A stretch of 64,000 nt of DNA from positions 186,001 to 250,000 of the forward strand of contig CABYCU010000001.1 of assembly GCA_902517565.1 (NCBI GenBank), read 5' to 3'. The position numbers and the translations under genes were made by a program. Of the stretch, positions 1-64,000 are shown piece after piece. Position 1 is the first letter of the stretch, and each line of letters begins with the position of its first letter. This DNA is from an uncultured SAR86 cluster bacterium. Lineage in GTDB: Bacteria > Pseudomonadota > Gammaproteobacteria > Magnimaribacterales > Magnimaribacteraceae. The notes beneath the pieces are model-generated. The model was not told the origin of the DNA. It ran no database searches and was given only the letters and a program-made list of their open reading frames with translations.

Positions 1-1394
1 ATAATAACGACTATAAAGTTGCTGATATGGAGTTATCGGATTGGGGAAGAAAAGAAATAGTTATAGCTCAATCAGAGATGCCGGCATTAATGAAGTTAAG
101 AGAAAGATATGGATCACAACAACCCCTTAAAGGAGCAAAGATACTAGGATGTATCCATATGACTATACAGACTGCAGTTTTAATAGAAACTTTAACAGCC
201 TTAGGTGCTGAAGTTAGGTGGTCGGGTTGTAATATTTTTTCTACGCAAGATCACGCGGCCGCTGCAATAGCAAAATCTGGAGTATCTGTATTTGCATGGA
301 AAGGTCAAACTGAAGAAGAATTTGATTGGTGTATTGAACAAACTATCTTATGTGATGGTAAACCCTGGGATGCAAATATGATTCTTGATGATGGGGGCGA
401 CCTTACGTCCATGGTCCATAATAAATATCCTGAAATATTAGAAAATATACACGGCATCACAGAAGAAACAACTACTGGAGTTCTGAGGCTTAATGAAATG
501 ATTGAAAAAGGTGAGTTGAAAGTTCCAGCTATAAATGTCAATGATTCCGTAACAAAGTCAAAAAATGATAACAAATATGGAACTAGGCACAGTCTAAATG
601 ATGGAATAAAAAGAGGAACTGATATGTTCCTAGCAGGCAGAAAGGCTCTGGTAATTGGTTATGGTGATGTAGGCAAGGGTTCAGCTCAAAGTCTTAAACA
701 AGAAGGTATGGTGGTAAGAGTAACTGAAATAGATCCTATTTGTGCCATGCAAGCGTGTATGGATGGCTACGAAGTGGTTTCACCATATATTGACGGTATA
801 AATAATGATTCTGAAGACTCCATTAATCTATCATTGCTAGGTGATACTGATCTTATTGTTACAACAACCGGAAACTATAAGGTCTGTGATAAACATATGC
901 TCAAGGCAGCAAAAAACGGAGCAGTTGTATGTAATATAGGTCATTTTGATACTGAAATAGATACACAATACTTGAGAGATGAGTGGTGCTGGGAAGAAGT
1001 AAAGCCACAAGTCCATAAAATATTCAGAGATACCAAAGCTGGAGACACACCAAATCTGGATAGTGATAATTATATTATTCTTCTTTCTGAAGGGAGATTG
1101 GTCAATTTAGGAAATGCAACAGGTCACCCATCAAGAATTATGGATGGCTCTTTCGCAAATCAGGTTCTGGCTCAAATGTATTTATATGAGAAGAAATTTG
1201 CCCAAATAAATGATGAAGAAAAAAAACAAGAACTTATCAAAGTGGAGGTTTTACCTAAAAAACTTGATGAAGAGGTGGCTGCTTACATGGTAGAGGGTTT
1301 CGGCGGCGTTATGACTAAACTTTCTTCTGATCAAGCAGACTATATTAATGTACCTGAAGAGGGCCCGTTCAAATCGGAAATATATAAATATTAA
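1..1394 (+). CDS. ahcY: Adenosylhomocysteinase (S-adenosylhomocysteine hydrolase), 5' end truncated by the window
   Basis: Protein matches the SAHH family ([26 protein letters not shown]-binding [14 protein letters not shown]-terminal KY). In-frame codons upstream of the ORF-track ATG (NNDYKVAD) fit the usual SAHH N-terminus DYKVAD, so the true start lies before position 1. Confidence 0.96.
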
Positions 1395-1501
1395 TTGGAA
1401 GTATTTATCATAAGACCCCAAAATTTTTGTTTTGAGTTTTTCAAGATCCCTACTAATGGTCAATTGAAGCTAATATACAGAAACTTATTCTAATAAAAGA
1501 T

Positions 1502-2908
1502 ATGGCTAAAAAAGAAAATAAAGTAAATGCTCTCTGGGGGGGAAGGTTTAATTCTGGCACAAATCATTTGGCCCAGTCTTTTTCAGCTTCTGTTGATATA
1601 GATAAAAGACTATTTAAGACTGATATCCAAGGTTCAATTGCTTATGCTGAGATTTTAAAAAAAGCCAACATAATTAGTGCAAAGGAACTCAGCAAAATTA
1701 AGAAAGGCCTTAAAAAGATATTAGAAGAAATAATACAAGATAAATTTAATTGGGACCCTGCACTTGAAGATGTTCATATGAACATAGAATCAAGGCTAAC
1801 AGCAATTTCTGGTATTGCCGCAAAAAAAATCCATACTGGCAGATCCAGAAATGATCAAGTTGCTACAGATTTAAGATTATTTCTAATGGAAAAAACTGAT
1901 GATATTTCTAATTTATTAATCTCATTGCAAGAATCCATTCTTTCAAAAGCTGAAATATATGCTGACTCTATAATGCCTGGCTTAACCCATCTTCAGATAG
2001 CGCAGCCTGTTACTTTTGGACATCATCTAATGGCATGGTACGAAATGCTAGCCAGAGATTATTCAAGACTTCAAGATGCTAAAGAAAGGATGAGCGTAAT
2101 GCCACTAGGTTCAGCAGCGTTGTCGGGTACAAGATTTAATATAGATAGGAAATTACTCGCCAAAAAGTTAGGTTTTAAAGAAATCAGTAAGAACTCTATG
2201 GATGCGGTTAGTGATAGAGACTTTGTTTTGGAGCTGGCCTCCTCCTTATCTATTATAGGAATACATCTCTCAAGAGTATGCGAAGAAATTATAATTTGGT
2301 CTTCGAGCCAATATAATTATGTGAACTTGTCTGATGAAGTTTCTACTGGCTCTTCGATAATGCCGCAAAAGAAAAATCCGGATATGACTGAACTCATAAG
2401 AGGTGGTGCTTCAAAAACAATAGCCAATCTAATGGGGCTGCTTTCATTAATGAAAAACTTACCACTCACTTACAACAGAGATTTACAAGAAGATAAAGCA
2501 TTTATCTTTAATAGCGTAGATTTTACCGAAGACAGTCTAGCGCTACTTGCTTTGGTTATTGAAGGCATGCAACCGAACACTGAAAAAATGAGGCAGGATT
2601 GTTTCATCGGGCAAATAACGGCAACGGATTTGGCTGACTATCTTGTTGAAAAAAATATGCCTTTTAGAAAAGCCCACGAAGTTGTAGGGAAAATTGTAGC
2701 TCACGCAGAAACAAAAAAAATGCAGATTTTTGAATTAGAAATATCAGAATTGCGAAAATTCACAAAATTAATTGAAGATGACGTAGTAAATTATCTAAAC
2801 CCTGAAAAAACAATTCTTGCTAGAAAACAAACAGGTGGGACAGCTCCTACTCAAGTTAAAAGAGAAATTAGAGTTGCAAAGAATTCTTTGTCTAAAAGAA
2901 GACTATGA
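1502..2908 (+). CDS. argH: Argininosuccinate lyase
   Basis: Family signature GSSIMPQKKNPD; N-terminal LWGGRF. Confidence 0.97.
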   Translation: MAKKENKVNALWGGRFNSGTNHLAQSFSASVDIDKRLFKTDIQGSIAYAEILKKANIISAKELSKIKKGLKKILEEIIQDKFNWDPALEDVHMNIESRLTAISGIAAKKIHTGRSRNDQVATDLRLFLMEKTDDISNLLISLQESILSKAEIYADSIMPGLTHLQIAQPVTFGHHLMAWYEMLARDYSRLQDAKERMSVMPLGSAALSGTRFNIDRKLLAKKLGFKEISKNSMDAVSDRDFVLELASSLSIIGIHLSRVCEEIIIWSSSQYNYVNLSDEVSTGSSIMPQKKNPDMTELIRGGASKTIANLMGLLSLMKNLPLTYNRDLQEDKAFIFNSVDFTEDSLALLALVIEGMQPNTEKMRQDCFIGQITATDLADYLVEKNMPFRKAHEVVGKIVAHAETKKMQIFELEISELRKFTKLIEDDVVNYLNPEKTILARKQTGGTAPTQVKREIRVAKNSLSKRRL

Positions 2909-3030
2909 AAGTATCTATAAAAATATTACTTCTAGTATTGGTTGTGAACTTATTATCTTGTGGAAATAAAGTACCGTTAAAATTACCTGACAGTTCCTTA
3001 GTCGATTCAGTGAGCTATGAAAGAAATTGA
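2905..3030 (+). CDS. lptM: Small lipoprotein LptM (YifL-like), 41 aa, absent from the ORF track
   Basis: Manual translation MKVSIKILLLVLVVNLLSCGNKVPLKLPDSSLVDSVSYERN*. Lipobox LLSC followed by GNKVPLKLP, resembling the LptM CGxKGPLxxP motif. ATGA overlap with argH, 14-bp overlap with lysA; conserved position before lysA/dapF. Confidence 0.85.
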   Translation: MKVSIKILLLVLVVNLLSCGNKVPLKLPDSSLVDSVSYERN

Positions 3031-4240
3031 AGGTCAACTATGCGTTGAAGATATCCGTGTTAGTGATCTGGCAATAGAACATGGGACACCTTTATTTATA
3101 TATTCCTCAGGAGTTATTAAGGACAATTTCAAAAGATATAAAGATGAAATCAGAGACGATGATCTTATTTGTTATGCAGTTAAAGCAAACTCTAACCTTC
3201 ATATCTTAAAATTATTGGTAAGCCAGGGGTCTGGCTTTGATGTCGTCTCAGGTAATGAACTAAAAAGATGCCTCACGGCAGGAGCTGATAAAAAGAAAAT
3301 TGTTTTTTCAGGAGTAGCGAAATCTATTGAAGAAATTAAGTTTGCTATTGAAAGTGATATCTTATCTATAAACATAGAATCTGTTGGGGAATTTGAGAGA
3401 ATATTGGAAATCGCAAAAGATTTAAAAAAATCTGTGAATTGTGCGTTAAGAATTAATCCTGATATCTCTATAGGTTCTCATAAGTATATTGAGACTGGCA
3501 CAAAGACATCTAAATTTGGTTTAGATAATGAGGCAATTAGAAATATATCGGAACTAGCTCAAGAAAGTGAACTTATTAACATAACTGCTATAGCTTGCCA
3601 TATAGGTTCTCAAATTTCAGATGAGAATTTAATACTTAGCAGCTTAGATTCAATGATAGATGTTGCAATAAAGCTTTCAACAAAAGGACATGCTATTAAA
3701 ATCCTAGATATTGGTGGTGGGCTTGGTATCAGATACAAAGATGAGGATGCTGGAGATCCTAAAATCTTATTAACCAAGGTTAAAGAGCGCTTAAAGGGAA
3801 TGGACTACAAAATTATATTAGAACCTGGAAGATCTGTTGTCGCAAATGCAGGAATTTTAGTTACAAAGATTGAATACATAAAAGAAGCAGGCGAAAAGAA
3901 ATTTGCAATTATTGATGCAGGAATGAATGATCTTATAAGGCCATCATTATATGAAGCATGGCATGAAGTAAGGGAAGTCGAGGTCAGTAATGTTGAAGCT
4001 TGTCATTATGATCTTGCAGGGCCAGTGTGTGAAACAGGCGACGTTCTTGCAAAGGATCGTAAGCTGAAAATACTTCCGAATGACTGTGTTGCTTTTATGG
4101 ACGTTGGAGCCTATGGTTCAGTAATGGCCTCTAATTACAACTCTAGATTGAAGCCTATCGAATTGCTCGTTACAGGCAATAAAGTCAAGGTGATCAAAAG
4201 AAGAGAAAGCTTTGAAGATCTCATAGCTTTAGAATCTTAA
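3017..4240 (+). CDS. lysA: Diaminopimelate decarboxylase
   Basis: PLP motif YAVKANSN, HIGSQI, GGGLGI, EPGRSVVANAG, CETGDVLA. Confidence 0.96.
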   Translation: MKEIEGQLCVEDIRVSDLAIEHGTPLFIYSSGVIKDNFKRYKDEIRDDDLICYAVKANSNLHILKLLVSQGSGFDVVSGNELKRCLTAGADKKKIVFSGVAKSIEEIKFAIESDILSINIESVGEFERILEIAKDLKKSVNCALRINPDISIGSHKYIETGTKTSKFGLDNEAIRNISELAQESELINITAIACHIGSQISDENLILSSLDSMIDVAIKLSTKGHAIKILDIGGGLGIRYKDEDAGDPKILLTKVKERLKGMDYKIILEPGRSVVANAGILVTKIEYIKEAGEKKFAIIDAGMNDLIRPSLYEAWHEVREVEVSNVEACHYDLAGPVCETGDVLAKDRKLKILPNDCVAFMDVGAYGSVMASNYNSRLKPIELLVTGNKVKVIKRRESFEDLIALES

Positions 4241-4246
4241 GTTTGC

Positions 4247-5038
4247 ATGTTAACAAATCTCTATATTTACTCAGGTCTTGGAAATATTATTGCCATTATT
4301 GATTCTTTGAGGGAAGAAGTTTTTGTTAATTCAAAAGACGTAGTCAGCCTATACAGCAATCAGGCAATTAACTTTGATCAACTTATACATGTCTTACCGC
4401 CAAAAGATCAAAATAATGATTTCGACGTAAAGATATATAACAATGATGGGTCTTTAGCCGCTAATTGTATAAATGGGGCAAGGTGTGTATCCAAATTTAT
4501 TGAAGATAATGACTTAAGTGCTTCTAAAAAAATAAAAGTTAGTACTGATGGAGGTCTTTGGTACTTAGAAGCTATAAATGCAGATAGATTTTCTGCCTCC
4601 TTTCTGCTCTCAGATACAATTAAACACTTAGAGTTAGAGCTAGATAGTCAAGATTTATCATTAGATTGCATTAACTTAGGGAATCCACATGGTGTTAATT
4701 TTAAAAGGATTGATTCAGATCTAGATTTTCTAAGCGCGGGAAAGCAACTACAACATAGTCGGCACTTTCCGGATGGTGTTAATTTTGGTTTAGCTAATAA
4801 AATAAGTGATAATGAAATAGACCTTAGGGTGTATGAAAGAGGAGTTGGAGAAACTTTAGCATGCGGAAGCGGGGCATGTGCAGCAGCTGTTATAGGCATA
4901 ATTCAGCAAGAAATGGATTCGCCTGTAAAGGTTAACTTTCAAGAAGGGAGTCTTTTGGTAGACTACAAGGTAGAATCTAGAATGATTAACACTGAAGGTG
5001 CAGCTGCCTTTGTAGAAGAAAGAAAAATCGAAGTTTAA
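4247..5038 (+). CDS. dapF: Diaminopimelate epimerase
   Basis: Catalytic Cys contexts NGARC and ERGVGETLACGSGACAAA. Confidence 0.95.
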   Translation: MLTNLYIYSGLGNIIAIIDSLREEVFVNSKDVVSLYSNQAINFDQLIHVLPPKDQNNDFDVKIYNNDGSLAANCINGARCVSKFIEDNDLSASKKIKVSTDGGLWYLEAINADRFSASFLLSDTIKHLELELDSQDLSLDCINLGNPHGVNFKRIDSDLDFLSAGKQLQHSRHFPDGVNFGLANKISDNEIDLRVYERGVGETLACGSGACAAAVIGIIQQEMDSPVKVNFQEGSLLVDYKVESRMINTEGAAAFVEERKIEV

Positions 5039-5700
5039 TGTCCAAAAAGTCTATTGATCCAAAACTAGTAGAGGAGTTTCTGATACTTAATCCAGATTTT
5101 CTTTCCGCCAATTCACACATACTTAATTCTATAGAGATAGTTCATGAGACAGGAGGCGCGGTCTCTTTGATTCAAAAACAAGTTGAGATGCTTAGAAATA
5201 ATTATGAATCAACTTCTAGTAATCTACTGCAGCTGCTGGAAATAGCTAAAACCAATGAAGGAATTTTCGAGAAGACAAAAGGGCTGATTCTGGAATTAAT
5301 AGTGTGTCGTAATTTGAATGATGTTGTTTTAATAACCGAAGAGAAATTCATTAAAGAGCTAAATGCTGATGCTTGTAAACTTTTATTTTTTAAAGAAAAT
5401 ATAAATCTTCCAAAAGGAAGAATCTTAGATGCTAAAGAGGCGCATAGAGTAATAGGGAAAAAATATAATGCTGGAGAAATATTCTGTGGACCCTTAGATA
5501 AAAAAGAATCGAGCTATATTTTTGATAAAAAAACAAAGGTCATAGATTGCGTTCTTGTTCCCATAAAGAATGCAGAATGCCCAGGTATGCTTGCTTTAGG
5601 TTCGCATTCTCAAGACAACTATTCAAAGGAAAATGACTCATTATTCTTGGAGTTTGTTGCAGAAACACTGTCAAGACTTATAGATAGAAATAATTTCTAA
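5038..5700 (+). CDS. DUF484 family protein
   Basis: N-terminal 'VEEFLILNPDFL...' typical of DUF484; located between dapF and xerC. Confidence 0.85.
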   Translation: MSKKSIDPKLVEEFLILNPDFLSANSHILNSIEIVHETGGAVSLIQKQVEMLRNNYESTSSNLLQLLEIAKTNEGIFEKTKGLILELIVCRNLNDVVLITEEKFIKELNADACKLLFFKENINLPKGRILDAKEAHRVIGKKYNAGEIFCGPLDKKESSYIFDKKTKVIDCVLVPIKNAECPGMLALGSHSQDNYSKENDSLFLEFVAETLSRLIDRNNF

Positions 5701-6612
5701 ATGTTACACACAGAGATTCAAAATTTTTTATCGTATTTAGAATCAGTAAAACAATATTCTGCCCATACTCTTATAAGTTATAAAAGAGATCTGCAAAAGC
5801 TTTCAGAAAATATAGCCAACCAAGGCATGGAAAATTGGTCGGCTGTAAAAGAACATGATTTAAGGACATTTGTTAATTCAGAGAGAAGAAGGGGCTTGAG
5901 CCCAAGAAGTATTCAAAGGCTACTATCGTCTTGTAGATCTTTTTTTGAATATCTGATGATAGAAGGTCAAATTAAGCTTAGCCCTGCACAAAGTATAAGC
6001 TCGCCTAAATTGGCTCAACTTCTTCCGAAAGCAATGGATGCAGATTTAGTACAAAGACTCTTAGACTTTAAACCACAAGGCGCGCTGGAAGTAAGAGATA
6101 AGGCCTTGGCAGAACTCCTTTATTCTTCAGGCTTAAGATTATCGGAAATTTGTAAATTGGATCTGCAGGACTTAGATATTAAAGAAAGGACTTGCAGAGT
6201 TACTGGAAAAGGGAACAAAACCAGAATAGTGCCAGTAGGTAAAAAGGCTATCCAGGCAATAAGAGATTGGTTTATTTACAGGTCTGAGTTGATAGAGTCG
6301 AAGGAAACTTCCACAGATGCTATCTTTCTTAATAATAAAGGTTTAAGAATCTCTTCACGATCAGTGCAATTAAGGTTAGAGAAACTATGCTTACAAAGAG
6401 GAATACCAGGAATTAACCCTCATATGCTAAGACACTCTTTTGCAAGTCATGTACTAGAATCAAGCGGTGATTTAAGAGCTGTTCAAGAGATGTTAGGACA
6501 TTCAGATATAGGTACCACACAAATATATACTAAATTAGATTTTCAACACCTTTCCAAGGTATACGATAAAGCTCATCCTCGAGCAAAGAAGGGAGCTAAA
6601 AATGACAATTAA
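5701..6612 (+). CDS. xerC: Tyrosine recombinase XerC
   Basis: Catalytic motifs SSGLRLSEIC, HMLRHSFASH, LGHSDIGTTQIYT; dapF-DUF484-xerC-HAD synteny. Confidence 0.94.
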   Translation: MLHTEIQNFLSYLESVKQYSAHTLISYKRDLQKLSENIANQGMENWSAVKEHDLRTFVNSERRRGLSPRSIQRLLSSCRSFFEYLMIEGQIKLSPAQSISSPKLAQLLPKAMDADLVQRLLDFKPQGALEVRDKALAELLYSSGLRLSEICKLDLQDLDIKERTCRVTGKGNKTRIVPVGKKAIQAIRDWFIYRSELIESKETSTDAIFLNNKGLRISSRSVQLRLEKLCLQRGIPGINPHMLRHSFASHVLESSGDLRAVQEMLGHSDIGTTQIYTKLDFQHLSKVYDKAHPRAKKGAKNDN

Positions 6613-7294
6613 ATCAATTTCTTTTGACCTAGATGATACATTTTGGCCACTTATGCCTACCATCTTAGAGGCTGAGAAAAAATCTAGAGATTGGATAGAA
6701 AAAAATTATCCTGGTGCTCTGAACTCTCTTACCAGAGAAGTTAGCATGGAAATTCGCGACAAGCTTTTAAGAGAAGACTCGACAATAATGAATAGAATAT
6801 CTGAATTGAGATTCAAAATATTTTTAGAAGCTGGAATTCGATCCGGTTATTCTGAAAATGAATCAACATCTATGGCGGAAGAGGCTTTTCAAATTTTCTT
6901 TGTAGGTAGGAATAAAGTAAATTTTTACGATGGGGTCATAGAAACTTTAGATTTACTTAAGGAGAAATATTCTCTTGGAGTCATTACTAATGGAAATGCA
7001 GATCTCGAGATGATTGGTATTGCGCATTATTTTGATTACATCTTTTCACCTGTTGAATTAAATGCACACAAGCCGGATCCAAAAATGTTTGAAGCAGTTC
7101 TAAAGGAAACCGGACTTAAAGCTGAAGAAATATGTCACATAGGTGACCATCCAGCGAATGATGTCAAAGCGAGCTATGATTTTGGTTGCAAGCCAGTTTG
7201 GTTCAAAGAAAAAGAAGGGGATCTTGGTCTGGATATAGAGGTTCCCTATTTTAGTGACTGGAGAGAGTTACCTAAATTATTGGAAGAAATTTAG
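6602..7294 (+). CDS. HAD-superfamily hydrolase (YigB-like)
   Basis: SFDLDDTFW, GVITNGNAD, KPDPKMFE, HIGDHPANDV motifs; follows xerC. Confidence 0.88.
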   Translation: MTIKSISFDLDDTFWPLMPTILEAEKKSRDWIEKNYPGALNSLTREVSMEIRDKLLREDSTIMNRISELRFKIFLEAGIRSGYSENESTSMAEEAFQIFFVGRNKVNFYDGVIETLDLLKEKYSLGVITNGNADLEMIGIAHYFDYIFSPVELNAHKPDPKMFEAVLKETGLKAEEICHIGDHPANDVKASYDFGCKPVWFKEKEGDLGLDIEVPYFSDWRELPKLLEEI

Positions 7295-7878
7295 AGTTGA
7301 GAAAGGTACGACTCTAATCTTGTGCCGTTCATTATGAAGCTAGATTTTTGTTGAGTTGCTGCTTCTTGAACCTCTGCCATATTCACAGCGCCTCCCACTT
7401 GAATAACTCCAACCATGGCCATCATTACATGCGGATCACATTGGTAAACATATACGCCTTCTTTATCTAGGGTTACAGAAATATCCTGGCTTAACATTCC
7501 AGCCCAGCTATCTGCACCTGAAGGTATCATCCCGGCCATAGAGGCTGAGTTGTGTGATAGATCAGTTGCTTTAAAGTGGATTGTATCTCCTACCGAAACT
7601 TTAATTACCGCAGGCTCAAAAACCATGGTTCCATCCTTACCTGAATTTAACATCTTTATGGTGTGTTCTGAGCCTTCAGATAGCTCTATCTTAGGAAGAT
7701 TACTGCTGGTTGCCATTTGCATTGGTGCAGCAGCTGGAGTTGAGCCACAATCTTGACCTTCAAGACAAATTGAACCGACAGGTGCAATCCTTTTCTCTAT
7801 TGCCTTGTTAGCCTCTGAAGCACCTAAACTGAATACAAGACTGAGAGAGAGAAGTAAGAAAATTTTTGGGTTTTTCAT
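7291..7878 (-). CDS. Secreted cupredoxin (pseudoazurin/plastocyanin-like)
   Basis: Signal peptide; type-1 copper ligand pattern DLSHNS ... YVYQCDPHVMMAM. Confidence 0.85.
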   Translation of the reverse strand: MKNPKIFLLLSLSLVFSLGASEANKAIEKRIAPVGSICLEGQDCGSTPAAAPMQMATSSNLPKIELSEGSEHTIKMLNSGKDGTMVFEPAVIKVSVGDTIHFKATDLSHNSASMAGMIPSGADSWAGMLSQDISVTLDKEGVYVYQCDPHVMMAMVGVIQVGGAVNMAEVQEAATQQKSSFIMNGTRLESYLSQL

Positions 7879-7952
7879 ATTTATAGATTTAAGAAGATCG
7901 AGCGAGCGGCATTATAAAACATTAAAACTAGCTAGTCTTGATATATAAAAAA

Positions 7953-9134
7953 CTAAAATGCGGGTATATCTGTCTGTGTTCTACCTAAAATAAGAGCATG
8001 AATATCATGTGTTCCTTCATAAGTATTTACCACCTCAAGATTAACCATATGACGCATAATCGGATACTCATCTGAGATGCCATTACCTCCAAGCATATCT
8101 CTAGATTTTCTAGCTATTTCGAGTGCTTTTCCTGTTGAGTTTCGTTTAATCAGTGAGATTAATTCGGGAGAAATATTATTGTCATTCATTAATTGACCGG
8201 CTCGATAGCATCCTTGTAGGCCAATACTAATATCTGTTTGCATATCAGCGAGCTTCAACTGAATTATTTGGTTTGCGCCCAAAGGCTTGTCGAACTGTTT
8301 TCTATCCATGACATAGTCTCTTGCTGTATGCCAACAAGTCTCGGCGGCTCCTAAAGCTCCCCATGCAATTCCATATCTTGCATTATTCAAACAGCTAAAT
8401 GGACCTTTGAGACCCTCAACATTAGGAAGCATTTGGCTTTCTTCAACAAAGACTTCATCCATCACTATCTGGCCGGTGACTGAAGCCCTTAAAGCAAGCT
8501 TGCCTTCTATCTTAGGTGCGCTCAATCCTTCCATTCCTTTTTCTAAAATAAAACCTTTTATTTTTCCATCATCATTCTTAGCCCAAACAACAAAAACATC
8601 GGCAATAGGGCTATTTGATATCCACATTTTTGCTCCAGAAATAGAATATCCTCCATCAACACTTTTAGCTCTTGTTATTAGGCCACCAGCATCAGAACCA
8701 TAATCTGGCTCAGTTAATCCAAAACAGCCTATTTTTTCTCCCTTAGCTAATCCAGGCAGATATTTCTCTCTTTGCTCTTCTGAACCGAAAGCATATATGG
8801 GGTACATAACCAAAGAGGACTGAACACTCATCATTGACCTGTAACCTGAATCTACCCTCTCAACCTCTCTGGCAATAAGCCCATAGCTCATGTAGTCCAC
8901 TCCCGGACAATCATATCCCTGTATAGTTGAACCTAATAAGCCCACTGATCCCATTTCTTTGAAAATAGATGGATCAGTCTCTTCTTTTCTAAAAGCTTCT
9001 CTTACTCTAGGTAAAAGTTTTTCTTGAGCAAACTGATGGGCTGTATCTCGAACCATCCTTTGATCGTCTGATAGTTGTTGCTCCAGTAAAAAAGGGTCTT
9101 TCCAATTTATTGATTGCCAAGTATTACTTGCCAT
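7953..9134 (-). CDS. Acyl-CoA dehydrogenase, probably glutaryl-CoA dehydrogenase
   Basis: [41 protein letters not shown]...[14 protein letters not shown], typical of GcdH. Confidence 0.88.
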
Positions 9135-9221
9135 ATTTACTCCATACTTTAAAGAAAGCGGATAATATCAGGGCTGGTGTATTAATAAAATAGATATTGA
9201 GATAGATATATAATCGGAACT

Positions 9222-9296
9222 GGGTTAGTAGCTCAGCTAGGATAGAGCGTCTGCCTCCGGAGCAGAAGGTCACAGGTTCAAATCCTGTCTAGCCCA
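9222..9296 (+). tRNA. tRNA-Arg, anticodon CCG, no encoded CCA
   Basis: Cloverleaf by hand: acceptor GGGTTAG/CTAGCCC (one G-U), D stem GCTC/GAGC, anticodon stem TCTGC/GCAGA around CTCCGGA, T stem ACAGG/CCTGT around TTCAAAT. Confidence 0.95.
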
Positions 9297-9300
9297 CTTA

Positions 9301-9570
9301 GTGTATATTAGGGTCATCAAAAAATTATTAATACTTTTGAGCAGCATAGTTATAGGGTTTTATGCTGCCTCTTGTATTTTAATTTGGGTATTAGCGATAA
9401 TTGGCTCTATATTCAGCGAAGGAGTGCATACTAATGTTCAAGATATGCTCTCAACTCTTTCGGCTGAGGGTCTAGTAGGCTTTTTGGTTATAACTCAATT
9501 AACTATAGTCCCACTAATTGCAGGTTGGGTTTCTCAATTTTTATTTAACAAATATAAATCCCTAAAATAA
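9301..9570 (+). CDS. Small membrane protein of unknown function (GTG start)
   Basis: ORF with two hydrophobic segments; begins 4 nt after the tRNA 3' end. Confidence 0.5.
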   Translation: MYIRVIKKLLILLSSIVIGFYAASCILIWVLAIIGSIFSEGVHTNVQDMLSTLSAEGLVGFLVITQLTIVPLIAGWVSQFLFNKYKSLK

Positions 9571-9616
9571 ATATTTTTTTGATTAATATCTCAAAAATAA
9601 GTTATATACTTAATTT

Positions 9617-11263
9617 TTGGGGAAATTTATGGAACACGATTTAATAATAAAAAATGGCAATATCATAGATGGAACTGGCTCTGATAGCTTCATTGGAGAC
9701 ATTTCTATCAAAGATGGACTTATAACTGAGATAGGCGAAGTAAATGGAGAAGCAGCTGAAGTTATAGATGCTGATGGAATGACAGTATCACCAGGTTTTG
9801 TTGATATCCACACTCACCTGGACGCACAAATCGGTTGGGATCCTGAAATGACGCCTATTTGCTGGCACGGTGTCACTACAGCGTTAATCGGAAACTGTGG
9901 TCTCACCTTTGCTCCTTGTAAGCCAGATGATATTGAAATTCTTGCCGGTATGATGGAGACAGTGGAAGACATTCCAAAGCAAGCCATTCTTTCCGGACTT
10001 CCTTGGAATTGGGAACACTATGGTCAATACCTTGATATGTTAGAAGAGCTTAAACCTTCACTAAATGTTGCTGGTCTTGTGGGTCATTCTGCTATTCGAT
10101 ATTACGTAATGGGTGATCGATCTTTTGATGAACAAGCTACAGAAACCGAAAAGCAGCAGATGGCAGAAATCGTAGAACAAGCAATGAAAGATGGTGCAGT
10201 TGGATTCTCAACTAATCGTTACGAACCACATAAAGCTCCAGATGGCCGTTCAATTCCAGGAACCTTTGCCGAGTGTGCTGAACTTGAAGAGATTGCAAAG
10301 ATTGTTGGACCTCGTGACGGTTTGATGCAACTCGTTGGTGCAAATTTTGAAGTAATGAAGTCGGTTGCAGAAACAGAAGGAAGCAGAGTCTTATTTAGCT
10401 ATGGTTGTTCAGGTGAAGAAGGTTCCGGGACTAAGGCTGCAATACAACTTGATGAAATGAACTTGGAAGGACGTAATATCACTGGCACCACACATACACG
10501 TGGCTCTGGCTATATGTTTGGCCTTCAAGCAGGCTTACCAATACAAGGTCCAACTTGGGATCAATTACGAGAAAAAGATTTTGAAGCTAGATTAGAGGCT
10601 GTCAATAATGAAGATTTTTGTGAGGCTCTAGTAATCGAGGCGCGCGAACCTAAATCTTGTTCTATACCTCTTCAAAAAGTCTTCTTTCTGGGTCTCGACG
10701 AGACACCCAACCATAATTCTGCACAAAATCTGATCGAGCTATCAAAATCTGCTTCTGAGCACTGGTCTGAAACTTTTCTACGTCTAACACGAGAAAGTAA
10801 AGGGCGTGGCCTTTTCAATTGGCGTATGTTTGGTACTAACCTAAAAGAACAAGGTGATCTCTTTGCTAGCGAAAATTTAATTCCTGGACTTGGTGATGTA
10901 GGTGCACACGTTTCTCAAATTATGGATGGAGGTTGGGCGAGTTTCATACTATCCCATTACGTACGTGAGACAGGTGTGTTCACACTTTCTCAAGCTATAA
11001 AGCGAATGACAGCCGATCCGGCAGCAGTGATTGGTCTTAAGGATCGAGGTACACTAAAAGTAGGAATGAAGGCAGACATTAATGTATTTAATCCAGAAGA
11101 GGTAACTGAGTTGCAACCTATGTTAGTAAATGACTTCCCGGGTGACGCACCACGATACATACAGAAATCACTTGGCTTTAAAGCAACAATCGTTAATGGC
11201 CAAGTCAACGTTCTTGATGGAGAGCCTACTGGCGCTCGTGCAGGTCAGGTACTTAGACATTAG
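9617..11263 (+). CDS. D-aminoacylase / N-acyl-D-amino-acid deacylase-type amidohydrolase
   Basis: Amidohydrolase motifs DGTGSDSF, PGFVDIHTHLDAQ, GNCGLTFAPCKP, GDVGAHVSQIMDGG. Confidence 0.88.
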   Translation: MGKFMEHDLIIKNGNIIDGTGSDSFIGDISIKDGLITEIGEVNGEAAEVIDADGMTVSPGFVDIHTHLDAQIGWDPEMTPICWHGVTTALIGNCGLTFAPCKPDDIEILAGMMETVEDIPKQAILSGLPWNWEHYGQYLDMLEELKPSLNVAGLVGHSAIRYYVMGDRSFDEQATETEKQQMAEIVEQAMKDGAVGFSTNRYEPHKAPDGRSIPGTFAECAELEEIAKIVGPRDGLMQLVGANFEVMKSVAETEGSRVLFSYGCSGEEGSGTKAAIQLDEMNLEGRNITGTTHTRGSGYMFGLQAGLPIQGPTWDQLREKDFEARLEAVNNEDFCEALVIEAREPKSCSIPLQKVFFLGLDETPNHNSAQNLIELSKSASEHWSETFLRLTRESKGRGLFNWRMFGTNLKEQGDLFASENLIPGLGDVGAHVSQIMDGGWASFILSHYVRETGVFTLSQAIKRMTADPAAVIGLKDRGTLKVGMKADINVFNPEEVTELQPMLVNDFPGDAPRYIQKSLGFKATIVNGQVNVLDGEPTGARAGQVLRH

Positions 11264-11373
11264 GCAATTAATTTTCTTGTTAAAAAATCAACAGGAGAAG
11301 TTAACGGATGAGTCCTAAAAATCTCTGCTGATAGAAATTAGTAGACTCAAAATCATAGGTTTATAATGCATCT

Positions 11374-12921
11374 ATGAATTCTGCTGATGCCCTACTAAAG
11401 ACATTGATAGCTAATGGACTAGAGGTTGTATTTGCAAATCCCGGAACCTCAGAAATGCACTTAGTTGCAGCCATTGATCACCATCCCGAAATTAGACCTG
11501 TACTTGGCCTATTTGAAGGTGTTGTGACGGGTGCTGCAGATGGATATGCCAGAATGACTGGCAAAGCTGCAGCTAATCTATTGCATTTAGGGCCGGGTTT
11601 AGGAAATGGATTTGCAAACATACACAACGCGAGAAAGGCTAAAACTCCTATGCTAAATATAGTTGGTGACCACGCTACCTATCATCTTAAATATGATGCC
11701 CCCTTAACTTCTGATCTAGATGGATTAGCTAAAGCAAGCTCTAATTGGGTAGGGAGAAGCTTATCTCCTGATGATTTGTCTTCAGTAGGAAGTCAGGCTT
11801 GGCTTGAAGCTCATAAATTTCCAGGACAGATAGCCACAATGCTTGTTCCTGCTGATTGTGCCTGGGGTGAAACGGATAACCTTGGCCCTGTAGTGGAAAA
11901 TTCAGGTCCTCTTAAGGTTGAAGATAAAGAAATTGAAGATGCATACAAAGCACTCTCATCAAGTGAAAATGCAATGCTATATCTTGGAGGAAACTTTCTT
12001 GATGAGGAATCAGTCTCCCTGGCAGGCAAAATTGCAACCACAACAGGCTGTAGATTGGCAACTGATACTTTTGTTAAGAGACATAGGAGAGGCAGAGGTA
12101 TAACAAAGATAGAACCCATTCCTTATTTTGCTGAAATGGCTGAAGAACATCTTAAAGGAGTAGATACAATTGTGTTCATAGGAACTAAACCACCCGTTTC
12201 TTTTTTTGCTTATCCAGGGAAAAAGAGTTATCTATCTCCGCAAGAGGCTCAACTTATTGAATTATCTTCACCATACCAAGATGGAAAGTATGCCCTAAGA
12301 GCTCTCAATGATCTTTTCAAGGGATCAAAAATAGATTCTCAATATATTCCAAATGAAGATATTAATATGCCAACATCAGGTTTATTGGGTCCTGAAAACA
12401 TTGGATTATTGTTCGCTGGCTTACTACCTGAAGAAACTATAGTTTGTGATGAGGCGGCTACATCTGGTTTTTTCGTTACTCCACATGCTTGGAACGCAAA
12501 ACCTTTAGATTGGTTGGCACTTACAGGAGGCTCTATAGGTCAAGGCCTGCCTTTAGCGACAGGTGCTGCGATTGGTGCCCCAGATAGACCTGTTGTTTGT
12601 TTACATGGAGATGGAGGGGCCATGTATACTCTCCAAGCCCTTTGGACTCAAGCAAGAGAATCTCTAAATATAACAAATATAATATTCTCGAATCGATCTT
12701 ACGCAATCTTGAAAGTTGAACTAGATAGAGTCGGTGCGCTTGAAACTGGAGACAGAGCTGCATCAATGTTTTCTCTTGATAATCCAGCAATCAACTGGCC
12801 AGTATTGGCTCAATCACTTGGTGTGACCGGTTATAACGTGACTACTGTTGAGGAGTTTACTAAAGCTCTATCCGACAGCTTAGCTGCAGAGGGGCCTAGT
12901 CTTATCGAAGTAATGATATAA
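11374..12921 (+). CDS. Thiamine-pyrophosphate-dependent enzyme (acetolactate synthase large-subunit-like)
   Basis: NPGTSEMHL, LFEGVVTGAADGYARMTGK (catalytic Glu), TPP motif HGDGGAMYTLQALWTQARE. Confidence 0.85.
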   Translation: MNSADALLKTLIANGLEVVFANPGTSEMHLVAAIDHHPEIRPVLGLFEGVVTGAADGYARMTGKAAANLLHLGPGLGNGFANIHNARKAKTPMLNIVGDHATYHLKYDAPLTSDLDGLAKASSNWVGRSLSPDDLSSVGSQAWLEAHKFPGQIATMLVPADCAWGETDNLGPVVENSGPLKVEDKEIEDAYKALSSSENAMLYLGGNFLDEESVSLAGKIATTTGCRLATDTFVKRHRRGRGITKIEPIPYFAEMAEEHLKGVDTIVFIGTKPPVSFFAYPGKKSYLSPQEAQLIELSSPYQDGKYALRALNDLFKGSKIDSQYIPNEDINMPTSGLLGPENIGLLFAGLLPEETIVCDEAATSGFFVTPHAWNAKPLDWLALTGGSIGQGLPLATGAAIGAPDRPVVCLHGDGGAMYTLQALWTQARESLNITNIIFSNRSYAILKVELDRVGALETGDRAASMFSLDNPAINWPVLAQSLGVTGYNVTTVEEFTKALSDSLAAEGPSLIEVMI

Positions 12922-12923
12922 AT

Positions 12924-13583
12924 TTATTTCTTAATAAACTTTGTCCAAGTATCAATAGGTCTTCTTTCTGTTCTTAAGCTATTGATTGGTGCTTCAGGAT
13001 CTCTATAGCCTATTGCCATGCCACAAAATAACATTTCTTCTTCAGGAGCTTCGACAAAAGCAGTAACACTTTCCTGTTTCATAGCCCATGCTTCTTGAGG
13101 GCAAGTATCCAAACCTGCTTCTCTTGCCAAAAGCATAAAAGTTTGAAGAAACATACCAAGATCTGACCATTGAGGAGTACCCATCTGTCTGTCAACAAAG
13201 CAGAAGAATGCCGCTGGTGCACCAAAGAATTCATAGTTTCTTAGCATCTGTTTAAATCTACCTTCTTTATCTTCGCGACCTATATCAAGAATTGAATACA
13301 TCTGGACTCCTACTTCAAATCTAGACGTTTTGTATGGCTCTGTTAAGTTCTCAGGATAAATAGCATAGGCCGGTGTTTCTGGATCAGACCATTCTCCTTG
13401 AAACTTATGAAATGAATTCATAGCCTCGTTATTAATAACATAAATTTTCCAAGGCTGTAAATTCCCTCCAGATGCGCTCCTTGCTGACTTCTCAAGTAGT
13501 TCTGAAATAAGATTGTCATCTACTGGATCTCTTAAAAACTCTCTTACAGAAAGTCTTGAGTCAACTGCTTCACTTACATCCAT
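12924..13583 (-). CDS. Nitroreductase family protein
   Basis: SRLSVREFLRDPV, SASGGNLQPWKIYVI, AIGYRDPEAPIN. Confidence 0.9.
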   Translation of the reverse strand: MDVSEAVDSRLSVREFLRDPVDDNLISELLEKSARSASGGNLQPWKIYVINNEAMNSFHKFQGEWSDPETPAYAIYPENLTEPYKTSRFEVGVQMYSILDIGREDKEGRFKQMLRNYEFFGAPAAFFCFVDRQMGTPQWSDLGMFLQTFMLLAREAGLDTCPQEAWAMKQESVTAFVEAPEEEMLFCGMAIGYRDPEAPINSLRTERRPIDTWTKFIKK

Positions 13584-13591
13584 GTTATCTC

Positions 13592-15229
13592 CTATGTTAA
13601 TTCTTTTTCAGCTGTTTCTTTAGCCCATTTATAATTTGCTTTACCGTTTGGTGCACGCATAACTTCTTCTACAAATAAGACCTGTTTAGGTAATTTATAG
13701 CCGGCCAGATGTTCTCGAGTAAACGAGATTAAGTCTTGTTCTTCTAATTCTTTGCCGTCTTGAAAAGAAGCTAATGCAACTACTCTTTGGCCAAATCTAT
13801 CATCTTGCAGACCAACCACTAAACAATCATAAATATCGTCGTGTCTTTTTATAGCTTCCTCAACTTCTTCAGGATAAACCTTTTCACCGGCTGTATTTAT
13901 GCAGTTACTGCCTCGACCTAGTAGTGTGATAGTTCCATCAGCTTCTACCTTAGCGTAGTCTCCAGGAAAACTATATCTAGTCCCTTGGAACTCTTTGAAT
14001 GTTTCTGCAGATTTTTTTTCATCTTTAAAATATCCTAAAGGTACAAGTCCACTTGTTCCAATTTTTCCCATCTTGTCTGACCCGGGCTCTACTATCTCGC
14101 CTTCATCAGTGATCACAATTACTCCAGGATTTAAAACAAATTTTGCAGTCTCGGCAGGTGCATCTCTAGATGCTCTTGAAGAGCCCATACCGCCTTCTGT
14201 AGAACCCATCGCATCAACCAAAACCATATCATGATGTTTCAATAAGCCTTGTTTGACTTCTGAACTCCACATTACACCACTAGAAATAACGGTATTAACT
14301 GACTCTAAATTATAAGGTTTACCATTTGATTCAGCAGCGTCCAAGGCATCCATTAAAGGCTTAGCGAATGCATCTCCTACAATCACGATGTTGTTAGCTT
14401 TGGTTTTTTCTACTTCTTTAAGGAGATTATCTGGATCAAAACCTAACTGAGGCAGAGTAACAACTGTTCCTCCAACTAAATGTGGAATAATTGCACCAAG
14501 CCACATACCTGTTCCATGCATTAATGGGCAAGCAGGAATACTTACAGGCAAATTTCCTTCGTCAGCCAGTCTCTTAACTTCGTTACTTATAGATTCTAAG
14601 TCTTCTTTTTCTAGTCTCTCTTGGACGGGAATGAGACCCCAAGCGCCAGCTGTATTTAACATGCCCATTAGATGTCCTTCATGCTGATACATAACTCCTT
14701 TGGGCATGCCTGTAGTTCCTCCGGTATAAAGCATATATATGTTCTCACCTGATCTCTCTATTCTCTCCATCGGATCAGAAGAAGAGATTGCGGATTCATA
14801 ATCAGAGGCGAAAGCCAAAGGTTCATTAGTACCGTCATCAACTTGTATATATAACTTAACTTTGGGAAGCTTATCTTTAATTGCCTCTATTTGTTGTGAA
14901 TAACATCCCTGATAAAAAACTGCTTCAGAGTCTGAGTTGTCTAAAAGATAGATGAGTTCTTCTTCCTTGTACCTATAATTAACATTGATTGGTACGCCCT
15001 TAATTTTAAAAACACTATATTGAGCTTCTAAGTACTCATTTGAATTATGAAGGTAAAGCCCTACTTTTGAATCGTCCCCAAGACCAGCCTCGGTTAAGGC
15101 TGTAGCTAGCCGAGCAGCCCTGTCATCGTAATCCTTCCAGGTAACTTGTTTATCGCCACATATCAAGGCGATCTTGTCTGGTATTACGTCTGAATTTCTT
15201 TCCCAAACTGATGCATATTGTGCTTCCAA
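13592..15229 (-). CDS. Acyl-CoA synthetase (AMP-dependent ligase)
   Basis: P-loop YTGGTTGMPKGVMY, GRGSNCINTAGEKVYPEEVE. Confidence 0.93.
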   Translation of the reverse strand: MEAQYASVWERNSDVIPDKIALICGDKQVTWKDYDDRAARLATALTEAGLGDDSKVGLYLHNSNEYLEAQYSVFKIKGVPINVNYRYKEEELIYLLDNSDSEAVFYQGCYSQQIEAIKDKLPKVKLYIQVDDGTNEPLAFASDYESAISSSDPMERIERSGENIYMLYTGGTTGMPKGVMYQHEGHLMGMLNTAGAWGLIPVQERLEKEDLESISNEVKRLADEGNLPVSIPACPLMHGTGMWLGAIIPHLVGGTVVTLPQLGFDPDNLLKEVEKTKANNIVIVGDAFAKPLMDALDAAESNGKPYNLESVNTVISSGVMWSSEVKQGLLKHHDMVLVDAMGSTEGGMGSSRASRDAPAETAKFVLNPGVIVITDEGEIVEPGSDKMGKIGTSGLVPLGYFKDEKKSAETFKEFQGTRYSFPGDYAKVEADGTITLLGRGSNCINTAGEKVYPEEVEEAIKRHDDIYDCLVVGLQDDRFGQRVVALASFQDGKELEEQDLISFTREHLAGYKLPKQVLFVEEVMRAPNGKANYKWAKETAEKELT

Positions 15230-15242
15230 AATAACCTCCTAT

Positions 15243-16607
15243 TTAATTTTGAATCCAGCTACCGTGAGCACCATACGGCACTCGTTGCGGGATAATTACT
15301 TCTGCAACTGGCTCTTGATCAAACTCTTGAGCATCTATAATGACAAGCTTAGACTTCCTGGTTTCTCTTTCATGGACTAAGGAAAGTATCCATCCCTCGT
15401 CTTCACCGATAGCCCCGGGTCTAGGAGCAAACACAGGCTCTCCTCCTGCAACATTATTTCCTAAATGATGATCGGTTCTCCTCCCAGATTCCAAGTGATA
15501 TTTGAATAAATTCTCTCCAAAAGTTAGGTCTTCTACATCTGTTTTTAACTGCATACAATAGCCAAACTCAGAAGAGAGACCTATTCGATCATCATTAATT
15601 CTTGGAAAATCACATGCGCCATCATCTAATTGTTCTTCTGATACAGTCCCTTTTTCTAGATCTATAACCCAGCGCCATAATCTTGCGACTGTTGTTTCAC
15701 CTCCGTAAATATCTTTGAAACCGCCGACCATTGCCTCTTGCTGTCTAGAAACATACAAAACTATCTTATTGTCTACCTCAAATGAATTAAAACTGTGGAA
15801 AACGAAACAAGGATCTATATCAAACCATCTAACATCGGCATTATTACCATCTCTAGGCATAACTCCTAATCGTGCACCACATTCTGGCTTAAAGCCAAAT
15901 GGAGATCCTGTTGTTGCAGCCAAATCCATATCAGAAACTATTGGCAGATCCATAAAAACAACGTAGTTTCTTGTAATGTTCCAATCATGCATCATCACAG
16001 GTCTAGGCAACTCTATAGCTTCAGACTGAACTAAAGCGCCGTCTTTACTAACTCTGTAATAATTTAAGTAAGGTTCACTAAACATCGAATAACCAAAGAA
16101 AAGCATTTCTCCTGTTTCCGGGCATACTCTTGGATGTGCTGTCATAGCCGTATCTAACTTTCCGTTAAAGTCTTCCACACCGAGAGTATCTAAATCTTTA
16201 TTTACACTCCAAGGCAATGATGTTTCTTCTAAAGCCAGCAATTTTCCAGCATGATTTACTATGTGAGTATTTGCTGGAGAAGCGGCCAAATTTCCAAATG
16301 AGGACATAACATTGAGATCCTCTTCATAGTAAGGAGTTTTCACATATCTATTCTTATAAGATACCCTACCATCTTCGAAATATACTCCATGCAACATTCC
16401 ATTTCCAAAGAACCAATGATCGCTATATCCCGATACAGGATTAAACCCATTTCTAACAAATAAACCTGAAAGATCTTTTGGTATTTCTCCTTTTACTTCA
16501 AGTTCATGCTCAGTTAATTCTTTTTCAACAGGAGCCCAGTTGCCCTGCAAATGCCAATGTAGTTTTTTTTCTGTTCTAGAAATGTCTCCCATAACTTTTT
16601 TCCCCAA
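15243..16607 (-). CDS. Carotenoid oxygenase family protein (RPE65/apocarotenoid or lignostilbene dioxygenase-like)
   Basis: GLFVRNGFNPV, HWFFGNGMLHGVYF, TAHPRVCPETGEMLFFGY, MHDWNITRNYVVFMDLP, FHSFNSFE, C-terminal YGAHGSW: His ligands typical of the family. Confidence 0.93.
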   Translation of the reverse strand: MGKKVMGDISRTEKKLHWHLQGNWAPVEKELTEHELEVKGEIPKDLSGLFVRNGFNPVSGYSDHWFFGNGMLHGVYFEDGRVSYKNRYVKTPYYEEDLNVMSSFGNLAASPANTHIVNHAGKLLALEETSLPWSVNKDLDTLGVEDFNGKLDTAMTAHPRVCPETGEMLFFGYSMFSEPYLNYYRVSKDGALVQSEAIELPRPVMMHDWNITRNYVVFMDLPIVSDMDLAATTGSPFGFKPECGARLGVMPRDGNNADVRWFDIDPCFVFHSFNSFEVDNKIVLYVSRQQEAMVGGFKDIYGGETTVARLWRWVIDLEKGTVSEEQLDDGACDFPRINDDRIGLSSEFGYCMQLKTDVEDLTFGENLFKYHLESGRRTDHHLGNNVAGGEPVFAPRPGAIGEDEGWILSLVHERETRKSKLVIIDAQEFDQEPVAEVIIPQRVPYGAHGSWIQN

Positions 16608-16726
16608 AGTTGAGCATTAGTTATAGCAAAAAAAAGGTGTTTATTATAGAGAAATTTAAAGGGCTCTAAATAAGTATATGGATTGATAAAGGTAGTAAAC
16701 TTAGGTTTTATAGTTAAAGAATCAAA

Positions 16727-18001
16727 ATGCAATCTAAAAAATCTATTCTAAATACACCTACTTTCTTCATTATTCTTTTATTGTTCTTCTCTTCCTCCAG
16801 CTCAACTAAAGAGATAGAACGATTAGATCCAGTAAATGCAGGATTTTCTAAAGAAAGATTAGATAGGATTGAACTCGCTATTCAAAAGTATATTGATGAA
16901 GATCTAACGCCAGGAGTTTTAACCGCCATTATGCGTAAAGGAAAGATCGTGCATTTAGAAACTCAAGGCTATATGGATGTAGAAAATAAGATTCCATTAC
17001 AAGAAGATGCAATTTTTAGAATAGCATCAATGACCAAACCTATAGCATCGATTGCTTTGATGATCTTATGGGAAGAAGGCCATTTCCAACTTAATGATCC
17101 CGTTTCTAAATTCATTCCTTCCTTTACCAAAGCCAAGGTAAGTTCGACTGGTGATGCAAGCGGCAAAACTGGAACTCTAGAAGATCCTAAAAGAGATATA
17201 ACATTTAGAGATATGCTTACTCATACAGCAGGACTTTCAAATTCTTACATAGGAAATAAACAAGCTTATAAAATGGCTATGAATTTACCCAGACCTAAGA
17301 GTAATGCTGAACAAATTGATAGATTATCAAGAATCCCCTTAAATTATCATCCAGGTGAGCAATGGCAATACTCAGCAGCAACTAATGTTGTAGGTCATTT
17401 GGTAGAATTAATTTCTGGCCAATCCCTCGATCTTTTCTTAAAAGAAAGGATATTTACTCCCTTAGATATGGAGGACACTCACTTTTATTTAGAAAGTACA
17501 AAAGGAAATAGATTAACTGCGCAATATGCCCCTGGCAAAAATAATAAAATTACGCTTCAAGATCCGGGAACAGAAAAAAGTCGATGGATAACTTCCCCTA
17601 GAAATATTTTCAGCGGTGGAGGTGGCTTGGTATCTACAGCCAGAGATTATTTGCGATTCCAACAAATGATTCTAAATGAAGGAGAACTTAATGGTAAAAG
17701 AATCCTAGCACCTAGCACAGTATCTTTGATCCTTGAGAATCATACTGGTGATTTACCAATCTGGCTTACAGGGCCAGGAACAGGTTTTGGTTTAGGCTAT
17801 GGCGTTATTGTAGACAGAGGCAAGGCCGCTACTCCTTTATCGGAAGGTTCTGCATACTGGGGAGGTGCTTATTGCACAATATCTTGGATAGATAGAGAGA
17901 ATGATTTAATTGGTCTGATGATGACTCAAGTTAGGCCTTACACACATATAAATATAAGAAGGGATTTTCAAGTATTAACTTACCAAGCCCTCGTTGAATA
18001 A
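16727..18001 (+). CDS. Serine hydrolase, beta-lactamase/class C (EstB/AmpC-like)
   Basis: SxxK motif IASMTKPIAS, YSAATNV, GGAY. Confidence 0.88.
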   Translation: MQSKKSILNTPTFFIILLLFFSSSSSTKEIERLDPVNAGFSKERLDRIELAIQKYIDEDLTPGVLTAIMRKGKIVHLETQGYMDVENKIPLQEDAIFRIASMTKPIASIALMILWEEGHFQLNDPVSKFIPSFTKAKVSSTGDASGKTGTLEDPKRDITFRDMLTHTAGLSNSYIGNKQAYKMAMNLPRPKSNAEQIDRLSRIPLNYHPGEQWQYSAATNVVGHLVELISGQSLDLFLKERIFTPLDMEDTHFYLESTKGNRLTAQYAPGKNNKITLQDPGTEKSRWITSPRNIFSGGGGLVSTARDYLRFQQMILNEGELNGKRILAPSTVSLILENHTGDLPIWLTGPGTGFGLGYGVIVDRGKAATPLSEGSAYWGGAYCTISWIDRENDLIGLMMTQVRPYTHINIRRDFQVLTYQALVE

Positions 18002-18010
18002 AGATAAGGA

Positions 18011-18529
18011 TTAGTAGTCTATTTTATCTTCTACAGCTTTTCCTTCTTTTGGAATTAGAGCAGATCTAATAAAGGAAGCTACTTCTACTCCATCTTGATT
18101 CTTACCTATAGTTCTAACTGTTACTATCCCCTCGTCTGGCCTTGATTTAGATTCTCTCTTTTCAAGAACTTCAGATTCAGCGTAAAGAGTATCTCCAACA
18201 TATAGAGGATGAGTCATCTTAATATCTGTCCAGCCTAAGTTTGCTACTGTTTTTTGGCTTATATCACTAACACTCATTCCAACCATCAATGCTACTGTGA
18301 AAGGACTAACAACCAACGTCTTACCAAACTCAGTTCCCTTTCCATATTCATCGTCAATATGTAGAGGATGTTGATTCATTGTTAATAGTGTGAACCAGAT
18401 ATTGTCAGATTGAGTTATTGTTCTACCAGGCCTATGTTCATATACATCGCCTATAACAAACTCTTCATAATATCTGCCGAATGATTCTCTATAACGACCA
18501 GGTGAAATTTCCTTCATTTTTTTAACCAT
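18011..18529 (-). CDS. MaoC-like dehydratase
   Basis: GRTITQSDNIWFTLLTMNQHPLHID, hot-dog hydratase motif. Confidence 0.9.
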   Translation of the reverse strand: MVKKMKEISPGRYRESFGRYYEEFVIGDVYEHRPGRTITQSDNIWFTLLTMNQHPLHIDDEYGKGTEFGKTLVVSPFTVALMVGMSVSDISQKTVANLGWTDIKMTHPLYVGDTLYAESEVLEKRESKSRPDEGIVTVRTIGKNQDGVEVASFIRSALIPKEGKAVEDKIDY

Positions 18530-18536
18530 AATGATC

Positions 18537-19358
18537 TTAGTCTATATTCTTTGGATCTATCCCCACAAGTCTTAATCTTTTTTCCATTGACAAGATTATG
18601 GGTTGATCAATCATTCGCCCTTTAAATGCTATAACAGCTGAGGAGGACTGATTGAAAGCATTTATTATTTGTTTTGCTTCTGATATTTCCTCTTCACTAG
18701 GGAGAAAAGAGTTCTTAATTAATTCTAGCTGACTGGGATGGATGGCAGCTTTACCATTAAAGCCAAGCGCTTTAGCTTTTTGACTTTCTTTTTGTAAAGC
18801 ATCCAGATCTTCTATGCTCATAAAGGGGCTATCAATAGAAAAGATATTATTAATAGCTGCTTCTAATACTATCTTTGACCTTGCAAATAAAAGAGAGTCC
18901 CAGTCCATAGTTGAGCCCAAGCTTGCGCTTAAATCAGCACCGCCGAGGGCCAAACCTTTGACCTTCTTTTCTGAAGCTATGTCTGAAATATTTTTAATAG
19001 ACATTGGAGTTTCTAATAGAGCAATGATATTAATATCCGGTAGCGTCGCTATCGAGGAACTTTCTTCTATCTTTGGCAACATGAAAGCACTGATAGGTAA
19101 TTTAGACTGAGTTAAAGTTTTTATATCTTCCTGGCCAGTCTGATCGGTTATTGGATTAACTCTAATGATTAAACTACCTGGAAAGCTATTTTCTTTGAGA
19201 TGCAGAAAGAGATCTTGTCTTGCTTGCGCTTTTTCATTGTCTGGTACGGAGTCTTCGAGATCCAGAATTATACTATCGGTTCCTTTTTCGAAAGTTTTAG
19301 CTATCCACTCCAACTTATTGGCTGGAATAAAAAGAGGAGAAATGGGAAATGTATTCAA
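18537..19358 (-). CDS. HpcH/HpaI aldolase / citrate lyase beta-like (CitE-like) protein
   Basis: SPLFIPANK, LDLEDSVPDNEK, LLETPMSI, LGGADLSASLG, AAIHPSQL. Confidence 0.88.
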   Translation of the reverse strand: MNTFPISPLFIPANKLEWIAKTFEKGTDSIILDLEDSVPDNEKAQARQDLFLHLKENSFPGSLIIRVNPITDQTGQEDIKTLTQSKLPISAFMLPKIEESSSIATLPDINIIALLETPMSIKNISDIASEKKVKGLALGGADLSASLGSTMDWDSLLFARSKIVLEAAINNIFSIDSPFMSIEDLDALQKESQKAKALGFNGKAAIHPSQLELIKNSFLPSEEEISEAKQIINAFNQSSSAVIAFKGRMIDQPIILSMEKRLRLVGIDPKNID

Positions 19359-19371
19359 CTTTTAGGGAGTT

Positions 19372-20022
19372 CTAGTTTCTTTCTTTTTCTATAAGAAAGT
19401 CCACTACATCGAATAATTGATCCGTTCTAACAGATCGAGAAGCTGAAACTCTATATTTACCATTAACTATAAGTGAAGGCACACCAGTTACTTGCCATTG
19501 TTTCATTTTCTTATCTGCTTGGTCCACAGCATTTCTGACACCGAACGAAGTTGAAACTGCTTTATATTTATCTCTTTCAATATCAAAGCCCTTAAAGTAG
19601 TATTCTAATTCGGTGCCGCCTGTGAGCATTCTTCCCTCATTTTGAATCGTGTTAAATGCAGCAGGCACAAACTGTTGCTCAATTCCTAAGGCCTTAGCTG
19701 TGTAATAAATATTAGCATGCGTTTTTAACATTTCATTCCAAGTTGCAGGAGATTTTAAAAAAGCAACATCTGAGGACATATCTTTTTTCCATCTTGCGAT
19801 GTAAGGTTCCAAGGCATAACAATGATTGCAACCAAACCAAAAAACTTCTGCAACTTCAATTTTTGATGGGTCACGAACGGTTGTGGGATTGTCAACAAGC
19901 TCGTAATGAACTCCTTCTCTGAATTGCTCTCCAGTTGATGACTCTAGGACAGTTTGCTCTTCTTCAGAACAGCTAATTAGTATAAAAAGAAACGATATTG
20001 ATAAGATAAAATAGCGGAACAT
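19372..20022 (-). CDS. dsbA: DsbA-family thiol:disulfide oxidoreductase, predicted lipoprotein; start trimmed to MFRYFIL
   Basis: FWFGCNHCYALEP active site, TGVPSLIVNGKY cis-Pro; lipobox LISC. Confidence 0.88.
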   Translation of the reverse strand: MFRYFILSISFLFILISCSEEEQTVLESSTGEQFREGVHYELVDNPTTVRDPSKIEVAEVFWFGCNHCYALEPYIARWKKDMSSDVAFLKSPATWNEMLKTHANIYYTAKALGIEQQFVPAAFNTIQNEGRMLTGGTELEYYFKGFDIERDKYKAVSTSFGVRNAVDQADKKMKQWQVTGVPSLIVNGKYRVSASRSVRTDQLFDVVDFLIEKERN

Positions 20023-20026
20023 TTTT

Positions 20027-20623
20027 CTAGTATAAACCATGAACAAAACTTGAAAGAGCATCAATTTCCACGTCGTCTAACTTGTAAGCTATTGCGGCCA
20101 TAATTTTTGAAGGATCTTCGTTAATTCTTTCTCCAGATCTGTAGTCTTTTAATGCTTTAGCCACATATTCAGGCTGCTGACCGCTTAATAGAGGGTAAGC
20201 TGCAGGTGCATTACCTAATCCTCTTGGAGAATGACAAGCAGAGCATGCTGGAACTCCTTTTTCAAGGTTTCCTGCATAATATAACTTTCTGCCTAGATCA
20301 ACTTTTGACTCATCAACAATACCTACAGTATTAGTTTTAGATTCATAAAACGCGGCTATGTCTTGAAGATCAGAATCATCTAAATTATCTAGGATTCCAA
20401 TCATGGAGGCTATTTCCCTATCTCCTGACTTAACTAACCTTAATTGTTTAAGAAGATAATTCTTGTTTTGACCGGCTAAGGATGGCCATATACCGACTAA
20501 ACTATTTCCATCAGCGCCATGACAACCAGCGCATACAGCTACTTTATCTTTTCCGGAATTTGGATCGCCTGCCCCTAAAAAAACTATAGCTGATGTTAAT
20601 AATATAAGATTTTTTAGTTTCAT
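20027..20623 (-). CDS. Cytochrome c4 (di-heme)
   Basis: Two CxxCH motifs CAGCHG and CSACHS; signal peptide. Confidence 0.92.
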   Translation of the reverse strand: MKLKNLILLTSAIVFLGAGDPNSGKDKVAVCAGCHGADGNSLVGIWPSLAGQNKNYLLKQLRLVKSGDREIASMIGILDNLDDSDLQDIAAFYESKTNTVGIVDESKVDLGRKLYYAGNLEKGVPACSACHSPRGLGNAPAAYPLLSGQQPEYVAKALKDYRSGERINEDPSKIMAAIAYKLDDVEIDALSSFVHGLY

Positions 20624-20704
20624 TTAAGAATCTATCTTTAAATATGATGTGACGCGCCGACATTATATACTAACCCCTCTGGCGTTACTAAATTTATAGG
20701 TCAA

Positions 20705-21304
20705 ATGGATAATACATATTTCAATAATGCTAAATTCGCTGGAAGTTACCCTGAAAGCAAAGATTTACCATCAGATGAAGGTTCTGAAATTGCCTTCTGC
20801 GGCAGATCTAATTGCGGAAAGTCTAGTGTACTTAATGCCCTAACAAATAATAAAAAGCTTGCTAAAACTAGTAAAACGCCAGGTAGAACTCAGGCAATAA
20901 ATGTTTTTGAAATAAGTGCCGATAGTCAATTTAAGATTATTGATTTACCAGGATACGGATATGCAAAAGTGTCGAAGAAAATGCGATCGCTATGGGGAAA
21001 AGAAATTGATGCATATTTAACTACTAGAGAGTGTCTCAAAGCTATATGCATAATAATGGACATAAGGCATCCATTTAAAGAAGACGATTTAAATTTAATA
21101 GACTGGTGCGAGAGTAAAGATTTACCTATGATTTTATTGCTCAATAAATCAGATAAATTATCAAATAATAAAGTCTCACAAGCAGTTCTTAATGCTCAAA
21201 AAGATATGCATAGACTTACTACTAAACATTATATTATTGCAACGTCTGCTACTGAGAAAACTGGAATCTCCTCTCTTCTAAGGCAAATTCAAGAACTTAA
21301 TTAA
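20705..21304 (+). CDS. engB: Ribosome biogenesis GTPase YihA/EngB
   Basis: GRSNCGKSSVLN, TPGRTQ, DLPGYGYA, NKSDK. Confidence 0.95.
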   Translation: MDNTYFNNAKFAGSYPESKDLPSDEGSEIAFCGRSNCGKSSVLNALTNNKKLAKTSKTPGRTQAINVFEISADSQFKIIDLPGYGYAKVSKKMRSLWGKEIDAYLTTRECLKAICIIMDIRHPFKEDDLNLIDWCESKDLPMILLLNKSDKLSNNKVSQAVLNAQKDMHRLTTKHYIIATSATEKTGISSLLRQIQELN

Positions 21305-21342
21305 AAAAGCTCCAAGCATTTGGGGTTGCTTGAAGCTTTATT
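21303..21342 (+). terminator. Possible intrinsic terminator after engB
   Basis: AAGCTCCAAGC (21307-21317) pairs with GCTTGAAGCTT (21328-21338) with one mismatch, followed by a weak TTATT tract. Confidence 0.4.
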
Positions 21343-21450
21343 GAAAGGTGGGGTTATTTACCCTACTTTCATTCAGACATTAACAATTACAGATAGTTCA
21401 AACTTTATTTTATTTTTAACTTTTTTGTAGGGTAAAATCACCTAAAGGAA

Positions 21451-22281
21451 ATTGAAATCAGCAAAACAAGATCAAATATAATTAAAAGACTAAGCTCTCT
21501 GCTTACACTAGGTGCAAACGAAAGAACTAAAGTAAAAACTTATGCGAGACTCGCAGAATCTTTCAAAGAAACGCATTCAATAGATACTGATCGAGGTCGA
21601 CTACAATTCAGAGTTGATTCTCCAGGATCAGTTCCTCAAGACCCAAAATCTGTTCGCAGTGAGCCCGAAACTTTTGAATGGATAAGAAAAGTCTTAAAAT
21701 CTGAAGATGTTCTATGGGATATAGGAGCAAATATAGGCGTCTTTAGTTTGTACGCAGCTTTAAATAAAGAAAATAAGGTATTGTCACTTGAACCTTCAGC
21801 AGAATCCTACGCAACTCTAAATGGAAACATCAGACTAAATGGATTAGATGAATATATACAGGCGCTCTGTTTAGCGGGCGGCAAAGAAACAAATTTACTC
21901 GATCTATTTATGAAAGATACAAGTGCAGGGGCTTCACATAACAGCATCGGATCAAGTAAAAACCAATTTGGAGAGTTCGATGTTAATGGTTATCAATCAG
22001 TTATTGCTATCAAACTTGATGATTTAGATGAAATTAAAGGTGTTTTGTCGCCTAATCATATAAAACTAGACGTGGATGGAAAGGAGCTAGAAATACTTCA
22101 AGGGGCAAGAAGTGTATTGTCTAAAGTGGATAGTATTCTTATAGAAATAGAGGGCATTAATCTAAATGAAAATCTAGTTCTTATTGAGGAAATTATTTCC
22201 AATTCCGGACTAGAGGAGGATATTGATTGGAGAAATAAAGGGTCAGGAAGAAACAGGCTGTACTGGAGAAATAAAACTTAA
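21451..22281 (+). CDS. FkbM-family SAM-dependent methyltransferase; start codon unresolved (frame open from 21436)
   Basis: In-frame translation upstream of the ORF-track TTG gives ...SVRSEPETFEWIRKVLKSEDVLWDIGANIGVFSLYAALNK..., i.e. SAM motif I spans the annotated start. The ORF overlaps the polA ATG by 1 nt (TAATG). Confidence 0.75.
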   Translation: MEISKTRSNIIKRLSSLLTLGANERTKVKTYARLAESFKETHSIDTDRGRLQFRVDSPGSVPQDPKSVRSEPETFEWIRKVLKSEDVLWDIGANIGVFSLYAALNKENKVLSLEPSAESYATLNGNIRLNGLDEYIQALCLAGGKETNLLDLFMKDTSAGASHNSIGSSKNQFGEFDVNGYQSVIAIKLDDLDEIKGVLSPNHIKLDVDGKELEILQGARSVLSKVDSILIEIEGINLNENLVLIEEIISNSGLEEDIDWRNKGSGRNRLYWRNKT

Positions 22282-24965
22282 TGAGCGAAGATAAAGACCC
22301 AATAATTCTAGTTGATGGTTCGTCTTATTTGTACAGGGCTTATCATGCTCTACCTCCATTAACCACAAGCAAAGATCAGCCTACTGGAGCTATTAAGGGT
22401 GTCATAAGTATGATCAAAAGGATTCGTATTGATCATCCGGATAGTCCTTTAGCTGTAGTTTTTGATGCGAAGGGAAAAACTTTTAGAAATGACATGTATT
22501 CAGACTACAAGGCCAATAGGCCTCCGATGCCCGAAGATTTAGTCCAACAAATTGAACCCATCCATCGCATCATTTCACTTATGGGCATAAAGCTAATTAT
22601 GATCACAGGTGTTGAGGCAGATGATGTTATTGGAACATTAGCAGAGCAAGCTAGGGGAAAAAAATTAAACACGGTCATCTCTACGGGCGATAAAGATATG
22701 ACTCAACTTGTTTGTGAAAATGTCAGTGTAGTAAACACTATGTCGGGTGAGTTATTGGATGAAAATGGAGTGTTAAAAAAGTTTGGTGTTGGGCCCGAGC
22801 TCATAACAGACTATTTAGCCCTTATAGGAGATAAATCAGATAACGTACCAGGTGTTGATAAGGTAGGGCCAAAAACCGCGGTTAAATGGCTTAAGGAATA
22901 CCATAATATCGAGGGAATAAAAGAAAATGCTGAATCTATTGGAGGAAAGGTAGGAGAAAACTTAAGGTCTTCGATAGAAATGCTTGATCTAGCCCAGGCA
23001 CTCGTAACAATAAAAACTGATGTCGATCTGGAAGTTGGGATAGAGGACCTTGCAGTTACTGATGCCAATCAAGAAGAACTCAGTAAATTGTATGAGGAGT
23101 TAGAATTTAATTCATGGCTACAAGAGGCACCACAAAAGAAACCTACAAAAACTAAAATTAATAGCTCTTATGTTTGTATTTCTTCAGAAGAAAAACTGAA
23201 TAAGGTAATAAAGCAAGCCATGAAGTCCAAAGTGGTAGCGGTTGATACTGAGACAACGGGTCTGGATTATATGGATACTGACTTAGTGGGTGTTTCTCTA
23301 AGTTTTAAGCCCGGTGAAGCTTACTATATTCCCCTACAACATAAAGATGAGTCGGTAGCTCAGCTTGAATTAAATCTTGTCCTTGAAGAGCTCAAGCCTT
23401 TACTGGAGAGCTCTGAAAATAAAATCATAGGACAGAATATAAAATTTGATAGGAATGTTTTAGCAAAGTATGGGATAGATATTACTTCTATAAAAAATGA
23501 CACGATGATGATGAGTTATGTACTTGATGCATCTGCAACAAGACACAACCTAGATGCATTGTCTTCATATTATTTAAATTACAAAACATCAACGTTTGAG
23601 GAAGTAGCTGGGAAAGGTGTTAAGCAAGTAACCTTTGATCAAGTGCCGATTGATGTTGCTACGCATTACGCAGCAGAAGATGCTGATATAACTCTTAGAC
23701 TATATGAAGAACTAAATCCCAAACTAGAAAAAGAGAATTCTTTAAAAAGGCTTAATGATGAAATCGAAATACCTCTAATAGAAGTTCTTTCAGATATGGA
23801 ACGAAATGGAGCTATTCTAAATTCTAAAATTCTAAATTCTCAATCGAAAGATCTGGCTAATAGAATTAAAAAGTTAGAGAAGAAAGCCTATGAAATAGCC
23901 GGTGAAGAATTTAATCTGGGTTCGACCAAGCAGCTGAGAGAAATATTCTTTGAAAAACTTAATTATAGAGTTATCAAGAAGACTCCAGGAGGACAGCCTT
24001 CAACAGATGAAAAGGTGCTTGCTGAACTAGCAGAAGAATATGAACTACCAAAAGTTCTGTTAGAGCACAGAACATTGAGCAAACTTAAATCAACTTATAC
24101 AGATAAACTGCCTAACCAAATTTCTTACTCAACTGGGAAAGTCCATACTTCTTTTCATCAGGCTGTAACTACAACCGGCAGATTATCTTCTTCAGATCCG
24201 AATTTACAAAATATACCCATAAGAACTGAAGATGGAAGAAGGATCAGACAAGCTTTTGAGCCGTCCCCAGGTCATAGTTTTATTTCTGCAGACTATTCCC
24301 AGATAGAGCTTCGTGTGATGGCGCACATGTCAAAAGATACTGGACTTTTAAAAGCCTTTCAAGACGGAGAAGATGTACATAGTAAAACTGCTAGTGAAGT
24401 TTTCAATGTTGAATTAGATGAAGTTACAGCAGATCTTAGAAGAAATGCTAAAGCTATTAATTTCGGATTAATATACGGAATCTCTGCTTTTGGTTTGGGT
24501 AAACAATTAGGAATTTCCAGAAACTTGGCTGCCGAGTATATGGCCTTATACTTTGAGAAATATCCTGGCGTGAAAGAGTACATGGAATCAACTAAAGAAT
24601 TAGCTAGTCAAAAAGGATATGTAGAGACTTTATTTGGAAGAAGACTTTACCTAAGAGACATTAATGCAACTAATGCAATGAGAAGGCAAGCGTCCGAGAG
24701 GGTGGCAATAAATGCGCCCGTTCAAGGAACGGCTGCTGACATTATGAAAATAGCCATGATAGAGATGCATAGGTCAATCAAGGAAGAGCAAATTGAAGCG
24801 AAGCTGATACTTCAGGTTCATGATGAACTAATACTGGATACTCCAAAGAATGAAATAGACGATGTTATAAGCCTCATTACCAGCTCAATGATGGGGGCCG
24901 CTGATTTAGATGTACCGTTAGAAATAGATGTTGGGGTTGGAGATAATTGGGACCAAGCTCACTGA
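22281..24965 (+). CDS. polA: DNA polymerase I
   Basis: 5'-3' exo domain (VDGSSYLYRAYHAL, GDKSDNVPGV), 3'-5' exo VAVDTETTGLD, polymerase motifs SADYSQIELR, RRNAKAINFGLIYG, VHDELI. Confidence 0.97.
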   Translation: MSEDKDPIILVDGSSYLYRAYHALPPLTTSKDQPTGAIKGVISMIKRIRIDHPDSPLAVVFDAKGKTFRNDMYSDYKANRPPMPEDLVQQIEPIHRIISLMGIKLIMITGVEADDVIGTLAEQARGKKLNTVISTGDKDMTQLVCENVSVVNTMSGELLDENGVLKKFGVGPELITDYLALIGDKSDNVPGVDKVGPKTAVKWLKEYHNIEGIKENAESIGGKVGENLRSSIEMLDLAQALVTIKTDVDLEVGIEDLAVTDANQEELSKLYEELEFNSWLQEAPQKKPTKTKINSSYVCISSEEKLNKVIKQAMKSKVVAVDTETTGLDYMDTDLVGVSLSFKPGEAYYIPLQHKDESVAQLELNLVLEELKPLLESSENKIIGQNIKFDRNVLAKYGIDITSIKNDTMMMSYVLDASATRHNLDALSSYYLNYKTSTFEEVAGKGVKQVTFDQVPIDVATHYAAEDADITLRLYEELNPKLEKENSLKRLNDEIEIPLIEVLSDMERNGAILNSKILNSQSKDLANRIKKLEKKAYEIAGEEFNLGSTKQLREIFFEKLNYRVIKKTPGGQPSTDEKVLAELAEEYELPKVLLEHRTLSKLKSTYTDKLPNQISYSTGKVHTSFHQAVTTTGRLSSSDPNLQNIPIRTEDGRRIRQAFEPSPGHSFISADYSQIELRVMAHMSKDTGLLKAFQDGEDVHSKTASEVFNVELDEVTADLRRNAKAINFGLIYGISAFGLGKQLGISRNLAAEYMALYFEKYPGVKEYMESTKELASQKGYVETLFGRRLYLRDINATNAMRRQASERVAINAPVQGTAADIMKIAMIEMHRSIKEEQIEAKLILQVHDELILDTPKNEIDDVISLITSSMMGAADLDVPLEIDVGVGDNWDQAH

Positions 24966-25483
24966 TGGAAATTATCATTAAAGATCCTCGGAGAACCTTC
25001 TTAATGCTTTTGCTTGCATCAATAGGCATGATTGTAATTGCATTATTTATGGAGCATTTTCTTGAATTAAAGCCTTGTATTCTTTGTTACATGCAAAGAG
25101 GTGCAGTAATAATTATTGGTATTTTGGCAGCTTTAGGGTTACTAATTAATCCTGATAAATTGCGAACATATAGGTTCCTAATATCTTCGATATTTCTGTC
25201 CGCAATTGCTGGTGTGCTTCTGTCCATAAGGCAGCTATATTTACAAAGCTTGCCAGCTGATCTGGTTCCAAGTTGTATGCCTGATATTGATTATCTTTTC
25301 TCAACTTTGCCTTTTTTGGAAGTAATAATCTTAGCATTCACAGGAGATGGCAATTGTGCCGAAGTTTTATGGACTTTTTTAGGTATTAGTATTCCAGGAT
25401 GGGTTCTTATAGCTCTCTTTGTTGTTATCCTCTATTGCTTGATTATTTTGAAGAGAGCCCATGAAATACATTCTCATAAATAA
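24965..25483 (+). CDS. dsbB: Disulfide bond formation protein B
   Basis: KPCILCYMQR quinone/DsbA Cys pair, multiple TM segments; ATG at 24965 overlaps the polA stop (TGATG). Confidence 0.87.
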   Translation: MEIIIKDPRRTFLMLLLASIGMIVIALFMEHFLELKPCILCYMQRGAVIIIGILAALGLLINPDKLRTYRFLISSIFLSAIAGVLLSIRQLYLQSLPADLVPSCMPDIDYLFSTLPFLEVIILAFTGDGNCAEVLWTFLGISIPGWVLIALFVVILYCLIILKRAHEIHSHK

Positions 25484-25527
25484 AATTAAATCTATATAAT
25501 AGCCGCCAATTTTAAAAGGATTCTTAA

Positions 25528-27057
25528 ATGCCATCTATTTATGAAAATTTAACCGTTGAAGAGTTAATCAGTTCAGCCTTAGAGCGAAACGAAGGTGAGA
25601 TTTCCTCCAATGGTGCACTTTTAGTAAAGACAGGCAAGAGAACAGGTAGGAGCCCCCTTGATAGATTCATTGTAGAAGACGAATCAACCAAAGATACTGT
25701 GGACTGGGGAGAGGTAAATAGATCTTTCGATAGCCAAGCTTTTATTAATCTTTGGGAAAAAGTGGATGCTTATTTAGATGAAAGAGATACATTTGTATCT
25801 TCTCTTCATGTAGGAGAACATCTAGATTATTACGTGCCTGTCAAAATAAGAACGGAATGGGCTTGGCATAATCTCTTTGCTAAGCAGATGTTCATTAGAC
25901 CAGAGAAATTCAATCCTTTAGATAAGGATAATTGGGAAATCTTGAGTGCACCTCAGTTTGTATGTGATCCTGAAACGGACAAAACAAATAGCGATGGTGT
26001 TGTGCTTTTAGATTTTTCAAGAAAAAAAGTCCTCATAGCTGGCATGCCTTACGCGGGAGAAATAAAAAAATCAATGTTTGCAGTCCAAAATTTCTTACTT
26101 CCAGCGAAAGATGTATTACCTATGCATTGCGCATCAAATGTAGGATCGAATGGAGAAGTTTGTTTATTCTTTGGTCTCTCAGGAACTGGGAAAACTACTC
26201 TTTCTGCGGATTCAGAAAGAAATCTTATCGGAGATGATGAGCATGGGTGGGGACCAGGTACAGTTTTCAACTTTGAAGGTGGTTGCTATGCAAAATGCAT
26301 TGATCTCACTCAAAAAAATGAGCCTGTTATTTGGGATGCGATAAAAAGAGGCAGCGTTATGGAAAACGTAGTTATTGATTCTGAAACAAAAGATCCAGAT
26401 TACTCTGATTCTACCTTAACCGAAAATACTCGAGTGGTTTATCCCAGAGAACACATTGAAAAAAGGGCTCATGAAAATGCAGCTGGAGAGCCAAACGCAG
26501 TTATCTTTCTTACTTGTGATCTGTCGGGAATCATTCCTCCAGTTTCTATCCTAAGTAAGGAAGCTGCGGCTTATCACTTCCTAAGTGGTTATACAGCAGC
26601 TATAGGTTCAACGGAAGTAGGTTCAACGGAAGCATTTAAGACAACTTTCTCAACATGTTATGGGGCTCCATTCTTTCCAAGGGAAGCAGGGGTTTATGCC
26701 GACTTGCTCATGAAGAGAGTAGAAGAATTCGATAGTAAAGTTTATCTTGTTAATACTGGTTGGACTGGAGGACCTTACGGGATAGGAGAAAGATTTGATA
26801 TTCCAGTTACTAGAGCCGTAATTTCTGCAATACAGTCGGGTGCTCTTATTGGAGCAGAAACCGAAACAATTGAAGGAATGAACTTAGAAGTTCCTTTAAA
26901 TATTGATGGCGTTGATAGTAATTTATTAAACCCAATTAAAAACTGGGCGGACCCTTCTGCTTACGAAGAATATGAAAATAAATTAGTCAGTCAGTTTAAA
27001 GAAAACTTCAATAAGTTTAATGTATCCGAATCTATTGTTAAGGCCGGACCGAGGTAA
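25528..27057 (+). CDS. pckA: Phosphoenolpyruvate carboxykinase (ATP)
   Basis: [32 protein letters not shown]. Confidence 0.97.
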
Positions 27058-27063
27058 AAAACA

Positions 27064-28623
27064 ATGATTAGATTTTCTTTAGATGAAATAAAGAAATCAC
27101 AAGCAGCTTCGGAACTTAATTTCATCAACAGAGGAATTGAAAAGGAAAGCCTAAGAATAGATTCATCTGGGCAAATATCTCAACAAGTGCATCCGAACGG
27201 TCTTGGAGCAGCTTTAACAAATCCCTATATAACAACTGATTTCTCCGAAGCTTTATTGGAACTGGTTACTCCCACATTTACTAGCGCATCGGATTGTTTA
27301 AAATTTCTGAGTGACCTCCATATTTTTGTAAACCAAAACCTAGAGGAAGAATCTCTGTGGCCGTTAAGCATGCCATGCTTAATTGAATCTGAAAATGATA
27401 TACCTATCGGTTACTACGGAAAGTCTAATCAGGGAATGATGAAAACTATTTACAGAAGAGGTTTATCTAATAGATATGGTAGTACTATGCAGGCAATAGC
27501 CGGCATTCATTATAACTTCTCCTTTTCAGATAAATTCTTAAAGATATTGGCTGAAGTTAAATCGAAAAATCAAAAGGAATTAAAAAATGAAGTGTATTTG
27601 GGTATAGCTAGAAATTTTCGAAGATTCGGCTGGCTATATCTCTTGCTTTATGGTGCCTCTCCTTTGGCAAACAAATCTTTTGCAAAAGGTAGAAAGAATA
27701 ATCTAGATGGTCTCAATGCCGAAGATCTCTATAAGCAACATGCCACTTGTTTAAGAATGGGTGATTTAGGTTACATAAGCAAAGCACAAGATAAACTTAA
27801 TATTTCCTACAACTCTCTTGCTGAGTACGGCAATGATTTAAGAAATGCCCTAAAAACAACTTATAAAGATTATAAAAAGCTTGGAGAATTTGTAGATGGC
27901 GAGAGGATTCAATTAAATAACTCTATTATTCAAATAGAAAATGAATACTACAGCACCATAAGACCAAAAAGAGTTTGTCCTACTGGTGAGAGGCCAATAA
28001 ATGTATTAGAAGAAAAAGGAATAGATTATGTTGAATTGAGGTGCATAGATCTCAATCCTAATTCCTTCACAGGAATTACTGAACAACAGATATATTTTCT
28101 AGACTTATTAATTTTATATAGCTTCTTTACTGAGAGCCCAGAGATAACGGAATCAGAATCCAATGAACTCTTCAAAACACACAAAACTGTTGTAAACGAA
28201 GGAAGAATGCCCAACGCAAAGATAGAAACTCTTACCGGAGAGGTATCGATTAAAGAAGAGGCTATTAGAATATTGAAAGGAATGGAGGAGATAGCAAGCT
28301 TCATGGATGATGAGGTTTCTGTGGAAGGAAGTAACGTCTGGTCAGACAATCTAGAATACCAAAAAAAGGTTATAGAGAATTTAGAATACTCTTTAAGTGG
28401 ATCACTTCTCAAGGAGATCCAAGATAGAAACATAACCTATCAAGAATATGGAATGGAGTTATCTAATCTGCATAAAAAACAAATGAGTGACCTCTCTATG
28501 GATAACAAATATGACTTTGCTGCTATCTCTAAAGAATCTGTGGAAGCTGCTAAAAAATTAGAAAAGGATCATCGGGTAGAATTTGAAGAGTACTTAAAAG
28601 ATTTTTTAAGCAAGATTTCTTGA
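27064..28623 (+). CDS. gshA: Glutamate-cysteine ligase (E. coli GshA type)
   Basis: FINRGIEKESLRI, HPNGLGAALTNPYITTDFSEALLELVTP, YVELRCIDLNP. Confidence 0.95.
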   Translation: MIRFSLDEIKKSQAASELNFINRGIEKESLRIDSSGQISQQVHPNGLGAALTNPYITTDFSEALLELVTPTFTSASDCLKFLSDLHIFVNQNLEEESLWPLSMPCLIESENDIPIGYYGKSNQGMMKTIYRRGLSNRYGSTMQAIAGIHYNFSFSDKFLKILAEVKSKNQKELKNEVYLGIARNFRRFGWLYLLLYGASPLANKSFAKGRKNNLDGLNAEDLYKQHATCLRMGDLGYISKAQDKLNISYNSLAEYGNDLRNALKTTYKDYKKLGEFVDGERIQLNNSIIQIENEYYSTIRPKRVCPTGERPINVLEEKGIDYVELRCIDLNPNSFTGITEQQIYFLDLLILYSFFTESPEITESESNELFKTHKTVVNEGRMPNAKIETLTGEVSIKEEAIRILKGMEEIASFMDDEVSVEGSNVWSDNLEYQKKVIENLEYSLSGSLLKEIQDRNITYQEYGMELSNLHKKQMSDLSMDNKYDFAAISKESVEAAKKLEKDHRVEFEEYLKDFLSKIS

Positions 28624-28678
28624 CGTTTTGTTTTTTAACGTTAATTTAACTTCCTGAATATTTAATAAGGATCGTTAT

Positions 28679-29671
28679 ATGAAAGCATTTCTGTGTAAAG
28701 AATTTGGACCAGTTGACTCACATCAAGTTGAGGAAATAGAAGATCCAGTTGCAGGACCGGGACAAGTAGTAGTTGATATCAAAGCAACAGGTATAAGTTT
28801 TCCCGACGTACTCATAGTACAAGGCCTCTATCAATTTAAGCCTCCTTTCCCTTTCAGTCCTGGCAGCGAGATTTCTGGCGTAATATCTTCAGTAGGTGAA
28901 GGGGTCACTCTCCACAAGGAGGGTGATAGAGTTATGGGAAGTATTGGTTCAGGAGGCTTGTGCGAAAAAGGAGTGTATTCTGAGCATCAATTAATGCCCT
29001 TGCCTGAATCGATGGACTTCAATACAGCAGCAGGATTTCCGCTTAATTATGGCACTACTTATCATGCCTTCAAGCAAAGAGGTGAGTTAAAAGAAGGACA
29101 ATCTGTTTTAGTCTTAGGAGCGGGAGGTGGATTGGGAATTACAGCTATACATATAGCTAAAGCAATGGGTGCAAAAGTTATCGCTGCCGCTTCTTCGCAA
29201 GAAAAAATTGACCTGTGTAAAAAAGAAGGTGCTGATGAAGGAATCATCTACGAAAGAGATATGGATAGAGACTTGCAAAAAAAGTTTTCTGATCAAATTA
29301 AAGATGTCACCGGTGGGGGTGTAGATATGATCTATGACCTTGTAGGTGGCGACTATGCCGAACCCGCATTAAGAGCGATCGCGAGACACGGTAAATATCT
29401 AGTAATAGGCTTCACAGCAGGGATACCAAAAATGCCTTTAAATCTAACTCTGCTAAAGGAATGCCAAATAATTGGTGTTTTCTGGGGTCAATTTGCTGGT
29501 CTTGATCAGGCTGAAAATCAACAAAACTTTAAAGAGCTATTTGAGCTCCATGCAAAAGGGGAAATCAATCCATTTGTTACAGAAACCTTTTCTCTTGAAG
29601 AGTCTGCTAAAGCGATCAAAACCCTTGAAGACAGGAAGGTTCTAGGAAAAGTTGTTGTCAGTATGGAGTAA
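28679..29671 (+). CDS. NADPH:quinone oxidoreductase / zinc-binding dehydrogenase family
   Basis: MDR fold: GPGQVVVDIKATGISFPDVLI, VLGAGGGLGITAIHIAKAMGAKVIAAAS, DLVGG. Confidence 0.92.
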   Translation: MKAFLCKEFGPVDSHQVEEIEDPVAGPGQVVVDIKATGISFPDVLIVQGLYQFKPPFPFSPGSEISGVISSVGEGVTLHKEGDRVMGSIGSGGLCEKGVYSEHQLMPLPESMDFNTAAGFPLNYGTTYHAFKQRGELKEGQSVLVLGAGGGLGITAIHIAKAMGAKVIAAASSQEKIDLCKKEGADEGIIYERDMDRDLQKKFSDQIKDVTGGGVDMIYDLVGGDYAEPALRAIARHGKYLVIGFTAGIPKMPLNLTLLKECQIIGVFWGQFAGLDQAENQQNFKELFELHAKGEINPFVTETFSLEESAKAIKTLEDRKVLGKVVVSME

Positions 29672-29683
29672 GAAAATTAAAGG

Positions 29684-30124
29684 ATGAAGAGAATAACTCT
29701 TCTAGGGCTTTTCCTGATGTCCTTTCAGGTACTTGCCGTGAATGAAAAAGATGACTTTGTTTATGACCTCTCTCTAGCAACTCAAGGAGTATCTGTCTCT
29801 CAGTACAACACCGGAGTCAATTACTCTATTGGAAGAGGGATAACCAAAGATCTAGAGAAGGCAATGTATTGGTATCAAAGAGCATCTGAACAAGGTCACT
29901 CTAAAGCACCTTTCAATATAGCCATTTTTTATAGTGATGGGATTGATATAGATCCTGATAGTCAGCTGGCTCTAAAATATTTTTTGATAGCCGAGGAAAG
30001 AGGCAATTTATCGGCAAAAAATTTCTTAAATAAATTAAGGCAATATGAAGAAATGCAAATGGAAGACGCCTTAATAAAGCTTTGCTGTCCTGACCCGTTA
30101 AGTCATTCAATGATAAAGAATTAA
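29684..30124 (+). CDS. Sel1-repeat (TPR-like) secreted protein
   Basis: Signal peptide; GITKDLEKAMYWYQRASEQGHSKAPFNIAIFYSDGIDIDPDSQLALKYF. Confidence 0.8.
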   Translation: MKRITLLGLFLMSFQVLAVNEKDDFVYDLSLATQGVSVSQYNTGVNYSIGRGITKDLEKAMYWYQRASEQGHSKAPFNIAIFYSDGIDIDPDSQLALKYFLIAEERGNLSAKNFLNKLRQYEEMQMEDALIKLCCPDPLSHSMIKN

Positions 30125-30171
30125 TAGAAGATTCTATATAAAAGCTTATAATCGCGGCTTTCTCTAAATCC

Positions 30172-31956
30172 ATGTCTATAGAAAACCTTAGAAATATTGC
30201 CATTATTGCTCATGTAGATCATGGCAAAACTACTCTTGTTGATAAATTACTGCAGCAATCGGGAACACTTGATAGAAAGAATATGGACTCTGAAAGAGTA
30301 ATGGATTCTGATGATCAAGAAAGAGAAAGGGGAATCACAATTCTTGCAAAGAATACTGCCATCAAATGGAGAGATCATAGAATCAATATAGTAGATACGC
30401 CTGGTCATGCTGATTTTGGTGGTGAAGTTGAAAGAGTTCTGTCTATGGTAGATTCCGTTCTTTTACTAGTAGATGCAGTAGATGGACCAATGCCACAAAC
30501 TAGATTTGTTACTCAGAAAGCTTTTGATCAAGGACTGAATCCAATTCTTGTCATAAATAAAATAGATCGTCCAGGTGCAAGGCCTGATTGGGTCTTAGAT
30601 CAAGTATTTGATTTGTTTGATAGGCTTGGAGGGAATAATGACCAACTTGATTTTCCTGTCATTTACGCTTCAGCACTAAATGGAGTTGCTGGATTAGATG
30701 AAGATGATATATCAGATGACATGTCTCCTTTGTTGGACCTCATTTTAGAGAAAGTGAATCCTCCTGAAGTAAATGATCAAGGTCCTCTTCAAATGCAAAT
30801 AAGTGCCTTAGATTACAACAGTTATGTCGGGGTAATTGGAATAGGCAGAATAAGTAGAGGAAAAATAAAGCCAAATGAGCAGGTCATAGTCATAGATGCG
30901 AATCATTCTGAAAGAAAAGGTAAAGTACTCCAAGTAATGGGATACAACGGGCTAGAGAGGACTGAAGTCACAGAGGCCCAAGCCGGAGACATTATTTGTG
31001 TCACAGGTATAGATAAGCTCAATATCTCGGATACTATATGTAATCCTGAAAAGATTGAAGCCCTCCCCCCTTTAAGTGTTGATGAGCCGACAGTAAGCAT
31101 GACCTTTCAAGTTAATAACTCACCATTCGCAGGAAGAGAGGGGAAATATATTTCTTCAAGGAACTTGAAAGAGCGTCTCGAACAAGAATTAATTCATAAT
31201 GTTGCTCTTAGAGTAGAGCAAGGTGATTCTCCCGATAAATTTAAAGTCTCTGGTCGTGGTGAGCTACATCTATCCGTGTTAATTGAAAATATGAGAAGAG
31301 AAGATTACGAACTCGGCGTTTCTAAACCAGAGGTCATTCAAAAAGAAGTCAATGGAGAGATTCACGAACCTTTCGAGCAAATTGTTATAGATATTGAAGA
31401 TAAACATCAAGGTTCAGTCATGGAAGAAATGGGACAAAGGAAGGCTGACTTACAGAATATGGAACCTGATGGAAAAGGAAGAATTAAATTAGAGTTCTTA
31501 GCCCCTTCCAGAGGAATGATTGGTTTTAGATCTAGCTTTCTAACAATGACAAGCGGAACAGGGATTATGACGAGCGTTTTTGATCACTATGGCAAAGCCA
31601 AAGACGGTGAATTGGCTAAAAGACAAAATGGTGTGCTTGTATCAATGGCAGCTGGAAAAACCTTAGCCTACTCTCTATTTAACTTGCAAGAAAGAGGAAG
31701 GATGTTTTTGGGACACGGAACCGATGTTTATATTGGACAAATAGTAGGTCTTCACTCTAGAGATAATGATCTTCCTGTTAATCCCACTAAAGCTAAGCAG
31801 TTAACTAATATACGAGCTGCTGGAACAGACGAAAATCTCATATTAACCCCTCATATAGAACACACTCTGGAGCAGGCCTTAGAATTTGTTGAAGATGATG
31901 AGCTTGTAGAAGTAACTCCACAATCTATTAGATTAAGAAAAAAAGATATTAGATAA
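30172..31956 (+). CDS. typA: Translational GTPase TypA/BipA
   Basis: [39 protein letters not shown]; full-length TypA. Confidence 0.97.
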
Positions 31957-31964
31957 TACCTACT

Positions 31965-33038
31965 ATGAAAAAAATCCATTTATTTTGGTTGTTGTTAGCA
32001 ATCTCTATCAATATCTCATCTGAATCTATGCAAGGCATGGATCATCATCAGCATAAAGGAATGGGGGATCATGCAAAACACTCTGCGAAAATGCATGGCC
32101 CAATAGGATTAATGGGTGATCATTTTCATAAAAAAGGCGAATCTATGGTCTCTATTCGCTATATGAAAATGTCGATGAATCAAAACTATATTGGTTCTAA
32201 GAAGATATCTGACTTAGAAATACTTCAATTACCCAATCCTAATGGTATGCCCAAAAATCTTAGTGTCGTGCCTCAAGACATGGATATGGATATGATTATG
32301 TTGGGTGCAATGTATGCACCAACAGATTTCGTAACTTTGATGAGTATGGCAACATTTAATTCTAAGTCTATGAACTTGAAAACCTATCAACCAATGATGG
32401 AAAGAAATGCACTTGGTGACTTCACTACAAAATCATCTGATTTATCGATATTTAATTTCTCTGCTTTATTTACAATATACGACGAAGATAAATCTAAATT
32501 TCATGCCCAGTTAGGATTGGAAAAGAATATGGGTAAGAACGATCTACAGGGTCAAGTTCTTATGCCCATGGGAAGTTTAGGTTCTATTGTTATGCCTTAC
32601 GGCATGCAAAGTGGAGATAAATCCTACTCTGTATTAAGTGCGATAACGTATACAAAAACTTATGGAAGTTGGAAGTTAGGTGGACAAATAAAATCAAAGT
32701 TAAATATTCAAAACAAAGAATGGAATTTTGGTGATGTAAGTGAGATAAATATCTGGAGTCAAAGAGACTTAAATAATATTTCCGCATGGTCCTTGAGATT
32801 AAAAATTCAAGACGTCAAATCCATAGACGGTCTTAATAAGAAAATTGAAGCTCCGGTTCAAACTGCTAATCCTTTGAATTATGGTGGAGAAACAGTAACC
32901 TTTGGAATTGGTATTAATGTTATGTTGCCGCAAGGGAGTATAGGTTTAGAAGCTTACAAACCAATTTCAAGAGATTTGAATGGCCCTCAAATGTCTATGG
33001 ATTGGGGTTTGCAGGCTGGCTATCACTTGTCTTTCTAA
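31965..33038 (+). CDS. Met/His-rich exported protein, predicted outer-membrane beta-barrel, possibly copper-related
   Basis: Signal peptide; MQGMDHHQHKGMGDHAKHSAKMHGPIGLMGDHFHKKGESMVSIRYMKMSMNQNYIGS; terminal aromatic GLQAGYHLSF typical of OM barrels. Confidence 0.65.
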   Translation: MKKIHLFWLLLAISINISSESMQGMDHHQHKGMGDHAKHSAKMHGPIGLMGDHFHKKGESMVSIRYMKMSMNQNYIGSKKISDLEILQLPNPNGMPKNLSVVPQDMDMDMIMLGAMYAPTDFVTLMSMATFNSKSMNLKTYQPMMERNALGDFTTKSSDLSIFNFSALFTIYDEDKSKFHAQLGLEKNMGKNDLQGQVLMPMGSLGSIVMPYGMQSGDKSYSVLSAITYTKTYGSWKLGGQIKSKLNIQNKEWNFGDVSEINIWSQRDLNNISAWSLRLKIQDVKSIDGLNKKIEAPVQTANPLNYGGETVTFGIGINVMLPQGSIGLEAYKPISRDLNGPQMSMDWGLQAGYHLSF

Positions 33039-33134
33039 AAAATATTTACCCTTTTAAGAACTATAAAATTAAAGGTATTTGAGAAACTAGTCTGTTAATA
33101 TTTGTATACAAGAACATCAAAAAAGGAGATTGGA

Positions 33135-33428
33135 ATGACTGTAAGCGTGATATTAGAGGGCACTCTACACGACGGAGAGAGAGAGAATTTTACCAGTATA
33201 TGTACAGAAGCATTTAAGGTCACGAGAGCTTTTGATGGATGTCAGAGCGTTGATCTAACTTACAATACAGAAAACCCTAATAATTGGGTTTTTGCTGAAG
33301 TCTGGGATTCTAAGGTGCACTATGAAAAATATCTTCAATTTAGGACTGAAGACGGAACATTAGATGCTGTAGCTTCGCTGTGTGAAGAAGCTCCTTCCAT
33401 AAGAATATTTGATATTGTTGCAACCTAA
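33135..33428 (+). CDS. Putative antibiotic biosynthesis monooxygenase-like (ABM) dimeric alpha-beta barrel protein
   Basis: Start trimmed to MTVSVILEG behind AAAGGAG; CQSVDLTYNTENPNNWVFAEVWDSKVHYEKYLQFR. Confidence 0.7.
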   Translation: MTVSVILEGTLHDGERENFTSICTEAFKVTRAFDGCQSVDLTYNTENPNNWVFAEVWDSKVHYEKYLQFRTEDGTLDAVASLCEEAPSIRIFDIVAT

Positions 33429-33437
33429 AATTTATCC

Positions 33438-34622
33438 ATGAAAGTTTTAGCCTTAGGTGGAAGCGGAGGAATGGGAAGATTCGCAGTTGAATCAAGTATG
33501 GATTTCGAAAATGTGAGTAAGATAACTGTGGCTGATATTAATGCCGAAGCAGCAATTGCCTTTGCAGAATCGATGAACGAAAAGGTTACAGGTATTGGCT
33601 TAGATGTGACTAATATTGATGCTCTCAAAGAACAAATGCAGCAAGCAGATGTAGTTATAAATACCGTAGGGCCTTTCTTCAAATATGGTCCACCAATCCT
33701 TGAAGCGTCGTTAGATTCAGGTTGCGACTATCTTGATATAAATGATGACTGGGAGCCTACTCTTGAAATGCTTCAGTTTCATGAAAAGGCAGAAAGTAAT
33801 TCTAAAACGGCAATACTGGGTATGGGAGCAAGCCCTGGTCTAACAAATATGCTGGGAGCTGCTGCAATAGGAGAATTAGATGCAGTAGAAACTCTTTATA
33901 CAGGTTGGACTATGGATGGTGCCACGCCTGAAGAAGAATCATCTCAATCAGGTGTTAATGCAGCAATGGTCCATGCAGTTCAGCAAATGACCGGAACAGT
34001 CAGAATACATAATGACGGTAAATCCAAGATGGTCAAACCTCTTAAAGAGATTGAAGTTGACTTTCCTGGCTTTGGAAAATTCAAACCACGTATATTTGGG
34101 CATCCAGAAGCTATTACCTTTCCTCATCATTTCAAAACGATTAGAAACAGCATCAATTTAGCTCATGGAAGTGGTTTCGGTGTGCTCAAGTGGATAATGA
34201 GACTTGTGGATTGGAAAATTATTTCTGTAGAAAGAGCTGCAGGCATAGTCCAAAACCTTTCATCGTCCATAAGAGAGGATCTAGAGAAGCAAGGAATTGA
34301 TTCCAGACTTAATCTAAAAAACACTAACCTTTCAGAGCCTCCTCCTCTATATGCATTAGCCATAGGGCTTAAAGATGGAGAAAAGGCATCTTGTGGAACA
34401 ATGTTCAACTCTTCTGAATTAATCAGCATGGGAGAAGCTACCGGCATTCCACTTGCTTGCGGTTTAAAACTTTTAGTAGACGGAAAAATTTTAAAAAAGG
34501 GAGTTTTTGCCCCAGAAGGAGTAATAGATCCAAATAATTTTTTCAAAGAACTGGATAATATTAGTAATTTACTAGATACCAATGGCAGTGAAATGATTAG
34601 TATCTTTAGAAGCTGGATGTAA
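33438..34622 (+). CDS. Saccharopine dehydrogenase family oxidoreductase
   Basis: LGGSGGMGRFAVES Rossmann motif, VVINTVGPFFKYGPPILEASLDSGCDYLDINDDWEP. Confidence 0.88.
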   Translation: MKVLALGGSGGMGRFAVESSMDFENVSKITVADINAEAAIAFAESMNEKVTGIGLDVTNIDALKEQMQQADVVINTVGPFFKYGPPILEASLDSGCDYLDINDDWEPTLEMLQFHEKAESNSKTAILGMGASPGLTNMLGAAAIGELDAVETLYTGWTMDGATPEEESSQSGVNAAMVHAVQQMTGTVRIHNDGKSKMVKPLKEIEVDFPGFGKFKPRIFGHPEAITFPHHFKTIRNSINLAHGSGFGVLKWIMRLVDWKIISVERAAGIVQNLSSSIREDLEKQGIDSRLNLKNTNLSEPPPLYALAIGLKDGEKASCGTMFNSSELISMGEATGIPLACGLKLLVDGKILKKGVFAPEGVIDPNNFFKELDNISNLLDTNGSEMISIFRSWM

Positions 34623-34646
34623 AATAAACGAAACTTGGAGTAATGA

Positions 34647-35090
34647 ATGGAAAAAATTAATAACTTTTTAGATAGGGTGGCGTTACCTTTACATGGAATA
34701 GCGGATTGGTTGTTAAGACTCGGTCTTGGTATTGCTTTCTTTTTACATGGATATGGAAAACTTCCTATATCTGAGGGATTTGTAGGTTGGCTGAGCTCTA
34801 AGGGAATACCTATGGCTGAAGCAACTGCTTATCTTGTTGCATGGGGAGAAATATTAGCAGGGCTAGGAATCATTATTGGTGGCATCTTGGCCAAACCGAT
34901 GAATCAATTAGGCCACTTTGTAACGAGAGTATCAGGAGGCGCTATCGGAGTAATCATGATATTTGCGTTGTTAATTGCCCATTCCGATTGGGGAATTTTC
35001 TTTGGTGAAAGAGGCTCGGTTCTTTTTGCTAGCGAGCAACTTTTCCTCTTATTATTAGGAACTTTCTACGCTATTAGAGGAAATACCTAA
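34647..35090 (+). CDS. DoxX family membrane protein
   Basis: LLRLGLGIAFFLHGYGKL, multiple TM segments. Confidence 0.88.
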   Translation: MEKINNFLDRVALPLHGIADWLLRLGLGIAFFLHGYGKLPISEGFVGWLSSKGIPMAEATAYLVAWGEILAGLGIIIGGILAKPMNQLGHFVTRVSGGAIGVIMIFALLIAHSDWGIFFGERGSVLFASEQLFLLLLGTFYAIRGNT

Positions 35091-35099
35091 ATAGGATAT

Positions 35100-35555
35100 T
35101 TACTTTGAGTATTCCTCGTTTAGTTCTTTAAGGGCTGCGAAATCCATTATTTGAACAACCTCCATATTTTCATCCAAAAGTTCGTAAATAGGGTCATTAT
35201 CGGTATAGGGACGCAGACTGAAATAAACAATCACATCTTCATCACCTCCACCTTCAGTATGAGCTTCGCCCGGGGTTCCTGACTTAAAAACACCCGCTGG
35301 ACGAACGCTTTTTAAATTACCATCAGGAAAATAAGTCCGTAACTCACCCTGCACTGTAAAAGTACTGTAATTTGAACAATGCCTATGCATATGAATTTTT
35401 TCATTAGCAGCAAACTTAAATAAGAGATCAACTATTTTTGCACTCTCATCTACATTCAGAAAAGATAGAGAGACGTGTTCTAAAGGATCTCCATCTGGTC
35501 CAGGAGCTGGTTTCCAATCTATAGAATTTTCATCAAATTGAATTAAATTTTGCAT
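35100..35555 (-). CDS. Cupin-domain protein (ChrR-like)
   Basis: IHMHRHCSNYSTFTVQGELRTYFPDG cupin metal-binding motif. Confidence 0.75.
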   Translation of the reverse strand: MQNLIQFDENSIDWKPAPGPDGDPLEHVSLSFLNVDESAKIVDLLFKFAANEKIHMHRHCSNYSTFTVQGELRTYFPDGNLKSVRPAGVFKSGTPGEAHTEGGGDEDVIVYFSLRPYTDNDPIYELLDENMEVVQIMDFAALKELNEEYSK

Positions 35556-35601
35556 AGTTTATTCCTTTTATATTACTCTTTTTATTATATTATTTTTTTA
35601 G

Positions 35602-35632
35602 AAAAAAAGGGCCAAGAATCCTTTCTTGGCCC
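35602..35632 (-). terminator. Intrinsic terminator for the TonB receptor transcript
   Basis: Perfect 10-bp stem GGGCCAAGAA/TTCTTGGCCC (35609-35618/35623-35632); on the minus strand it is followed by T7. Confidence 0.9.
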
Positions 35633-35670
35633 TCAATCCTGTAATGCCTTTGGGGATATAGCAATACATA

Positions 35671-35686
35671 CCTAACGTAAGTTAGG
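35671..35686. repeat. Short perfect inverted repeat CCTAAC-GTAA-GTTAGG
   Basis: Read directly; lies between the TonB receptor stop codon and its terminator. Confidence 0.6.
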
Positions 35687-35699
35687 CCAAAGCTATAGC

Positions 35700-37955
35700 C
35701 TAAAACTTATAGCTAAATTTGGCTCCGTAGTTTCTTCCAGCTAAAGGAACTTGCTTCTTCACAAACGAAGAATGATTCCTAGCCACTTCATCTAGCAGGT
35801 TACTACCAAATATAGAAACTTTTAACTCTCCTGCTCCATTTAGATTGAATGTTTTTGTCAATCTAGTATTTAGCATTTGATAAGAATCAGTTACTGATTC
35901 TCCCTCACCGATGTCGTCTTGTTTTTCAACATCTTTCAAGCTGAGCTTGAATTTCCAATCATTCTCAACATAAGATAAAGAGTAGATATTTCTGGATGGA
36001 TTAATCCTTGGTACATTATGTCCATCAGAAAACTCTGCATTCACATCATCTCTTCCAAAAGAAAGAGTTAAGTCACCAGATCCAAGACTGAAGGTTCTTC
36101 CAATCTCAAATTCGTAACCCCTGAACTCTGCATCTTCTTGAACATAATCAGCATGTATAAGATTTGAGTAATCATCATGGTCATCATGATCATCATCACC
36201 ATGGTCGTCCCCGTGATCGTCATCATGATCGTCGTCTCCATGCTCATCACCATGGTCGTCGTCATGATCGTCATGGTCATCAAGTTCGTCCATTAGAGTT
36301 ATGTAATTATCAACATCATTAATATAAAAACTTGCATAGGCATAGAAATCACCATTATCAAAGTTGAAAGTAATGTCGAAATTATTAGATGTTTCGCTAT
36401 TTAAATTTGGATTCCCTGTTTCGAGTCTGCCTGTTGCCATGTGTGGGCCGTTCATAAACAGCTCAATGACTGAAGGCAGCCTTTCTACACTAGAAAAACC
36501 AAAGTTTACATCTAAAGAATCACTTAGGTCTCTACCTAAGCTTAATGCAAAACTATTAGTATCGTCGTCGATACTGTAATAGTCTATATCTCCATGGTCT
36601 TCATCAGTTACGCTTCCAGTTCTATCTATTTGATCAATTCTAAAACCTGCATCAATATAAAAGTTATCTAGGTCTGCACTCATAAAGTAACCAATAGTGA
36701 ATTCCTCATTATTGGCCGGGTTCATAAATGCTTCTTCTCCTACAATAGATGAATCTTCATCAACAAAATTTAATGATATCTTTTGTATGAAATTATCATT
36801 GGAGAGATCAAATATAGCTCCATATTCGGTGGCGTCATTCGAAAATACAGTCGGAGCATGTTCCTCATGTCCTTCTTCTTCATGTTCGTCATGACCCTCT
36901 TCTTCGGCATGTGCTTCAGTTAATGTGTAATCTGTATCTCTGTAATTATAAGTAACAGAATTTACCAAGTTACCATTTAGATTATACAAACCTTTAACTG
37001 TAAGAGACTCTGAGTCAGTTGTTGAGAAAATCCTTTCTCCTTCGTGCTCGTCTCCATGATCGTCATCATCATGGTCATCTCCGTGATCATCGTCATGGTC
37101 ATCGTGCTCATCTCCATGCTCATCTCCATGCTCTCCGTGATAAGGAATTCCATATATGCTTTCTAAGTTATCAACTGAAACTCCAAAATAGCCCCAAGCT
37201 CCTGCTCTAGAAATTCCGAATTTTGTTGACTCTATTTCTAAGTCTGAGTTCTCTATATAAGACAGCTCCTCTTCTTCCTCATGCTCATCATGACCTTCAT
37301 GGTCTTCATCATGCATAACCGCACCATCAGGAATATCAAAATTTCCGAATTCACTATTTTTATAACCAAAATTCACATTGAATCCAGCAATGTTATTTTT
37401 ATAATTTAGGTGCTGAACGTCTCCATCGTTCACAGATTGTGTTTCGAGCCCAGCTATGAATTCTTGTTTGTCGTAGTTTCCTTCCGCAATGCAATTATCG
37501 ACAACATTAATTATTCCACCGATCGTTCCATTTGCGTATAACAACGAAGAGGGGCCTTTTACTATCTCAATTTGCTCAATATCATTGAGATCAATATCGT
37601 TTAAGTGGTCGACTCCTAATCCAGATACATCGCGATTAACCATTCCATTTTTAAGAATTTTTACTCTTGGTCCTGACATGCCCCTAATGATTGGCTGTCC
37701 AACCGCAGCTCCATAATCTGCTATGGATACACCTAAGTAACTATCTACAGCCTCTCCTAACGATGTTGTAGCATCATCTTCAATTTCACTACCATCTATT
37801 ACATAAAGTGGATTAATAATCCTGCTAGGATTAAGTATTGATGCCGTTACTTCAACTTCTTCTACATTTTCAGCAGATTCCGGTGAGGATTCATCAGCAT
37901 TTATTTGCGTAGTTATTAAACTCATCGCCATGAGTGCATAAAAGTAAACTTTCAT
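35700..37955 (-). CDS. TonB-dependent outer-membrane receptor with His/Asp-rich inserts (ZnuD-like or copper-receptor-like)
   Basis: Signal peptide, plug (DSYLGVSIADYGAAVGQPIIRGMSGPRVKIL...IEQIEIVKGPSSLLYANGTIGGIINVVD), C-terminal GRNYGAKFSYKF; four His/Asp/Glu-rich segments. Confidence 0.92.
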   Translation of the reverse strand: MKVYFYALMAMSLITTQINADESSPESAENVEEVEVTASILNPSRIINPLYVIDGSEIEDDATTSLGEAVDSYLGVSIADYGAAVGQPIIRGMSGPRVKILKNGMVNRDVSGLGVDHLNDIDLNDIEQIEIVKGPSSLLYANGTIGGIINVVDNCIAEGNYDKQEFIAGLETQSVNDGDVQHLNYKNNIAGFNVNFGYKNSEFGNFDIPDGAVMHDEDHEGHDEHEEEEELSYIENSDLEIESTKFGISRAGAWGYFGVSVDNLESIYGIPYHGEHGDEHGDEHDDHDDDHGDDHDDDDHGDEHEGERIFSTTDSESLTVKGLYNLNGNLVNSVTYNYRDTDYTLTEAHAEEEGHDEHEEEGHEEHAPTVFSNDATEYGAIFDLSNDNFIQKISLNFVDEDSSIVGEEAFMNPANNEEFTIGYFMSADLDNFYIDAGFRIDQIDRTGSVTDEDHGDIDYYSIDDDTNSFALSLGRDLSDSLDVNFGFSSVERLPSVIELFMNGPHMATGRLETGNPNLNSETSNNFDITFNFDNGDFYAYASFYINDVDNYITLMDELDDHDDHDDDHGDEHGDDDHDDDHGDDHGDDDHDDHDDYSNLIHADYVQEDAEFRGYEFEIGRTFSLGSGDLTLSFGRDDVNAEFSDGHNVPRINPSRNIYSLSYVENDWKFKLSLKDVEKQDDIGEGESVTDSYQMLNTRLTKTFNLNGAGELKVSIFGSNLLDEVARNHSSFVKKQVPLAGRNYGAKFSYKF
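36171..36290 (-). repeat. Low-complexity GAT/CAT-type repeat encoding DDHDDHDDDHGDEHGDDDHDDDHGDDHGDDDHDDHDD
   Basis: Direct reading of sequence and translation. Confidence 0.9.
37041..37140 (-). repeat. Low-complexity GAT/CAT-type repeat encoding HGEHGDEHGDEHDDHDDDHGDDHDDDDHGDEHEGE
   Basis: Direct reading of sequence and translation. Confidence 0.9.
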
Positions 37956-37995
37956 GTTTTCTCCTAAATTTAAATTAAAAAAGTTTTAAAAAAAT

Positions 37996-38283
37996 TTAAG
38001 AGTTGGGTGGTGCCCTCGCACTAAAGCCAGAATGAGTAGTGGATTCAACTCTAGTTTCTTGGCTATTAAAGGTTTCTTTGACTAAAGCATATTCTTCAGT
38101 TTTTTGAAGTTCAAAAGCTTTAAATGATTCATTTTCGCAAACTTGGCAATCTACAGATTCATGAATTTCAACGAGTTCATCATGATGATCCGTTTCAAAA
38201 GCATGAAAAATTGGATCAGCAGAAATGGCTACTGAGTATAAAAAACCCAGTAAAATTGCAAATTTGTGTTTGTTGATCTTCAT
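37996..38283 (-). CDS. Small secreted His/CxxC protein of unknown function (C-terminus ARAPPNS), possibly DUF2946-like
   Basis: Signal peptide (start trimmed to MKINKHKF); HAFETDHHDELVEIHESVDCQVCEN and C-terminal FSARAPPNS; located between Sco1 and the TonB receptor. Confidence 0.65.
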   Translation of the reverse strand: MKINKHKFAILLGFLYSVAISADPIFHAFETDHHDELVEIHESVDCQVCENESFKAFELQKTEEYALVKETFNSQETRVESTTHSGFSARAPPNS

Positions 38284-38302
38284 AAAAAAATGCAATATTA
38301 GT

Positions 38303-38929
38303 TTAATTTAGTAGAGAAGCAAGGGCTTTCGCTATCTTGGTGGTGTCGTGCGGAGCCCTAAAAAAACCAGCGTATTTAGCTTCAGGACTAATGAGGACTA
38401 AACTTCCCGAATGATCAACTGTGTAGTTAGGATCCGGATTATTAACAACTGGAAAGAAAGGAGCGTTGACTTGGGTTGAGAATTTATATATTTGATCGAT
38501 TTCTCCAGTGAGCCCTTTGAAATTTTCATCAAAATTATTTAAATAAACGCGCATATTTTCGGGCTTATCTCGATCGGGATCCACTGAGACAAGGAAGAAC
38601 CTTATTTTCTCTGATTTTTCACCTAAAAATTCTTTTACATCGGACATCTGTTTCATGGTCAATGGGCATATATCAGGACAATAGGTGAAACCGAAAAATA
38701 ATATATTCCATTTATCTCTAAATTGCTCCGGCAAGAAGATTTTGCTTGAATCATCTAGTAGTGTAAATTCTGCTAATTGTCTTGGTGGATCCATAAAATA
38801 TGCGCCAAGCGTCTTATATTCATCCAAAGTGAGTTCTCTAGGTGTATAAAACCTTGATAGGAATAAGGACAAGATTAGAGCCATAAAGCCCAGACAAGTT
38901 GCAACAGTTATATAAATGCCTTTATTCAT
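38303..38929 (-). CDS. SCO1/SenC copper chaperone family protein
   Basis: FFGFTYCPDICPLTMKQM, VSVDPDRDKPENM, VDHSGSLVLISPE. Confidence 0.94.
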   Translation of the reverse strand: MNKGIYITVATCLGFMALILSLFLSRFYTPRELTLDEYKTLGAYFMDPPRQLAEFTLLDDSSKIFLPEQFRDKWNILFFGFTYCPDICPLTMKQMSDVKEFLGEKSEKIRFFLVSVDPDRDKPENMRVYLNNFDENFKGLTGEIDQIYKFSTQVNAPFFPVVNNPDPNYTVDHSGSLVLISPEAKYAGFFRAPHDTTKIAKALASLLN

Positions 38930-39801
38930 AAATACATAAAATGGTCTACCAACATCGCTGCAAACAATAAAGCTAGATAAATGATTGAATATGCAAAAGT
39001 TGGCATGGCAGAGGCATTGCTTTCGTCTCTATAGAGCCTGAAAGAATAAAACAAGAAGATCAAGCCCAGTATGAGCGCCGAAATAAGATAGATTTCTCCA
39101 AACATCTGAACTGCATAAGGCAACATTGTGCAAGCCAATAAAAGAAAAGTATAAAGAAGTATATGTTGTTTGGTGAAGGGAACACCTTTTTGAACTGGCA
39201 ACATAGGCACTTCAGCGTCTGCGTAATCATCAACTCTATAGACAGCTAGTGCCCAAAAATGTGGTGGAGTCCAAACCATGATAATCAAAACAAGAAGAAG
39301 TGCATTTGGTTCAATTGTATTTGTAATAGCTGCCCACCCAAGCAAAGGGGGCATGGCACCAGCAAGTCCACCTATGACGATGTTCTGACTTGTCATGAAC
39401 TTAAGATATTTTGTATAAATAAATCCGTAAAAGATGAAAGTAAGAGTTGTGAGAAGCCAAGTTAGAAAATTGGTGAAGAATAACAACATCCACGCACCTG
39501 ATAGGTATAGGATTATCGAAAAAATTATTGCCTGCTGATCAGATATTTTTCCAACCACTAAAGGTCTTTCAGAAGTTCTGTTCATCTTAGAATCTATCTG
39601 CTGATCAAAAAAATGATTTATTACTGCAGATGAAGCGGCCAGAAAACTTATACCTATCAAGCCAAAGAAGAACACTAAAACCGGAGGATTAAAATCTGAC
39701 CCTATGAGCATACCACTTGCACAGGAAACAAATAATAGCGCCTGAACTCCTGGCTTAGTAAGCTCGAGATAACCTCTCCAGTTAGATAGTATCGATAACA
39801 T
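38926..39801 (-). CDS. ctaB: Protoheme IX farnesyltransferase (heme O synthase)
   Basis: AAVINHFFDQQIDSKMNRTSERPL, MVWTPPHFWALAVYRVDDY. Confidence 0.95.
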   Translation of the reverse strand: MLSILSNWRGYLELTKPGVQALLFVSCASGMLIGSDFNPPVLVFFFGLIGISFLAASSAVINHFFDQQIDSKMNRTSERPLVVGKISDQQAIIFSIILYLSGAWMLLFFTNFLTWLLTTLTFIFYGFIYTKYLKFMTSQNIVIGGLAGAMPPLLGWAAITNTIEPNALLLVLIIMVWTPPHFWALAVYRVDDYADAEVPMLPVQKGVPFTKQHILLYTFLLLACTMLPYAVQMFGEIYLISALILGLIFLFYSFRLYRDESNASAMPTFAYSIIYLALLFAAMLVDHFMYL

Positions 39802-39804
39802 AAA

Positions 39805-40782
39805 TTAATGCTCTCTTAATCTCAGAACACCTATATAAGTTATCAATAATAACCCACCTAAATTATGACCTACAGCAATTAATAAAGGTAATGCAAAAAT
39901 AACATTAGAAATGCCCAATAAAACCTGTAATGATAAAAAAGCAACTAAACCGTAAGCCAAAGTTTGAAAATTTCTCATGTACAAATGAAAACTAGTGAAT
40001 AACAAGAATAGTGTGACTATTATGGCACCAAATCTATGTGTCACATGAATCGCCAATCTTGATTCATGGTCTAATTGACCTCCAAGATAGTTAGGACCAA
40101 TACTTTGGAAAAAATTAAATCCTTCCTTAAAATTTACTTCTGGGAGTACCTCTCCTTGGCACAAAGGGAAGTCGGTACATGAATAGGAGGCGTAATTCGT
40201 GCTTGTCCAGGCTCCAAGAAATATTTGTATAGCAACTAGTACCATCGAAACATTGAATAATTTTTTGGTAGAGCGGTTGAAGTTCCATCGTGTTCTATTT
40301 CCTATAAGATCCTTTGTTTTGAAGTAAAGAAGCCACAACAATGCGGTTGTTAGAAACCCTGACATCAGGTGAGTTGTTACAACTTGAGGCCATAATTTAA
40401 GACTCACTGTCCAATATCCAAAAGTTCCTTGTATGATCACCCAGGCAAGAAGAAATAAACTTAAATTTCTTACACTAGCCGGAACATCCTTGCTTCTAAT
40501 GGACAGATAGGCAATGCAAACAATAAAGAAGCCTAGTGCTGCAGCAAAATATCTATGTACAACTTCGGGAATTGCTTTTGCTACTTCATAGGGGGTTTCT
40601 GGAAATTTAGAGTTTGCTATATCAATTTCTTCTGGACTAACCGGTATGGTCACAAACCCATAACAGCCAGGCCAATCTGGGCATCCAAGACCTGCATCAG
40701 CAAGTCTGGTCCAAGCGCCTAAGGCAACCACTATAAATCCGAGAATACCTGACAAAAGAGAAAGTGTTTTTATGCGTTCCAT
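39805..40782 (-). CDS. ctaA: Heme A synthase (COX15/CtaA)
   Basis: ALGAWTRLADAGLGCPDWPGCYG, VHRYFAA, HVTHRFGA. Confidence 0.94.
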   Translation of the reverse strand: MERIKTLSLLSGILGFIVVALGAWTRLADAGLGCPDWPGCYGFVTIPVSPEEIDIANSKFPETPYEVAKAIPEVVHRYFAAALGFFIVCIAYLSIRSKDVPASVRNLSLFLLAWVIIQGTFGYWTVSLKLWPQVVTTHLMSGFLTTALLWLLYFKTKDLIGNRTRWNFNRSTKKLFNVSMVLVAIQIFLGAWTSTNYASYSCTDFPLCQGEVLPEVNFKEGFNFFQSIGPNYLGGQLDHESRLAIHVTHRFGAIIVTLFLLFTSFHLYMRNFQTLAYGLVAFLSLQVLLGISNVIFALPLLIAVGHNLGGLLLITYIGVLRLREH

Positions 40783-40784
40783 TC

Positions 40785-41375
40785 TTATCCTATTTTTGAG
40801 TTTTGAAGAACTTTTTTGATATCTTTAAGCAACTCGCCACTCGGTAAGGTTGAGTCATAGATCAATATTCCATTTCCTAACGGATCAAACAATATGTAAG
40901 GAGAGTCTTGTATTCTTTCACTTACAGTTAACGGAACCAAATCTGAATCTATTTTTCCGATATTAAGGAGCGGATATTCTTCAACAATTCTTTCAACCGA
41001 CTCTTTAGACAATTTATTGCCATCTATATTAATTAGGTATCTAACTACCCTATCACTATCTTTAGAAAGCCTTATGTTTATTTGTCTTGAAGAATACAAT
41101 GTTCCCCAACACTTTTCTTTGCAGTCCCCAGAAACAAATTGGACGATTGACCACTTACCAGGGAACTCATCTTTTAGAGGGCCTGAATCTACATCCAACT
41201 TCAATTCAGTTAACTGAACAGGCTCGGGTAATAGGGTACCTTTGTTTACAGTCCCTTCAGGGGTATAACCGCTATAAAACATCGCCGAACTAGATATTAA
41301 AACAATAATTGGAGTTAAAAAAATTAAAGAAGCTATGATCCTTCCTGAATTTTGTTTACTTATTTTCATAATCAA
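40785..41375 (-). CDS. Cytochrome oxidase-associated transmembrane protein of unknown function
   Basis: One N-terminal TM segment; KGTLLPEPVQL...GKWSIVQFVSGDCKEKCWGTLYSSRQINIRL; located between ctaA and SURF1. Confidence 0.7.
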   Translation of the reverse strand: MIMKISKQNSGRIIASLIFLTPIIVLISSSAMFYSGYTPEGTVNKGTLLPEPVQLTELKLDVDSGPLKDEFPGKWSIVQFVSGDCKEKCWGTLYSSRQINIRLSKDSDRVVRYLINIDGNKLSKESVERIVEEYPLLNIGKIDSDLVPLTVSERIQDSPYILFDPLGNGILIYDSTLPSGELLKDIKKVLQNSKIG

Positions 41376-42070
41376 TCCTTTTTAAATCCGTAATAAAGAT
41401 AAGAACAAATTAAAACTAATGCCAATCCATACCATTGAAGCGCATATCCATAATGCCTTGAAGGCTTTAAATCTACAGGCTTCCAAATAGGTTCTAGAGC
41501 TCCTATTGAGCCAGCAGATAGTTGTATAACAGAACTGTTTATATTGAGATCTATATCCTTTTTAGCTGCCTCATAATCTATTTGCTGTACAAGTTTTGGC
41601 CAATCCAACGAATACACTTCATCAACCAGATTTAGCCCAAATCTGTTAAATGGTGAAAGTAAACCTTGTATAGAAATTTCCTTTTGCATTATCTTAATCT
41701 CATCTTGATAATTAAAGCCGTCTTTTGAGATCCATCCTCTATTAACTAAATAAAGATCATTCTCTAATGTATTAAAAGTTGTGAAAACTTCATAACCTGC
41801 TTCTTGTCTGTAAAGTCTGTTGTCTAGTAAATAAGTCTTTGATCCGAATTCTCCATAAAGATTTACGTTTCTATAAGTAAGTTTATTTTTTGCCAGGTTA
41901 GATATTTCTCTTTCATTAACAACAGGTAAAGATTTATTCTCGTAATGTTGATTTACTATATCTTTTTTTTCTAACCCTCTACTGACCTGCCAAGAACCTA
42001 GATAAATTAGAATAGGGAAAAAAAATACGAAAAACGCGGTCATAAGTTTTCCTGGATTAAATTTACTCAT
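41372..42070 (-). CDS. SURF1 family cytochrome oxidase assembly protein
   Basis: LGSWQVSRGLEKKDIV, YLVNRGWI, HYGYALQWYGLALVLICSYLYYG. Confidence 0.9.
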   Translation of the reverse strand: MSKFNPGKLMTAFFVFFFPILIYLGSWQVSRGLEKKDIVNQHYENKSLPVVNEREISNLAKNKLTYRNVNLYGEFGSKTYLLDNRLYRQEAGYEVFTTFNTLENDLYLVNRGWISKDGFNYQDEIKIMQKEISIQGLLSPFNRFGLNLVDEVYSLDWPKLVQQIDYEAAKKDIDLNINSSVIQLSAGSIGALEPIWKPVDLKPSRHYGYALQWYGLALVLICSYLYYGFKKD

Positions 42071-42089
42071 ATTTTTTTTGTTTACCTAA

Positions 42090-42311
42090 GTGTATACTGC
42101 TCATCCTTTCAAGATGATCAAATACTTTATAATTTTTCTAATCGTAGCTATGTTTATTAGCCTATTTAGAGGCGCCTTTTTTCTTATAAAAGATGGAGGC
42201 TCATCTAAAAGGACTGTTCACAGCTTGGGCGTCAGAGTTTCTATAGCTGTCGTTCTTTTTATAACTCTAGTTTATGGTTTTATTACTGGGCAAATTGGTC
42301 CGGGTATCTAA
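42090..42311 (+). CDS. DUF2909-like twin-TM protein
   Basis: Short two-TM protein, FRGAFFLIKDGG...RVSIAVVLFITLVYGFITGQIGP; opposite strand inside the cox locus. Confidence 0.75.
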   Translation: MYTAHPFKMIKYFIIFLIVAMFISLFRGAFFLIKDGGSSKRTVHSLGVRVSIAVVLFITLVYGFITGQIGPGI

Positions 42312-42315
42312 GTTG

Positions 42316-43230
42316 CTACATTACGTAAACAAAAGCAACTAAGCAGACCCAAACTACATCAACAAAGTGCCAATACCATGATCCGGCTTCAAACCCGAAA
42401 TGATCATCTGCTGAAAAGTGGCCTTTCAAGCTTCTAAAAAGCATGATTGTAAGAATAATTGCACCTAAACATACATGGAAGCCATGAAAGCCCGTCAACA
42501 TAAAAAAAGTGGTTCCGTAAATGCCAGTATTTAAGGTCAGTCCATAATGTGCGTAAGCCTCATAATACTCAACACCTTGCACAACAACAAACGCATAGCC
42601 AAGAATTAAAGTAAAGCCTAACCAAAGATTGAACTGCTTTCTGTTTCCGTTTTTAAGACCTAAATGCGCTATGTGAACCGTTAAACTTGAAGTTAACAAC
42701 AAAACTGTATTCCACAATGGCAACCAGCCTAAAACACCACCTAAACCTCCAGAAGCGTAAGCTGTAGCCAATGACATATCTTTTTCTGGTCCAGCGAATA
42801 CCGCTTGATCTGGGGTAATCATAAGGGGCCAACTAGCCTCAAATCCAGGCCAAAGCATATTTGCGAGGCCTTTTTCACCTTCACCTCCTAGCCAAGGAAC
42901 AGCAAAATTTCTTATGTAAGCCAAAGCAAAGAAGAAAGCAAAGAAGAACATGACTTCTGAGAAAATAAACCAAGCCATACCGTACACATAAGAATCCTTA
43001 AGCATAGGATTATTCAACCCGGCATGATTTTCTTGTATGGTCTGCTTAAACCAGTAGTACATGGTCACCCATATCATTACGAAGGACAGCAGTAAAACTA
43101 AATAAGAATTAGACTCAGTACCTACATCTATTACTGTGTTGGCTGCACCTATGATAAAAACAAGTAAGCTAATAGCCATCGCAAAAGGTAACTTACTGGA
43201 TTCAGGTACGTAATAATTCTGTTGCGACAT
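42316..43230 (-). CDS. ctaE: Cytochrome c oxidase subunit III
   Basis: GMAWFIFSEVMFFFAFFFA, HGFHVCLGAIIL, SWYWHFVDVVWVCLVAFVYV. Confidence 0.96.
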   Translation of the reverse strand: MSQQNYYVPESSKLPFAMAISLLVFIIGAANTVIDVGTESNSYLVLLLSFVMIWVTMYYWFKQTIQENHAGLNNPMLKDSYVYGMAWFIFSEVMFFFAFFFALAYIRNFAVPWLGGEGEKGLANMLWPGFEASWPLMITPDQAVFAGPEKDMSLATAYASGGLGGVLGWLPLWNTVLLLTSSLTVHIAHLGLKNGNRKQFNLWLGFTLILGYAFVVVQGVEYYEAYAHYGLTLNTGIYGTTFFMLTGFHGFHVCLGAIILTIMLFRSLKGHFSADDHFGFEAGSWYWHFVDVVWVCLVAFVYVM

Positions 43231-43242
43231 ATGCTCCCCCTT

Positions 43243-43791
43243 CTACAAATTAGCTATTTTATCTTCTGGTTGGACTCTATCTGTAATATCAAACAAAGTG
43301 TAACCAAGACTTAAGGATCCTATTTCTTTGGGTAAAGCGGGATCTATGATAAATCTTACTGGTAGTTCTATTCTTTCCCTCGGTGCCAATACCTGCCTCT
43401 CAAAACAAAAACATTCCGTTTTGTGAAAATATTCTGCTCCTCTGCCAGGAGAGACGCTGGGAATAACCTGTCCAACCATTTCTTTATTTGTTGGATTGTA
43501 AAAAACGAAGCTTGCTTCGTATTGATTACCTGTGATAACTCTCATTTGTGATCTTTCTGAGTCGAATATCCAAGGCATGGACTCATTATTATGAGTCATA
43601 AACTGAACAAGTAATTCTCTTTGCTCTGTGATAGCCAATGACTCTTTGCTTAGAGAGCTAGGTCCAGTGACTTTCCCATTTAATCCAGTTATCTCACAAA
43701 AAACATCATACATAGGAACGAGTAGCCACCCGAAGGCAAACATACCAACGACTATGCCAAGTAGATTCCTTAAAGTTCTTTTTGCTTCCAA
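43243..43791 (-). CDS. ctaG: Cytochrome c oxidase assembly protein CtaG/COX11
   Basis: YDVFCEITGLNGK, FHKTECFCFERQVLAPRE. Confidence 0.95.
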   Translation of the reverse strand: MEAKRTLRNLLGIVVGMFAFGWLLVPMYDVFCEITGLNGKVTGPSSLSKESLAITEQRELLVQFMTHNNESMPWIFDSERSQMRVITGNQYEASFVFYNPTNKEMVGQVIPSVSPGRGAEYFHKTECFCFERQVLAPRERIELPVRFIIDPALPKEIGSLSLGYTLFDITDRVQPEDKIANL

Positions 43792-43792
43792 T

Positions 43793-45379
43793 CTACTTTA
43801 CCTGTGGCTGTATTGAAAAAGAGTGGTAAGGAGGTGGTGAAGTTAAAGTCCATTCTAGGCCTAACTCACCGGCACCTTCCCAAACTTCAGGCTTGGCTTG
43901 TTTACCAGACTTTATGCACTTTATGACTATAAACAAGAACAGAAGTTGCGTTAATCCAAACATGAACGCACCGACACTAATTAGTGCATTAAAGTCAGCG
44001 AACTGTAAAGCATAATCTGGATATCTCCTTGGCATTCCCGCTAATCCTACAAAATGCATTGGGAAGAAAGTTACGTTCACAGATATGAACGTTAGCCAGA
44101 AGTGTAATTTGCCTAGTGTTTCGTCGTACATATTGCCCGTCCATTTCGGTAGCCAATAATATGCGCCCGCTATTATTCCGAATAACGCTCCAGGCACTAG
44201 AACATAATGAAAGTGAGCAACCACAAAATAGGTATCATGGTATTGGAAATCAGCAGGAACTATTGCAAGCATGATTCCTGAGAACCCGCCAATAGTGAAC
44301 AATGCAACGAAAGCGATTGAGAACAGCATAGGTGTTTCAAAAGTAATTGAACCTCTAAACATTGTCGCAACCCAATTAAATACTTTTACGCCAGTAGGTA
44401 TAGCAATAAGCATCGTGGAATACATGAAGAATAGCTCTCCAGCTAGAGGCATACCAACAGTAAACATGTGATGCGCCCAAACTACGAATGATAAAATTGC
44501 AATTGAAGCCATTGCGTAAACCATTGATGAATATCCAAAAATAGGCTTTCTGGAGAAAGTCTCAATAATATGAGAGACAATTCCAAACGCAGGCAAAATC
44601 ATTATGTAAACTTCTGGATGACCAAAGAACCAAAAAACATGCTGGAATAAAACTGGATCACCTCCACCAGCTGCATTAAAAAAGCTTGTTCCAAAGTTGA
44701 TGTCCATTAACATCATAGTCACAACACCTGCCAAAACAGGCATAACTGCTATTAATAGATATGCAGTTATTAGCCAGCTCCATACAAACAAAGGCATTTT
44801 CATTAATGTCATGCCAGGAGCTCTCATATTAAATATGGTAGTAATGATATTTATGGATCCGAGGATCGAAGAGACCCCCATTACGTGGACAGAAAATATA
44901 AAGAAGTTGACTGTAGAAGGCGCATAAGTCGTTGATAACGGTGCATAGAAAGTCCAACCAAAGTTTGGTCCTCCTTCAGGCATAAACAAAGTAGATATGA
45001 GTATTCCAAAGGCCATTGGCAATAACCAAAAACTGAGATTATTCAATCTAGGGAGAGCCATATCGGGAGCTCCTATCTGCATTGGTAGCATCCAATTAGC
45101 AAGGCCTACAAAAGCAGGCATTATTACGCCGAAGACCATAATCAGTCCGTGATTTGTGGTCATTTGATTGAAAAATTCAGGTTGAACTATTTGAAGTCCT
45201 GGTTGGAATAGCTCAGCCCTTATAACCATAGCCATTGAGCCGCCTATGAAAAGCATAATGAAACTAAACCACAGATATAGCGTACCTATATCTTTATGGT
45301 TAGTGGTAAAAAGCCATCTAGAAAGGCCTTTTGCTGGTCCATGATGTCCGTGATCGTGTGATTCTACAACTGTACTCAT
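43793..45379 (-). CDS. ctaD: Cytochrome c oxidase subunit I
   Basis: FWFFGHPEVYIMILPAFGI, VWAHHMFTVGMP, HDTYFVVAHFHYVL. Confidence 0.98.
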   Translation of the reverse strand: MSTVVESHDHGHHGPAKGLSRWLFTTNHKDIGTLYLWFSFIMLFIGGSMAMVIRAELFQPGLQIVQPEFFNQMTTNHGLIMVFGVIMPAFVGLANWMLPMQIGAPDMALPRLNNLSFWLLPMAFGILISTLFMPEGGPNFGWTFYAPLSTTYAPSTVNFFIFSVHVMGVSSILGSINIITTIFNMRAPGMTLMKMPLFVWSWLITAYLLIAVMPVLAGVVTMMLMDINFGTSFFNAAGGGDPVLFQHVFWFFGHPEVYIMILPAFGIVSHIIETFSRKPIFGYSSMVYAMASIAILSFVVWAHHMFTVGMPLAGELFFMYSTMLIAIPTGVKVFNWVATMFRGSITFETPMLFSIAFVALFTIGGFSGIMLAIVPADFQYHDTYFVVAHFHYVLVPGALFGIIAGAYYWLPKWTGNMYDETLGKLHFWLTFISVNVTFFPMHFVGLAGMPRRYPDYALQFADFNALISVGAFMFGLTQLLFLFIVIKCIKSGKQAKPEVWEGAGELGLEWTLTSPPPYHSFSIQPQVK

Positions 45380-45391
45380 TTTATATTTCCT

Positions 45392-46540
45392 TTATAAATC
45401 TATTCTGTTTTTGTAAGCAACAATATCCTGAGGTGTGACTATAACTCCATCACCATTCGTATCATTGTCCCAAGCTTGTCGTGTATAAGTAATGACTGAA
45501 GCTATATCTATCTCGCTATAAGATTCTCCAAATGCTGCCATGGCAGATCCTTGGACCCCTTCCATTAATATCTCTATATGTCTTGCGCTATCATTCATAG
45601 CCACTTGGCTGCCTTGTAATGCTGGAAAGACCGGAGGGATGCCTTGTCCACCAGCCTGATGACAGGCCGCACAATTTGTTGCGTAAAAGGCTTCGCCCCT
45701 TTCCATAAGCTCTTCCTTAGTCCAATTTTTTGAAGTAAGCAGTCTTTCGGCTTCGGCCAAAGTGACTTTCTGAGCTATAAAAGCATCGAACTCTTCTCTT
45801 TCTACCGCCCTGACAACTACCGGCATAAAAGCGTGCTTGATTCCACAAAGCTCTGTACAAGCACCTCTGAATATTCCAGGTTCAGGAACATTAGTCCAAG
45901 CAGTGTTAATAAATCCTGGAATAGCATCTTGCTTCACAGCAAAATCTGGTACCCACCACGAGTGGATAACATCATTTCCAGTTATTAAAAACCTAATTCT
46001 TGTATTAGTTGGTATTACAAGAGGTTCGTCGACCTCTCTTAGATAAAACTCGCCTTTTGGAACGTCTCCGTTAATTTCTTCCTGACTAGTAGATAAATTA
46101 CTGAAGTAACCTACTTCATCTTCTAAATATTCATAGTGCCATTTCCACTGATGCCCGGTAATGAGAATATTAATTTCTCCCTCGGCATCATCATAAGCTT
46201 CTACCATAACCTGTGTTGCTGGGACAGCCATCCATATAAGTACGAGTGTTGCGGCGACAGTCCAACCTATTTCGAGCCCGAGGTTATCGTCAAAGTCGGC
46301 TGCAACAGCGCCCTTAGACTTTCTGTATTTCCACAAGGACCAGAACATTATTGAAAAAACTATGACTCCGATGCCTACACATATCCAAAATATGAGCATA
46401 TGAAGTTCAAAAATGCTTTCACTAACTTCTGTTACGCCGACCTTCATGTTGTAATCAGAGCTTTCAGAAAAAGCAATCGATGAAAAAAGGAAGGGTATTA
46501 CAAAGATAAACTTTGTTAAAACTTTTTTAAAATAAGCCAT
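45392..46540 (-). CDS. ctaC: Cytochrome c oxidase subunit II with fused C-terminal cytochrome c domain
   Basis: CuA motif GACTELCGIKHAFMPVVV; heme motif CAACHQ. Confidence 0.96.
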   Translation of the reverse strand: MAYFKKVLTKFIFVIPFLFSSIAFSESSDYNMKVGVTEVSESIFELHMLIFWICVGIGVIVFSIMFWSLWKYRKSKGAVAADFDDNLGLEIGWTVAATLVLIWMAVPATQVMVEAYDDAEGEINILITGHQWKWHYEYLEDEVGYFSNLSTSQEEINGDVPKGEFYLREVDEPLVIPTNTRIRFLITGNDVIHSWWVPDFAVKQDAIPGFINTAWTNVPEPGIFRGACTELCGIKHAFMPVVVRAVEREEFDAFIAQKVTLAEAERLLTSKNWTKEELMERGEAFYATNCAACHQAGGQGIPPVFPALQGSQVAMNDSARHIEILMEGVQGSAMAAFGESYSEIDIASVITYTRQAWDNDTNGDGVIVTPQDIVAYKNRIDL

Positions 46541-46663
46541 TAAATTTTATTTATTTACTTTTTAGGTAGGCGAACGGAACAGCGCGCGTATTTTAAACTA
46601 ATCAGAAACCTCAAACAATAGTTAACAAGCAAACTAATGTAATGAATTTTAACTAGGAATTAA

Positions 46664-47479
46664 CTATAAAATCTCAGATTTACTTATGCCTGTTTGCGGA
46701 ATTAGTTTATTCCATATAGCAAAGCTTAGGGCCGCCTGATTAATTAGCATGCCTATTCCATCATGGGCTTTCTTAACGCCAAGATTCTTTGCCATTTGTA
46801 TAAATGGAGTTTCACTTTTTGAATAAGAAAGGTCGTATGCATAAGTTTCTTTGGTAAATAAGTTATTAGGTATTTCTAAATCCTGATCTAAAACTCCAGC
46901 TGAGGTAGTATTGATAACTAGATCAGGCTGAAAATCTAGATCGATAGACATTGGGATAATATTTATAGCACTATTTAAGTGCGCATATTCCGTAGCTAAC
47001 ATCTCTGCCTTTGAGATAGTTCTGTTACCAAGAGTTATTCTCTTTGGGTTTTCTTTCATTAGACTTGGAATGATGGCTTTTGCCGAACCGCCCGCTCCCA
47101 AAATGACTATTTCTTTATTATTAATCTCTATTTCTTTGTTATTGAGGTCCTGAATAAGACCTTTTCCGTCTGTACTATCTGCGCAAATATAAGACCCCTC
47201 TTTCCAGAGCGTATTTACTGACCTGCATAAATTAGATTGTTCACTGAGTTGGTTAGCGTATTCAAAGGCGAGCTCCTTTAGAGGCAGAGTAACATTAAGA
47301 CCATAATATCCGTCTTCAAAAAGCTTTCTAACAGAGCTTTCAAATTCATTTGGTTCGATACATATGGCTTCATAACTTATTTCTAGACCCAGTTGTTCAG
47401 CAAAGATCTTATGTATCTTAGGTGAAAGGGAGTGTTCAATAGGTTGACCTATTACTGCAAATTTCTTTGTGAATGACAT
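46664..47479 (-). CDS. aroE: Shikimate dehydrogenase
   Basis: GQPIEHSLSPKIH, NVTLPLKE, LGAGGSAKAI, DGIGMLINQAALSF. Confidence 0.95.
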   Translation of the reverse strand: MSFTKKFAVIGQPIEHSLSPKIHKIFAEQLGLEISYEAICIEPNEFESSVRKLFEDGYYGLNVTLPLKELAFEYANQLSEQSNLCRSVNTLWKEGSYICADSTDGKGLIQDLNNKEIEINNKEIVILGAGGSAKAIIPSLMKENPKRITLGNRTISKAEMLATEYAHLNSAINIIPMSIDLDFQPDLVINTTSAGVLDQDLEIPNNLFTKETYAYDLSYSKSETPFIQMAKNLGVKKAHDGIGMLINQAALSFAIWNKLIPQTGISKSEIL

Positions 47480-47481
47480 GA

Positions 47482-48015
47482 CTATCTAATAATTATATCC
47501 GTGACTACATCCTGTATGGTAGAAGGTTTTTCAAGACCTCCAAGATTTCCTTCAAGGCATTTAACTCCTGGGAAATTTGTTAGAATTTCTTGCGAATCAT
47601 TTAGCGTGGGCAAGCCTTCTTTGTTGGCAGAAGTAGAAACTATTGGGCCTCCAAAAGAGTTACATAAACTACAAACAATATCGTGGTTGCTTAGCCTTAG
47701 AGCAACTTTATCATTACTACCTTTAATATACTCACTGAGAGTTTCCTTAGGGGGCACAAGCCAGGTATGAGGTCCGGGCCATTTAGTCATTAACTTATCT
47801 TTGAAGTCTTCTACATGAGCAAAGTCTCTAAAATGATCAAATCGAGAGGCGATTAGTATTAGGCCTTTATCTTTCGAGCGCCCCTTAAGATCCAATAGTT
47901 TTCTTATTGCATTAGAGTCAGTAGGATTGCAGCCCAACCCCCAAACTCCTTCAGTAGGATAAGCTATTATTTCTCCAGATTTTAAGTGCTCAAGAATTGA
48001 GCCTACAGAAGTCAT
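47482..48015 (-). CDS. tsaC: L-threonylcarbamoyladenylate synthase (Sua5/YrdC/TsaC)
   Basis: AYPTEGVWGLGCNP, KWPGPHTWLV, STSANKEGLP. Confidence 0.93.
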   Translation of the reverse strand: MTSVGSILEHLKSGEIIAYPTEGVWGLGCNPTDSNAIRKLLDLKGRSKDKGLILIASRFDHFRDFAHVEDFKDKLMTKWPGPHTWLVPPKETLSEYIKGSNDKVALRLSNHDIVCSLCNSFGGPIVSTSANKEGLPTLNDSQEILTNFPGVKCLEGNLGGLEKPSTIQDVVTDIIIR

Positions 48016-48019
48016 CTAT

Positions 48020-48526
48020 CTATGAATCGGCAAGCTTCTTATTGGACTCTTTGATAGCCTCTACTCCATCTTCTCTAACCTGTAATAGAGAAGCTCTTGT
48101 TGATTCAGACTCTATTCCTAACATTTGTGCTGCTAAATAGGCTGAATTTATAGCTCCAGCAGATCCGATAGCTACTGTTGCAACAGGTATCCCTTTTGGC
48201 ATTTGTACTGTAGACAAGAGAGCATCCATTCCACTCAAAGGTCCTCCATCTCCAGGTACGCCTATAACAGGTAAAACAGTTTTAGAGGCAACGGCTCCAG
48301 CTAAATGTGCTGCTAAACCTGCCATTGCGATAAAAACTTTAGTTCCTCCGGCCTCGCATTCCCTTATATGAGTCTCGAGTAATGCTGGAGTCCTGTGGGC
48401 TGATAAAACCTGAATGGAATTAGATATTGAAAGAGAATCCAAGGTATCTGAGCATTTATTTGCTAGATCTAAGTCCGATTCGGATCCTATAAGTATTGAT
48501 ACTGTTACTGACACAATTTTCTCCAA
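48020..48526 (-). CDS. purE: 5-(carboxyamino)imidazole ribonucleotide mutase PurE
   Basis: GSESDL, SAHRTP, AGLAAHLAGAVA, GVPGDGGPLSGMDALLSTVQMPKGIPVATVAI. Confidence 0.93.
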   Translation of the reverse strand: MEKIVSVTVSILIGSESDLDLANKCSDTLDSLSISNSIQVLSAHRTPALLETHIRECEAGGTKVFIAMAGLAAHLAGAVASKTVLPVIGVPGDGGPLSGMDALLSTVQMPKGIPVATVAIGSAGAINSAYLAAQMLGIESESTRASLLQVREDGVEAIKESNKKLADS

Positions 48527-48563
48527 AACAAAAATTGTATACTAATATAACTAAAATTAAATC

Positions 48564-49064
48564 ATGGCATTACTAAAAATTCTCATATTCCCCGATCCTA
48601 GATTAAGAAAGGTGGCTGAACCTATTAAAGATGTGGACGAATCTATAAAAAAACTTTCTAAGGATATGTTAGAAACTATGTATGAGGGTTCAGGGATAGG
48701 TCTTGCGGCAACTCAAATTAATGTACATAAAAGAATATTTGTCACCGACATTAGCGAAGATAAAACAAATCCTATGGTATTTATTAATCCGGAGATAGTT
48801 GAGATCATAGATCCTATTAAGAAGTCTTATTCAGAAGGCTGTCTCTCTATACCGGGGTTCTATGAAGAAGTTGAAAGGCCCGCCAAAGTTAAGATTTCTT
48901 TTATTACTTTAGACGGACAAAAAGAATATATTGAATTAGAAGACCTGCTGGCAGTCGTTGCTCAACACGAAATTGATCATCTTGATGGGAAGCTGATGGT
49001 GGATTTTATTTCTAGCGTTAAAAGAGAGATGATCAGAAAAAAGCTTTCCAAAAAAAGAGGTTAA
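48564..49064 (+). CDS. def: Peptide deformylase
   Basis: GSGIGLAATQ, EGCLSIPG, QHEIDHLDG. Confidence 0.97.
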   Translation: MALLKILIFPDPRLRKVAEPIKDVDESIKKLSKDMLETMYEGSGIGLAATQINVHKRIFVTDISEDKTNPMVFINPEIVEIIDPIKKSYSEGCLSIPGFYEEVERPAKVKISFITLDGQKEYIELEDLLAVVAQHEIDHLDGKLMVDFISSVKREMIRKKLSKKRG

Positions 49065-49065
49065 A

Positions 49066-50016
49066 GTGAATATAGTATTTGCTGGCACACCACTTTTTGC
49101 ATCTAGACACCTTGAAGTGTTGTTAGATTCTGAATTTCATATCTCTTGTGTTTTGACTCAACCAGATAGAGTATCAGGAAGAGGAAAACAAATTGAACTA
49201 TCTCCAGTAAAGCAACTTTCAATCAAAAAAGGATTGGATTTACTTCAGCCTATTTCTCTTAAAGAAAATGACATTGTTACTAAAATAAGAAACCATAAAC
49301 CAGATTTAATCTTTGTAGTTGCCTATGGCCTTATTGTCCCAAAAGAGATACTAGAAATTCCAAAACTTGGTTGTATAAATGTCCATGGTTCTCTTTTGCC
49401 CAGGTGGAGAGGGGCATCGCCTATGGAGCATGCAATTATGCATGGCGATGAAAAAACAGGTTTAAGTTATATGAAAATGACAGAGGGGTTAGATGAAGGG
49501 CCTGTCTATGAAATGCATGAGTGCAACATTGAGTCTCAAGATAAGCTGTCCAATATAGAAAGAAAACTTATAGGATTAAGCGAAAAGAATTTATTAACAT
49601 TTCTTAAAAAAATAGAAAAAAAAGAGATCGAATGTATTGAACAGAACCACAAAGTAGCTACCTTTGCGCCTAAAATAAAAAAACAAGAACTTGAAATCAA
49701 TTGGGAAAATATTCACTCAAGTGATCTAATTAAAAGAGTAAATGCGCTTTCTGAGAAGTATGGAGTGCACACTTTCCTGGGTGATAAAAGGATAAAAATA
49801 CATGATGTATCGGAAGTAGATTCTAATGAACTCTCTGCACCAGGAGAAATAAAGATCTCAGATGAAGGGCTTATTGCCTCATGTAAAAATAATTCCAAAG
49901 TAAAAATTAACAGACTACAAATGGAAGGGAAAAATCAGGTAAGCAGTAAAGAATTCCTCTCTGCTTATATCGACATCATTGAAAAATGTAAAAATTTCTC
50001 CTTCAAATCTCAATAA
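49066..50016 (+). CDS. fmt: Methionyl-tRNA formyltransferase
   Basis: NVHGSLLPRWRGASPMEHAI, VFAGTPLFA, QPDRVSGRG. Confidence 0.96.
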   Translation: MNIVFAGTPLFASRHLEVLLDSEFHISCVLTQPDRVSGRGKQIELSPVKQLSIKKGLDLLQPISLKENDIVTKIRNHKPDLIFVVAYGLIVPKEILEIPKLGCINVHGSLLPRWRGASPMEHAIMHGDEKTGLSYMKMTEGLDEGPVYEMHECNIESQDKLSNIERKLIGLSEKNLLTFLKKIEKKEIECIEQNHKVATFAPKIKKQELEINWENIHSSDLIKRVNALSEKYGVHTFLGDKRIKIHDVSEVDSNELSAPGEIKISDEGLIASCKNNSKVKINRLQMEGKNQVSSKEFLSAYIDIIEKCKNFSFKSQ

Positions 50017-50074
50017 CTATTCTTTAATGAGCAAATAAGATTATAATCAATGAAAAGTTGTCTTACATAAACTT

Positions 50075-51442
50075 GTGAAAATAGTCATTTTGGGGGCCGG
50101 AGCTGTAGGTAGCACGCTCGCTAATCTCTTGTCTCAAGAAAATGATTTAACCATCGTAGACAATGACCACACAAGGCTCCATAAACTAGAAGAAGAAGCA
50201 GACATTAAAACTCTTCTAGGTAACGCCTCTTATCCAAATATTCTAGTTAATGCTGGCATCAATGATGCAGACATGGTTGTAGCGGTAACGGGGAGCGACG
50301 AAATTAATCTTGTCTCTTGCATGATATCCAAAGTCTTAAATGAATCTGTAAAAACCATTGCTAGGGTTAGAGAAATATCCTATCTAAAGGGTAAAACAAA
50401 GGAAGCTATGGATGCAGGGGTAATACCTGTTGATGTTCATATAAGTCCTGAGCAACTAATAACAGATCATATAGAAGGCTTAATTGAAGTGCCAGGATCG
50501 CTGCAGGTTATGGAATTTGGAGAAGGGCAATTAAATCTGGTTGCCGTAAAGGCCGTTGATGGTGGACCCATGATCGGTCATGAAATTGGAGACCTCAAAA
50601 AACACATGCCCAAAGTTGATTCGAGAGTTGCAGCTATATTTAGAGAAGGACAATCTATAGTTCCAACAGGGCAAACACAGATTAGGGCTGGGGATGAGGT
50701 TTTCTTTATATCGAAAAAAGGAGAGGCGTCGAAAGTTGTCAATGAAATGAGAAAAAAAGAAGAGCCTTACAAGAGTGTGATTATAGCTGGAGGAGGCAAA
50801 ATAGGAAGCAGGCTTGCTAAAAGAATTGAAAAGAACCACAGAGTAAAAATTATTGATTCCGATCACGATAGAGCTAAAAGACTATCCGAGAAGCTAGAAG
50901 AAACAATTGTTCTTGAAGGCAATGTTTGCGATAAACATCTATTGCATGAAGAAAATATAGAAGGTACTGATGTTTTTGCTGCAGTAACAAATGATGATGA
51001 AGCAAATGTAATGTCATGCTTATTAGCTAAGGATATGGGTGCGCATAAAGTTGTGGCTTTAATAAACAACCCAGCTTACGTTGACCTCGTCCAAGACAAG
51101 GGAATAGATATAGCGATTGCACCCTCCCAAATTACAATTGGTACTTTTCTTGCAGAAATAGAAGGGAAAGATGTTGTAAAAGTTCACTCTTTAAGAAGAG
51201 GCGCTGCGGAAGCAATAGAGACAATAGCAAAAGAATCACCTACTGGTAAAGAAAGCTCTATAGGCAAAGAGCTGGGAGAAATCTCACTACCTGACGGAGC
51301 TACAATAGGAGCCCTGATAAGAGACGAGAAGGGTAAAATTGCTCATGATCACGTACATCTAAGGGAAAATGATCATGTTATTGTCTTCTTAACTGATAAG
51401 AGAGCCATTAAAGCAGTCAAAGAAACCTTTTCACCCAGTTAA
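50075..51442 (+). CDS. trkA: Trk potassium uptake protein TrkA
   Basis: Two Rossmann/TrkA-N domains (ILGAGAVGSTLA, IAGGGKIGSRLA) and TrkA-C domains. Confidence 0.95.
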   Translation: MKIVILGAGAVGSTLANLLSQENDLTIVDNDHTRLHKLEEEADIKTLLGNASYPNILVNAGINDADMVVAVTGSDEINLVSCMISKVLNESVKTIARVREISYLKGKTKEAMDAGVIPVDVHISPEQLITDHIEGLIEVPGSLQVMEFGEGQLNLVAVKAVDGGPMIGHEIGDLKKHMPKVDSRVAAIFREGQSIVPTGQTQIRAGDEVFFISKKGEASKVVNEMRKKEEPYKSVIIAGGGKIGSRLAKRIEKNHRVKIIDSDHDRAKRLSEKLEETIVLEGNVCDKHLLHEENIEGTDVFAAVTNDDEANVMSCLLAKDMGAHKVVALINNPAYVDLVQDKGIDIAIAPSQITIGTFLAEIEGKDVVKVHSLRRGAAEAIETIAKESPTGKESSIGKELGEISLPDGATIGALIRDEKGKIAHDHVHLRENDHVIVFLTDKRAIKAVKETFSPS

Positions 51443-52893
51443 TGATGAGGCTCCCTTACACTACCAGGATTTTAGGGACTCTTCTCATGCTTTTCAGTCT
51501 GGCGACGTTCATACCTGGTTTTCTGGCCTATTTTTTGGACGAAAGAGATTTTGTCTATAACTTTATCGCTACGGGCTTCATAACTTTTCTAATAGGTTCT
51601 TTTCTTTTTTTCTTGGCTGCAGATAAAGATGGTGATCTAAGAACAAAAGATGGCTTTATCATCACTATATTCTTTTGGACAGTATTAGGTTTCTTTGGAT
51701 CAATACCCTTCTATTTAGCGAATTTAGAAGGAGTTAGCTACATAGACTCGCTTTTTGAGTCTATATCGGGTCTTACTACAACCGGTGCCACAGTATTTGT
51801 AGGTCTCGATGATATGCCCAAATCATTATTATTTTACAGGCACTTTCTTCAATGGCTTGGGGGGATGGGAATTATTGTTTTAGCTGTGGCAGTTCTGCCT
51901 CTCTTGGGCGTTGGAGGCATGCAATTATACAAAGCAGAGACGCCAGGGCCATTAAAAGACTCTAAACTTACCCCTAGGATAACTGAAACTGCGAAAGCAC
52001 TATGGTTTGTTTATCTTACTATGACCATTTCATGCTCTATTTTGTATAAATACTTTGGGATGAATTGGTTTGATGCCATCTGCCATGCATTTTCTACTAT
52101 ATCTATCGGCGGTTTCTCAACGCATGATGATAGTTTTGCACACTTTGATAATAGCTCTCTTAGATGGACTGCAATTATATTTATGGTTATTTCAGGTGTA
52201 AATTTTGCTCTGCACTATTTAGCCTGGACAAAAAAAAGGATTCTGCACTATTTTTATGATTCAGAAGTAAAACTCTATCTTTCGTTGCTAGCCAGTACAG
52301 CACTTATCACTTTTCTTACCTTGTACTACAGTAATAATATATACGATGATATGATTGTAGATAGTGCCTTTCAGGCCGTTTCTATAGGTACAACTACAGG
52401 ATTTCTGACATCTAACTATTCTGATTGGCCCCTTTTTGTACCAATAATGTTATTGGTTGCGGCATTTATAGGGGCTTGCGCTGGCTCAACGGGAGGTGGT
52501 ATAAAGGTTATAAGGGCTTTAATACTAATAAGACAAGGGTCAAGTGAAATAACCAAGCTCATACATCCTAATGCTGTTGTTACTATAAAATTTGGCAAAA
52601 AAACTCTGGATCCGAGGGTTTCAGAGTCTGTATGGGGTTTCTTTGCCGTGTATGTAGCAACTTTCCTAATACTTTTAATGTTTCTTCTGTCTCAAAACAA
52701 TGACTTTCTTACAGCATTTTCTGCTGTAGGTGCTACTTTGAATAACCTTGGACCAGGTCTTGGTTCTGTTTCAGAAAATTATAAAGAAATTACGGATGGA
52801 TCAAAAATTGCCTTATGTTTAGCTATGCTACTAGGGAGACTTGAGATATTCACCCTTCTTTTGTTGTTTACACCTGCCTTTTGGAGAAATTAA
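51442..52893 (+). CDS. trkH: Trk potassium transporter membrane subunit TrkH
   Basis: SGLTTTGATV, QWLGGMGIIVLAVAVLP, GACAGSTGGGIKVIR. Confidence 0.95.
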   Translation: MMRLPYTTRILGTLLMLFSLATFIPGFLAYFLDERDFVYNFIATGFITFLIGSFLFFLAADKDGDLRTKDGFIITIFFWTVLGFFGSIPFYLANLEGVSYIDSLFESISGLTTTGATVFVGLDDMPKSLLFYRHFLQWLGGMGIIVLAVAVLPLLGVGGMQLYKAETPGPLKDSKLTPRITETAKALWFVYLTMTISCSILYKYFGMNWFDAICHAFSTISIGGFSTHDDSFAHFDNSSLRWTAIIFMVISGVNFALHYLAWTKKRILHYFYDSEVKLYLSLLASTALITFLTLYYSNNIYDDMIVDSAFQAVSIGTTTGFLTSNYSDWPLFVPIMLLVAAFIGACAGSTGGGIKVIRALILIRQGSSEITKLIHPNAVVTIKFGKKTLDPRVSESVWGFFAVYVATFLILLMFLLSQNNDFLTAFSAVGATLNNLGPGLGSVSENYKEITDGSKIALCLAMLLGRLEIFTLLLLFTPAFWRN

Positions 52894-52900
52894 GCAACAA

Positions 52901-53776
52901 ATGTCACTTTATAGTGTTTTTTATTTTTTACTAATAAGCACCCTTGGCCTGATTCCCTACAAATTGCTTTATTTTATTGGAAAAGTAATCTCTTTTTCAT
53001 TCTTAATAATTCCAAATAAACATAAAAAGATATCTTTAGTGAATCTTAAACTTATTTTTCCCGATCTATCCCATAACGAAATAATGGATCTACTTAAAGA
53101 TAGCCTGTTTCACAGCTCTATGAATTTTCTTGAGAGCGGGATGGTTTGGGGCAGAAAAGACTATGCCAACAGGAAAGGCTTTATTGATGTTAAAAACTTT
53201 CAATCTGTAAAGACTTCTATAAAAAATAATAATGGCGTGCTTCTTTTTACTCCTCATTTAGGAAACATAGAAATACTCATAAACTTTTTGGGAGAAAATA
53301 CCATTTGCACTATTCCTTATACTAGACCTAAAAATAAATACATAGACAGTGTGATTACAAAATCGAGAAATAGTTCTGGTGTCAAAATGGTAAATATAGA
53401 CTCTGTTGGTATTAAAGAAATTCTCTCTACACTGAGGAATGGAAATGTTGTAGCTTTTGCTTCAGATCAGGTACCTAAAAAAGGGTCAGGAATCTTTTCA
53501 AGTTTTTTCAATCAAGATATTTATTCAATAAAGCTTGTTCCAAAATTACAACAAAAAACAAGTTGTGCAGTGCACTTAATGTATTGTGAAAGAAAGAAAA
53601 ATGGCGAAGGTTTTCTCATTCATTTCAGTGATTCTATTCACCTCTCAGAAGAGGTCAAAGAGGGTGTAGATAAAATGAATATAGAGTTTGAAAAATGTAT
53701 AATGTACAACCCAGGGCAATATTCCTGGGAATATAAAAAATTTAAAAGAACAGAAAAAGAATCCCTATATTTATAG
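52901..53776 (+). CDS. Lipid A biosynthesis (lauroyl) acyltransferase family (LpxL/HtrB-like)
   Basis: LLFTPHLGNIEILI, PYTRPKNKYIDSVI, SDQVPKKGSGIFSSFF; start trimmed to ATG 52901 after trkH. Confidence 0.88.
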   Translation: MSLYSVFYFLLISTLGLIPYKLLYFIGKVISFSFLIIPNKHKKISLVNLKLIFPDLSHNEIMDLLKDSLFHSSMNFLESGMVWGRKDYANRKGFIDVKNFQSVKTSIKNNNGVLLFTPHLGNIEILINFLGENTICTIPYTRPKNKYIDSVITKSRNSSGVKMVNIDSVGIKEILSTLRNGNVVAFASDQVPKKGSGIFSSFFNQDIYSIKLVPKLQQKTSCAVHLMYCERKKNGEGFLIHFSDSIHLSEEVKEGVDKMNIEFEKCIMYNPGQYSWEYKKFKRTEKESLYL

Positions 53777-53808
53777 AAATGTAACTATAGTAAGTACTTA
53801 CTAACAGT

Positions 53809-55158
53809 ATGAAAAATCACACAATGGAAGACTTGGTATCCCTTTGTAAAAGAAGAGGTTTCATATTTCAATCTAATGAAATATATGGGGGGTTGCAGGG
53901 TCTTTACGATTATGGGCCATTAGGGGTAGAGCTTAAAAATAACCTTAAGAAGTCATGGTGGAAATCTATGATTTATGAAAGGGATGATATAGAAGGTATC
54001 GACTCATCCATTTTAACAAATCCTCTTGTTCTAAAATATTCCGGACATGAAGATACTTTTACAGATCCTTTAGTTGACTGTAAGTCTTGTGGTGAAAGAT
54101 TCCGAGCAGACCAAGTACCAGATTATTGTAAAAAAGAGGACTTAACGGAGCCAAGACAATTTAATCTTATGTTTAAAACAAATGTAGGCCCAGTTGAGGA
54201 TAATAATTCTTTCGCTTATTTGAGACCTGAAACTGCCCAAAATATTTTTACCAATTTTAAGAACGTCTTAGATTCAGCACCCCACCCTCTTCCGTTCGGT
54301 ATAGCTCAAATGGGTAAAGCGTTTCGAAATGAGATTACTCCTAGGAATTTTATATTTAGAGTTCGTGAATTCGAACAAATGGAACTTGAATTTTTTGTTA
54401 AGCCGGGAGAAGACGAGGAATGGCACAAAAAATGGACTGATTTAAGGTTACAGTGGTGGGAAGACCAAGGTGTAATGCGAGACAACATTGAGTTGTACCA
54501 TGTTCCTTCTGATGAATTAGCCCACTATTCCAAGGCCACAGTAGATATCATGTATAAATACCCACACGGCCTTGAAGAGCTCGAAGGTATTGCAAATAGG
54601 ACTGATTTTGATCTAGGGTCTCATACTAAGGGTCAGAAAGAGCTTAATATAAGCGCAAAGGTTGCAGAAAATACACAGTCTAACGCTAAATTAGCTGTCC
54701 AAGACCTAGAAACTAAGGAATGGGTTGTGCCTTATGTTATAGAGCCGTCTGCTGGAGTAGATAGAGGGTTTTTAGCCATACTTAATGAAGCTTATAAGGT
54801 TGAATCTCTAAAAGATGACAAAGAAAGAACTGTTTTAGCGCTAAAACCCCACCTAGCACCAATTAAAGTTGCTGTAATTCCTCTAAAAAGAAACGAAAAG
54901 TCTATAGTGCAGCAATCAATTGATCTCAAAAATAAATTACAACGCTTGATTGAGGGCAGAGTATTGTTAGAAAATACAGGTAACATCGGTAAAAACTATA
55001 GAAAACATGATGAAATTGGTACACCTGCATGCATTACCGTCGATTTTCAGACTCTAGATGATAATACTGTAACTATTAGAGATAGAGATACTATGGAACA
55101 AAAAAGAATTAATTTAGACGAAGTTATAAGTTTTTTAAGGGATAATTACAGTATTTAG
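53809..55158 (+). CDS. glyS: Glycyl-tRNA synthetase, single-chain alpha2 type
   Basis: [64 protein letters not shown]-terminal anticodon-binding domain; no GlyQ/GlyS alpha2beta2 sequences nearby. Confidence 0.95.
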
Positions 55159-55163
55159 CGATT

Positions 55164-55721
55164 ATGGACGATATTGTGATCTTGGATAGAGATGGGGTCA
55201 TTAATGTTGATCTTATGACCTATGTTACGAGACCTGAAGATTTTAAACCCATAAAAGGCAGTTTGGAAGCTATTGCGCTACTCAATAAAAGTGGTTTTAA
55301 AATAGCTATTGCCACAAATCAAGCTTGTATCGAAAAAAAAATTATAAGTGATTCGGAATTGTCCGGTATACACGACTATATGAGAGAACTATTGCTGAAG
55401 GTAGGCGGAAAGGTAGATTACATAGCCCGCTGCCCTCATGCACCAGAAAGTCTGTGTGAGTGCAGAAAGCCTAAAACCGGACTTCTCAAAGAAATTGAAA
55501 GATCTTTAAATATTGACCTGAAGGGTAAGTATTTTATAGGAGACAAAGAGTCAGATATTCTGGCTGGAAAATCTCATGGTTGCACTCCACTGCTAATTAA
55601 AACTGGTGGATATGGTGAAAAAGTACTAGGAACAGAAAACTGCCCACCCAGTAATCACTGTTTTGATAGTCTGATTGAAGCAGCAGAATTTATTGTAAGC
55701 TCTACTAGTGATTATTCTTAG
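55164..55721 (+). CDS. gmhB: D-glycero-beta-D-manno-heptose 1,7-bisphosphate 7-phosphatase
   Basis: LDRDGVINVD, ATNQACIEKKI, CPHAPESLCECRKPKTGLL, FIGDKESDILAG. Confidence 0.94.
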   Translation: MDDIVILDRDGVINVDLMTYVTRPEDFKPIKGSLEAIALLNKSGFKIAIATNQACIEKKIISDSELSGIHDYMRELLLKVGGKVDYIARCPHAPESLCECRKPKTGLLKEIERSLNIDLKGKYFIGDKESDILAGKSHGCTPLLIKTGGYGEKVLGTENCPPSNHCFDSLIEAAEFIVSSTSDYS

Positions 55722-56403
55722 ATCAGCTTTTTTTTATTTTGGCTATATAAGCTCTGGTGTATTGGCAAGTTTGATGGCTTGCTTGATTGGCCCTTTCATA
55801 AGTCTTGATAATAGGTTGAAGCTTTTTTCGTTATGGCCTAAATTTTCTAACTGGTTCTTGCACATGACTTGCAATATAAAGGTTGAAGTAGTTGGAAAAG
55901 AAAACATACCAACTGCCCCTTGCGTGATTGTTTCTAACCATCAGGGACAATGGGAAACGTTTTATATGCAATATCTATTTCATCCTCTTTGCACACTTTT
56001 AAAAAGAGAGCTTTTGTATATTCCCTTCTGGGGATGGGCTATGAAAATGTTAAATCCAATTGCTATAAACAGAAATAAACCAAAAGAGGCGATCTTGCAG
56101 ACCCTAGAAGAAGGGTCTAATAGGCTTAAAAAAGGTATGTTTGTTCTACTCTTTCCAGAGGGAACGAGAGTGGAGGCGGGCAGAGTAGGAAAATATGCTA
56201 GAAGTAGTTTTGAATTGGCTAAAAGAAATAGAGTAAAAGTTTTACCGCTTTGTCATAACTCGGGTAACTGTTGGCCTGCTCATAGATTCCTAAAGGTGCC
56301 TGGAACAATTACATTGATAATAGGAGAACCTTTTTATGTAGAGGACTCAAAAGAGTCAGCAGATTTGGTCATGAAATGGACAGAAAATAATCTACGCTCG
56401 TGA
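55708..56403 (+). CDS. plsC: 1-acylglycerol-3-phosphate O-acyltransferase (PlsC-like)
   Basis: VSNHQGQWETF, LFPEGTRVEAG; GTG start overlapping gmhB. Confidence 0.9.
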   Translation: MIILRSAFFYFGYISSGVLASLMACLIGPFISLDNRLKLFSLWPKFSNWFLHMTCNIKVEVVGKENIPTAPCVIVSNHQGQWETFYMQYLFHPLCTLLKRELLYIPFWGWAMKMLNPIAINRNKPKEAILQTLEEGSNRLKKGMFVLLFPEGTRVEAGRVGKYARSSFELAKRNRVKVLPLCHNSGNCWPAHRFLKVPGTITLIIGEPFYVEDSKESADLVMKWTENNLRS

Positions 56404-56404
56404 A

Positions 56405-58894
<2,490 letters not shown>

Positions 58895-58905
58895 TTAATA
58901 TAAAT

Positions 58906-59976
58906 TTAGAGATTTATCTTCGTAAAGTTTGTCAATTTTGCAACTGATTTGTGCATCTCTTCTCCCTCTATACCTGTAAATATTATTTGGCTATCTGTCT
59001 TTAAGATCTGCTGAAGAATTGAAGATAAGTTTCGATAATCAAGTTCCGCACCCAGATCATCCATTAACAAAATGATTTCCCTGTTGGTTAAACTCTTAAT
59101 CATCATGGAACTTGATAAAAATATTAATAAAATCAATATCTTAAGTTGACCCCTAGAAAGATTTGAAGAGGCGTGTTTCTTTTTTACTTTAAATGTAAAG
59201 TCCATTCTGTGTGGTCCTTTTGAAGTGTAACCAACAGCACGATCTCGTTCCAGGCACTCTGTTAAAGAATCATCAAGTTTCTTTGTTCTTTCCCAACCTT
59301 TAGTAAAAGCAACATCTACTTCATCTAGAAAAGCAAATACACCTGAAGACACTACCTCTTCTATGTGTTTTATAACTTCCTTTTTGAATACCTTAAAAAA
59401 GTCGTATTGCTCTAAACTTAGCTCAAGCCCTAGAGATGAAACTTCTTTACTCCACAAAGATATTTCAGAATTTGAAAGTTTATTTTTTAGACACTTATTT
59501 CTTTGTTTGAGCGCTCTTTGGTATTGATTGTGTATTTTCTTTGTTTGAGGTTTCACGTGAAACATTAATTCATTAAAGAATTCTCGCCTGAGGTCAGGTT
59601 CGCCTTCAATCATTTTTAGATTCTTAGCTAATACTAATTGAAAGAAATAAAGCTCTTCCTTTTTAACTGATAAATCATCGAGTGTTCGTTTTGATGATGG
59701 TCTCGAGATGAGACTATTTTGTACTTTTAGTTTGAGGTTTTTATCTCTTAATTTACCTATTAAAGAAATATTGTAGAAATCTTTATGGCTATTAATACAT
59801 TCTTTCGTTTCCTTTGCTCTAAAAGAATTACCCGTAAGGAGTATATTTAAAGCCTCTAATACTGAAGTTTTACCAGAGCCATTTTCTCCGAGTATTAAAT
59901 TAGTACCTGAAGAAAATTTAAAAGATTTATCCTGGAATGACCTAAAATTTATTAGCTGGAGCCTCTCTAGAGGCAT
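58906..59976 (-). CDS. recF: DNA replication/repair protein RecF
   Basis: LQLINFRSFQDKSF, LGENGSGKTSVLEALNIL, LSRGQLKI. Confidence 0.93.
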   Translation of the reverse strand: MPLERLQLINFRSFQDKSFKFSSGTNLILGENGSGKTSVLEALNILLTGNSFRAKETKECINSHKDFYNISLIGKLRDKNLKLKVQNSLISRPSSKRTLDDLSVKKEELYFFQLVLAKNLKMIEGEPDLRREFFNELMFHVKPQTKKIHNQYQRALKQRNKCLKNKLSNSEISLWSKEVSSLGLELSLEQYDFFKVFKKEVIKHIEEVVSSGVFAFLDEVDVAFTKGWERTKKLDDSLTECLERDRAVGYTSKGPHRMDFTFKVKKKHASSNLSRGQLKILILLIFLSSSMMIKSLTNREIILLMDDLGAELDYRNLSSILQQILKTDSQIIFTGIEGEEMHKSVAKLTNFTKINL

Positions 59977-61076
59977 TAGAGCCTCATAGGCATAATGACA
60001 TAAACGTCATCTTCCGAACCTTTTTCTTTGATAATACAGCTAGAATCTTCACCATAAAACTCAAAATTTACAGAATCTCCATCAATTGAGTTTAAAACAT
60101 CTAGTAAATAACCTATATTAAAGCCCACTTCTAGCTCGGGACCACTATAAACAACCTCTAATTCCTCTTCAGCAGATTCTTGTTCGGGGTTGTTAGCTGT
60201 AAGTTTTAACTTGTTTGGGCTTAATTGGAACCTCACACCTCTATATTTCTCATTAGATAACACCGAAGCTCTAGATAGGGCTGACTGCAAAATCTCCTTG
60301 CTTATTTCTAAAGGAAGAGGCTCTCCAGTAGGAAAAACTTTATCATAATCCGGATATTTACCATCTATGAGTTTACTAGAAAAACTTAAATTTGTTGACC
60401 TTACATCTACGTAAGAAGGTCCAATAAGAAGTTCTATTTCTTCATGCTCTGGAGAAAGTAATTTTGACAGTTCAAGAACGGCCTTTCTTGGCAATATATT
60501 CCTTGTTTCTTGAGTGGCGGTACTTGTCTTTGAAGATGAGAATGCAAGTCTATGTCCGTCTGTTGCAACACCATTTATTCTGCTTCCATCCATCTCAAGA
60601 AGCATTCCATTGAGATAGTACCTTACGTCTTGAGAGGCCATGGAAAACGACGTTTTAGCCAATATCCTCTTCAAGATTGACGAATCTATTTTAACTGGTG
60701 TTTGTTCTTCGTGAATTTCAATTTCTGGGAAGTCATCTGGAGAAATTGTAGCAAAATCAGCGTGGAAATTATTTGAACTTACGCTTAGTTTGCCATTTCC
60801 AAGAGAAAAGTTTACATTCTCTCCCTCGGGTAATGATCTGCACAATTCTGACATTTTCCTTGCTGAGACCGTAGTTTCACCCTCTTCTTCAATATTGATT
60901 AGATCTGAATATGTCTTGATTTGTATTTCTAAGTCTGTGGCTGTAACTTCTAGCTTACCGTTAAGTGTTTTGAGGCGTAAATTAGCTAAAATAGGTATTG
61001 TTTGCCTCCTTTCCGCGACTGCTGCTGCATTTTGTAAAGAATCGACAATTTGAGATTTTTCCGCTGTAAATTTCAT
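59976..61076 (-). CDS. dnaN: DNA polymerase III beta subunit (sliding clamp)
   Basis: Full-length DnaN, ATDGHRLA, C-terminal YVIMPMRL. Confidence 0.97.
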   Translation of the reverse strand: MKFTAEKSQIVDSLQNAAAVAERRQTIPILANLRLKTLNGKLEVTATDLEIQIKTYSDLINIEEEGETTVSARKMSELCRSLPEGENVNFSLGNGKLSVSSNNFHADFATISPDDFPEIEIHEEQTPVKIDSSILKRILAKTSFSMASQDVRYYLNGMLLEMDGSRINGVATDGHRLAFSSSKTSTATQETRNILPRKAVLELSKLLSPEHEEIELLIGPSYVDVRSTNLSFSSKLIDGKYPDYDKVFPTGEPLPLEISKEILQSALSRASVLSNEKYRGVRFQLSPNKLKLTANNPEQESAEEELEVVYSGPELEVGFNIGYLLDVLNSIDGDSVNFEFYGEDSSCIIKEKGSEDDVYVIMPMRL

Positions 61077-61083
61077 CCTTTTA

Positions 61084-62451
61084 TTATATAGTTAAAACCC
61101 TTAAAAGTTTCCTATAATCCTCTTCTATGTCTAAATTGAAAGCTCTAAGTTCTTTTATTTTTTTACAAGCATGAATAACTGTTGTGTGATCTCTGCCTCC
61201 AAAAGACTCACCTATTTCCGGCAGGCTATAATTTGTAAGCTCCTTTGCCAAAAACATAGCCATTTGCCTTGGCCTTGCTACAGACCTACTTCTTCTTTTA
61301 GACAATATATCGCTTAGTTTAATGTTGTAATATTCAGCAGTTGTTTTTTGTATGTTTTCGACACTCACCTGCCTGGCCTGAATAGCCAGTAGGTCTTTGA
61401 GGGAATCTTTAATTAAATCCACAGATATGGGCCTAGCCGTAAAATTAGAGTTTGCAATTACTCTTTTTAATGCGCCTTCAAGCTCTCTTACGTTAGACCT
61501 TACTTTTTGAGCAATGAAAAAAGCTGATTCTTCGTTTAAATCATTGTTCATAGATTCTGCTTTTTTGAGGAGTATCGCTACTCTGGTTTCAAGTTCAGGT
61601 GGCTCTATAACAACCGGTAATCCCCACCCCAGCCTTGATTTTAGTCTATCCTCTAGACCGTCAATCTCCTTAGGATATCTATCACATGTAAGTATCATCT
61701 GGCTACCTTTTTCCAGTAAAGAGTTAAATGTATGAAACAATTCTTCTTGGGATTGTTCTTTTTTCGCAAAAAACTGTATGTCGTCAATCAAGAGTGCATC
61801 TAACGACCTATAATATTGTTTAAATTCATTAATTGCGCCTAATTGTAGTGATTTTACCATATCACTCACGAACTTCTCTGAATGGACATATGCAATTTTC
61901 TTGGCTGGATCCTTTCTCAATATTTCATTTCCCACGGCATGCATAAGATGCGTTTTTCCCAGGCCAACGCCACCATAAATAAATAAAGGGTTGTAGGAAT
62001 TCTTTAAACCATCTCCGATTTGCCTGGATGCTGCGAGAGCGATGTGATTAGATTTTCCTTCTACAAAAGTTTCAAAAGTAAAGTTTTCGATAAGATTGCT
62101 TTTCTTGGGGGGCTGAATAGATGGTGTCTCCAAAAAAAACGGTTCGCTTTCTTCTGGTTCATTGGCTTTACTTGACGGCACCTTGTCATGATAATCCACA
62201 AATATTTCGAAGTTTAGGTTTAGGTCTCTGTTACTAGTAATGGCAGACAATCTTTCTTTAATTGTGGTGCCATAGTTGTCTTGAACCCAATCTGATATAA
62301 ATTTATTAGGAGCTAAAACACTGTAAGACAAAGGGTTTGAGCCATTATTTTGTTCTAGTGTCAAGGGGGCAATCCATGTAGAATACTCTTCAACTGGCAA
62401 GTCTCTCTCCAGTGTTTTTTTACATTCTCCCCAAAAGTGCAAATCAGTCAT
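61084..62451 (-). CDS. dnaA: Chromosomal replication initiator DnaA
   Basis: [57 protein letters not shown]. Confidence 0.98.
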
Positions 62452-62459
62452 GAATTAGG

Positions 62460-62488
62460 ATTATATATAAATTAACATAGTTATCCAC
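62460..62488 (-). promoter_or_regulatory. Putative dnaA promoter: -10 TATAAT (62460-62465), -35 region about 62483-62488 inside a DnaA box
   Basis: Minus strand reads TGTGGATAACTATGTTAATTTATATATAATCCTAATTC-ATG; perfect -10, 8 nt from the start codon; poor -35. Confidence 0.5.
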
Positions 62489-62489
62489 A
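62481..62489 (+). promoter_or_regulatory. DnaA box TTATCCACA (perfect consensus)
   Basis: Exact match read in the dnaA-rpmH intergenic region. Confidence 0.9.
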
Positions 62490-62509
62490 GTATAAACACA
62501 GATTTTTAT

Positions 62510-62518
62510 TGTGGATAA
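62510..62518 (-). promoter_or_regulatory. DnaA box TTATCCACA on the minus strand (TGTGGATAA on plus)
   Basis: Exact match, inverted orientation, 20 bp from the first box. Confidence 0.9.
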
Positions 62519-62548
62519 CATGTTAATATATTGTATGAATTATTTTAC

Positions 62549-62577
62549 TTGTTTTAAACTTACAAAAACTCTATTAT
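62549..62577 (+). promoter_or_regulatory. Putative rpmH promoter: TTGTTT - 17 bp - TATTAT
   Basis: Read directly upstream of rpmH. Confidence 0.45.
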
Positions 62578-62604
62578 GCGCATCCCTTTAAACCTTTAAG
62601 CATC

Positions 62605-62739
62605 ATGAAAAGAACTTATCAACCAAGTAGAATCAAAAGAGCCAGAACACACGGTTTTCGTTCAAGAAATTCAACTCTAGGAGGTAAAAAGGTTCTGAGC
62701 AATAGAAGGAAAAAAGGGAGGCTCTCTTTGACGGTCTGA
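62605..62739 (+). CDS. rpmH: 50S ribosomal protein L34, absent from the ORF track
   Basis: Manual translation [44 protein letters not shown]. Confidence 0.97.
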
Positions 62740-62740
62740 A

Positions 62741-63082
62741 ATGACCCCAAAACGCTCTATATCATCTAAAGAAGGTTTCGAAGATATCTTTTCTTCGCCA
62801 AAACAAAAATTCTCTACTAAGAACATACTCGTACTATCAAAGACAAATAACTTGGGCTTTGCAAGGATTGGTGTTGCTATTAGAAAAAAGGACGTCAAAC
62901 TTGCAGTTAATAGAAATAACATTAAGAGAAAAATTAAAGGAAGTTTTCTTTCAAAGGTTCTAGAATTACCTCTTAGAGATTTTGTGGTTTATGTAAAAAG
63001 AGATCTTGTAGGGAAAGAAGTTGAGCTCAAGAAAGATTTAGAAAAAATTTGGGGTAAATTTAATCAAAAAAATGATCAATAA
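62741..63082 (+). CDS. rnpA: Ribonuclease P protein component
   Basis: [34 protein letters not shown] motif context; follows rpmH. Confidence 0.93.
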
Positions 63083-63308
63083 AACAATAATTAAAATCAT
63101 AAGAATTTATCAAAAATTTATTAGCCCTTTATTAGGTCAAAACTGCAGATTCCACCCAACGTGTTCTCAATATGCAATAGAGGCATATACTGTTCATGGG
63201 GTGGTGAAAGGAACTTATTTATCTGTTAAACGTATCTTGAAATGCAACCCCTGGGGTGCCAGCGGTGTAGACTATGTACCTGGAGGAAATAAGCATGGAT
63301 GTGATTAA
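63072..63308 (+). CDS. yidD: Membrane protein insertion efficiency factor YidD
   Basis: [35 protein letters not shown]...[13 protein letters not shown]. Confidence 0.96.
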
Positions 63309-64000
63309 AACCTCACTTATTTTTGCTATCGCAATTACTCTTTATTACCTTCTTCTTCAATGGCCCGTCAATACTATTGAGGAACCTTATATAGAAGAAA
63401 TAGCCAATCAATCAATGGATTTAAATGATAGTGAGCAGTTACTATCAGAAACACTTGCACCCTTGTCTTCATCATCGAAAATCGAGCCCGTGGCAAAGAT
63501 AGATGAGTCAAGTTACTTTGAAATACAAAACGATGATTTGTCGCTTTTGATAGATTCTCGAACTGGAAGATTTTTTGCTTCACAGCTCAAAAATATTTCT
63601 GAAACAAAAGGTTCTGAGGAAGGCTTTATGGTCCTGGGTAGGACCTATAATGCAGATTCCGGAGGGGAAAATATTTACTTTGCCAACAGTGGTTTTTACA
63701 CCAGAACTCAAGGCTACTTGGACCCTGACTTCTCAAAAATTTCGGAACTAAATAGCAGCGAAGGAACGATGACTTATCTGTTGGAAGGTTCTGGGAATGG
63801 TATGACTTTTTCTAGAAGAATTGAAGTTCAGAAAAGTGGTTATGCGATAGATGTTGAAGATAAGGTTAGTTCTTCTCTTGATGAAGACATTGTGATCACT
63901 CCTTATGTCGTAATTGAAAGAGATGCATCTACCGTTGAAGAGAGTGGGCTAATGTATACATACTTGGGGCCGGTGTTTTCTTCTTCAAAGGACACTTATG
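63295..64000 (+). CDS. yidC: Membrane protein insertase YidC, N-terminal part (truncated by window end)
   Basis: Manual translation [27 protein letters not shown]... followed by periplasmic domain ([18 protein letters not shown]); order rnpA-yidD-yidC; not in the ORF track. Confidence 0.88.

Follow-up and report, generated by a model that had tools for sequence, protein, structure and literature searches.

The 95-residue open reading frame (ORF) lying directly 5' of a TonB-dependent receptor gene in the SAR86 genome studied here is likely a regulatory leader, and leader and receptor are likely to form a self-regulated metal-uptake cassette. Judged from its sequence, the encoded peptide looks like a metal-sensing arrest peptide of the CruR/CutF type, one that most likely turns the receptor on under metal scarcity. 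We lean, somewhat past an even chance, toward a more specific reading in which a zinc-reading arrest peptide unmasks the ribosome-binding site (RBS) of a zinc receptor, taking over the role of Zur in an order without detectable Zur (one genus excepted), ZnuA, or ZIP, with at least one lineage carrying Zur and its box in place of the leader.

The putative leader-receptor pair and its genomic context

The window is the whole 64,000-nucleotide stretch of DNA that we analyzed. On its minus strand, genes for SURF1, a PA0111-family protein, ctaA, ctaB, Sco1, the 95-residue ORF, and the TonB receptor are followed by a terminator (Table 1). The ORF coordinates and spacings of the initial annotation hold, with 19 nt between the Sco1 stop and the ATG of the small ORF (TTG at 38295 is an alternative start) and 40 nt between the small-ORF stop and the receptor ATG. 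We likewise confirm its view of the run from SURF1 to the receptor as a co-directional block closed by a strong intrinsic terminator, in which the receptor is functionally tied to a small secreted protein with CxxC and His residues; the gene that separates coxC from SURF1, which encodes a DUF2909 protein, is on the strand opposite to the SURF1 run. A sequence scan for a break between Sco1 and the small ORF detected no terminator between them and no promoter-like site in the 19-nt gap, with weak promoter matches within genes only, such a scan being weak evidence.

Table 1. Features of the leader-receptor locus, in positions of the window
Feature	Position	Strand	Basis or remark
SURF1 gene	41372-42070	-	
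PA0111-family redox protein gene	40785-41375	-	
Sco1 (SCO1/SenC), end of the cytochrome-oxidase assembly run	38303-38929	-	family-model match
Leader ORF (uORF) encoding a 95-aa peptide of the Sec-exported type, a candidate arrest peptide for metal sensing	37996-38283	-	signal sequence, His cluster, CxxC, RAPP
Leader His stretch (H27, H33, H34, H41), probable metal ligands	38161-38205	-	sequence
Leader CQVC (CxxC, residues 46-49)	38137-38148	-	kept in 83/92 homologues
Codons 90-93 of the leader (RAPP), where stalling is predicted	38005-38016	-	third residue P-site, fourth A-site
Predicted hairpin, 5' arm CUCUUAAAUUU, final codons and stop of the leader	37992-38002	-	folding, covariation
Predicted hairpin, 3' arm AAAUUUAGGAG, holding the receptor Shine-Dalgarno AGGAG (37961-37965)	37961-37971	-	folding
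TonB receptor gene, 751 aa, ZnuD-like outer-membrane protein, His/Asp-rich extracellular loops	35700-37955	-	Pfam, NCBIfam, PDB
Intrinsic terminator at the end of the unit	35607-35634	-	12-bp stem and T-run

To place the locus among its relatives, we used 61 SAR86 genomes from four families, the window genome included. Across SAR86, the small ORF stands 36-54 nt 5' of the receptor. The order ctaB-Sco1-small ORF-receptor is kept in all genomes with a readable locus in the window's genus, g1 (16/16), and in genus g4 (5/5), and this adjacency exceeds chance. It does not extend further: in genera g3, g5, and g7 of the window's family and in families f2, f3, and f4, Sco1 and the pair are not linked, and where both were located the gene ahead of the pair encodes an alcohol dehydrogenase of the zinc or the iron type or is unrelated. 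The conserved unit is therefore the small ORF plus the receptor, with the oxidase genes a local accident of some lineages. Thus, the proposal that the pair is wired to oxidase maturation keeps its recurring adjacency in two genera and is ruled out as a general feature by the relatives.

The receptor and its probable metal

The receptor contains the Pfam domains Plug and TonB_dep_Rec, and several comparisons place it nearest to ZnuD. Among NCBIfam models ZnuD ranks first with 220.7 bits, followed by heme receptors (95) and TonB-copper (45); because that score is below the curated ZnuD cut-off (NF038289, 950 bits), we file the protein as ZnuD-like rather than ZnuD. ZnuD is also first among PDB entries by sequence (112.7 bits; 207.6 with a profile), with OprC far lower. 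Similarly, when an AlphaFold model of the receptor (pLDDT 74.9, pTM 0.77) was compared by fold, four ZnuD chains gave the best matches (E 7e-38 to 4e-35) and OprC came next at 1e-26. The zinc ligands of ZnuD are Asp99, His100, Glu340, and His499 (PMC4557270). If, as we read the alignment, residue numbers in the PDB chain and in the paper differ by 14, D99, H100, and H499 align with D116, H117, and H505 of the receptor, which are invariant in 26/26 and 36/36 receptors. Glu347 is invariant as well and is a candidate fourth ligand, HMMER giving no alignment across the region of ZnuD E340. Family model, PDB sequence, predicted fold, and three ligands all point to a ZnuD-like, putatively zinc-transporting receptor, in agreement with its first description as a metal-type TonB receptor. 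ZnuD of Neisseria meningitidis shares with it the overall fold, the D-H and H zinc ligands, and the His/Asp-rich extracellular loops, whereas the SAR86 receptor is only ~20% identical over the structural alignment, follows a RAPP leader ORF, and belongs to an order without a ZnuA match.

The regulators and transporters of these genomes also bear on the metal. At the thresholds used, ZnuA or ZIP matches were found in 0/61 SAR86 genomes, with E. coli positive as a control. In most SAR86 genomes the FUR family is represented by one protein, Fur in the case that was typed, and a Zur match is absent from most of the order. Only in genus g16 is there another full-length family member, identified as Zur by both the best-scoring model and the PDB match; it scores under the NCBIfam cut-off. 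One g16 genome (G059) combines Zur and the leader with an 11/12 Zur box just 5' of the leader; another (G056) has Zur, no leader ORF, and a perfect Zur box, TGTTATGTTATAACA, just 5' of the receptor. With a box pattern taken from literature Zur sites (PMC4176598), a scan of 853,729 positions gave 3 perfect boxes, each at one of these promoters (G056, L141, and L163 [Woeseiaceae]). A loose threshold of 10/12 gives no enrichment over shuffles (8/120 versus 5.8%), so that only boxes of 11-12/12 near the start are informative. Where Zur exists, then, the receptor carries a Zur operator, which argues for zinc. The boxes speak for a zinc link of the receptor; that the leader itself senses zinc we infer.

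The same arrest-peptide switch might instead read copper, as a CruR-like sensor governing a copper importer that feeds cytochrome oxidase. CruR/DUF2946 leaders sense copper through CXXC and precede OprC-type receptors (PMC9426467); the related CruR is copper-responsive, Sco1 adjoins the pair in g1 and g4, and in g1 the receptor stands next to copper-oxidase genes. We nevertheless consider this version unlikely, given the gap between the ZnuD and TonB-copper scores, the Zur boxes at the promoter in the Zur-bearing genus and in other lineages, and the missing Sco1 linkage outside g1 and g4. Further, the copper site of OprC is CxxxM-HxM (PMC8610252), whereas the receptor alignments contain no conserved Cys and so do not support this site, and the 45 bits of the receptor are below the cut-off of the OprC model TIGR01778 (472 bits). 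The initial annotation had allowed copper or zinc. Of the two, zinc is favored from receptor family and Zur boxes and copper is disfavored; the receptor's family and ligands, like the Zur boxes, also count against a copper importer for the oxidase.

The probable leader peptide and the predicted hairpin over the receptor Shine-Dalgarno

Of 80 related loci, 75 have, immediately 5' of the receptor, an ORF that ends with RAPP (71) or RGPP (4). These loci span SAR86, SAR92, Porticoccaceae, Woeseiaceae, and Alphaproteobacteria, and thus many marine Gamma- and Alphaproteobacteria. As for the other five, two contigs begin inside the receptor, one leader is masked by Ns yet reads RAPP, one locus (L137) reads QAPP, and one (L181) is without a leader. 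RAPP and RGPP are the two motifs shown to give robust, EF-P-refractory arrest; proteomes contain few of them, with an excess near the C termini of small secreted proteins, uORFs of TonB receptors among them (PMC12992588), and structures of arrest peptides are available (PMC10951233). The window leader carries its RAPP 2 residues before the C terminus, the sole in-frame RAPP found to end a protein-sized ORF in the window genome (75% complete). Being exported, with such a motif near its C terminus and a receptor gene downstream, the small protein fits the layout of RAPP-type arrest peptides. The ORF also conforms to a CutF-like rule (PMC9973294): it has fewer than 150 aa, a signal peptide (judged by eye), PP within the 15 C-terminal residues, and a same-strand gene no more than 1000 nt downstream.

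Conservation within the peptide is concentrated in its motifs. Across 29 aligned SAR86 leaders RAPP alone is invariant (29/29) and CxxC nearly so, the remainder being ~20% identical. CxxC is absent in 9 of 92 leaders, one of them a truncated read, and at least two His occur beyond residue 20 in 87/92. In 78/78 leaders, the R of RAPP lies 44-46 residues after the first Cys of CxxC, although the linker sequence is unconserved; the distance from the initiating Met to CxxC is loose (mostly 35-47, full range 27-88). With the ribosome at RAPP, ~46-48 residues would separate CxxC from the P-site, placing it close to the tunnel exit or the translocon. We dropped membership in DUF2946, a family that the initial annotation had named for a search, on finding no family-model match in the window protein (Pfam) or in the 29 members at E 0.1. 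Given the lack of a Pfam DUF2946 match and the shorter spacing, we place the leader in a family of its own, similar in kind to CruR and CutF.

Base pairing is predicted between the 3' end of the leader ORF and the receptor Shine-Dalgarno (SD), and compensating changes maintain it. In the window, the predicted stem is 11 bp with an MFE of -13.4 kcal/mol (z -2.6, 4/200 shuffles as good). Related loci form similar folds with sequences that differ (four examples have z from -4 to -5.4), and the mean folding z is -3.0 across 98 loci. Single-sequence shuffles for SD accessibility in 45 SAR86 genomes yielded a weak signal (17/45 at 5%), a weak test because the RAPP codons are C-rich and the genomes A+T-rich. 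We therefore added a test in which the arm pair of each locus is compared with mismatched pairs drawn from other loci, together with shifted controls. Own arms pair at -11.4 versus -8.8 kcal/mol for permuted arms, with 0/2000 permutations as stable; in a nonredundant subset of 17 loci the values are -11.6 versus -8.8 kcal/mol, again 0/2000. Control segments shifted into the leader or the receptor gene showed no arm-pair signal. With a ribosome placed at RAPP, opening the SD is modeled to cost 2.3 rather than 6.6 kcal/mol on average, and 1.0 rather than 7.5 kcal/mol in the window. The RBS-shielding stem-loop characteristic of CutF is thus present here as a predicted, covarying structure.

These features bear directly on the earlier reading of the small protein as a secreted, periplasmic metallochaperone passing metal from the receptor to Sco1 and the oxidase. 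Signal sequence, His cluster, and CxxC are indeed present, and Sco1 is adjacent in g1 and g4. Against that role stand a body that diverges to ~20% identity beside an invariant final RAPP, homologues that lack CxxC, and a gene end that pairs and covaries with the receptor SD; nor does the pair follow Sco1 in other genera and families. The one near-universal feature is the C-terminal arrest motif. The small protein is thus probably not a chaperone, and we regard that role by itself as very unlikely; it may act as both switch and chaperone. Least probable is a secretion monitor of the SecM/ApdP type that stalls on slow export with no metal sensing, which shares the RAPP and signal sequence layout of ApdP and SecM (PMC10951233), whereas known monitors regulate sec/yidC genes and this leader precedes a metal receptor rather than a Sec component and keeps its His stretch and, at fixed spacing, its CxxC.

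The proposed switch and related arrest peptides

We infer that the ribosome stalls, that metal releases the stall, that the leader's ligand is zinc, and that regulation runs in the direction described here. When zinc is scarce, the ribosome translating the leader would stall at RAPP (third residue in the P-site, fourth, Pro, in the A-site) and cover the 5' arm of the hairpin, freeing the Shine-Dalgarno so that the receptor is translated and imports zinc in the manner of ZnuD. When zinc is available, the emerging leader chain would bind it via His and Cys, and folding or pulling would relieve the stall; the hairpin would then re-form and receptor synthesis would drop. Since control would be translational, such a cassette could do without a dedicated promoter or repressor and be carried on any transcript; this would account for its position behind Sco1 in some SAR86 genera and behind other genes in the rest.

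RAPP uORFs before TonB receptors have already been catalogued in bulk (PMC12992588), and CruR is a known case of arrest-peptide control of a TonB receptor (PMC9426467). In the literature found, metal-sensing arrest peptides are shown for copper only (CruR and CutF); our search, with subscription journals and preprints largely outside its scope, found no report of a zinc-responsive one, and according to Roy et al. neither copper nor zinc has a known riboswitch. The leader family gives sharp predictions for a standard cell-free assay and suggests how SAR86, among the most abundant groups of the surface ocean, may control zinc uptake without Zur. Small "secreted CxxC" genes 5' of receptors deserve a look as possible switches before a chaperone role is assigned to them.

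The closest known system is CruR of Bordetella pertussis (Bp2923, DUF2946; 5' of BfrG), an exported CXXC/RAPP uORF directly before a TonB-receptor gene. Its control of the receptor depends on RAPP and CXXC, mutants show that both motifs and their spacing matter, 45 residues lie between CXXC and RAPP, and sensing occurs without its signal peptide (PMC9426467). The SAR86 leader shares the fixed motif spacing and a receptor that would be made under metal scarcity. It differs in lacking a DUF2946 match, in its C-to-R distance (44-46, 40-42 intervening, versus 49 in CruR, 45 intervening, within one or two), in a ~40-nt gap with an SD-masking hairpin rather than a 162-nt Rho-dependent region, and in a ZnuD-like receptor whose metal is probably zinc.

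CutF of Rhodobacter capsulatus, 5' of the multicopper oxidase gene cutO, is likewise a nascent exported peptide with a metal motif and a C-terminal Pro motif. It senses in the periplasm and opens a stem-loop at the RBS (PMC9973294), and in SAR86 too a stem-loop shielding the downstream RBS is predicted to be opened by a slowed ribosome. CutF activates its oxidase with copper present, whereas the SAR86 receptor is predicted to be on at low metal, and the SAR86 motif (RAPP) and target differ. ApdA, ApdP, and SecM also end in a RAPP (or RAGP) stall motif near the C terminus of an exported peptide, and in SecM stalling exposes a masked RBS by the same logic as in CutF (PMC10951233, PMC9973294). 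These three monitor protein export and regulate secDF or secA, whereas the SAR86 leader has metal-binding-type residues and stands before a metal receptor.

Inner-membrane zinc import in SAR86

Searches of 61 SAR86 genomes, spanning the whole order, returned no match to either ZnuA (PF01297) or ZIP (PF02535). A MerC-family membrane protein is found in 44 of these genomes, and its gene lies immediately downstream of the ZnuD-like receptor in three of them (G044, G053, and G055). We consider this protein a candidate inner-membrane zinc importer.

Genes flanking the leader-receptor pair

The neighbors of the pair differ among lineages. In family f2, the gene upstream of the leader codes for an alcohol dehydrogenase, which is of the iron type in two genomes (loci L057 and L058) and, at the same locus, looks like the zinc type in four others (L059 to L062). 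Genus g13 carries a CobW/COG0523 GTPase gene; members of this family include Zur-regulated zinc metallochaperones (PMC4176598). The cupin-like gene of the window also adjoins the receptor in several genomes of genus g1, to which the window belongs.

Features in the window and at related loci
Feature	Position	Strand	Context
Plastocyanin/azurin-type copper protein	window 7291-7878	-	
Met/His-rich outer-membrane-type protein	window 31965-33038	+	immediately after typA
Cupin-like protein	window 35100-35555	-	immediately beyond terminator
DUF2909 gene	window 42090-42311	+	within oxidase cluster, on opposite strand to cluster
CobW/COG0523 GTPase	L067:8347-9552; also L068		genus g13, after receptor

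RAPP leaders ahead of other outer-membrane proteins and a variant leader

The Met/His-rich outer-membrane-type protein of the window has no Pfam match. Its homologue at locus L102 (33% identity, 6e-51) is preceded by a separate RAPP leader ORF. In other gammaproteobacteria (L091, L092, and L100), RAPP leaders lie upstream of an outer-membrane protein family distinct from the ZnuD-like receptor, with a CxxC spacing of 47 to 49 where measured.

The leader at L137 carries QAPP in place of RAPP while retaining both the CxxC and the region upstream of the receptor, and offers a natural test of the RAPP motif.
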